DNA from: Moorena sp. SS36440bin_2
Lineage (GTDB): Bacteria > Cyanobacteriota > Cyanobacteriia > Cyanobacteriales > Coleofasciculaceae
Length of the DNA stretch: 36,175 nucleotides
Direction of reading: 5' to 3'
Assembly (NCBI GenBank): GCA_011524395.1
Contig: WTKN01000018.1
Span: forward strand, 1 to 36,175
Part shown: one piece after another, positions 1-36,175 of the stretch
Layout: each line of letters starts with the position of its first letter
Position numbering within the stretch: the first letter of the stretch is position 1
Made by a program: the position numbers and the translations under genes
The notes under the pieces: model-generated
The model's input: the letters and a program-made list of their open reading frames with translations, nothing else
Databases searched by the model: none
Told to the model about the DNA's origin: nothing

Positions 1-167
1 ACCAGTTCCTGGAAGCTGGGATAGGGATTATTCAGCAGTTTGAGTACTACTGGTTTTTGGTCATTGGTCCTAGTGCCACGATAAACTACGGTTCTCGACC
101 CATGGTAGACCAGGTCAGTGATGCAATAGCCTTTAATGTTGGGAGGAGTTGTGTTCATGGGTGACAT
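1..167 (-). CDS. Ser/Thr protein kinase-like protein, N-terminus only (partial)
   Basis: Read on the minus strand, the window opens with the first ~55 residues of a protein that runs off the left edge. The translation contains ITDLVYHGSRTVVYRG followed by KPVVLKLL. This matches the degenerate glycine-rich loop and the ATP-binding lysine strand of protein kinases, in the form seen at the start of the very large cyanobacterial multi-domain kinases (kinase, AAA-type ATPase, GAF and histidine-kinase modules). Only the kinase start is visible here, so the larger architecture is inferred from the family. Two in-frame ATG codons are possible (starting at 167 or 158). The one at 158, giving MNTTPPNIKGY, resembles typical family starts most closely. 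An unrelated kinase-fold protein remains possible. Confidence 0.7.
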   Translation of the reverse strand, partial: MSPMNTTPPNIKGYCITDLVYHGSRTVVYRGTRTNDQKPVVLKLLNNPYPSFQEL

Positions 168-289
168 ACCTAGGTGAGGGGATACGGCCAATCGGACCAA
201 TTCAACCGGACTCACTTTATAGATTTCCCCTTTCCTCCAGACCAGGTAACATTAACTAGGCACTCAGGAGGTAGGTGCCATGGAAGGGT

Positions 290-361
290 GGGGAGATGGG
301 GAGATGGGGAGATTTTGATTCTTCAACCAGCTAACCTGCAACCAGCTAACCTGCAACCAGC
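290..361. repeat. Two adjacent short tandem repeats
   Basis: GGGGAGAT occurs three times head to tail at 290-313. A 15-bp unit CAACCAGCTAACCTG follows twice at 324-353 with a third partial copy to 361, running into a HIP1 octamer GCGATCGC at 360-367. An open frame crosses this stretch but is an artefact of the repeats. It lies between the divergent kinase-like gene and the next small gene. Confidence 0.8.
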
Positions 362-425
362 GATCGCATAAACAAAGCTAGACTAAGGAAAATTAGCGAA
401 GTGACACTAGCGGGGAATCTCAACA

Positions 426-668
426 ATGCTCAAACCCAAATTAACGTTGATTGCTTTCCTATCAACTACTGGAATTGCCAGTGCTGTTTTGTTGGGTTCA
501 GTTAGTCCAGCTGAATCTTGTATGTACAAAAAGTCCCTTAACTACATAAGATCCGAGCAAGTGAATTGGTTACGCTCTCCTTGGGCAGCGGTTATTACCT
601 TACCAGGATTAGCTATAGCAGGAGCTTTGTACCTGGGTAATCGCTATTACCTAAGGGATGGCCAGTGA
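426..668 (+). CDS. Small two-helix membrane protein, unknown function
   Basis: Eighty residues. The first ~28 form a hydrophobic segment like a signal anchor (LTLIAFLSTTGIASAVLLGS) and a second hydrophobic stretch (AAVITLPGLAIAGALYLG) lies near the C-terminus, leaving a short polar loop with a single Cys. A purine-rich GGGGA lies about 9 bases before the ATG. I do not recognise the family. It stands alone between the divergent kinase-like gene and a repeat-filled spacer. The composition is protein-like and the start is reasonable, so I think it is real, but evidence for expression is only the ribosome-binding-like sequence. Confidence 0.5.
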   Translation: MLKPKLTLIAFLSTTGIASAVLLGSVSPAESCMYKKSLNYIRSEQVNWLRSPWAAVITLPGLAIAGALYLGNRYYLRDGQ

Positions 669-718
669 TATCACCTTTGAAATTAAGTCCAGTTAATCAT
701 TTCTAAAATAGGTAAACA

Positions 719-905
719 TTTAGCTGTCAGCTGTCAGCCGAAGGCCTTTGGCCACGCTACGCGAACAGCCCTCAGTATTCAGCTTATCGCTGATAGCTGA
801 ACGCGCACGCGTGCGCGTAGCGCTTATGCTGATAGCTGAATACTTAAATATCAATGCTGATAGCTGACAGCTGATAGCTGATAGCTGAATGCTCAATGCT
901 GAATG
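719..905. repeat. Repeat-filled spacer (TAGCTGA/GCTGTCAGC-type units)
   Basis: The spacer between the small membrane protein and the next gene is almost wholly made of degenerate repeats of TAGCTGATAGCTGAATGCT type, in both orientations. They are mixed with a GC-rich insert (743-766) that recurs inverted at 2245-2268, and an alternating ACGCGCACGCGTGCGCGTAGCG stretch. Related units reappear at 2050-2085, 30915-30940 and 35100-35205. No gene is seen here. Confidence 0.8.
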
Positions 906-906
906 C

Positions 907-943
907 TTACCAAAAAATTGATTACAATAGTATAAACTATACT
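907..943 (+). promoter_or_regulatory. Possible promoter for the 970-2049 gene
   Basis: TTACCA at 907-912 and TATAAA at 931-936 are separated by 18 bases. TATAAA is preceded by TAG, giving an extended -10 look. A second TATACT overlaps just downstream (938-943). The position 34 bases before the ATG is sensible. This rests on sequence resemblance only. Confidence 0.3.
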
Positions 944-969
944 AGTCCTAAATCAGTGGAGAAATCACT

Positions 970-2049
970 ATGAGTCAGGAAGAGGAAGTAACTTATACCC
1001 AAAAAACAGAGCGCCTCCAAGCCTTTACGCAACTGATTAAGTCAGTCGCTCCACTGATTTGGACTGTAGTAATTATTATTGTATTCATTCCCTTAGTCAG
1101 CAAACTTGTTATCCCCTATTCGAGCAATTCTGCTCAAATTAACCCCTCGACTGAATCAACAGTTGTTATTGAACCCCGTCCCGACTTTAGCAAAGTTAAT
1201 CAAGCGGTTGCTGATGCCGTTAAAGCATCTCACGCCAGTGCTGAAGCCTTTGCCGCCCAGGAGTTAGATAGTTGGGAAGCCGAGTTAATCCCCCGTGTGG
1301 ATAGTTTTTTAGACTGGTATTTTGATTATTTTAATCAAAAAAAGATGGAGCTCTCAGTTCCGTTTATGTGGGTATCATCTGCTATCATGCATCAAATCAA
1401 TCCCAACCTTCCCTCTGGCAAGCAAGCCCTTGACACCAAACTTACCGAGACCTTCCAAAAAGAATTTTCTAAACGAGTACTGCTTCCTCAGAATGCTCAA
1501 ATGAGGATGGAACTAATAACGAATGATACGATTGAATTATATATGGCTGATTTGGGCAACAATCTTAGTGACATCCAAAGCCAATATCAAATTCCTCAAG
1601 GTCAGTGGGATAGATATATTAACGAAATTTCGACGACAATTAATGATACAGAAGGTAACCTATCGAATATTTCCTTGAAATTGTTAATTGGCGGTAGTGG
1701 TTACTTGGTAGCTAAACCTATTCTGATTTCCATGGGAGGAAAAGTAGCGAGTAAAGTTAGCAGCAAACTAGCTGGTAAAGCCGCTAGCAAAATGGCCGCA
1801 AAAACTGGTGGTTTAGTAGCAACGGAGTTAGGAGCAAGTATCATTGATCCCCTGGCTGGTATCGGTTTATTGATTTGGGATGTTTGGGATTACCGTCACA
1901 CCCTGAAAGTCGAAAAACCTATATTACGTAGCAATATATTAGGATACTTACAACAGGTCAAAAAATCTCTGTTGAACAATCAAGAAACTGGGATTATGAC
2001 AGCAATTTATCAGTTAGAAGAGGGGATTTTACAGTCAGTTGAATCGTAA
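970..2049 (+). CDS. Single-pass membrane-anchored protein with Gly/Ala/Lys-rich segment, unknown function
   Basis: 359 residues. One strong transmembrane helix near the N-terminus (about residues 29-48, LIWTVVIIIVFIPLVSKLVI) is followed by a long soluble domain. The middle contains many acidic and aromatic residues (about 100-125, WEAELIPRVDSFLDWYFDYF). Around residues 235-300 a glycine/alanine-rich amphipathic stretch repeats small-residue and Lys positions (GKVASKVSSKLAGKAASKMA). It leads into a hydrophobic patch ending in LLIWDVWDYRHTL. This layout suggests an envelope protein with a second membrane-interacting segment. I recognise no named family and assign no reaction. It is transcribed convergently with the operon ending at 2319, with an IS-type hairpin pair between them. 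Confidence 0.75.
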   Translation: MSQEEEVTYTQKTERLQAFTQLIKSVAPLIWTVVIIIVFIPLVSKLVIPYSSNSAQINPSTESTVVIEPRPDFSKVNQAVADAVKASHASAEAFAAQELDSWEAELIPRVDSFLDWYFDYFNQKKMELSVPFMWVSSAIMHQINPNLPSGKQALDTKLTETFQKEFSKRVLLPQNAQMRMELITNDTIELYMADLGNNLSDIQSQYQIPQGQWDRYINEISTTINDTEGNLSNISLKLLIGGSGYLVAKPILISMGGKVASKVSSKLAGKAASKMAAKTGGLVATELGASIIDPLAGIGLLIWDVWDYRHTLKVEKPILRSNILGYLQQVKKSLLNNQETGIMTAIYQLEEGILQSVES

Positions 2050-2164
2050 GCGGTCAGCAGTCAGCGGTCAGCTGAATGCTTACGCAGATGTTAAGCTGCT
2101 AATACGGTTTCTTTACTTCTAATCCCTTCCTCTGCGTACTCCTGTAGAACAGGCTCTTGAACCT

Positions 2165-2390
2165 CCCCATCCTAAGAGGAATGGGGATTCCCAGGCACAA
2201 CATAGTTGGTTGTTATCTCCATGGGCGTAACTTTCCCGCGCACCGTTCGCGTAGCGTGGCCAAAGGCCAGGGTAGCTGGGTAGGGTCAATACCCAGTTTT
2301 TTTTGAGACCCTTACTTTTTATATTAACACTATTTGAGAGGGAAAAGAATACCCCGTCCTCTTAGGACGGGGTATTCTTTTCCCTCTCAA
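2165..2390. mobile_element. Remnant of an IS200/IS605-like element (paired subterminal hairpins, no transposase)
   Basis: Two hairpins of related sequence lie about 160 bp apart. The left one at 2165-2186 is CCCCAT-CCT / AGG-A-ATGGGG with loop AAG and one bulged A. The right one at 2334-2390 is a perfect palindrome with 27-bp arms (2334-2360 and 2364-2390) and a 3-nt loop, whose core reads CCCCGTCCT/AGGACGGGG. Such hairpins mark the ends of IS200/IS605-family elements. The 160 bp between them has no transposase reading frame, so this would be a non-autonomous or decayed copy. It also holds an inverted copy (2245-2268) of the GC-rich repeat at 743-766. The palindrome overlaps the 3' end of the next gene and could also stop transcription from both sides. 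Confidence 0.55.
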
Positions 2391-3662
2391 GCTCTCCCAC
2401 TCTGATAATCTTCTAGCAATCATTGCAGCGGTCTTGGAAGTCAGTTGTGAACAGATGGAGTAATGGTCACCCGGTTTAGCAGAAGGATTGGTTATAGAAA
2501 TTATGCGTTCTTTTTTGTCGGGGTATTGCACGAGGATGTCGTAATACATGATAATTTGATCCACTTCTGTATCCCCTGGCTGATAAACGCCCAGTTTCTG
2601 AACCAGTAAGTCAGAGATTACATCACAATAGGAGGGCGAATCTTTGGGGGGGATAATCGGCTTGTTGTCAAACAGACCCAGCCATTGATAGCGCATGATA
2701 ATATCATGGGAAACTGGTATACCCAATTTCTGAGCAACCAAGGCTTTAGCATCACCATTTGTGCTGCCACACAGTTCTAGCACAATTTCCTGATAAGTTT
2801 TCTCAAGCAGCTCAGGGCGATATTGTGTATCACAGAAGCCAAGATCAATCAATCCCTGTAAGGTCTCTCCCCAACCAGGGTATCTTAATGTTCCATGATA
2901 GAAGTTTCTAACATTATCAATGCCGTAAACCTTAGGGTATAGATACGCTCCAGAATCTGAATTTGGACGAGATTCAAATGTGCCTATATTGGGAACTTCA
3001 ACCGTTCTAGTTTCTAAATAAACTTTGTCTCCTGGAATCAGGGGTATCTGCGAGTCTTTGATCCAGTCTCCAGAGCCATCTTTGATCTTAACCGAAGCAA
3101 AAAGGGATTTTTTAGGAGCCCAAAAGCACTTATAACCAAACGGATTAATATTAGGATTACAGGGTAGTACACCAACATGATACCAGAGATCGATAATCTC
3201 TCCGCCCTTAGCATGCACATCGTCAATGAGCTTTTTACCGATCATACTGCCATATCCAGGATCTGTGCCAGCCTCTGTCACAATGGCAATGCCTTTTTCT
3301 TTTGCCTGTTGATCCAATTTTTGAAATTCTTGCTGAGTCTTGAACAAGTAGCCGATATGGCAGGTCATGATCAATGACACACTATGTTCCAGACAGTATT
3401 TTGTCACAAGGGGCTGATAGGGACCGGGTAAAAAGCTGATGACAATACTACTTTCTTTAATCAATTGATCAAGAGCCTGATTTTCAGGATTTGACCGATT
3501 AATGTCAATAGGATAGAAACTGCGCTTTGAATGCTGATGGACGATTTCTTCTGCAGTCATCTTATTCCTAGAGGCTACAGTAATGTGATAGCCTCGTTCA
3601 TTAAGATAGTCGCATAGAGGAGCAACTGGCACACCCGAACCTAATAACAAAATGTTCTTCAT
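2319..3662 (-). CDS. Saccharopine dehydrogenase-like NAD(P)-dependent oxidoreductase
   Basis: 447 residues. The N-terminal Rossmann domain starts with KNILLLGSGVPVAPLCDYL, and the family signature EAGTDPGYGSMIGKKLID lies near residue 130, matching the E-G-DPG-M region of saccharopine and carboxynorspermidine dehydrogenase-type enzymes. The C-terminal half looks like the family substrate domain, including TSKTAAMIARRL. The family joins or cleaves amino-acid/aldehyde conjugates using NAD(P). The substrate here is unknown. It is last in a minus-strand operon, starting 10 bp after the SDR gene. The final 23 residues (from LRGKRIPRPKRTG onward) are encoded by the perfect palindrome at 2334-2390 and sequence beyond it, so the native C-terminus has been replaced by mobile-element sequence. 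Activity may or may not survive. Confidence 0.85.
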   Translation of the reverse strand: MKNILLLGSGVPVAPLCDYLNERGYHITVASRNKMTAEEIVHQHSKRSFYPIDINRSNPENQALDQLIKESSIVISFLPGPYQPLVTKYCLEHSVSLIMTCHIGYLFKTQQEFQKLDQQAKEKGIAIVTEAGTDPGYGSMIGKKLIDDVHAKGGEIIDLWYHVGVLPCNPNINPFGYKCFWAPKKSLFASVKIKDGSGDWIKDSQIPLIPGDKVYLETRTVEVPNIGTFESRPNSDSGAYLYPKVYGIDNVRNFYHGTLRYPGWGETLQGLIDLGFCDTQYRPELLEKTYQEIVLELCGSTNGDAKALVAQKLGIPVSHDIIMRYQWLGLFDNKPIIPPKDSPSYCDVISDLLVQKLGVYQPGDTEVDQIIMYYDILVQYPDKKERIISITNPSAKPGDHYSICSQLTSKTAAMIARRLSEWESLRGKRIPRPKRTGYSFPSQIVLI

Positions 3663-3672
3663 CTAACTATCC

Positions 3673-4359
3673 TCATACATTATCAATAATTAATTCAGGG
3701 ATTACTACTGTATTAGGAAGATTCAATAACATCAGCACTATATCGGCTATAGTTTCTGGTTGAATCATATTTTCTGGGGATAAAGGAGAAGAGTTCTTTG
3801 CCATATTTGTGTTAACCCATCCTGGGCAAAGCGCGGTTACTCTTACACCATCTTCTTTAGCGGCATGGAACATGGCATGTGATGCCGCTAAAAATCCAAA
3901 CTTACTCATAGAATAGCCAACTTTACTGTCTTCAATGTATTTAGCACCGCTGGAAACAATGTTAATAATCCGGCCTTCACTGCTCTGACGCAAATACGGT
4001 AAAACCAAACGTGTAAGACGTATCGGTGCTTTTGTATTTACATCCAGCATTTTATCGAGTAGTTCTTCGTTATCATCTTCAATATCCACGGAATGAAAAA
4101 TGCCAGCATTATTAATTAGGCCATCTATCCTATGAAAGACATCGAGTGTTTTTTTGATCCATTCATGTTCTGTATTTGGATCAGCTGAATTATAAGAAAC
4201 CAATAACACCTTATCCTTTGGCAGTGCTAAAATATCTTTGGTTACCCGATCTAATTCTCTGACGCCAAGACTAAGAAGAAAGCCAGATTCATAGAGTTTG
4301 AGTGCAATTGCTTTACCTATGCCGCGATTAGCACCTGAAATCATCACAACTTTTGCCAT
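3673..4359 (-). CDS. Short-chain dehydrogenase/reductase (SDR)
   Basis: 228 residues, a near-complete classical SDR. The cofactor loop SGANRGIG is at residues 8-15 and NNAG is in the middle. The catalytic serine region (IVSSGAKY) is followed by YSMSK for the Tyr-Lys pair, then PGWVNTNMA. Enzymes of this fold oxidise or reduce alcohols and ketones with NAD(P). The protein is slightly short at the C-terminus compared with the usual ~250 residues. It begins 2 bp after the kinase pseudogene's stop codon and ends 10 bp before the saccharopine dehydrogenase-like gene, so the three were very likely one transcript. The substrate is unknown. Confidence 0.9.
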   Translation of the reverse strand: MAKVVMISGANRGIGKAIALKLYESGFLLSLGVRELDRVTKDILALPKDKVLLVSYNSADPNTEHEWIKKTLDVFHRIDGLINNAGIFHSVDIEDDNEELLDKMLDVNTKAPIRLTRLVLPYLRQSSEGRIINIVSSGAKYIEDSKVGYSMSKFGFLAASHAMFHAAKEDGVRVTALCPGWVNTNMAKNSSPLSPENMIQPETIADIVLMLLNLPNTVVIPELIIDNV

Positions 4360-4361
4360 GG

Positions 4362-5313
4362 TTATAATAGCTTTGCCTGCTTATTCATAACAGCTTTTAA
4401 ACATCGTTGCCGATAATCAGCATAAAAATAATCAGTATTGCCTTCTTGCAATTTGGTGAGAACCCATAGTAATTCCCTTAGCAGGATGGCATCTTGGTGG
4501 ATGGTGAGTTTATCTCTATTCAGAGATATTTTTGAATATGCTTGAAGAAACAGCTCAGTTTGCTGGTTATCGAGATGGTGGAAATGGATAAATGCAGCGA
4601 TATCAGAATAACTATCATTCATTTCAGCCATTTCCCAGTCCAGAAATATAGTATTTTTTTGACCTTTTAATAAATTTCCGTAGTGAAGATCATTATGGCA
4701 AAATTTGATGTGACTAGATTGATAGTAGGCATCTAATTTATTGCGTGTGATTTCAAAAAACTTTTGGATTTTTTTTATGGTATGATTAGATTTTTTTAAT
4801 GAATACCAGTATCGATCAAGTAAATCTTGAATATGATAGGTATGACTAATCGGTGAAAGTTCATGGATTTTACGCAGGGATTTCCCAAAACTCTTCAGTG
4901 CTTCTGCAGTTTTGATTTCTTTTAAAGTCCATACTGGCGCATCAATAAATTTAGTAAGTAACTATTGAGTTATTTTTGGAATCAAATGCGATCGGGTTCA
5001 CTCCAAGGTCGGCATGATATAATTTTTTAATAATTGAATATTCTACTTGTCTGTTAATTCCCTGCACTTCTGATGTATGACAAATTTTTATAACAAAAAT
5101 GCCACTATCTGTATAAACTTTAAAGTTTTGGTTATTTTTACCTTCGGTTAATTTTTAAACCCTGCTAATAGCTACCTTTTTTAGGGAAGGGAGATTTGAT
5201 AATACCTGCTCTACAACAATCCGATCTGATTTGTGAAATCCAAAGCACTGAACATCTGATTCTGCAAAACTCAGCGTTTCACAAATTATTTCCGACTGCT
5301 GTAGTTGATTCAT
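4362..5313 (-). pseudogene. APH/choline-kinase-type phosphotransferase, inactivated
   Basis: Read on the minus strand, three consecutive pieces make one APH-fold kinase. The N-terminal piece starts at ATG 5313 (MNQLQQSEI) and ends in KKVAISRV at a TAA (5155-5157). The same frame then continues KLTEGKNNQNFKVYTD. After a frame change near 4954-4961 the rest reads FIDAPVWTLKEI and on to FCHNDLHYGNLL (catalytic loop) and IFLDWEMA (metal-binding DWE), ending at 4362. The frame change coincides with GTAA GTAA (4954-4961). Removing one GTAA restores NSIVTKFIDAPVW without gap. The family phosphorylates choline, sugars, amino acids or drugs. The acceptor here is unknown. The upstream in-frame ATG at 5391 lies in a dispersed repeat and is not the likely start. 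Confidence 0.8.
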
Positions 5314-5374
5314 TAGGATTCTCTTGCCTATTCCTAATTGTTGACTTTTTATAGCTGAGCTATGGTGACTGCTT

Positions 5375-5421
5375 AGGTGTGCTTGACCCATTAAGAATTA
5401 AATTCGCCACTGGTCGCACCT
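5375..5421. repeat. 47-bp dispersed repeat, copy A
   Basis: Begins AGGTGTGCTTGACCCATTAA and ends in CGCACCT, so the ends are short inverted repeats (AGGTGYG/CGCACCT). A second copy is inverted at 5618-5660 and a third lies at 33317-33363. It overlaps the extra upstream ATG of the kinase pseudogene, which is one reason to prefer the internal start. Confidence 0.75.
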
Positions 5422-5617
5422 AAGGATGTGTCTGTAGACTGTAGGTGATATAACTCCAGTTCTGGTAGCCTGGTATCTGCCTAGGGTGGTAATTTAATCT
5501 CAATTTGGTATAGATTGTAACTTAAAAAAATCTAATTAAACCAATTTTTGTTATAATTGGAAAAAATTAATGATCAAAATCAGTACGTTTGTTCTAATCA
5601 ATCGCTAAACTTTCAAC

Positions 5618-5660
5618 AGGTGCGACCTGTGGCGCATTTAATGACGGGTTAAGCGCACCT
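5618..5660. repeat. 47-bp dispersed repeat, copy B (inverted, 43 bp)
   Basis: Reads AGGTGCGACCTGTGGCGCAT at one end and AAGCGCACCT at the other, the reverse orientation of copies A and C with a few bases missing in the middle. Together with copy A it forms a loose inverted pair about 200 bp apart. Confidence 0.75.
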
Positions 5661-5972
5661 AGTATTCTGAGCAATAAAGAATAAACCGTTGCGAACGCGC
5701 CCCGCGTCGGCTAAGCTGAATTGCTATTAGGATTTTTCAGATTTATCAAATCACATTATCAATAATTCCGAGATTATTGATAATGGATGTTGCTTATTGA
5801 CATTGACCGACCATATTTCAGGTTTGTGACACTATCAAAGAATTTTTATAGCGTTTCTCATAGCTATTAAAAGATTTCAAAATTAATAAGCAAAAATACT
5901 GATCGTATGAATCTCATATCCAGTAGGCATTTCAAAATAAGATGCGTTTACCCTCTAAATGTGCCTAATCCC

Positions 5973-6002
5973 TTGACATATCGCCACAAGTTAGAGTAGA
6001 CA
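5973..6002 (+). promoter_or_regulatory. Possible promoter for the GT2 gene
   Basis: A perfect TTGACA lies at 5973-5978. The best -10 candidate is TAGACA at 5997-6002 after 18 bases, which matches the consensus poorly. It is 60 bp before the ATG of the GT2 gene, which opens the plus-strand glycan block. Weak evidence only. Confidence 0.3.
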
Positions 6003-6062
6003 ATCAATAACATATGCTTATAGTTTAAACCGGATTGAATATTACTCAACCTGGGGCATCCT

Positions 6063-7085
6063 ATGGAAATTTCCTTAATTAAACAAAGGCAATTAAATGC
6101 CCAGAACTGGTCTGGCACTGACATAACACCAGAGCTGTCAGTGGTGGTACCAATCTACAATGAAGTGGAGAGTTTGCCCCACCTCATTGATGCGATCGCA
6201 TCCACCTTAACCGATACTCAGCTCAGCTATGAGCTGATTTGTGTCGATGATGGCTCTACAGATGGTTCCACCCAACTGCTCAAGGAGCAAGTCCTCTCCC
6301 GCCCTAATTTGCGAGGGGTAATTTTGCGTCGCAACTATGGTCAAACTGCTGCCATGGCAGCTGGGTTTAATAATGCTCGGGGTCGTGCCATTGTTACCTT
6401 AGATGGTGACCTACAAAATGATCCAGCCGACATTCCCATGCTGCTTGCCAAACTAGAGGAAGGGTATGACTTAGTTAGTGGCTGGCGTAAAAATCGGCAG
6501 GATGCTGCTGTGACTCGTTTACTGCCATCCAAAATTGCCAACTGGCTGATTGGACGGACCACTGGGGTTAAACTCCATGACTATGGCTGTTCTCTTAAAG
6601 CTTATCGCTCGGAATTGGTAGCCGACATGAACCTCTACGGTGAGTTACATCGGTTTTTACCAGCCTTGGCATATATTGAGGGGGCAAGAATTACCGAGTT
6701 ACCGGTGCGTCACCATGCTCGTCGCTATGGTAGTAGCAAGTATGGTCTGGGGAGAACGTTCCGGGTGCTCATGGATTTGTTGACCATCTTCTTCATGAAG
6801 AAATTCCTCACCAGACCGATGCATGTATTTGGATTACTAGGTCTGAGTTCCCTAGGCACGGGCATAATCATAGGGGCTTATCTGACCATTCTCAAGGTAG
6901 GTCTCAATGAAGATATCGGAGATCGGCCTTTACTGATCTTGGCAGTACTCTTGTTCTCGACTGGTGTACAACTGTTTAGTCTTGGTCTACTGGGGGAAAT
7001 ACTGATGCGTACTTACCATGAATCTCAGGGAAGACCGATTTATCGGGTTAGAGAAGTGGTGTCTTCTAATGTTGAGGAAGGTTAG
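6063..7085 (+). CDS. Family 2 glycosyltransferase with two C-terminal membrane helices (polyprenyl-phosphate sugar transferase type)
   Basis: 340 residues. The GT-A nucleotide-sugar fold shows SVVVPIYNEVESLPHL (about 26-41), VDDGSTDGS (61-69) and DGDLQNDP (114-121, metal-binding DxD region). YGCSLKAYR lies near 174-182. Two hydrophobic helices at about 253-277 and 289-311 anchor it to the membrane. This is the layout of GtrB/ArnC-like enzymes that transfer a sugar from a nucleotide donor to undecaprenyl/polyprenyl phosphate at the cytoplasmic face. The products can feed GT-C enzymes such as the two GT39-type proteins at 24.5-27.6 kb, a link I infer from family knowledge and shared locus. It opens the glycan block, 880 bp before the next gene. 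Confidence 0.9.
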   Translation: MEISLIKQRQLNAQNWSGTDITPELSVVVPIYNEVESLPHLIDAIASTLTDTQLSYELICVDDGSTDGSTQLLKEQVLSRPNLRGVILRRNYGQTAAMAAGFNNARGRAIVTLDGDLQNDPADIPMLLAKLEEGYDLVSGWRKNRQDAAVTRLLPSKIANWLIGRTTGVKLHDYGCSLKAYRSELVADMNLYGELHRFLPALAYIEGARITELPVRHHARRYGSSKYGLGRTFRVLMDLLTIFFMKKFLTRPMHVFGLLGLSSLGTGIIIGAYLTILKVGLNEDIGDRPLLILAVLLFSTGVQLFSLGLLGEILMRTYHESQGRPIYRVREVVSSNVEEG

Positions 7086-7133
7086 TGATATAGGGTTTAT
7101 AAATGAGATGTAAACTTAGGAGGTATTTTTTTT

Positions 7134-7268
7134 CTGTCCAATAAAACGCTGTATATCTTTCCCCTCTTGGCTTGTGCCTGTTTCATTTTACTTTTTTCAG
7201 CAAGAATTCTGTTTACAACCGAGATCCAAACCCTAGCTCACTTGGAAATCAAGTTGGTTGGTAACTAA
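7134..7268 (+). CDS. Possible 44-residue membrane peptide with non-ATG start
   Basis: A strong AGGAGG at 7118-7123 is followed after 10 bases by CTG (7134), opening a short frame SNKTLYIFPLLACACFILLF and on to LEIKLVGN and TAA. One clear transmembrane helix is predicted by eye. The excellent ribosome-binding sequence and protein-like composition favour translation. The CTG start and small size argue for caution. It could also be the decayed start of a larger membrane protein that once followed the GT2 gene. Confidence 0.25.
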   Translation: MSNKTLYIFPLLACACFILLFSARILFTTEIQTLAHLEIKLVGN

Positions 7269-7965
7269 TCCACCAGTATCACCAGCCATTAAGCTGTCAC
7301 ACATTTAAATTATTAATGGGCGCTTTGGGCAGATAGAGAGATGCTCAGATGCTAGACCAGCTTTTGTACTAGTGAATCTTACTGAAATTTAAATGCATAT
7401 TAGCTTAGCCGCCAACCAACGGAATTTCTTGAAGATTTTGAAATTGTAAAGATTATATGAAGTTTATCATCAAGATTTCAGTAAGAGCCAGATTACTAGT
7501 TGATTTGGAGAATTTATTTAGGTTTTAATTAAATTAAAATTTTTTTTGATAAAAAATTCATTTAAACCAGTTCTGCATAAGCACCATTACAAAATTAATT
7601 ACTTACTCTGGGTCTCTGTAACCCTTACATTGTAAGGCTTTGAGTTTCGGAAAATGTTCAATTAGTTTTGTGCACTTGCTTAACACTTATTGGGGCAGTA
7701 GGGTTCTTCCTCAGGGAATAAATTAGGAGCAGTTTGAGTTTCTAGTTAAAGAATACTTAAATCCCTTGGTATCGGTGTTTACCCTTGAGTGATACATTCT
7801 TGCTCAATGAGGGCTGTTTGTCATAGCTTAAATTAACTACTGGTTATTGTTAACTTCTATTAAACTCTACCGGAAACTTACTGAGAAATAGTGAAGTTTT
7901 CATCAATATGACTTGGAAATGGGGCGCTCTTGATCAGAGTGCTTTAAATATAGGGGAAGATCAAC
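7269..7965. other. AT-rich intergenic region
   Basis: About 700 bp with no supportable gene. It contains a 133-bp segment (7368-7500) bounded by ACTAGT in inverted orientation with further imperfect inverted similarity (TTACTGAAAT/ATTTCAGTAA). Otherwise only A/T-rich runs. Confidence 0.6.
7368..7500. repeat. 133-bp segment with imperfect terminal inverted repeats
   Basis: The left end reads ACTAGTGAATCTTACTGAAAT, broken here as ACTAGT then GAATC then TTACTGAAAT. The right end, read on the other strand, is ACTAGT, AATCTGGCTC, TTACTGAAAT. Arms of about 20-25 nt pair with a few unpaired bases. It could be a miniature inverted-repeat element or a folded RNA. No clear target duplication is seen. 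Confidence 0.35.
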
Positions 7966-8655
7966 GTGTATTTAACGAGCAAAACTGATCGGCTTAGTGA
8001 TCAGCTTGACATCAAAAGCAGCAGGGATGAATTGACTGTCTGGGAGAATCAACCCTACTCCTATGATCAACGAAATCTGACTAGGATGAACATTCTATTA
8101 CTCGCTCCTCATCCGTTTTATCAGAATCGTGGCACACCCATCGCAGTCAACTTAGTGTTGAAGGTGCTTTCTGAACGGGGAGACCAGGTTGATGTCGTGA
8201 CTTATCCTGAAGGGCGTGACATCAATTATGAAAATATCACTGTATACCGAACCCCTAAGCTTCCCTGGATTCGCAATATACGACCAGGCTTCTCCTGGAA
8301 GAAAATCGTCTGTGATTTTTTCATGTTGCTTGCTGTAATTCGCCTAGTGACTAAAAAACGCTACGATTTAGTTCATGCTGGAGAGGAATCAGTCTTTATT
8401 GGTTTAGGGCTCAAAATCCTGTGTAAAATTCCCTACATCTATGACATGGATTCATCTCTAGCCCAACAAATGATTGAAAAGTACCCTTTGCTACAATTTG
8501 TTTCGTCAGTATTCAACTTTTTTGAAGGACTGGCTGTGAAGAATGCTAAAGTGGTGGTTTCAGTTTGCGATGCTTTGGCAGCAGATATTCAAAAGTACAA
8601 GCCCAGAAAAACTGTAGTTATTCCAGATATATCGCTGCTTAACTCTAATGTTTAA
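7966..8655 (+). CDS. Family 4 glycosyltransferase, N-terminal half (split gene)
   Basis: 229 residues. After about 40 extra residues the GT-B N-domain starts at MNILLLAPHPFYQNRGTPIA, with the typical RGTPI loop, and goes on through YDLVHAGEE and YIYDMDSSLA to VVIPDISLL, where an intact GT4 would enter its C-terminal domain. Instead a TAA stops it. The matching C-terminal half begins ~180 bp downstream in the same reading frame. The start used here is a GTG. The inner ATG at 8089 fits the family start better. GT4 enzymes move a sugar from a nucleotide donor with retention. The half alone lacks the donor-binding domain and is probably inactive unless both halves assemble. Confidence 0.75.
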   Translation: MYLTSKTDRLSDQLDIKSSRDELTVWENQPYSYDQRNLTRMNILLLAPHPFYQNRGTPIAVNLVLKVLSERGDQVDVVTYPEGRDINYENITVYRTPKLPWIRNIRPGFSWKKIVCDFFMLLAVIRLVTKKRYDLVHAGEESVFIGLGLKILCKIPYIYDMDSSLAQQMIEKYPLLQFVSSVFNFFEGLAVKNAKVVVSVCDALAADIQKYKPRKTVVIPDISLLNSNV

Positions 8656-8806
8656 TAAACTCCTAAAAAACTTTTTATTTATCTAAATAAACCCTATGTA
8701 TTTTTGAAGTTTAAGTATACTAAAATAACGAATAAATGTTAATGATGAACGGAAGAGATAGTTCTGATATAGTAAGACTACGTTTTATTTTGTAACGAAA
8801 GATAAG

Positions 8807-8812
8807 TATAAT
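8807..8812 (+). promoter_or_regulatory. Consensus -10 hexamer ahead of the second GT4 half
   Basis: A perfect TATAAT lies 75 bp before ATG 8887 in the AT-rich stretch between the two GT4 halves. The -35 region 17 bases upstream is only T-rich. In such AT-rich DNA a chance match is quite possible. Confidence 0.25.
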
Positions 8813-8886
8813 AATAGTGGAAATGTGCATGTTTGTGTAAAATTTCGCTTCAAGATTCAACTTCAAGACTCAAAATAGGTGTAACT

Positions 8887-9486
8887 ATGTATAGTAATTT
8901 GAGACGTGAGCTAGGAATCCGTAATGTACTCCTGATGTATGTGGGCAATCTGGAGACTTATCAGGGGATTGACCTACTTCTAGACAGCTTATCGTTGACC
9001 CTTGAGCACTGTGATCAGGCTGACTTAGTCATTATTGGTGGAGAAGCGGATGACATTCGGAAATACACCAATAAGGCTCAGGGTCTTGGGATACAACAAC
9101 ATGTTTATTTTTTAGGACCAAAACCAGTTGAGCATCTGGCTATCTATCTGGAGCAGGCTGATATTTTAGTCTCTCCGAGAATTAAGGGTAAAAATACCCC
9201 GATGAAACTCTACTCCTATCTCGATAGTGGCAAAGTTTTGTTAGCCACAGATTTGCCAACCCATACCCAGTTGCTAAACAATCACCTTGCTCTGCTTAAG
9301 AGCCCAGATGCCAAAGCTTTCGCAGAGGGAATGCTTGATCTGATCGCTGATGAAAAGCTACGACTGAAGCTGGGCAGTGCTGGCAAACAATTGATTGATA
9401 AAAGGCATACTTATGCAGCTTTTCGGGAAAAATTAAACAGTCTTTATGATTGGCTACATCACGAGTTAGCAGAGCATACCGCCTAA
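8887..9486 (+). CDS. Family 4 glycosyltransferase, C-terminal half (split gene)
   Basis: About 199 residues from ATG 8887, which has AGGTG 6-7 bases upstream. The frame is open further back to a TTG at 8833. It is the GT-B donor-binding domain: LLMYVGNLETYQGIDLLL, then VYFLGPKP, then ADILVSPRIKGKNTPMKLYSY where family members carry the E-x7-E nucleotide-sugar site (here NTPMKLYSYLDSGKVLLATD). It has no acceptor domain and completes the protein encoded at 7966-8655. Multiple stops fill the ~180 bp between. The GlpD-like gene follows 12 bp after its stop, suggesting shared transcription. Confidence 0.75.
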   Translation: MYSNLRRELGIRNVLLMYVGNLETYQGIDLLLDSLSLTLEHCDQADLVIIGGEADDIRKYTNKAQGLGIQQHVYFLGPKPVEHLAIYLEQADILVSPRIKGKNTPMKLYSYLDSGKVLLATDLPTHTQLLNNHLALLKSPDAKAFAEGMLDLIADEKLRLKLGSAGKQLIDKRHTYAAFREKLNSLYDWLHHELAEHTA

Positions 9487-9497
9487 GCAGACAACTA

Positions 9498-11258
9498 ATG
9501 AGAAGAAACCTAGTAGAGTTAACCAGAAACTCTTACGATCTATTAGTGATCGGTGGTGGGATCTATGGAGCTTGCTTAGCTTGGGAAGCAACCCTCAGGG
9601 GATTGTCAGTGGCCTTGGTGGAAAAAGCTGATTTCGGTAGCGCTACTTCTGCTAACAGTTTGAAGACCATCCACGGGGGATTACGGTATCTCCAGCATGG
9701 TGACCTTAAACGGATGCGTGAATCGATTCATGAACGCACCAGTTTAATGCGGATTGCCCCTCACTTAGTTCATCCATTACCAGTGTTGATTCCCACCTAC
9801 GGCCATGGGATGAAGGGAAAAGAAGTGCTATCTGTGGCACTTGCAATCAATGACTTGATCAGTTGCGATCGCAATCACCAACTCGATCCCCAAAAACACA
9901 TATCCAATGGTCGGGTCATCTCTAAGCAACAGTGTCAGCAACTGCTTCCAGGAATTCCCCAGGAAGGGCTAACTGGAGCAGCAGTCTTTTATGATGCTCA
10001 AGTCTACAACTCTGAACGGTTGACCCTCTCTTTTCTACGCTCAGCTGAGCAAGCTGGCGCAGTGGTGGCTAACTACGTAGAAGTTACTGGATTTCTGCAA
10101 GCTGGAAATCGGGTCACGGGTATTCAGGGGCAAGATGTATTAACTGGCAATCAATTCGACATCCGCGCCAAGACTGTGGTCAACACCAGCGGACCATGGA
10201 TAAATCAGGTGTTGAGTTTACTAAACCAACCCCAGCAGCAACCCCAGCAGCCGCAACCCAGAGTTCCCCTGGCCAAAGCCATGAACCTGGTGATTCGCCG
10301 TCCCCTGTGCCAAACCTATGCTGTGGGTATTTCGACTCAGAACTCCTACCGTGACTCCGATGCCATAGTCAACAAGGGGTCTCGGTTACTATTTATTGCG
10401 CCCTGGCGTGGTAAAGCCCTGGTAGGAACATCCTATGCGGTTTGGGATCAAGACCCGGATCACCTCAATATTACTGAACAGGATATTCAACAGCTACTCG
10501 ATGACATCAACCAAGCATGGCCATCGGTTAAACTCAACCAAGCCGATGTCGCTTTCGTCCATGGTGGCTTGCTTCCTAGAACTGGCATCACTGAGACCGG
10601 AGAGCCACAACTGGCTAAACACTATCAAATCGTCGATCATGCCAAAGAAGAATTTCCAGGATTGATCTCCGTGGTTGGGGTGAAATATACCACTGCCAGA
10701 GATGTGGCTGAGAAAGTCGTTGACCAAGTATTTCGGTCATGGGGGCAAAAGCCTCCCAAGTCTCTGTCATCAGTTACGCCAATTTACGGTGGACACATCG
10801 AACAATTTGAAGTGTTTTTGCAGACGGAAATCCTTAAGCAACCCTATGGATTAAGGGAGGAGGTAATGCGCCGCCTCGTTTATAACTACGGTAGTGCCTA
10901 TCAAAATGTACTGCTATATTTGGAGCAACTATCAGATCACTCCTCTGCACCTACTGATGATTTAGCTGTACTCAAAGCTGAAGTCTTGCATGGGGTTGTT
11001 GAGGAAATGGCTCAAACCTTAGGTGATGTCGTGTTCCGGCGCACAGAACTGGGTAGTTCTGGTCATCCCGGAAACGAGGTGCTCAGAATCTGTGCTGAGG
11101 TGATGGGGGCGGAAGTAGGATGGAGTCGGTCACAAATAGAGCTAGAGTTAGACAAGGTTAATCACATTTTTAATATGGGAGGTGTATTAAGTCATAACAA
11201 AAGTATTGGAATTGAAACCCTTAACGATCCGGTGAATTTAGCCCAGAAGATCCGTTGA
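9498..11258 (+). CDS. GlpD-like FAD-dependent glycerol-3-phosphate dehydrogenase/oxidase family protein
   Basis: 586 residues from ATG 9498, chosen because it lies 12 bp after the previous stop. An upstream TTG would overlap that gene. The FAD-binding motif VIGGGIYGACLAWEA is at about 17-31, followed by FGSATSANSLKTIHGGLRYL, the GlpD signature region, and APHLVHPLPVLIP. Further on are FIAPWRGKALVGTSY and the C-terminal segment VVGVKYTTARDVAEK typical of the family, then the helical GlpD C-domain. Known members oxidise glycerol 3-phosphate to dihydroxyacetone phosphate at the membrane. A Q/P-rich insert (QPQQQPQQPQP) interrupts the middle. Its place among glycan genes suggests it acts on a phosphorylated polyol or sugar precursor of the polymer, which is inference. 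Confidence 0.85.
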   Translation: MRRNLVELTRNSYDLLVIGGGIYGACLAWEATLRGLSVALVEKADFGSATSANSLKTIHGGLRYLQHGDLKRMRESIHERTSLMRIAPHLVHPLPVLIPTYGHGMKGKEVLSVALAINDLISCDRNHQLDPQKHISNGRVISKQQCQQLLPGIPQEGLTGAAVFYDAQVYNSERLTLSFLRSAEQAGAVVANYVEVTGFLQAGNRVTGIQGQDVLTGNQFDIRAKTVVNTSGPWINQVLSLLNQPQQQPQQPQPRVPLAKAMNLVIRRPLCQTYAVGISTQNSYRDSDAIVNKGSRLLFIAPWRGKALVGTSYAVWDQDPDHLNITEQDIQQLLDDINQAWPSVKLNQADVAFVHGGLLPRTGITETGEPQLAKHYQIVDHAKEEFPGLISVVGVKYTTARDVAEKVVDQVFRSWGQKPPKSLSSVTPIYGGHIEQFEVFLQTEILKQPYGLREEVMRRLVYNYGSAYQNVLLYLEQLSDHSSAPTDDLAVLKAEVLHGVVEEMAQTLGDVVFRRTELGSSGHPGNEVLRICAEVMGAEVGWSRSQIELELDKVNHIFNMGGVLSHNKSIGIETLNDPVNLAQKIR

Positions 11259-11340
11259 AGTTTTGGTCCAATCTTTTAGCTAAATGTGCTTGAAACAGCA
11301 GCAGTTTATAGAAATCAGGGAGGTTGATTAACAAAAATCC

Positions 11341-12201
11341 ATGGTAGCTACCACTCAAAAGCATCAATTAATCCTAATTGATAGTCACGTTCACCTTCAT
11401 GATTGTTTTGATATCGAACAACTGCTGACCTCAGCTTGGGAAAATTTTCAGCAATTTTCTGGTCAATCAGGTGATGGAGAAAATTTTCAGGCTGTACTGT
11501 TATTGACAGAAATAGAGCATCAAAAATGGTATAATAAGCTAGCTAATTTAGCTCAAAATACTAATCAGTCTAGCACTAATCAGTCTAGGGTAAGTCAGGG
11601 TAAAAATTGGATGTTCTATCGTACCCAGGAAGATTTATCCTTATATACCTGTAACGCCTTAGGCCAAGGAATGTTCTTAATTGCTGGTCGCCAAATTGTG
11701 ACAGCGGAAAACCTGGAAGTATTAGCGTTGATCACTGACCAAAACCTTGAAGATGGTTTACCCTTACACGAAACGATTGAAGCAATTCTTTCCGCTGGGG
11801 GAATCCCTATACTACCCTGGGGAGTTGGTAAATGGATCGGAAATCGGGGAAAACTGTTACATAAACTCTTGGAAGACAAGAATTTTCCCAAGCTTTTTCT
11901 AGGAGATAATGGTGGACGCCCTATATTCTGGTCACGACCAGTTTTGTTTAAACAAGCAGAGAAAAAAGGATGGCGGATATTACCAGGAAGCGATCCACTT
12001 CCTTTAGCTTCTGAATCTTGTCGTCCTGGAAGTTTTGGATTTACTATCCAGGGTTCCTTGAGTAATGAAGAACCAGGAAAAGATATCAAGGAAATGCTAC
12101 TGAATCCTATGACAGCTATTCAGGCTTATGGTTCTCTAGAAAACCCCTGGAGATTTATTCGTAACCAATTAGCAATTAGGTCTAAGAAAAATAGCAATTA
12201 A
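11341..12201 (+). CDS. PHP/amidohydrolase-like protein, function unknown
   Basis: 286 residues. DSHVHLH at 14-20 is the metal-binding start found in PHP-domain and amidohydrolase proteins. Later come ILPWGVGKWIGNRGK, GDNGGRPIFW and ILPGSDPLPLA, plausible further metal or phosphate-binding loops containing conserved Asp and Gly but fewer His than classical PHP phosphoesterases. A hydrolase on a phosphorylated sugar or an organophosphate is possible but unproved. It starts 82 bp after the GlpD-like gene, ends 30 bp before the methyltransferase, and probably belongs to the same operon. Confidence 0.65.
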   Translation: MVATTQKHQLILIDSHVHLHDCFDIEQLLTSAWENFQQFSGQSGDGENFQAVLLLTEIEHQKWYNKLANLAQNTNQSSTNQSRVSQGKNWMFYRTQEDLSLYTCNALGQGMFLIAGRQIVTAENLEVLALITDQNLEDGLPLHETIEAILSAGGIPILPWGVGKWIGNRGKLLHKLLEDKNFPKLFLGDNGGRPIFWSRPVLFKQAEKKGWRILPGSDPLPLASESCRPGSFGFTIQGSLSNEEPGKDIKEMLLNPMTAIQAYGSLENPWRFIRNQLAIRSKKNSN

Positions 12202-12231
12202 AACTAAAAAAATGACTAGAGGAATGCAAAG

Positions 12232-12960
12232 GTGGTGTCTATAGGTAATTTTCCAGAAACAGCCGATATCGAAACATCTTCTGAGGATTATGCCTCCCGT
12301 TTTGCTGGGGAAATTGGGGCTTGGCTACTGAAAGTCCAGGAAGACGCAACCTTGAAAATGCTGACTCCTTATCCTAAAGCCACCATCCTTGATGTGGGAG
12401 GAGGACATGGTCAACTCACCGGGGCTCTGATTCAAAATGGTTATCAACTAACTGTGCTTGGTAGTGCGGATGTCTGTAAAGGGAGGATTCAGAATTTTAT
12501 TGATGCTAATCTTTGTTCCTTCAAGGTGGGCAATGTTTTGGATCTCCCTTACCCAGACGGAGCTTTTGATGTTGTGATCAGCTATCGATTCCTGGCTCAT
12601 GTAACTCAATGGCAGTCTTTTTTAACAGAACTAAATCGAGTAGCCAAGCAAGCCGTAATCCTAGACTATCCTACAATGAGGAGCGTAAATGCTATTGCCC
12701 CTTATCTATTTAAGTTCAAGAAAGGATTGGAAGGAAATACACGAGAGTTTATCTGTTATAAGGAACATGATCTTATAGAATTTTTTAAATCTATTGGTCT
12801 GAGTAAAGCTGAGCGCTATCCCCAATTCTTTGTGCCTATGGTACTGCATCGGGCTTTCAAATCTCCTAGCTTCTCTTCATTTATGGAGAAGTTACCTCGA
12901 CTCTCAGGCTTGACTAATTTATTTGGTTCACCAGTAATTTTAAAGCTTACCAAGAATTAA
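12232..12960 (+). CDS. Class I SAM-dependent methyltransferase
   Basis: 242 residues starting at GTG 12232, with AGAGGA 8 bases upstream. Motif I ILDVGGGHGQLTGAL is at about 52-66, an acidic GNVLDLPYPDGAFDVVISY covers motif II/post-I, and LNRVAKQAVILDYP follows, all typical of type 11 methyltransferases. A hydrophobic/aromatic C-terminal part (FFVPMVLHRAFKSP) may hold the acceptor. In this setting a sugar or lipid-linked intermediate is the likely acceptor, which is inference. It sits between the PHP-like gene and the extended SDR gene with short gaps. Confidence 0.85.
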   Translation: MVSIGNFPETADIETSSEDYASRFAGEIGAWLLKVQEDATLKMLTPYPKATILDVGGGHGQLTGALIQNGYQLTVLGSADVCKGRIQNFIDANLCSFKVGNVLDLPYPDGAFDVVISYRFLAHVTQWQSFLTELNRVAKQAVILDYPTMRSVNAIAPYLFKFKKGLEGNTREFICYKEHDLIEFFKSIGLSKAERYPQFFVPMVLHRAFKSPSFSSFMEKLPRLSGLTNLFGSPVILKLTKN

Positions 12961-13032
12961 GCAAGATGCCTAATAAAATTAATATACTTGCTGAAATTCC
13001 AATATTTTTTAGGTTAACCAAGAAAGTAGACT

Positions 13033-14055
13033 ATGGAAGATCCTCAATTCAAACTCCCAACTGGCAGTCGCGTCTTAGTGACTGGAGCTACAGGGTTTAC
13101 AGGTTCAGTTCTTGTACGTAAATTAGTGGCACAAGGTTTAGATATCGTCGCTATTGCACGTCCTAGTTCTAAACTTGAGGCTTTCAAAGACCTTAAAATT
13201 AAATGGATTAGAGGGGATGTTTTTGATGAAGAGTTAATCAAAAAAGCCATAAAAGGAGTCAACTATATATTTCATATTGTAACTCCTTTTCGAGAAGCTA
13301 AATCCCCTGACAATGTCTACTACAATGTTCACGTCGTAAGTACACAATTCCTAGCAAAATACGCTTTAAAAGAACCAGATTTTAAGCGTTTTGTTCACGT
13401 TTCAACAATTGGTGTTCATGGTCATGTCGAAAATCCTCCTGGTGATGAAAATTGTCCAATAAATCCTGGAGATATATATCAAGAAACCAAACTAGAAGGA
13501 GAACTGTGGATCAGAGATTTTGCTAAAAAGGAAGGATTACCAGTCACTGTGGTTCGACCCTCAGGAATCTACGGCCCTGGGGAGAAACGGTTTTTAAAAA
13601 TTTTCAAAATGGTTGGCCGTAAGTGGATACCAATAATTGGCAATGGAAGTAACTTACTGCACTTAATTCATGTTGATGATTTGACCAATTTTTTCCTGTT
13701 ATCAGCAACCCATACTCAAGCAGTAGGAGAAGTTTTTATTTGTGGCAGTAAGGAAGCGATTACCTTCAAAAAAATGGTCTCTATTATTAGTGAATACTAT
13801 GGAATTTCATTTAAATTTATTAGTTTGCCAGCTGCTCCACTGTTTGCCTTAGGGGATTTTTTGGAATTCATCTGTCGTCCCCTGGGTATAGAACCACCTA
13901 TTTATAGAAGACGGCTAGCGTTTTATACGAAAGACCGCTCATTTAACACAGCAAAGATGAGAACTTTACTGGGGTTTGTGCCTATCCATTCCGATGAAGA
14001 AGGGTTAAAGGAGTTAGCCCAATGGTATCTTGACCAAGGATGGATATCTCTTTGA
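13033..14055 (+). CDS. Extended SDR: NAD-dependent epimerase/dehydratase or 3-beta-HSD-like
   Basis: 340 residues. GATGFTG at 18-24 binds NAD(P). FVHVSTIGVHG provides the active-site Ser/Thr region and YQETK (about 152-156) the Tyr-Lys pair. VVRPSGIYGPGEKR follows, as in nucleotide-sugar epimerases and 3-beta-hydroxysteroid dehydrogenase relatives. The C-terminal third carries some hydrophobic stretches (LPAAPLFALGDFLEFI). Likely substrates are a nucleotide sugar or a lipid-linked sugar. The exact reaction cannot be told from sequence. It stands in line with the methyltransferase (72 bp before) and pyruvyl transferase gene. Confidence 0.85.
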   Translation: MEDPQFKLPTGSRVLVTGATGFTGSVLVRKLVAQGLDIVAIARPSSKLEAFKDLKIKWIRGDVFDEELIKKAIKGVNYIFHIVTPFREAKSPDNVYYNVHVVSTQFLAKYALKEPDFKRFVHVSTIGVHGHVENPPGDENCPINPGDIYQETKLEGELWIRDFAKKEGLPVTVVRPSGIYGPGEKRFLKIFKMVGRKWIPIIGNGSNLLHLIHVDDLTNFFLLSATHTQAVGEVFICGSKEAITFKKMVSIISEYYGISFKFISLPAAPLFALGDFLEFICRPLGIEPPIYRRRLAFYTKDRSFNTAKMRTLLGFVPIHSDEEGLKELAQWYLDQGWISL

Positions 14056-14217
14056 TTTGGGTTAATGGGGATTCAATCAGTGAAAACTGGCTGGTTAGAC
14101 TGAATGAGTAAGTTGAATCATTAAGCTCTGATTATTATTATTACTAAATTTTTGTCACAACTATTGGGATAGTTAATCCCATAAAAACGTAAGAATTTGC
14201 TAGTGATTGAGTAAAAA

Positions 14218-15423
14218 ATGAAAAAAATTACAGTTCTCGGTAACTTTTCAGGTCGCAATGCAGGAGATGCTGCTATTTTAGGCAATCTGCTCGATGATAT
14301 TGCTGCAGCACATCCTGATGCGTTGTTTATAGTACCAACTCTCAACCCACGCTTCGTTAAACGTCATTTTGGCCACCACAATATCAAGCCACTTGGATTA
14401 ATGCCTTGGAATGGTGCTGTTAAAATTTTTGGTTTGCCAACTTTCCGAGCAATGTTGCAAGCTGATCTGGTGCTAGTAACCGATAACATTTTGTTTGATC
14501 GCAAGTTACTCAATCCACTGTTTAACTATCTCTCCACAATTTCCTTAATCGCCCCAGCTTGTAAGGCACGCGGTATTCCGATCGCACTTTACAACGCCAG
14601 TCTAGGACCAATTACCACATCACTGGGCAAGTATGCTTTGCAAAGAGTTCTTGATGCTAGCCCAATGCTGATCCTGCGAGATGAGCAATCAAAGCAACTG
14701 CTTGACCAACAGAAACTGAATTACCAGGACGTTTACATCAATGCGGATTGCGCCATCAACACTACCCCGCCACCAACAGAACGTATGGAGGAGATCATAG
14801 CCAAAGAGGGGCTTTTCAAAAATCCGAAAGGCACTCTTGGTTTCAATATCAATGCCTACATCGATAACTGGCGCAAGGATAACAAGACTTTTGGGCGCGA
14901 ACCCTTTTTGCAAGCAATCGGGTCTACTCTCGACCGACTGATTGAGGAATTAGACATTGAGATTATGTATACCATCACCCAAGTAATGGATACGAAAATT
15001 ACCAACGAGAGTTTGAAGTATGTCAAGGGACGCGATCGCATCCGGGTAATCAGTAATGCGACTTACACCTACCAGGAAATTGCTGGCTTGCTACAGCGGG
15101 TAGAAGTCCATGTGGGGATGCGGACTCATTCCGTAATTCTAGCTTCAGGAGTTCTCACCCCTGTAGTCGCTATTAACTCCTACCCTAAAACAGCAGGCTT
15201 CATGAAAACCATTGGTCAGGACAACTGGTTGATCAACTTTGATGAACTAACCACCCATACCTTGACAAATTTAATTAAGTCTGCTTGGGAACAGCGCCAT
15301 CAAACGCGAGCCGCAATGACACCACTGGTGCAGCGGGAGCAAGCTAAAGCCCGCAGTAGCGTTGAACTGGTGAGCCAATTGTTGGCCCAGGGGCAGCAAT
15401 CTGAGGTGCAAGTTACCGCTTGA
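14218..15423 (+). CDS. Polysaccharide pyruvyl transferase family protein
   Basis: 401 residues. The N-terminal strand-loop ITVLGNFSGRNAGDAAILGN (NAGDAAI at 14-20), the middle PIALYNASLGPI, and HVGMRTHSVILASG with MRTHS at 301-305 are hallmarks of the PS_pyruv_trans family. The family has a GT-B-like fold and adds ketal pyruvate to sugars from phosphoenolpyruvate. Pyruvyl groups give surface polymers negative charge and anchor S-layer proteins in some bacteria. Length fits the family. A 4Fe-4S protein remnant follows 39 bp later. Such iron-sulfur, F420-hydrogenase-beta-like genes often neighbour pyruvyl transferases (family knowledge). Confidence 0.9.
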   Translation: MKKITVLGNFSGRNAGDAAILGNLLDDIAAAHPDALFIVPTLNPRFVKRHFGHHNIKPLGLMPWNGAVKIFGLPTFRAMLQADLVLVTDNILFDRKLLNPLFNYLSTISLIAPACKARGIPIALYNASLGPITTSLGKYALQRVLDASPMLILRDEQSKQLLDQQKLNYQDVYINADCAINTTPPPTERMEEIIAKEGLFKNPKGTLGFNINAYIDNWRKDNKTFGREPFLQAIGSTLDRLIEELDIEIMYTITQVMDTKITNESLKYVKGRDRIRVISNATYTYQEIAGLLQRVEVHVGMRTHSVILASGVLTPVVAINSYPKTAGFMKTIGQDNWLINFDELTTHTLTNLIKSAWEQRHQTRAAMTPLVQREQAKARSSVELVSQLLAQGQQSEVQVTA

Positions 15424-15462
15424 GCCATTGTCTACTCATCCTTTGAGTATAGAGAGGTAAAA

Positions 15463-15777
15463 TTGAAAAAATCGAAGGCAATAGAATTAAGCATGTCTGA
15501 AGATGGCTATTTGCCACTTCACAAGCAGGAGCAGACTGAGCCATTGTATGTGGTTCCCAAGGATCTGTGTACCCGCTGCGGTGCTTGCGATCCCATCTGC
15601 CCTGTAGACTGCATTTCCTTTGATGAACGAGGTATTGGTCTGATGGAGTTTGCTTACAGCTTCACGCTTGGGTTGGTAGGTGCTATCCCTACACTAGCAT
15701 TTTCAACGGCATTGCTGTTGAGAGCAAAGACCCTGTTCCATGCTGGAATTGGTTCTACTTTATCCGTTCGTCAGTGA
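15463..15777 (+). pseudogene. Truncated 4Fe-4S protein (F420-hydrogenase beta-like N-terminus) fused to a membrane segment
   Basis: 104 residues from TTG 15463 (AGAGAGG six bases upstream). An ATG at 15493 is an alternative. C36-x2-C39-x2-C42-x3-C46-P is a complete single 4Fe-4S site, in the context VVPKDLCTRCGACDPICPVD that opens proteins of the F420-hydrogenase/dehydrogenase beta family (~400 residues). Right after ISFDERG the sequence switches to a hydrophobic helix (LMEFAYSFTLGLVGAIPTLAFS) unlike that family, then stops inside a 17-bp-arm hairpin. I read it as a deletion or rearrangement joining the 5' end of a ferredoxin-type gene to the 3' end of a membrane-protein gene. A small membrane-bound ferredoxin is the alternative. 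Confidence 0.6.
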
Positions 15778-15817
15778 TGGTAGCCCCATCCGTGAGGGAG
15801 TACCATCACTGACGAAC
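15766..15817. repeat. Perfect 17-bp inverted repeat with 18-nt loop
   Basis: GTTCGTCAGTGATGGTA (15766-15782) pairs with TACCATCACTGACGAAC (15801-15817). The stop codon of the truncated ferredoxin-type gene is in the left arm. No T-run follows on the plus strand, so it is not a standard intrinsic terminator. It may be a mobile-element end or scar. Confidence 0.7.
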
Positions 15818-15830
15818 AAATACGGAGAAA

Positions 15831-16604
15831 ATGGTGATGACTAGTAAACATGAACAGTTTCGCTTCAGCGTTGTCTTAGCTGATAGTAAAAGCTCGTTTA
15901 TAAAAAAGTATCAGGATTTAGTCTTAGGTGATCGTAGTTGGGGGCGACTTCTACAATATGAACTACTGACGCTGCTGGTAGGTCAACTCCCTGGTGCTCT
16001 TGGGCTAGGGCTGCGGCGCATCTTTTACCCGCAGTTATTTGGTAGTGTGGGGAACAATGCACTCTTTGGTCATCACCTGACCTTGCGTGCACCGGGTCGT
16101 ATTCACCTGGGTAGCAATGTGGTACTCGATGACTATGCATTACTATCCGTACGGGGTTTTGAAGATGAGCGGATTGATATTGGTGATGGCGTGCAAATTG
16201 GTCGCTCGGCTCAACTTAAGACCCGTGCTGGCTCTATTTTTATTGGTGCCCATGCCAATATTGGTGCAGAGTGCCGCATTGACTCGACTACGGAAGTCCA
16301 TATTGGTCAGCACTGCATTTTCGCTGGTCGTTGCTATTTAGGTGGTGTTAGTCACCAATTTGATCGTACTGACATCCCGATTGTCCAACAACCACTAGCA
16401 ACTAAGGGTGGTGTACACATCGGTGATGATGTCTGGCTAGGAGCACATGTGATTGTTTTGGATGGGGTAACTATTGGTACAGGTGCAATAGTCGGTGCGG
16501 GTGCAGTAGTAACCAAAGACATTCCACCGTACGCGATCGCGATGGGAGTTCCAGCACAGGTGCGTGGTTCACGAAAGCCTGAGTCTGCCCAGCAATCAAC
16601 CTGA
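15831..16604 (+). CDS. Left-handed beta-helix (hexapeptide) acyltransferase
   Basis: 257 residues, with GGAG just before ATG 15831. A second ATG at 15837 has better spacing. The N-terminal ~75 residues are helical and include a hydrophobic patch (LLTLLVGQLPGALGLGL). From about residue 78 on, repeats of [LIV]-G-x4 run to the end (VHIGDDVWLGAHVIVLDG, VTIGTGAIVGAGAVVTKDIP), forming the LbH coil. H175 in GGVSHQFDR is the likely catalytic base, as in galactoside and maltose O-acetyltransferase relatives. It probably acetylates a sugar of the surface polymer from acetyl-CoA. It starts right after the hairpin that ends the ferredoxin-type remnant. Confidence 0.85.
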   Translation: MVMTSKHEQFRFSVVLADSKSSFIKKYQDLVLGDRSWGRLLQYELLTLLVGQLPGALGLGLRRIFYPQLFGSVGNNALFGHHLTLRAPGRIHLGSNVVLDDYALLSVRGFEDERIDIGDGVQIGRSAQLKTRAGSIFIGAHANIGAECRIDSTTEVHIGQHCIFAGRCYLGGVSHQFDRTDIPIVQQPLATKGGVHIGDDVWLGAHVIVLDGVTIGTGAIVGAGAVVTKDIPPYAIAMGVPAQVRGSRKPESAQQST

Positions 16605-16722
16605 GTAGCGTTTAGATACATAACATCTTCACCTCTAGCATCAGTTTAACCTAAGTGGTGGTAGAAGGATTTATTGATAACAGGAAAGAAGCGATAACTT
16701 TTAATGAATTGAGGCTCAAAAC

Positions 16723-17868
16723 ATGAAAATTTTATTGGATTGTCGGTTTAAAAAGGGGGCAGGTCCCAACGTTACAGCAAGTTATCTGCTCGACTATCTG
16801 ATTAAGCTCAATACCGAACACGAGTTTGTGATTTTGCAGCATCCGGGGCAGCCACTTCCGGAATATCCTGGAATAGAGAAAGTTCTAGTTCCAGTAAATA
16901 ATAATTTTCTTGAATTTCTGTGGGTACAAGTTTACCTGCCTGTATTGTTTAAGAAACTAGGTATTGATATCTATCACAGTCTCAAGCACCTAGGTCCGAT
17001 GTTTACTAATGTGCCGACAATCCAATATATCCGTGAGGTTGGTCACTTTTTCCCAGAGGGATTGAAAGCTTTTAAGCTCGATTGGGCAAACCGAATTTAT
17101 TCGGGTCCTATCAAAGTGTGGGCACTGAAACGAGCTACTCGTGTGATTGGACTTGCACAGGAAACCAAAACAGTACTAACTCAAAAATTTGGCATTCCAG
17201 AAAATAAAATAATGGTAAATAATAACGGACTTGATCCAAAATTCAGGGTCATTGACGATCCAGAAGTAATCAAGAATTGTAAACGTCGTTATAACTTGCC
17301 AGAGAAGTATATCTTGTGCGTGAGTAATCTCTACCCACATAAGAACTACGATACAGTTGTTAGGGTGTTTGCCAAATTATTAGATAAAAAAAATGAAAAT
17401 TACAATCTGGTATTTGTCGGAAATAAGCATTACGCCAAAACGGATTTTTTCGACCTAATAAAAGACCTAGGTATTGAAAACAATATTATCTTCACAAATT
17501 ATGTAGAGCATGATGACCTCGTTTATGTATACCATGGAGCTGCTCTACTACTCTATCCACCCATGTTAGGCTCCTTTGGCAACCCCCCTTTAGAAGCCAT
17601 GGCCTGCGGGATTCCAGTTATAGTATCCAATCGGGGAGCGTTGCCCGAAGTTACCGGTGGAGCAGCACTTGTGTTAAACAATCCTAAGGATGTGGAGGAG
17701 ATGCTTGAAGCTGTTTGCCGAGTACTCGATGATGAGCAACTTCGACAAGAATTGCGGCAGAAAGGATTTCGGCGAGTTAAAGACTTTAGTTGGGAAGCAT
17801 CTGCATTAAGAGTAATTAATTTGTATAAAACAATCGGTTCGGAGAAGATTTGTCATTCATTGACGTAG
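16723..17868 (+). CDS. Family 4 glycosyltransferase
   Basis: 381 residues, a complete GT-B enzyme. The N-domain begins MKILLDCRFKKGAGPNVTASYL. The linker reads KIMVNNNGLDPKF. The C-domain has ILCVSNLYPHKNYDTVV and the donor site SFGNPPLEAMACGIPVI (E-x7-E region, GSFG from residue 283), then SNRGALPEVTGGAAL. It most resembles mannosyltransferase-type GT4 proteins, but the sugar cannot be fixed by sight. It lies 118 bp after the acyltransferase and 186 bp before the flippase, and unlike the GT4 at 8-9.5 kb it is intact. Confidence 0.9.
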   Translation: MKILLDCRFKKGAGPNVTASYLLDYLIKLNTEHEFVILQHPGQPLPEYPGIEKVLVPVNNNFLEFLWVQVYLPVLFKKLGIDIYHSLKHLGPMFTNVPTIQYIREVGHFFPEGLKAFKLDWANRIYSGPIKVWALKRATRVIGLAQETKTVLTQKFGIPENKIMVNNNGLDPKFRVIDDPEVIKNCKRRYNLPEKYILCVSNLYPHKNYDTVVRVFAKLLDKKNENYNLVFVGNKHYAKTDFFDLIKDLGIENNIIFTNYVEHDDLVYVYHGAALLLYPPMLGSFGNPPLEAMACGIPVIVSNRGALPEVTGGAALVLNNPKDVEEMLEAVCRVLDDEQLRQELRQKGFRRVKDFSWEASALRVINLYKTIGSEKICHSLT

Positions 17869-18054
17869 TCTTATAACCTATGCAAAAAATCTCAAATGCT
17901 TGATTTTGAATGCTGTAAATACTAATAAAAGATAATTGATTTCTTCAGGGATTGATTGGCAATCAACTGTCTTCTACTTTTCGGATAAGCTCACAACAAT
18001 AAATTTGAGATTGTTAGTCACTAACAAAACTTACAAAAGTGGAGGAGTTACTTA

Positions 18055-19575
18055 GTGGAACTGTCTGATGCCACCTCCAAAAAGCTGGTAAAAGGAGCTG
18101 GAGTTTCTTTCATAGGTAAACTAGTAAGCACTGGTTTCAAATACTTTACCCAAGTAGTTCTTGCCTGGCTGCTTGGGGCAGAGTATTTTGGGCTTTACAC
18201 CTTAGGAATTACCATCTATCACTTTGGAGAGCTATTTTCAAGGATGGGGCTAGACAGTGGTGTTGTGCGCTATGTCTCAATCTACCATGGTTCCGGTGAC
18301 ACAAATCGGCTCAAGGGAGTTTTACTACAGGCAATTGGGCTACCTTTCTTGAGTGGTATCGTTTTTGGGAGTACTCTCTTTTTGACCTCAGATCCTATTG
18401 CTCAAGGTTTATTTGGTAAACCAGAGCTAGCTCGTGCACTCCGGATCTTTGCCATAGCTCTGCCTTTCGGAGCTGCTACCAATGTGGGAGCCTTTGCTAC
18501 TACCGGATTTCAGATTACACAATACAAAGTTTATATCTGGGAGTTACTACTACCGTTCATTAATTTACTACTGGCTATAGTACTCTGTACCATCGGCTTT
18601 GGACTTCAGGGAGCAGCTTTGGCTTGGCTAGTTGCTCTGGCTTTAGCATTAGCCGCCACTGTTTACTTCATTGGCAGTATCTTTCCTGGAATCGCTAGAA
18701 GAAGTCCCAAACCGATCTTTGAGAGCAAGCAACTAATTACATTTTCCCTTCCCTTAGGCTTTGGAACTTTTGCCTGGCTCATCCTACTCTGGACAGATGT
18801 ATTGATGCTGGGGTATTTCCGGTCAGCATCAGAGGTGGGTGTTTATCGAGCAGCTTCACAGACATCGCTCTTGATGAATATTATTGCTGGTTCCTTGGTT
18901 ACAGTTTTTGCTCCGATAATTGCCAGTCTTTACAGCAAGGGCGAGTTTGAAGAAATGGGGAAAGTTTTCCAAACCAGTAGTCGCTGGAGCTTATCCTTGA
19001 CATTACCTCTGTTTTTAATTGTTGGAGTTGCTGGCAAAATCATTTTAAGTATTTTCGGGGCAGAATTTGAAACTGGATGGTTACCCTTGGTCATTTTAGG
19101 TATGGGGCAACTGGCAAGAGCCGGTGTGGGAGGATTATCTAATCATATGCTAGCTATGTCAGGTCATCAATATCTCAAGCTTTTTGCAGATATTGGTCTA
19201 GCAATCACGAATATAGCATTGAATATTTTTTTGATTCCCAGATGGGGAGTGATGGGAGCAGCAGTAGCAACAGGGGTTAGCATTACAGGGATTAGCATGT
19301 TGCGTGCAGCTCTAGTAAAGCGCGCTTTAGGGGTAGGGATTCGTTTGTATAATTGGACATATTTAAAAATTATCGTAGCTGGTACTACAGCTGCTTTGAT
19401 TGGTTTGGTTGTGCAAAATTTGCTCGAACCTATGCATTTCGTGTTGTCAGCATTGTTCACAGCCTTAGTTATTTGTTTATGCTATTTTGGACTGCTATTA
19501 CCAATGGGTATAGAAGAAGCAGATCAGATCATATTAGGAAAGATTAGCAAGAGATTAGGACTATTAAAGGATTGA
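18055..19575 (+). CDS. Wzx-like oligosaccharide flippase (MOP superfamily)
   Basis: 506 residues from GTG 18055, with a good GGAGGAG about 8 bases upstream. The protein is hydrophobic throughout, with roughly 12-14 membrane helices. It starts KLVKGAGVSFIGKLVSTGFKY, followed by GLYTLGITIYHFGELFSRMGLDSGVVRYVS, the usual start of polysaccharide-repeat flippases. Such proteins turn lipid-linked oligosaccharides from the cytoplasmic to the outer face of the membrane for polymerisation. It is the only clear flippase in the block, which makes the locus a plausible Wzx-dependent pathway. I see no intact Wzy polymerase or chain-length regulator in the window. Confidence 0.9.
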   Translation: MELSDATSKKLVKGAGVSFIGKLVSTGFKYFTQVVLAWLLGAEYFGLYTLGITIYHFGELFSRMGLDSGVVRYVSIYHGSGDTNRLKGVLLQAIGLPFLSGIVFGSTLFLTSDPIAQGLFGKPELARALRIFAIALPFGAATNVGAFATTGFQITQYKVYIWELLLPFINLLLAIVLCTIGFGLQGAALAWLVALALALAATVYFIGSIFPGIARRSPKPIFESKQLITFSLPLGFGTFAWLILLWTDVLMLGYFRSASEVGVYRAASQTSLLMNIIAGSLVTVFAPIIASLYSKGEFEEMGKVFQTSSRWSLSLTLPLFLIVGVAGKIILSIFGAEFETGWLPLVILGMGQLARAGVGGLSNHMLAMSGHQYLKLFADIGLAITNIALNIFLIPRWGVMGAAVATGVSITGISMLRAALVKRALGVGIRLYNWTYLKIIVAGTTAALIGLVVQNLLEPMHFVLSALFTALVICLCYFGLLLPMGIEEADQIILGKISKRLGLLKD

Positions 19576-19742
19576 TGGGTTTGAGGATTAATCGATTATA
19601 AAATGGTTGCAAATATTGTTGTTTAAGATTATCATTAATTAAATAGATTATTTGAAGACTAAAAATGTTGCATATATTAGCGAATCGAATTTACCAAAAT
19701 CTCTATAAAATCTTATAAAAAAGCCGAGTTTATGCTGCCAAT

Positions 19743-19979
19743 ATAGCAAAAAAATTTGCTATAGCTTTATTATGGTTATTTTTAAGTTGGATAAACTTAG
19801 GATTTGTGAGTCAGTCCAGCACGAAATAATCAAAGACTCAGGCTAATGGTTTAGCTTATTATCAAATTGAACCCCTAGTCATTCCTTTAGGTGGATTAGC
19901 TCCAGACAGGCGTATTGGTGGGCTGATTACCACAGATATAAATGATGAAGGCCAACAAGTAGTAAAGGACGAAAATTAA
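19743..19979 (+). pseudogene. Fragment of an FG-GAP/VCBS-type protein, paralogue of the 21013 gene
   Basis: In one frame this stretch reads a signal-like helix KKFAIALLWLFLSWINLGF, then QSSTK, a TAA at 19827-19829, then LAYYQIEPLVIPLGGLAPD and RRIGGLITTDINDEGQQ before a final stop at 19977-19979. The second part lines up with IKPQTIQLDLPTQEEG and GIGGLITVDINDDEQKD at residues ~51-82 of the protein encoded from 21013. There is no standard start codon, one internal stop, and the ~400-residue propeller is missing. The fragment and the intact copy flank a methyltransferase gene, suggesting a duplication that later decayed. Confidence 0.65.
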
Positions 19980-20146
19980 ACAGCAAGATAATTCTCTAAG
20001 GAGATTGATAATAGTTATACTAAACAGTAGAACTATTAGTGAGTTAATAAATAATATAAACAAATAGTTGAGGATACTAATTCAGCTAAAACATATGATA
20101 TATTTGTATATTTTTAGCATTGTTTTACCATGATAGGATTTGTGAT

Positions 20147-20839
20147 ATGGAAAAGATCATAGGTAATTTTGATCAAAGAAAAGAATTTGGTAATTTTGAT
20201 TCAAATATTCGCTTTCTCAATGAAACAGCTCTAATCAATAAACAGATAAAAATCCTGGAAATAGGTAGTGGCACTGGCAGCTTGCTAAACTATTTTCACA
20301 GCAGAGATTATGACATAAGAGGTGTAGAGATCAATAAATCCAGGATTGAGGATAGCAATGATCTCCATGGCAAGTTGCCTTTAGACCCAGTCACCTCCGA
20401 AGTTTTACCCTTTCCTGATAATTCCTTTGATGTAGTAATAAGTTTTGATGTTTTTGAGCATATTCCAGATTCTGATCAGCATTTGCAGGAAGTAAAAAGA
20501 GTTTTGAAGCCTGGAGGTTTTTACCTTTTACAAACACCTAATAAGCTCACTAATGTCATTTTTGAAACAATTAGATGGAAAAGCTTTACTAAATGGCAAG
20601 CTGATCATTGTTCATTACATAGCTATTGGTCAATCCTGAGAAGATTCAGGAAAAACTCCTTTGAAGAGGTAACTTTTTATGATATTCCTGTAGTTACTGA
20701 ATTCTTCAAAATTAAACTTAAAAAGTATCTGGGGAAAATGGGACTTTTTCTATTAAAGATAATAAATCCCGATCAATTGCCTTTGAGCCTCAGAACAAAT
20801 TTTTACATCACAGCTAGGAATCAAACGAAAATTAGGTGA
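20147..20839 (+). CDS. Class I SAM-dependent methyltransferase
   Basis: 230 residues from ATG 20147, with AGGA about 10 bases upstream. An upstream TTG at 20120 is less likely. Motif I ILEIGSGTGSLLNYF is at about 36-50, then VLPFPDNSFDVVISFDVFEHIPD and EVKRVLKPGGFYLLQTPN, a textbook type 11/12 methyltransferase. The C-terminal third is basic (KIKLKKYLGK). The acceptor is unknown. It is set between an FG-GAP fragment and its intact paralogue, in the AT-richer part of the glycan block. Confidence 0.85.
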   Translation: MEKIIGNFDQRKEFGNFDSNIRFLNETALINKQIKILEIGSGTGSLLNYFHSRDYDIRGVEINKSRIEDSNDLHGKLPLDPVTSEVLPFPDNSFDVVISFDVFEHIPDSDQHLQEVKRVLKPGGFYLLQTPNKLTNVIFETIRWKSFTKWQADHCSLHSYWSILRRFRKNSFEEVTFYDIPVVTEFFKIKLKKYLGKMGLFLLKIINPDQLPLSLRTNFYITARNQTKIR

Positions 20840-20890
20840 TAACAAGGCTATAGCAATCCTATCTGATTCGTGAAATAAATGGGCTGCTTT

Positions 20891-20918
20891 AAGGCAGAAG
20901 GCAGAAGGCAGAAGGCAG
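20891..20918. repeat. Heptamer tandem repeat AAGGCAG x4
   Basis: Four perfect head-to-tail copies of AAGGCAG followed by AA. Phased heptamers of this kind (STRR-type) are well known between genes of filamentous cyanobacteria. It lies between the methyltransferase and the FG-GAP gene. Confidence 0.9.
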
Positions 20919-21012
20919 AATCAAGCAGAGTTGGAGCTAGTTTTTAAGAAGTTCAGTGATTTGACAAATGATTTATAATTGCTATATACCACCCTAAGTA
21001 TTATAGAGATTT

Positions 21013-22479
21013 ATGAAGATAGCAATGCTCAAGATATTGCCCAACATCAGCACCGAAAATATTACACATAAAACAGCGTTATTTTTGATTTTTTTCAGTA
21101 TTTTCAGCTGGGGATGTGTGGCGAAAACCAATAGCAATAAGGTTGATTTACCCTATTCCACCATCAAGCCTCAGACTATCCAATTAGATTTACCTACTCA
21201 AGAAGAGGGCATCGGCGGACTGATTACAGTAGATATCAATGATGATGAGCAGAAAGATTTCATCGTTACTAAACCTGGTCAGATCTTAGTTTACAATCAT
21301 TCCGGAAAAAAACTTTGGACAAAGCAAATCAACATTCAAGTGACTGGACATCCAAATAAGCAGGGATTGCCAGGGTGGCATGGACCAGGTGTCCAAGCAG
21401 CTGACGTGGATGGGGATCAGAAGACAGAGGTATTGTTTTTAACTAAAGACAATACTCTTCATATTATCCAAGGTGACAACGGACAGAACAAGGGAACTCT
21501 AAAAATAGAATCTCCACCAGGTACAGAACGTTGGGAGCACCTAGTAGTAGCCAATTTCCGGGGCAAAGGCGATCGCGATTTACTACTTCAGGCCACTAAT
21601 GCTGAAGGATACCGTATGGGTCGTTATCTAGCAGCCTACGCCTTGGACGACCTCCTAAAAGGAAAAAACTCCCAACCTCTGTGGACCCGAGACGATTTCC
21701 TGGCCAATGCCCACAATGGCGCACGGGTGGCAGATCTCGACGGAGATGGCAAAGAGGAAGTGCTGGGAGGGACAATCATCTCACCGGACGGAGAGATGTT
21801 GTTGAAAATTCCCATAAAAGGTCATATTGACTCTCTGTTTGTGGCTGATGTGCGTCCAGACATCCCAGGATTAGAGGTGGTAGCTTTGGAAGAGGGGGGT
21901 GGCAATCGGGTTTTTCTTTATAACCGCCCTCGCGAAGCGGTTGCTTCGGAACATGGCGTAATTTGGAAAACCCACTACAAGCATCAAGAACCACAAAATG
22001 CTGCCATTGGTGATTTTGATCCCCAACGACCGGGATTAGAAGTGTGGTGCCGCAGCCGTTACAACAAGCACCAGAAACCCTTTGTCTTTGATGCCCAAGG
22101 TCAACTGATTGCTAACTATCAAATGGATGATGTTGCTCCCAAGGGATGGACAGACAAAGGTGTAGAGGTAATCTTCCCGATTGATTGGACAGGAGAGTCA
22201 AGGCAATTAGTCGCTGTCAAAGAGCGCCATAAATCAGGAGACGTAGGGATTTTCGATGCCGTGAGTGGGGAATTTATCCATCGGTTCAAAGAACAGGCGG
22301 ATCGACTTTACGTTGCTGATGTATCTGGGGATTGGCGGGAAGAAGTGATGGTTCTCAATGGCAATCAGCTGCATATTTACAGCAACACCGAACCAAATCC
22401 CAATCTTGATCGCCCACGGCTATGGACTCAAAACCACTACCGCCGCAGTAAGATGACTTGGAATTATTACAGTCCATAA
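21013..22479 (+). CDS. FG-GAP/VCBS-type beta-propeller protein, exported
   Basis: 488 residues. A hydrophobic N-terminal segment (TALFLIFFSIFSWGC, Cys 35) is a signal sequence and perhaps a lipoprotein site, though SWGC is an imperfect lipobox. Repeated calcium-binding-like Asp motifs follow, such as VDINDDEQKDF (~73-83), ADVDGDQKTEVLF (~130-142) and ADLDGDGKEEVLG (~240), as in FG-GAP and integrin-like propellers. Tryptophan-rich ends (WTQNHYRRSKMTWNYYSP) close it. Such proteins sit outside the cell or in the periplasm and often bind glycans. A short insert at 21933-21948 (CGAAGCGGTTGCTTCG, a 6-bp-stem hairpin) encodes REAVAS. The next gene starts 12 bp later. Confidence 0.85.
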   Translation: MKIAMLKILPNISTENITHKTALFLIFFSIFSWGCVAKTNSNKVDLPYSTIKPQTIQLDLPTQEEGIGGLITVDINDDEQKDFIVTKPGQILVYNHSGKKLWTKQINIQVTGHPNKQGLPGWHGPGVQAADVDGDQKTEVLFLTKDNTLHIIQGDNGQNKGTLKIESPPGTERWEHLVVANFRGKGDRDLLLQATNAEGYRMGRYLAAYALDDLLKGKNSQPLWTRDDFLANAHNGARVADLDGDGKEEVLGGTIISPDGEMLLKIPIKGHIDSLFVADVRPDIPGLEVVALEEGGGNRVFLYNRPREAVASEHGVIWKTHYKHQEPQNAAIGDFDPQRPGLEVWCRSRYNKHQKPFVFDAQGQLIANYQMDDVAPKGWTDKGVEVIFPIDWTGESRQLVAVKERHKSGDVGIFDAVSGEFIHRFKEQADRLYVADVSGDWREEVMVLNGNQLHIYSNTEPNPNLDRPRLWTQNHYRRSKMTWNYYSP

Positions 22480-22490
22480 ATTTAAAAACC

Positions 22491-23456
22491 ATGGAAAAAA
22501 AGTTAGCTGCTAGGAAAAAATTGATTCTTACGATAATTAAATGCGGCGTTTCCATAGCGCTACTTTCTTGGGCGTTGCGCAAGACAAATCTGCCCGACAT
22601 TTTCGAAGCTGTGAGTTCTGCCAATATTCCTCTTTTAATAGCAGCGTTTGTGATCTACTTAGCCAGTTACTACATCAGAGCTCATCGGTGGCGGATACTG
22701 CTTTTAGCTCAGAATGTGAAAGCTACTATCCCTTACTTGTATAAGTCCTACATGGTAAGCATATTCTTCAGTAATTTTTTGCCCTCTACTATAGGTGGGG
22801 ATGCTGTTAGGGCTTATGATATTTGGCGGTTGGGAACGAGCAAGTCAGTTGCACTAGCCACTGTGTTTTTGGATCGTTTCCTGGGTTTACTAGGTTTAAT
22901 GCTGTTTGGCCTCGGGGCGCTGTTTTTTTCTCAGACATTGATTGCCCAGTTACCATTACTTAATCTGTGGGTAATGCTAGGTACGGCAGTAATTATGCTT
23001 GTAGTCTCGATGATTTTCATACCCTCTCAGAAGATTTCAACCTTGATTAGCAAGATAAAACTACCCTTTTGGCACCACATAAAAAACAAGGTATTGAATA
23101 TTATTAAAGCTTTCCTTGCCTTTGGTAACCGCAAATATTCCTTGGCTATGTCTATGGGGTTGTCACTGATGGTGCAAATCAGTGTCATCGCTCATTATTA
23201 CCTAATTGCCAAGGCGTTAGATTTACCGGTGCCCCTTCTTAGTTTCTTTGTGATCATTCCCCTAGTCTCTTTGATCATGGTGTTGCCGGTATCGATCAAC
23301 GCCATTGGTCTCCGTGAGAATGCATTTGTATTCTTTTTTGCGGCTTACGGCTACAATTTTGCCAGATCCGAAGCCATAGCCTTTGCTTGGCTGGCTTATG
23401 GAATCGTGATAATTAAGGGGCTGCTGGGGGGAATTGTGTATGCTTTGCGCAAGTAA
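22491..23456 (+). CDS. Lysylphosphatidylglycerol synthase TM-region-like membrane protein (UPF0104 type)
   Basis: 321 residues from ATG 22491, 12 bp past the preceding stop. Seven to eight membrane helices are apparent. Family features are ASYYIRAHRWRILLLA in the second helix region, FFSNFLPSTIGGDAVRAYDIWRLG, VFLDRFLGLLGLM and VLPVSINAIGLRENAFVFFF, as in the LPG_synthase_TM family. That family includes the flippase half of MprF and stand-alone membrane proteins near glycan genes. Its role here may be moving or sensing a lipid-linked intermediate, which is inference. It appears co-transcribed with the FG-GAP gene. Confidence 0.85.
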   Translation: MEKKLAARKKLILTIIKCGVSIALLSWALRKTNLPDIFEAVSSANIPLLIAAFVIYLASYYIRAHRWRILLLAQNVKATIPYLYKSYMVSIFFSNFLPSTIGGDAVRAYDIWRLGTSKSVALATVFLDRFLGLLGLMLFGLGALFFSQTLIAQLPLLNLWVMLGTAVIMLVVSMIFIPSQKISTLISKIKLPFWHHIKNKVLNIIKAFLAFGNRKYSLAMSMGLSLMVQISVIAHYYLIAKALDLPVPLLSFFVIIPLVSLIMVLPVSINAIGLRENAFVFFFAAYGYNFARSEAIAFAWLAYGIVIIKGLLGGIVYALRK

Positions 23457-23483
23457 AGGCGATTAACTCAGATCAGGAGATCG

Positions 23484-23514
23484 GGTGATCAAGTAATCAG
23501 GTGTAATGGTGATC
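23484..23514. repeat. Direct repeat flanking the YdjM-like gene, left copy
   Basis: GGTGATCAAGTAATCAGGTG and the following TAATGGTGAT match the sequence at 24284-24313 at about 25 of 30 positions. The spacer from here to 23705 also has repeated AATTACCA and CCAAATATAAATTA units and no gene. Confidence 0.5.
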
Positions 23515-23705
23515 AATAAACAATAGTCAGAGAAATTATAAATTACCAATTACCAATTAACCATAAGTGTTGAATCGAGTAATAAACGTTTACCAAAATG
23601 ACTGATGTCTGTCTATCGTTATTGTCAAGGGATATAGCCCTATAGGAATTACCAATTAGCAATTACCAAATATAAATTACCAAATATAAATTACCAATTA
23701 ATCAG

Positions 23706-24275
23706 ATGCCATCACCAGTAGGACACACATTAGCCGGTATTTGTGGATTTGTTCTGGCACGCCCTTATGTAGCTTGGCATCAGCAAACTCGGCTGTTGTT
23801 AGCTTCAGTATTCCTCACGAATTTGCCAGACATAGACATTCTGCCTGGATTGCTGCTGCTGGGAAATCCAGGAGCTTTTCACCGTCAGGCCACCCACAGC
23901 TTGATAGTAGCCGCCCTAATTGGCATCTTCGTTGCTTGGCTAGTGGGGCGTTGGAGGTTAAATCGGCTCCGGTGGGGAATTTGGGCAGCTCTAGTTTATG
24001 GCAGCCATATCATCTTGGATATGTTAGTAGCTGACCAAATAGCACCTTTGGGAGTCCAGGCACTCTGGCCTTTTTCCCTAGAGTATTTTATTTCACCGGT
24101 TACTATCTTGGCCCCATTTGATTATTTTAATCCAGAATTAGGTATGGTGCGCACCATACTAAGTATGACCAACGTGTTGGGAATACTTTGGGAAATCGTA
24201 GTACTTACACCCTTGGTAGGACTGGCATGGTATGGGTTTGGGACAACTGACGGCAGAAAACCATTGGGAAGATAG
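23706..24275 (+). CDS. YdjM-family membrane-bound metal-dependent hydrolase
   Basis: 189 residues with about five membrane helices. Conserved polar residues within the membrane-edge loops fit the family: PSPVGHTLAG at the start, NLPDIDILPG, HRQATHSLIVA and YGSHIILDML. These His/Asp residues likely hold a metal. The family (once tied to LexA-regulated YdjM) has putative phospholipase-type or other lipid hydrolase activity, poorly characterised. It is set between the LPG-TM-like gene and the GT39 pair, with repeat-rich spacers on both sides. Confidence 0.85.
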   Translation: MPSPVGHTLAGICGFVLARPYVAWHQQTRLLLASVFLTNLPDIDILPGLLLLGNPGAFHRQATHSLIVAALIGIFVAWLVGRWRLNRLRWGIWAALVYGSHIILDMLVADQIAPLGVQALWPFSLEYFISPVTILAPFDYFNPELGMVRTILSMTNVLGILWEIVVLTPLVGLAWYGFGTTDGRKPLGR

Positions 24276-24283
24276 AGGGCAAG

Positions 24284-24313
24284 GGTGATGGGGTAATCAA
24301 ATGTAATGGTGAT
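24284..24313. repeat. Direct repeat flanking the YdjM-like gene, right copy
   Basis: GGTGATGGGGTAATCAAATG followed by TAATGGTGAT, the diverged partner of 23484-23514. The rest of the spacer to 24510 contains only a 27-codon frame (24413-24496) that I do not trust as a gene. Confidence 0.5.
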
Positions 24314-24510
24314 GGAAAAAATTATAGATTTTTTGCATAGATGCCTAAAACAAAACCAATAAGTAATATGAGCGTGTTTCCCAATTTAGTTTGACAAAAG
24401 GTTCATTGTTCTATGTTGATGGCGATAAACGATGTTTCCCGAGCCATGATGAAACCTCGTCTGATCAAGATGCTTCTTAATACTGATTCTAGATAAGGTT
24501 GGTCAGGTGC

Positions 24511-26082
24511 ATGAAAGCAGAAAAACTTAATTCGGCAGAAACCTCAATCCAAGCAGATTGGCTTTGGCAATGGATTCCCATCACCTTAATTTTGCTATTG
24601 GCGGCTGGGTTGTATTTCTATCAACTCGGCACAGAGAGCCTGTGGGTGGATGAACTCTACAGTGTTAATGATGCCAAACGCTTACCAGGCCATCTGGGTC
24701 TAATCCGCCCACTGTATTACATTCTGCTGTGGCTATGGATGCAGTTTGGCACGAGCGATGCTTGGTTGCGGGGGTTGTCTGTCTTGTTTGGATTGGGCAG
24801 TGTATTTCTAACTTACCAGCTTGGTCGTCATGTAGCGGGAAAGACAACGGGATTGATTGCTGCCCTCCTCTTAGCTCTATCGCCCCTGTTCATCAATTTT
24901 GCCCAAATGGTTCGTATGTACACCCTAGGCACTTGTCTCAGTCTAGGTGGTACCCTAGCGCTAGTTAATGCTCTTGAGAATCCTACTACCACCTCAATGG
25001 CTTGGTGGGCTAGCCTACGACTGTTGGTAAGCCTAACTGCCCCACTCAATGCCACCCTGCTCTTCGCGGACATCTGGTTAATATGGTTTCGGTTTCGCAA
25101 GCAACGCCCTACATTATTAGCTTTCGGCAAATGGCTATTGCTAGTGATCCTGTTGTGGTTACCCTCTTTGTTCACCCTAGTTTCTGCAACCCTTCCCTTC
25201 CTAAGCAATGCCCTTAATCTCATCGCCAAAATTGATCCATCGGCTACTCGACACTCATTTCCCAGCTTTGTGGATGTTTTGCGTAAGTTAAAGAACTTTA
25301 CTGCCTTTCCGTTTCCTTCTACATCGAAGCTGAGTAGCTTGTTTTATCAATCCTACAGTCTACTATTAGCTGGCTTGGTCGGTATTGCCTTAATCCACAA
25401 AAACCACAAACCACGCCTGTGTTTGATTGCTGCTTGGGCGTTTATACCGTCAGGGATGATTTTTTTAGTCTCTAAACGATTATGGATAGACAATTATATA
25501 CTGTTTTTATCCCCATACATTTTAATTATTCTGGCCGCTGGCTTGATGGGATTGTGGCGTTGGAAACGGATTTTTGCGATCGCCGTAGCAATTATCTATG
25601 CCATTACCGTTAGCACTGGACTAGTACGCTATTACACCGTGCAGGATCGCCAGGATTGGCGGAGTTTAGCGCACATAATTAGCATGAATGAAAAACCTAG
25701 AGATACCATCGTGTTATCCATAGGTTCGCCAAAAATGATCTCAGCCCTTGGTCATTACTATAGTGGAGATGCCCCGATCTATTCCGTCGGAAAACTTTGT
25801 CCTTCTGATCAAGTCAAAAAGCCTGACGTAGAGGAATCACTTAATAAGTTGCCACCTATTCCATCGCGGCTCTGGCTAGTTTGCGGCACAGGTTTTGACG
25901 ACAACAAGTTTCGCACTGTTTTCAAAAAATATTTTCACCTGGAAACACACCAAGAATTCACTAACGATAACTTTTATAGACAGAATGATTTAATGCATCT
26001 ATTTCTGGTAATCCCCACTTCTCCTAATTCTACTGATTCTCAAAATCCTACTGATATCAAAAACAAATCAACATCGATCTAA
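24511..26082 (+). CDS. GT39-type (PMT/ArnT-like) membrane glycosyltransferase, copy 1
   Basis: 523 residues from ATG 24511. The first helix (WIPITLILLLAAGLYFYQLG) is followed by TESLWVDELYS, whose Asp-Glu pair matches the catalytic first-loop site of GT-C enzymes. About nine to ten further helices follow and a soluble C-terminal part of ~120 residues starts at YYTVQDRQDWRSLAHII. Such enzymes use polyprenyl-phosphate sugars as donors on the outer face of the membrane. The GT2 at 6063 could supply the donor. It is a tandem paralogue of the next gene. The C-terminus is low-complexity (PTSPNSTDSQNPTDIKN). Confidence 0.85.
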   Translation: MKAEKLNSAETSIQADWLWQWIPITLILLLAAGLYFYQLGTESLWVDELYSVNDAKRLPGHLGLIRPLYYILLWLWMQFGTSDAWLRGLSVLFGLGSVFLTYQLGRHVAGKTTGLIAALLLALSPLFINFAQMVRMYTLGTCLSLGGTLALVNALENPTTTSMAWWASLRLLVSLTAPLNATLLFADIWLIWFRFRKQRPTLLAFGKWLLLVILLWLPSLFTLVSATLPFLSNALNLIAKIDPSATRHSFPSFVDVLRKLKNFTAFPFPSTSKLSSLFYQSYSLLLAGLVGIALIHKNHKPRLCLIAAWAFIPSGMIFLVSKRLWIDNYILFLSPYILIILAAGLMGLWRWKRIFAIAVAIIYAITVSTGLVRYYTVQDRQDWRSLAHIISMNEKPRDTIVLSIGSPKMISALGHYYSGDAPIYSVGKLCPSDQVKKPDVEESLNKLPPIPSRLWLVCGTGFDDNKFRTVFKKYFHLETHQEFTNDNFYRQNDLMHLFLVIPTSPNSTDSQNPTDIKNKSTSI

Positions 26083-26110
26083 GCTCTAGGGCTTTGATTA
26101 TTTAGCTAGC

Positions 26111-27622
26111 ATGAATGCCAACAACCACAAAACAGCAGCGCTCCTAGAGGGAGGAAATTGGTTCAAACAATGGATACCCATTACCTTAATCTTAGTATTA
26201 GCGACTGGATTATACCTCTATCAACTTGGTACAGAAAGCCTATGGGTTGATGAACTGATTAGTATTCATCGTGCCAAGCACCTAGAGCGAGTCTTTAATG
26301 GTACACGCCCCCTCTATCACATCCTTTTACGGGTCTGGATGATAGTTAGCAGTAGTGATATTTGGCTACGGGGATTGTGCGTTGTCTTTGCTATTGGTAC
26401 TATCTTTGTTACCTATCGGCTTGGTCGGCGCTTAATCGGAGAGTCCACTGGCTTAATTGCTGCTCTCATCGTTGCCCTCTCACCCCTGTTTATCCATCAT
26501 GCCCAAGAAGTCCGGATGTACGCACCGAGTACATTCTTTGGTGTTGCTGGCACACTAATCTTAACCCACGCCCTAGAACGTCCAACTACTCCCTTACTAT
26601 TGGGATGGGCTGGTCTGCGATTCTTGGCAATTCTAACCACACCCCTTAACGTAGCGCTGCTGCTCCCAGACATAGTTGTGTTTGGCTGGAAGTATCGGAA
26701 TCAACCACGTGTTTTGTTCCGTTTCGGGGTCGGACTGTTACTGATTGGTATTTTATGGCTGCCATGGGTGTTTCCCCTAGTAACTAAGAGCGCCAAATTT
26801 ATGGGAGGTGTAAAAGTACCGGGTACATCAGTTCGTGATCTCGGTGGACGCACTAGTCCTGGTGTAGTTGATGTGATCATGCAGCCAGGTCGCTTGACAG
26901 CTTGGCCCTTTGGTCGAGCCAATTCCAATGCCATCTACTGGTTTTACAATGCCTACTCTGTCATGTTGACCTGCTTGCTAGGTGTTGTGCTATTCAACAA
27001 ACCACGCTCAGCTAAGCTGGGTTGGATTGCAGCTTGGGCGTTTTTACCCTTAGTTCTGTTCTTTTCAGTGTCCCAAGTCTCTCGTTCTCTTTGGGTCAAT
27101 CGTTACCTACTGTTAGCAGCTCCATACTTATTTATTATTTTAGCAGCTGCTGGGATCGGCATTTGGCGTCGATGGCGGATTGGTGCCTTGGTGATAGCGC
27201 TGATCTATACCATTGCTATTGGTGGTGGACTAAAGCGTTACTATACCGTGCTGGATCGAGAAAATTGGCGTGGTTTAGTGGAAACCATTGCGACCAAAGA
27301 ACAAGCAGGTGATGTAATTGTTTGGTCTATTGGTCAGAGAATACCTGTGGCATTGAATCATTACTATCATGGCTCTGGGACTATTGAGATTAAGGATGTA
27401 CTCCCGCCATCGGTTAGAAAAAACGATCAGCAAGCTCTAGAAGATTGGGTTAGCAGTTTGCCCCCAACCCAATCTCGTTTATGGCTAGTTTACGTTAAGT
27501 CGTCGAAGCTATTTCGGTCTGTTGTTAAAGAGCAATTTCAGATTCAAACCCGAGAGAAACCAATTGATGGAATAGAAATCTTTCTGCTTAAACCACGTTC
27601 TGCTGATCAAACCTCTGACTAG
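26111..27622 (+). CDS. GT39-type (PMT/ArnT-like) membrane glycosyltransferase, copy 2
   Basis: 503 residues, 29 bp after copy 1. It begins with the same pattern (WIPITLILVLATGLYLYQLG, then TESLWVDELIS) and shares helix order, the SPLFIHHAQEVRMY loop (copy 1: SPLFINFAQMVRMY) and the C-terminal YYTVLDRENWRGLVETI block. The catalytic Asp-Glu is kept. Loop and C-terminal sequences differ substantially, so acceptors may differ. It ends the plus-strand glycan block. Donor and acceptor are not predictable from sequence. Confidence 0.85.
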   Translation: MNANNHKTAALLEGGNWFKQWIPITLILVLATGLYLYQLGTESLWVDELISIHRAKHLERVFNGTRPLYHILLRVWMIVSSSDIWLRGLCVVFAIGTIFVTYRLGRRLIGESTGLIAALIVALSPLFIHHAQEVRMYAPSTFFGVAGTLILTHALERPTTPLLLGWAGLRFLAILTTPLNVALLLPDIVVFGWKYRNQPRVLFRFGVGLLLIGILWLPWVFPLVTKSAKFMGGVKVPGTSVRDLGGRTSPGVVDVIMQPGRLTAWPFGRANSNAIYWFYNAYSVMLTCLLGVVLFNKPRSAKLGWIAAWAFLPLVLFFSVSQVSRSLWVNRYLLLAAPYLFIILAAAGIGIWRRWRIGALVIALIYTIAIGGGLKRYYTVLDRENWRGLVETIATKEQAGDVIVWSIGQRIPVALNHYYHGSGTIEIKDVLPPSVRKNDQQALEDWVSSLPPTQSRLWLVYVKSSKLFRSVVKEQFQIQTREKPIDGIEIFLLKPRSADQTSD

Positions 27623-27917
27623 TAGACTTCGCCGCAGTTGTGTATTAAAGTTAGCCGAAAAATAGTTATTGTCCGTTTTTAGCGATCGCATAAGCGCGGA
27701 AGCTTAGGCCTACGGCCAATCGCAATTTTCGGAAATTAGTCAAAGCGCGATTAATTCAAGAATGGGTAGTGGTAAAGATCTAGTGGTTTGGCTCGGGTCT
27801 GGTAAAGGTAACGGGAGCGAAAATCACGTATTGTGTACCACTACCAACTCCGCAAAGCTTTCATAAGGTAGTAGCAGCACCATAGTGATTTGGTTGTGGA
27901 AATAGTTGAATGAAGCA
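27623..27917. other. Intergenic region with HIP1 and palindromic repeats
   Basis: About 295 bp between convergent genes. It holds a HIP1 site near 27682 (GCGATCGC), an AGGCCTACGGCC palindrome-like stretch, and GTGGTAAAG/TACCACTACC inverted similarity around 27768-27850. No gene is evident. Confidence 0.5.
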
Positions 27918-28448
27918 CTATCTTGAATATCGATATATTTGAGAGTTTCTGTCCCGGCTTCGTTCCTCGAACCTTTGATCCTCGTATATTCGCTCCTCAA
28001 ACCTTTGACGGTTATTATTGTCCCAGTTCATATCCGAACGCAGATCCCTTTCAAATTGCTGTAAAATCCTGCCCAAAACATCTTTCATATTCTCCTTATC
28101 GTTATAGTTGTAGGTACGACACTCCCTGGCTTTGTAGTACTTACGGCGGTCTGGAACCCGACGCCGTTGACCTCTGTAGCGGCGACCGTAATATCCATGA
28201 CGATAGCCACGGCCAAACTCTCCCCCTGCGGTGCGCTCTTCATAAGCTATACCCCTCCTGGCATCACGTCGCCCCTCCTGATAACCATCATCGTAAGCTT
28301 CACGATGGTTAGCTGCATCCTGCTCAACGTAGTAACGGGGGACACTGTAACAGTATCTGATCTCATCCGCTTTCACTTGGGAAGGAAACAACAGAAGTCC
28401 CGAGAGTGTAGCGAACATGAGTAGAGTAGTAGAACCGATTTTTTTCAT
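27918..28448 (-). CDS. Secreted Arg/Tyr-rich protein, unknown function
   Basis: 176 residues. A clear signal peptide, MKKIGSTTLLMFATLSGLLL to FPSQVKA, is cut before DEIRYC. The mature part is very rich in Arg, Tyr, Gly and Asp/Glu (AYDDGYQEGRRDARRGIAY, GYRHGYYGRRYRGQRRR), with three Cys. The C-terminal third is helical and charged (ERIYEDQRFEERSRDRN). YxxGYxEGRRDA-type motifs occur in other small exported bacterial proteins. No reaction can be assigned. Such a basic exported protein could bind acidic polysaccharide, which is inference from composition and from the adjoining glycan block. A long frame on the opposite strand is judged a shadow. Confidence 0.75.
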   Translation of the reverse strand: MKKIGSTTLLMFATLSGLLLFPSQVKADEIRYCYSVPRYYVEQDAANHREAYDDGYQEGRRDARRGIAYEERTAGGEFGRGYRHGYYGRRYRGQRRRVPDRRKYYKARECRTYNYNDKENMKDVLGRILQQFERDLRSDMNWDNNNRQRFEERIYEDQRFEERSRDRNSQIYRYSR

Positions 28449-28658
28449 TGTTGAACCTCGTAATATATTTGGGATATTTGTTTTCTAGATATCCGTAAAT
28501 ACACTGTGGGTTCCTGGAATTTTCGATATCGAAATAAAACTTAATATTAAGAGTACAAAAAGATATAGGTAAACCAGAGTCAAAACCTCAGTATATTATC
28601 ACTAATTTCAGGTAAAATTCGATAGCTTGCTCTGTTAACCTGGGATTCAGTGGTAAAA

Positions 28659-29138
28659 ATGACTATTCGGATTGGCAACGGTTACGATATCCATAAATTG
28701 GGCAAAGGTCGCCCTCTGATTATCGGAGGTGTAGACATTCCTCATGAATTGGGATTAGTCGGTCACAGTGATGCCGATGTCTTGACTCACGCCATAATGG
28801 ATGCCATGCTGGGAGCCTTGAGTTTGGGCGATATTGGTCATTATTTCCCCCCAACTGACGAAAAATGGGCGGGTGCGGATAGTTTGGTATTGTTGAGTCA
28901 GGTGAATCAGTTGATCCAATCCCATGGCTGGCGGATTGGCAATATTGATTCGGTGGTGGTGGCGGAGCGTCCTAAGCTTAAGCCTCATATTAAGACGATG
29001 CGCGATCGCTTAAGTGTAGTGCTAGAGCTGGAGCCTGACCAAATTGGTATTAAGGCAACCACTAATGAAAAGTTAGGTCCGGTGGGACGTGAAGAGGGAA
29101 TTGCTGCTTATGCTGTAGCCTTGTTAGTGAGAGATTGA
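28659..29138 (+). CDS. ispF: 2-C-methyl-D-erythritol 2,4-cyclodiphosphate synthase
   Basis: 159 residues from ATG 28659 (a GTG at 28650 is possible but would add three residues not usual in the family). [17 protein letters not shown] gives metal ligands D10 and H12, and [17 protein letters not shown] provides H44. [22 protein letters not shown] ends it as expected. The enzyme closes CDP-ME 2-phosphate to MEcPP in the MEP isoprenoid pathway, a trimer in the cytoplasm. Length and motifs are standard. trpD follows 67 bp later on the same strand. Confidence 0.97.
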
Positions 29139-29205
29139 TCGGAAATAGTGATTCAATAGTGAATGCGATCGCATTTCGAGATAAAAGACTCTGCTTCTAT
29201 AAATA

Positions 29206-30246
29206 ATGGTTCAAAGCTCTTATAACTGGCCCAGTTTGTTGCAACAGTTGTTGGATGGGCAATCGTTATCCAGTGACCAGGCATCACAACTGATGCAGGG
29301 ATGGTTGAATGAAGAAATTCCCACTGTTTTATCTGGCGCACTTTTAGCAGCTATCCAGGCTAAAGGCGTGTCGGCTACAGAATTGGCAGGCATGGCTCAG
29401 GTGCTACAATCCCAGTCGTTGCAGAAGACAACCATTGAACACAACCAACCCGTTATTGATACCTGTGGTACCGGTGGGGATGGCGCGTCTACGTTTAATA
29501 TCTCTACCGCAGTAGCCTTTGTAGTGGCGGCGGCTGGAGTGCTGGTAGCTAAGCATGGTAATCGTTCTGCCTCTAGTAAGGTAGGTTCCGCTGATGTGCT
29601 CGAAGCCCTAGGAGTAAATTTATCAGCAGCACCGGACAAGATTCAGGCAGCCCTGGATCAGGTAGGGGTAACCTTTCTGTTTGCTCGGGGTTGGCATCCA
29701 GCAATGAAAGCAGTGGCACCGTTACGGCAAACCCTAAAAGTACGGACAGTATTTAACTTGTTAGGACCATTGGTAAATCCCCTGCGTCCTACCGGTCAGG
29801 TAATCGGTGTTTATGCTCCCAACTTTGTAGAGACTGTAGCGCAATCCTTGGGTTTGATGGGTACTGCCAACGCAATAGTTCTCCATGGTAGGGAAAAATT
29901 AGATGAGGCGGGATTAGCAGATGAAACTGACTTGGCACTGCTATCGGGGGGTGAGGTGCGACTTTTGAGTCTGAATCCAGAACATCTCGGTTTAACTCCT
30001 ACCCCTACTGAGTCCCTACGAGGGGGTGATGTAGCGGAAAATGGGGCAATTTTACAGAATGTTTTGCAAGGTAAAGGAACACCAGCCCAGCAGGATGTGG
30101 TGGCTTTAAATGCTTCATTAGCCCTTCAAGTCGCCGGTGTTATACCTGTCGAAGACCACACAGCAGGGATTGCTCTGGCAAAGGATGTTATGGCTAGCGG
30201 TGCCCCTTGGTTGAAGTTAGAGCAGTTGGTGCAGTTTTTAGCTTAA
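29206..30246 (+). CDS. trpD: Anthranilate phosphoribosyltransferase
   Basis: 346 residues, the normal length. [17 protein letters not shown] (from about residue 85) binds PRPP with [21 protein letters not shown] (about 115-135), and [21 protein letters not shown] and [11 protein letters not shown] are also diagnostic, although the last motif is often written as D-E with metal-binding Asp/Glu. It moves the phosphoribosyl group to anthranilate in tryptophan biosynthesis. An inverted repeat CCCAGGT/ACCTGGG (30259-30288) lies just after the stop but lacks a T-run. Confidence 0.97.
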
Positions 30247-30347
30247 CTCACCAGCAGCCCCAGGTCTAACTCGTAAGGGTAACCTGGGATTAATGGCAGA
30301 TGGTACTACCAAATGTCGAGCTCCGAAGTTCCTATTCCCTATTCCCT

Positions 30348-30767
30348 TCACCCAGCGCTAAGCGTGAATGACTGAAGATATTTTCCCCACTTCACTGCCA
30401 AAGGAATTTCTGTAAAGGGAACTTTGACTGGATCTATGGGTTTGAGGAATTGAAATTCTAATGCGATCGCACGACCTTTATGAGGTGGTTCCTCTAAGTC
30501 AACAACTTGATTATCAACCACCAAGTTGATTGATTTAACCTCTTTGAGGGAAAAGGTTTCTAAATTTACTGGTTCCTTTCTCGTGGGTTTACCCCAAGTC
30601 AGGTCACTGCCGTTCTGACCAAGCACCGCATAGATATCATACTTTGCCCGTTCAAACTGTTCAGCCCAACGGCGATAAGCTTCAATCTTTTGGTATTCGT
30701 TCCAACCTGACCAGGCCAGCCAGCAAAAAGCTGCTAGCAGAGGTAACCATAGTAAACCACGTTCCAT
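30348..30767 (-). CDS. Single-pass membrane protein, cyanobacterial-type conserved hypothetical
   Basis: 139 residues. A hydrophobic N-terminal helix (LLWLPLLAAFCWLAWSGW) is followed by a soluble domain with beta-strand character (ETFSLKEVKSINLVVDNQVVDL, GRAIALEFQF, IPLAVKWGKYLQSFTL). No catalytic motif is obvious and I do not recognise a named family. It lies alone between trpD and the heptamer repeat. Start and length look natural. Confidence 0.65.
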   Translation of the reverse strand: MERGLLWLPLLAAFCWLAWSGWNEYQKIEAYRRWAEQFERAKYDIYAVLGQNGSDLTWGKPTRKEPVNLETFSLKEVKSINLVVDNQVVDLEEPPHKGRAIALEFQFLKPIDPVKVPFTEIPLAVKWGKYLQSFTLSAG

Positions 30768-30850
30768 TCAGTTTTTTGGATCTTTAAAACTACACTATAG
30801 TAAGAATATATAGCAGTTCTGAATTGCTTGAAGTATCTCGTCCTGGATTT

Positions 30851-30878
30851 TAGGGAGTAGGGAGTAGGGAGTAGGGAG
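30851..30878. repeat. Heptamer tandem repeat TAGGGAG x4
   Basis: Four perfect copies of TAGGGAG, then TAGGGG. Same unit length as the AAGGCAG array at 20891 but a different sequence, typical of STRR arrays in filamentous cyanobacteria. A TAGCTGATAGC-like unit follows near 30915-30940. Confidence 0.9.
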
Positions 30879-30967
30879 TAGGGGTCATAAAATTAAATCG
30901 ACCCCATAAGTTATGATTGCTGATAGCTTAGCACTCAATGTCTTTTTCTGATGACTTGAGGAACCCA

Positions 30968-31654
30968 CTAAGTTTGTTGCCAGTTCATACGGTTCCGCAT
31001 CAATGTTTCTGTCATCTTCGCTAACTGGTCTAGTTTAGCTTTATTTTCCGTCGCACTTTTCTCATAGTTCCGCTTCCGCATCAAAGCCGCACGGGCTAAG
31101 TCTTCTCTATTGTTTTTAAGAGCTTGAATTGCCACTTGCTGCCAGACATTGATTTCTTTAAGTTCCTGTTTATACTTAGGTTGAATCTCATCCCAAACTA
31201 CCCTGATATCAGATAACGCTTGATTAAGTAACTGAGTTGTATCGTCTTGCTTTGCGCCCTGAAGTGCTTGTTTTATAGCTTCGTACAAACCCTCGATATT
31301 CGTATTACTAATTACCGGAATAAAATCCTTGACTTGCTGGCTCTCACTTTTACCAGTCTTGCACCAATTAGCAAAGTGTTCACAGTTATTAAAAATTAGG
31401 TTATATTGCCTTTCCCCTAATCGACTTTCTGCCCGACGAATCACGACATCTGGAATTAAACAAACTGAGTACTGCCTGACATAAATTTTTGTTTCACCTA
31501 GAGCAAAGGTAGCCATAGAAGTACGTTCAATTGTTTCATTATTTTTGCGGTAGTGGATCACACTACCGTCTCCACAGTCAATACCATGATGTTGGTAAAC
31601 CCCTTCAAAGTTAAGAAACTTTTGGAATACGTAAATTTGATCTCCTCGCGCCAT
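30968..31654 (-). CDS. LRAT-domain protein with PspA-like helical C-terminus
   Basis: 228 residues. The N-terminal half is an LRAT domain of the NlpC/P60 superfamily: YQHHGIDCGDGSVIHYR with catalytic His at 23 and a second at 34, and IFNNCEHFANWC with the nucleophile Cys 91. LRAT-fold proteins are acyltransferases or lipid (phospholipase A) hydrolases acting on membrane phospholipids. From about residue 150 the chain becomes charged helix, including WQQVAIQALKNNREDLARAAL followed by RKRNYEK, closely like the hairpin of PspA/Vipp1 (ESCRT-III-like) membrane-stress proteins. That combination suggests a lipid-active enzyme attached to a membrane-binding coiled-coil module. It has no signal peptide and is transcribed after the CorC-like gene. 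Confidence 0.8.
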   Translation of the reverse strand: MARGDQIYVFQKFLNFEGVYQHHGIDCGDGSVIHYRKNNETIERTSMATFALGETKIYVRQYSVCLIPDVVIRRAESRLGERQYNLIFNNCEHFANWCKTGKSESQQVKDFIPVISNTNIEGLYEAIKQALQGAKQDDTTQLLNQALSDIRVVWDEIQPKYKQELKEINVWQQVAIQALKNNREDLARAALMRKRNYEKSATENKAKLDQLAKMTETLMRNRMNWQQT

Positions 31655-31703
31655 TCTTTTCTATTAGTTTTATCCACCACTAATCAAATAAAGTTGAGCA
31701 AAA

Positions 31704-33194
31704 CTATAGCCCTCCATTGTCAAAGGAAATATCCTCCTTGCTGGGAATTATCGGCATTTGATTAGAATCGGAAACATCTACTGAATTATTCTCTTGTGGC
31801 TGCTGGCGGCGTATGCGAATTTGGTTTAGGCGCGCTCCAGAAGCAGACACAACGGTCAATTCTAGATTGTCATAATTTAAGGTTTCACCGGGTACAGGAA
31901 TTTTCTGAAACTTGTCGAGCAAAAAACCGCCCAAAGTGTGATAATCCTCAATTACAGGTAGGTTTAAATCCAAAAGTTCGTTGACTTCTTCCATATTCAT
32001 CTGAGCTTGCACCAGGAAGGTATACTCGTCCAGAATTTGTACAGTCAACTCCTGGGTTATCTCAGATTCAGGTCCATCGCCAATAATTTCAGCAATTAAA
32101 TCCTTGAGGGTGACTAATCCAGCAGTACCTCCAAACTCATCCACCACCATCACCATTGCCAAATGCGATCGCTGCATCATCGGCAGTAATTCACTCAATG
32201 GGGTAGTTTCTGGGACAAACTTAGCTGGGCAAACCAAAGATTTAATCGGTGTCTGAAGTCCTAGCTTCCCTTTAGATAAAGGTTTAGCCAATTTTTTGAA
32301 GTCGATAATGCCACGAATATCATCTAGGGATGCCCCAATCACAGGATAGCGAGAGTGACTAGTCTTGGCAACTTCCTCTAACAAGATTTCGAAGGTTGCT
32401 GCATAGGAAATAGCAATAAGACTGGTGCGGGGAACCATTACCTCTGCGGCTGTTACCTCCCCAAACTCAAACACATTTTTCAGTAGTTTTCTCTCTTCTG
32501 CTTCCAGTCCAATAGACTCCCGTTCAGTGGTAATTATGAGTTGCAACTCTTCCGGTGTTACACGGCTATACCAACCTTGACCAGAATATTGAACACCCAC
32601 CAGCCTCAGGAGCCAGCGGGTAGATTGATTCAAAATCTGAATAAAAGGATTGAAAAACCTGGCAATTACCAGACTGGGTGGCCCCAGAAACCGTGCTAGT
32701 TGTTCTGAGTAAAGTAAAGCCAGGGATTTGGGGCAAAGTTCCCCCAAAACAATTTGTAGATAAGCAATTAGGAAAAATGCCACCAGGATTGCTAGGGAAT
32801 GGGTAATAACTGGAGTTAGAGCTGGCGGTAGTGGTAGCTTGGTTATCCCAGCTGCGACTAAGGTTGCCATGGTAGTCTCCCCAATCCATCCCAGAGCAAG
32901 GCTCGAGAGGGTAATCCCTAACTGAGTTGTAGATAGTAATCGGTCAATGCTCTGTTGCAAAGCCTGAACCGTCTTTGCTTGCACGTCACCCGCATCTACT
33001 AATTGGCTAATCCGCGATCGCCGAACCGCCACCATGGAAAACTCAGCCGTAACAAAAAAAGCATTGATTGCTATCAGCAGTAGCACTGATAACAATCCCA
33101 GCAAAACCTCTCCCTCAGAGAGGCTAATAGAAGCATCCACTGTTAGAAGAACCATCAGGTTGGCAACCATAGAAAAAGTGAAAGGTAAAAGCAA
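31704..33194 (-). CDS. CNNM/CorC-type transporter-like protein (DUF21-CBS-CorC)
   Basis: 496 residues. The N-terminal half is a DUF21 transmembrane domain (LLLIAINAFFVTAEFSMVAVRRSR near residue 38, LGITLSSLALGWIGE, IVLGELCPKSLAL). Two CBS repeats follow (VMVPRTSLIAI with SRYPVIGASLDDIRGII, and MVMVVDEFGGTAGLVTLKDLIAEIIG). A CorC_HlyC C-domain (DYHTLGGFLLDKFQKIPVPGE) completes it. Family members act in Mg2+ or Co2+ export, and older annotations call them hemolysins. The C-terminal tail (PQENNSVDVSDSNQMPIIPS) is low-complexity. The LRAT gene lies 49 bp downstream on the same strand. Confidence 0.92.
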   Translation of the reverse strand: MLLPFTFSMVANLMVLLTVDASISLSEGEVLLGLLSVLLLIAINAFFVTAEFSMVAVRRSRISQLVDAGDVQAKTVQALQQSIDRLLSTTQLGITLSSLALGWIGETTMATLVAAGITKLPLPPALTPVITHSLAILVAFFLIAYLQIVLGELCPKSLALLYSEQLARFLGPPSLVIARFFNPFIQILNQSTRWLLRLVGVQYSGQGWYSRVTPEELQLIITTERESIGLEAEERKLLKNVFEFGEVTAAEVMVPRTSLIAISYAATFEILLEEVAKTSHSRYPVIGASLDDIRGIIDFKKLAKPLSKGKLGLQTPIKSLVCPAKFVPETTPLSELLPMMQRSHLAMVMVVDEFGGTAGLVTLKDLIAEIIGDGPESEITQELTVQILDEYTFLVQAQMNMEEVNELLDLNLPVIEDYHTLGGFLLDKFQKIPVPGETLNYDNLELTVVSASGARLNQIRIRRQQPQENNSVDVSDSNQMPIIPSKEDISFDNGGL

Positions 33195-33316
33195 ATAATT
33201 TTCATTTTTTGCTGGTTATGGTTGCCTTGTGATGTGTATTCCTAGACCTAGGGCAGCTTGGTATCGAGTTATCGCTTACCATCAAAAACTTATCAGTTGT
33301 ATTATGGGGTTATCAT

Positions 33317-33363
33317 AGGTGCGCTCTTACCATTAAGAATTAAATTCCCCACGGGTCACACCT
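33317..33363. repeat. 47-bp dispersed repeat, copy C
   Basis: AGGTGCGCTCTTACCATTAA at the left and GGGTCACACCT at the right, same orientation as copy A at 5375-5421, sharing the internal TTAAGAATTAAATTC. Confidence 0.75.
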
Positions 33364-33420
33364 GTTGTATTACTAGCATTTCCTTGAGCTAGTTCAGGAG
33401 TGCCAGTCAAGGGAATTTAA

Positions 33421-33472
33421 ACTGGCTGGCGAGACTGGCTGGTGAAACTAGCTGGTGAAACTGGCTGGCGAA
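33421..33472. repeat. 13-bp tandem repeat ACTGGCTGGYGAR x4
   Basis: Four head-to-tail units of 13 bp with small changes (ACTGGCTGGCGAG, ACTGGCTGGTGAA, ACTAGCTGGTGAA, ACTGGCTGGCGAA) followed by a partial unit ACTGGC. No ORF is involved. Not CRISPR, since there are no spacers. Confidence 0.85.
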
Positions 33473-33559
33473 ACTGGCGCGCGTTGTTTCCTGTGAACAT
33501 ATACTTTTACCATAACTTTAAGGTTTTATCCTTAATAAGCATTCCCTCGACCTGCTTAC

Positions 33560-34282
33560 TTATTTAACTACAGGAATCTGAGACATTTTCAACTGTAGTT
33601 TTTGATCTGGATAATCGGTCAGTGTCAGGGAAAGCTTCTGGGAGTTCTCTAGTAAAGCTGTCGGTATGCTAACTGTTCCAGAAAATTCCTTGCCATTAGC
33701 TGGTAATTCTCCTGGTAAGCCTTCCGTAATTGCACTTAGGGCACGACCGCGATCATCGGTAACATTTAAAAAGCTGTACAGAAATCTGACTGGATTAGAA
33801 CTCTGATTCTTCAAGCTGACATCCAACATTAAAGAACCCTCCTGCACACTGGCAGAATTTACCGCTAGGGTGACTCCCTTATCCTGACTTTTAACCGGTA
33901 AATTTAGCTTAGGGTTTTTCCGAGTGAAGGATGCTTCTTGAGTCAATACACCAGAGGACGACTCCTGCTGAGCGGGCTTAGACCAACTAATTTGCTTAGT
34001 TTTCTGGCTGTTTTTCTTAGCCGGAGGATTTTTACCCTTATTGTGTATGTGGGCGTGAACGTTAACCAAGATATCCTTCTCGCTCACAATCAAGACTCCT
34101 TCTTTCCCAGAAGAAGAGCCCTTATTTCCTGTCAACTTTTTCTTAGGGTTAGTATCCGGTTGAGTAACTCCTTTGAGGGCTTCGTGACCGAGAGAGAATC
34201 CCCAAAAGGCACTCACGACACCTGCACCTAACATCATTGTCAGTAGAACTATGGTTAGCGCTACAGTTGTGTTGAATTTCAT
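33560..34282 (-). CDS. Membrane-anchored protein with beta-sandwich-like C-terminal domain, unknown function
   Basis: 240 residues. An N-terminal helix (VALTIVLLTMMLGAGVVSAFW) is an anchor or uncleaved signal. About residues 40-140 are Lys/Ser/Gln-rich and likely disordered (NPKKKLTGNKGSSSGKEG, AKKNSQKTKQISWSKP). The last ~100 residues alternate strand-like segments (VTLAVNSASVQEGSLMLDVS, VRFLYSFLNVTDDRGRAL, SGTVSIPTALLENSQKLSLT) in an immunoglobulin-like pattern, as in DUF4352-type exported domains. The resemblance is by pattern only. A periplasmic or surface role is likely. Confidence 0.6.
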   Translation of the reverse strand: MKFNTTVALTIVLLTMMLGAGVVSAFWGFSLGHEALKGVTQPDTNPKKKLTGNKGSSSGKEGVLIVSEKDILVNVHAHIHNKGKNPPAKKNSQKTKQISWSKPAQQESSSGVLTQEASFTRKNPKLNLPVKSQDKGVTLAVNSASVQEGSLMLDVSLKNQSSNPVRFLYSFLNVTDDRGRALSAITEGLPGELPANGKEFSGTVSIPTALLENSQKLSLTLTDYPDQKLQLKMSQIPVVK

Positions 34283-34448
34283 AGGGTGATTAACGTTATT
34301 CCGAATTACCGCTGGTTCCGTGCTGTATTATAGTCCTGCTATACAGCTAGATTATCTTATGTTCTGTGAATTATTGGATAAATCGGGAATTTCTAGTTAG
34401 TGGTGTTGCAATAACCTGATTCAAGCTACCATAATAGAAAGGAAGAAC

Positions 34449-34521
34449 CCAGGGTTGGCCGAGCGGTTGAGGCAGCAAACTCATAATTTGCCCTAGGCAG
34501 GTTCAACTCCTGCACCCTGGA
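34449..34521 (+). tRNA. trnI: tRNA with CAT anticodon, probably tRNA-Ile2 (lysidine type)
   Basis: The 73 bases fold into a full cloverleaf. Acceptor CCAGGGT pairs with ACCCTGG. The D-arm is GCCGAGCGGTTGAGGC, the anticodon arm GCAAA-CTCATAA-TTTGC, the variable loop CCTAG, and the T-arm GCAGG-TTCAACT-CCTGC, with discriminator A. The anticodon CAT means Met or, when the C is modified to lysidine, Ile (AUA). The D-arm style and stems resemble plastid and cyanobacterial tRNA-Ile(CAT) rather than initiator or elongator Met. No CCA is encoded. Confidence 0.8.
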
Positions 34522-34575
34522 TTGAAAACTAGCGGTCAGCTACTACTATCACCCCATACTGACGAACGCCCATAC

Positions 34576-35043
34576 TCATCTGCGCAGCTGTGGTAGAGGT
34601 TGCGGTGCCAAGAAAAATTCTTGGTTTTCCACTTGGATTGGGATATCACTTGATTGTTCTAGCAACCGTAGGGAAGTATTGTAGGGGTTTGGTAAATCCA
34701 GAGTACGAATAACAGGGCCACTGGAAACTTGCTGCTCTAGTAGATCCCGATAAAGATTAATGACACGCTTAGCATCCCGCTCAAGTGCAAGTTCTGGAAA
34801 CGCAGGTGGCCATCCCGAACCGAAAATTGTATCGATTTGACTCTTGATGCTCCTGTTTTCGAAAAAGTCCCCAGAGTCATTAAAAAAAGCGTTTTCAAAA
34901 GCCTCAGGTAAAGTTACTAGAGGAATTAGCTCCAAGTCCTCTGAATTATTTTCTGCTATGGCACCACCTGCTCCTAGACTAGCAGTGGCTGCTATAACTA
35001 CAACGCTAAACAGCTTTTCCCAACGCATTTGCATCGCAATCAC
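34576..35043 (-). CDS. Small secreted protein, cyanobacterial hypothetical
   Basis: 155 residues. A signal peptide (LFSVVVIAATASLGAGGAIA, cut before ENNSEDL) is followed by an acidic, aromatic soluble domain (EAFENAFFNDSGDFFENRS, FGSGWPPAFPELALERD). No catalytic motif or named family is recognised. The early Met codons (MIAMQM) leave the exact start open by a few residues. It is transcribed away from pyrE and next to the Ile-type tRNA. Confidence 0.65.
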   Translation of the reverse strand: MIAMQMRWEKLFSVVVIAATASLGAGGAIAENNSEDLELIPLVTLPEAFENAFFNDSGDFFENRSIKSQIDTIFGSGWPPAFPELALERDAKRVINLYRDLLEQQVSSGPVIRTLDLPNPYNTSLRLLEQSSDIPIQVENQEFFLAPQPLPQLRR

Positions 35044-35099
35044 CCGTAGTTTTCCTCAATAGTATCCGAATATTAGGGAGAAAGTACCCCAAGCTATGA

Positions 35100-35205
35100 A
35101 AGGGAAGCTATCAGTTATCAGCGAAAAGCGATTAGCGCTACTTGAGGTGCGTGCGCGTTCAGCTATCAGCTAAAGGCCTTTGGCTGACCGCTAAATGCTG
35201 ACTGT
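35100..35205. repeat. Repeat-filled spacer upstream of pyrE
   Basis: The spacer between the secreted protein gene and pyrE contains AGCTATCAGTTATCAGCG, TCAGCTATCAGC, AAAGGCCTTTGGCTGACCGC and TAAATGCTGAC, the same units that fill 719-905. No promoter is singled out with confidence. Confidence 0.7.
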
Positions 35206-35253
35206 GAAAGAATACCCCATAATCTAAATCAACCGGCTTCAGTAGTAAGTTTC

Positions 35254-35916
35254 ATGAACAACCAATTTCAAGCTCTATCCACCCCAAACGATTTACCTCT
35301 CCTGCGACCTTTTCTGCTGGATTTGTTTTGTCAACTGGCTTACCAAGAAGGTGATTTTGTGCTTTCGTCGGGGCAGCGTAGCTCTTATTACATCAATGGT
35401 AAACAGGTTACCCTTCATGCTCAAGGAGCATTGGCGATAGGACGTTTGCTATTGTCAATGGTACCTGCTGATACTCAAGCTGTTGCTGGCCTAACTCTGG
35501 GGGCAGATCCGATCGTGAGTGCGGTTAGCATTGTTTCTGCCTTAGAAAACCGCCCTATTCTTGATGCAGTCGCTCATGGGGGAAACCCCCAAGACCGCGC
35601 TGCATCGCTCCCTGGTCTAATTATCCGCAAACAGCCAAAAGGTCATGGAACCAGGGCATACATTGAAGGGCCTTCTTTGCCCACAGGAGCCAAAGTAGTG
35701 GTATTAGAAGACGTGGTGACTACTGGGCAATCAGCCATGAAAGCCGTGAACCGCCTTAAGGAAGCTGGTTACCAGGTAGAGCTGGTAATAGCCCTGGTTG
35801 ACCGGCTGCAAGGTGGAGCAGAGCTTTATCAGTCAGCTGGGCTAATGTTTAAAGCTCTGTTTTCGATTAACGAAATCCGAGAACACTACCAGGGTTCTCT
35901 TGATCATTCCAGTTGA
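35254..35916 (+). CDS. pyrE: Orotate phosphoribosyltransferase
   Basis: 220 residues. DFVLSSGQRSSYYINGKQVTL, AGLTLGADPIVSAVS, RKQPKGHGT and the PRPP loop VVLEDVVTTGQSAM (149-162) identify OPRT, which makes OMP from orotate and PRPP in pyrimidine synthesis. Residues 104-118 (DAVAHGGNPQDRAAS) have no counterpart in ordinary OPRTs, which run straight from the RPI(L/P) strand into LPGLIIRKQPKGHGT. They are encoded by a 44-bp palindromic dispersed repeat (35563-35606) that kept the reading frame. The catalytic loop and other motifs are intact, so the enzyme may tolerate it. Confidence 0.95.
   Translation: MNNQFQALSTPNDLPLLRPFLLDLFCQLAYQEGDFVLSSGQRSSYYINGKQVTLHAQGALAIGRLLLSMVPADTQAVAGLTLGADPIVSAVSIVSALENRPILDAVAHGGNPQDRAASLPGLIIRKQPKGHGTRAYIEGPSLPTGAKVVVLEDVVTTGQSAMKAVNRLKEAGYQVELVIALVDRLQGGAELYQSAGLMFKALFSINEIREHYQGSLDHSS
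35563..35606. repeat. 44-bp palindromic repeat inserted within pyrE
   Basis: Starts GATGCAGTCGCTCATGGGGG and ends in CCGCGCTGCATC. Outer arms GATGCAG/CTGCATC and inner GGGGG/CCCCC pair around AAA. A related copy lies at 36090-36132, sharing GCAGTCGCTCATGG and GGGGGAAACC. Confidence 0.75.
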
Positions 35917-35945
35917 CTAGCTTATGTTGACTAGTTAATTAGGTA

Positions 35946-36018
35946 TGGCTCAGGCGGGATTTGAACCTGCGACCTCGGGCTTATGAGTCCCTTGCTCTAA
36001 CCACTGAGCTACTGAGCC
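35946..36018 (-). tRNA. trnM: tRNA-Met (CAT), elongator type
   Basis: On the minus strand: acceptor GGCTCAG/CTGAGCC, D-arm GCTCAGTGGTTAGAGC, anticodon loop CTCATAA, variable AGGTC, T-arm GCAGG-TTCAAAT-CCCGC with the A-C mismatch also seen in some bacterial elongator tRNA-Met, and discriminator A. The anticodon stem AGGGA/GCCCG has two A-G mismatches (27-43 and 31-39), so it may be slightly decayed. It lies 30 bp beyond the pyrE stop, convergent with it. Confidence 0.85.
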
Positions 36019-36089
36019 TTTTTTTTAACCCTTATGTACTATAACATATCAATGCGAATAATTTCTCTAATAATTTTTATTCCTTTCTT

Positions 36090-36132
36090 GATGCAAAGCG
36101 CGAGTGGGGGAAACCACGGCAGTCGCTCATGG
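36090..36132. repeat. Diverged copy of the pyrE-type palindromic repeat
   Basis: Starts GATGCAAAGCGCGAGTGGGG, has GAAACC in the centre and ends GCAGTCGCTCATGG. The last 14 bases equal 35566-35579 within pyrE and GGGGGAAACC is shared too. The remaining DNA to the window end shows no gene. Confidence 0.65.
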
Positions 36133-36175
36133 TTAGAAGTTACCGTAAGACAGGCTCGCCAAAATCGGCTAAGTT

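Follow-up and report, generated by a model that had tools for sequence, protein, structure and literature searches.

Recent insertion of a 51-bp hairpin repeat, probably mobile and target-specific, into the pyrE gene of a Moorena cyanobacterium

In filamentous cyanobacteria, tiny hairpin repeats named SDRs were reportedly described by Elhai and colleagues in 2008, with units of 21–27 nt, and are said to show compensatory changes in their stems, exact insertion into short targets, nesting, and occurrence in tandem heptamers. To our knowledge, that work holds no in-frame invasion of host genes. SDR5 is given as inserted exactly in HIP1 in PMC4390886. In-frame invasion by palindromes is best known from Rickettsia, where RPEs of about 150 bp insert in frame and nearly half of the first set lie in ORFs, according to PMC10969869. 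Among REP sequences, PMC6006769 places REP copies inside tnpA-REP genes for subclass 2.4, which is abundant in Cyanobacteria and Bacteroidetes, and PMC3116915 treats REPINs and mentions SDRs. We found no description of such a repeat in Moorena among the titles and abstract starts of the open literature, with subscription papers outside this search.

The window analyzed here is a whole stretch of 36,175 nt, contig C389 of a Moorena genome (G000; 7.75 Mb, 441 contigs, 99.87% complete), and three further genomes of the genus (G001–G003) were used as a comparison set. By analogy, the hairpin family found in the window resembles the Rickettsia RPEs in effect and the cyanobacterial SDRs in kind. As reported for the SDRs, there is stem compensation, a short target, nesting, and occurrence in heptamer arrays, but the Moorena unit adds 51 or 52 bp and the units nested in it measure about 45, as compared to the 21–27 nt reported for SDRs. 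Like the RPEs, these are palindromic repeats that lie in frame in unrelated genes and add a translated peptide, whereas the Moorena unit has 51 bp, with 9 of 69 copies in long ORFs and four in frame, against about 150 bp and, in the first set, nearly half in ORFs for the RPEs. REPs and REPINs are also short, imperfect palindromes that occur dispersed across a genome; in contrast to them, the Moorena unit has no GT[AG]G or CGTC end tag and ends with TTCTTG or GTCTTG and CATCGC (one nested unit has GGTAG inside its stem). The features of the window are:

35254–35916, plus strand: pyrE (orotate phosphoribosyltransferase), a 220-aa ORF that stays open through the insertion
35554–35558, plus strand: insertion target CCTA^T, from the empty site and site statistics
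35558–35608, plus strand: inserted 51-bp hairpin element TTCTTGATGCA...TGCATCGC, the site being empty in all six congener loci
35563–35606, plus strand: imperfect palindrome with arms GATGCAG/CTGCATC and apex GGGGG-AAA-CCCCC, from its fold and two-sided changes in 7 of 19 pairs
35946–36018, minus strand: tRNA gene between pyrE and the second hairpin copy (Rfam tRNA, 64.1 bits)
36085–36132, plus strand: second, incomplete hairpin copy of a larger nested variant, non-coding, from the direct repeat GCAGTCGCTCATGG

We read the pyrE locus as the recent insertion of a non-autonomous, target-specific 51-bp mobile hairpin into a gene that is otherwise intact and presumably tolerates the copy, with a probability of about 0.86. 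In an alignment of positions 35500–35680, six of six congener loci (L032–L034, L061–L063) carry the empty site CCGCCCTA|TCCCTGG, while the window reads CCGCCCTA-TTCTTGATGCA...TGCATCGC-TCCCTGG, a net gain of 51 bp between nearly identical flanks; by sequence the six loci represent four different genomes, some being one genome in two collections. The added sequence begins TTCTTGATG and ends CATCGC, and it could equally be placed at 35559–35609, one T being common to element and target. Such differences among close relatives point to recent movement. The 51 bp at 35559–35609 (TCTTGATGCA...TGCATCGCT; TCTTG...CATCGCT) are 100% identical at no fewer than 36 other places in the genome, taken from 43 matches with 40 of 403 candidates scored, and by this sequence identity pyrE holds a pristine member of a dispersed hairpin family.

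The insertion adds 17 stop-free codons to pyrE, residues 103–119 (LDAVAHGGNPQDRAASL), which are missing from all 42 other PyrEs in an alignment of 43 sequences; these 42 were drawn from 80 loci, three of them from Moorena and 39 from outside the genus. A sequence-only reading of the window had proposed an interruption of 15 residues (104–118) that relatives outside the genus would lack. The extra residues and their absence from all 39 such relatives were borne out, whereas the true extent is 17 residues and the unit has 51 bp. That these residues are an old lineage-specific PyrE loop with a chance likeness to the repeat would fit their translation in frame, but the same 51 bp stand unchanged at the other places just counted and are absent from six congener loci with near-identical flanks; on the sequence comparison, this idea is in effect refuted by the empty sites, and we find it hardly conceivable.

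The PyrE product scores 142–144 bits against TIGR00336 (cut-off 106.8) in a profile search, and it is the only match above the cut-off in its own genome, where three others reach at most 33 bits; each of the four Moorena genomes has one match above the cut-off. Its nearest named relatives are from Moorena bouillonii PNG, Moorena sp. SIO3H5, and Moorena sp. SIO3I8. Because it is the sole OPRT above the family cut-off, the 220-aa protein with its insert presumably works, and the KGHGT and EDVVTTG segments, (near-)invariant across the 43 aligned PyrEs, are unaltered in it. AlphaFold, run with the 43-sequence alignment, gave a best model of mean pLDDT 84 (the other four were poorer, 63–75), which resembles solved OPRT structures by structure comparison. 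In this model, residues 101–116 have a pLDDT below 50 and are flanked by a helix (85–97) and a strand (121–124). With the insert, PyrE is predicted to have a loop of 17 additional residues that is absent from its closest relatives; of the 15-residue loop suggested earlier, the gain of in-frame residues holds, the length does not, and the loop itself is a prediction. The strand after the insert presumably reaches the catalytic loop at its far end, as in OPRTs in general, and therefore the modeled insert should sit away from the active site. Residues 103–119, placed between helix 85–97 and this strand, may be tolerated as a disordered loop. We claim no benefit to PyrE.

It could also be that pyrE is a fresh pseudogene killed by the insert, in a cell that imports uracil or uses another enzyme. 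The insert lies ahead of the catalytic loop and could harm folding, and the element is pristine, hence probably recent, so that decay would not be visible yet. However, the genome holds no second match above the OPRT cut-off, both conserved segments are unaltered, and in three of four Moorena genomes a GT4 glycosyltransferase gene carries in-frame copies and stays open, which together make a dead pyrE unlikely.

The 44-bp imperfect palindrome GATGCAG...CTGCATC at 35563–35606 was found just as first described. Positions 35555–35612 fold at −28 kcal/mol (z −4.9), and none of 200 shuffles folds as well. Of 67 distinct 46-mers, 29 have at least 17 of the 19 positions paired. Across 24 sequences chosen from these 29, a choice that favors the result, 94.5% of the stem cells are paired and 7 of 19 pairs are altered on both sides (25 such cells vs 5.0 in shuffles). 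The covariation score drops from 0.202 to at most 0.041 when the partners are slid by 1–3 columns, while the number of further pair types (13 vs 10.7 in shuffles, reached by 55 of 500 shuffles) is not clearly raised. At a looser cut of 15 pairs, swapped pairs are still present at positions 4-43, 5-42, 6-41, and 10-38, and roughly half of the rows lack pairs 2-45 and 3-44.

Allowing up to three mismatches, a 30-nt core of the hairpin matches the 7.75-Mb genome 140 times (81+59); 59 of these matches are exact, and 100 of the 140 are listed. The reversed core, used as a control, has none in the same genome; the unit is thus abundant elsewhere, in agreement with the dispersed repeat family proposed at the outset. 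In G002, the 24-nt 5′ half has 210 matches at up to two mismatches. Among the sampled genomes of the order, 14 of 119, G000 and G001 included, contain the core at up to two mismatches, as do 10 of 69 genera, with 1–11 copies per genome in the 12 genomes outside Moorena. The outer stems around the core in other genera are GGCA/TGCC, GCCA/TGGC, GTCA/TGAC, GCGA/TCGC, GATGTA/TACATC, and GGTGCA/TGCACC, and in one copy (L228) GCCA stands with TGAC, the outer stem being unpaired; judged from these sequences, related hairpins with re-paired stems are present in other cyanobacteria. Partial matches to the unit occur in ten cyanobacterial plasmid records, none covering more than 80% of it, and viral contigs gave no exact match to the 30-nt core. 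An Rfam search of the window, L180, L030, and L237 returned only tRNA matches, two in the window and one in L180. The small RNA Yfr1, which starts with a similar GGGGGAAACCCC hairpin in PMC2190773, was considered and dropped, as nothing else was seen to be common to the two.

A search of G001–G003 with the left flanks of 29 further copies paired 17 of them with empty sites, 14 in these genomes and three (L184, L162, L159) from further regions; some of these sites are paralogous, not orthologous (e.g., L009, L030). The rest comprise L020 and L197, which were filled only, L006, whose alignment was uninformative, and nine with no fetched match to compare. The 3′ junction at empty sites is CATCGC|T, and the target duplication at the compared sites is 0–1 bp. 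Counting distinct 10-nt left flanks only, C occupies position −3 in 59 of 66 (background 21.9%, p 2e-31) and A or T position −4 in 57 of 66. Insertion is target-specific, at (A/T)CNN^T; the pyrE target agrees at −3 (C) and 0 (T) but carries C at −4 in place of the usual A/T. Sharp single-position insertions at unrelated sites with a common target argue against a spread of the repeats by gene conversion and replication errors at palindromes, with no transposition. Such a spread would account for copies with similar flanks at the same place and different right ends (GCATCGCT or AAATCACGCT), for an apex inverted between two genomes at one site, and for the five left-arm bases by which two alleles of the GT4 gene, with inserts of 96 and 51 bp, also differ; we regard it as improbable, and favor target-specific insertion of a mobile hairpin.

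Three types of 5′ junction precede TCTTG in 79 copies: TG in 45, G after C in 16, and T in 18. Net length was scored at 18 sites of the own genome, pyrE included. At the other 17, the TG copies gain 52 bp in eleven cases, 54 bp in a longer unit, and 140 bp in a nested one, and the remaining gains are 51 bp at L002 (T), 51 bp at L030 (G after C), 96 bp at L184 (T), and 141 bp at L180 (T). With these counts, a preference of the family for frame-neutral gains was dropped. The pyrE copy has junction type T and a gain of 51 bp. The 5′ junction thus decides the gain of the plain unit, either 51 bp, which keeps the frame, or 52 bp, which breaks it. Copies inside CTCCCTR-like tandem heptamers (L010, L011, L012, L014, L019, L155, L168) have G after C and an apparent net gain of 51 bp, judged without an empty site.

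Copies avoid genes. Only 9 of 69 copies in the own genome lie in ORFs, as compared to 609 of 1042 random positions (58%) in the same loci (p 7e-15). The count covers copies flanked by 450 bp or more in each direction, and ORFs of 150 aa or longer that extend 40 aa to either side of the copy, taken as read or after removal of the unit. Four of the nine are in frame, in pyrE, a NACHT/HEAT gene (L030), the GT4 gene (L180), and an RTX-repeat ORF (L184), and five break the frame (L004, which may not be a gene, L013, L022, L025, and L162); since the frame is broken about as often as it is kept, no special frame-sparing ability shows here, and the copies found in intact genes are of the frame-keeping junction type. 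The likeness to Rickettsia RPEs drawn by the sequence-only reading therefore holds in part: in-frame insertion is real in pyrE, by its empty sites, and extends to further genes, but copies avoid genes and five of nine disrupt them.

In-frame insertion together with an empty site is found in pyrE, the GT4 gene, the NACHT gene (partly against paralogues), the RTX-repeat ORF, and a trypsin-WD40 gene of G002, in which the copy lies near the start and is absent in the other three genomes, the adjoining 18 bp also differing. An S8 peptidase gene (L197), outside the 69 owing to a short flank, carries a worn in-frame copy in all four Moorena genomes that is absent in eight of eight aligned homologues from other genera (13 found), in a stretch that varies in length. 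A 264-aa ORF of G002 (L282) has an in-frame copy in the other-strand reading that is common to G001. We did not count L281, L283, and L284, where the element is near an ORF end or a sequence gap, or L270, which has no Pfam match. At the ORF site common to G002 and G001 (L282:1255–1320 vs L291), the two genomes differ in the apex, GGGGGTTTCCCCC as against GGGGGAAACCCCC, one being inverted relative to the other.

Hairpins of about 50 nt are skipped by ribosomes in T4 gene 60 and in mitochondrial byp elements, and the Moorena hairpin, similar in size and form, might by ribosomal bypassing or mRNA removal be absent from the protein, which would then lack LDAVAHGGNPQDR; copies that add 52 bp to otherwise open genes would be harmless too. 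By eye, however, no pair of take-off and landing codons restores the R-P-I-P-G reading of the gene without the insert, and no stop codon interrupts the element in its reading frame in pyrE. We hold such skipping to be very improbable and take the pyrE insertion to be presumably translated.

In larger copies, a smaller hairpin is nested in the outer hairpin, at its loop or foot. At one site of the GT4 gene, four Moorena alleles carry inserts of 0 (G003, L251), 51 (G001, L242), 96 (G002, L240), and 141 bp (own genome, L180); all are open, with 425, 446, 461, and 476 codons, respectively, and the three filled forms have a Glycos_transf_1 match. The insert sits before IQVHTYHSLG, which we take to be a strand. 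The 96- and 141-bp forms differ by a clean 45-bp insertion, while the 51- and 96-bp forms differ by 45 bp and the five left-arm bases, so that exchange of forms is as possible there as growth. One tentative reading is that Moorena hairpins act as a stepwise inserter of protein loops, in which a 51-bp unit enters at WCNN^T where the fold turns and 45-bp units follow, giving GT4 loops of 0, 17, 32, and 47 residues. We consider this doubtful, and rated it somewhat lower because the step from 51 to 96 bp is not clean; if true, the frame-neutral sizes (51, 45, 45) would be a kept property and not luck. Other lengths in the own genome are 52, 53, 88, 95, 97, 109, 134, 139, 145, 155, and 170 bp, so multiples of three are no rule, and some of the long spans may join two neighboring elements. 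Between L162 and L164, and between L182 and L189, similar flanks hold copies at the same position with right ends GCTGCATCGCT or GCAAATCACGCT, which suggests exchange of variants.

As for the mechanism, the moving form may be a folded single strand served by enzymes in trans, because the family conserves a paired stem and the short 5′ target (A/T)CNN^T, and no target duplication exceeds 1 bp. Single-stranded DNA moved by a Y1/HUH enzyme in trans has slightly less than an even chance in our view; an RNA route is possible but clearly less probable, and other means make up the rest. The pyrE copy would have been kept because its junction type adds 3 × 17 bp and the position of the insert may tolerate a loop. 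The hairpin form, the 5′ target preference, and the lack of a long target duplication are shared with the ends of IS200/IS605 elements and with the small elements that derive from these, but none of the 14 Y1-transposase (PF01797) matches in the genome was seen with Moorena hairpins at its ends, some of these loci being cut by contig ends; the same result sets the family apart from REPs and REPINs with a RAYT. One hairpin copy lies about 275 bp from a TnpA (L205). The varying 5′ junction, with TG, G, or T before TCTTG, is not what one would readily expect from a precise transposase, and a classical MITE would duplicate 2 bp or more, in contrast to the 0–1 bp seen here.

Eight IS200/IS605 TnpA matches (L201–L208) have no internal stops, six of them with a TnpB-like ORF by eye, and L201–L214 also include several broken TnpA matches. 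Copies near the 3′ end of tnpB are found in Moorena (L167) and once on a Stanieria plasmid (AP017376.1, L319:1448–2680), where a related hairpin lies within an annotated IS605 OrfB CDS, near its 3′ end, and is in frame on the antisense strand by eye. A link to TnpB was looked for by tblastn at 1e-6 (hits at 20 of 90 own loci vs 4 hits in 109 controls), and nothing was drawn from it: the comparison is not fair, because 9 of the 20 hits are short and fall on the L167 query tail, which is the element itself, and the controls are pyrE loci, mostly of other species.

In this cyanobacterium, in-frame invasion is seen along with its empty sites, a rule for the target, a 5′ junction whose type determines the frame, and one gene with four alleles of different length. 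Two old questions, the movement of tiny repeats and the gain of loops by proteins, are thereby open to direct test, and the PyrE pair with and without the insert, together with the four natural GT4 alleles, offers material that can be expressed and assayed. Predicted Moorena proteins can include repeat-coded peptides.

The second copy in the window, first placed at 36090–36132, is real and non-coding, but it is incomplete: read by eye, it is part of the larger nested variant and breaks off into other sequence. At the corresponding place, G002 has the exact 5′ half of an ordinary copy. The stretch that follows, 36133–36175, reads TTAGAAGTTACCGTAAGACAGGCTCGCC and runs to the contig end at 36175; similar LEVTVRQ-like readings also adjoin other hairpin copies, so by sequence another repeat may be joined to the second copy after 36132.
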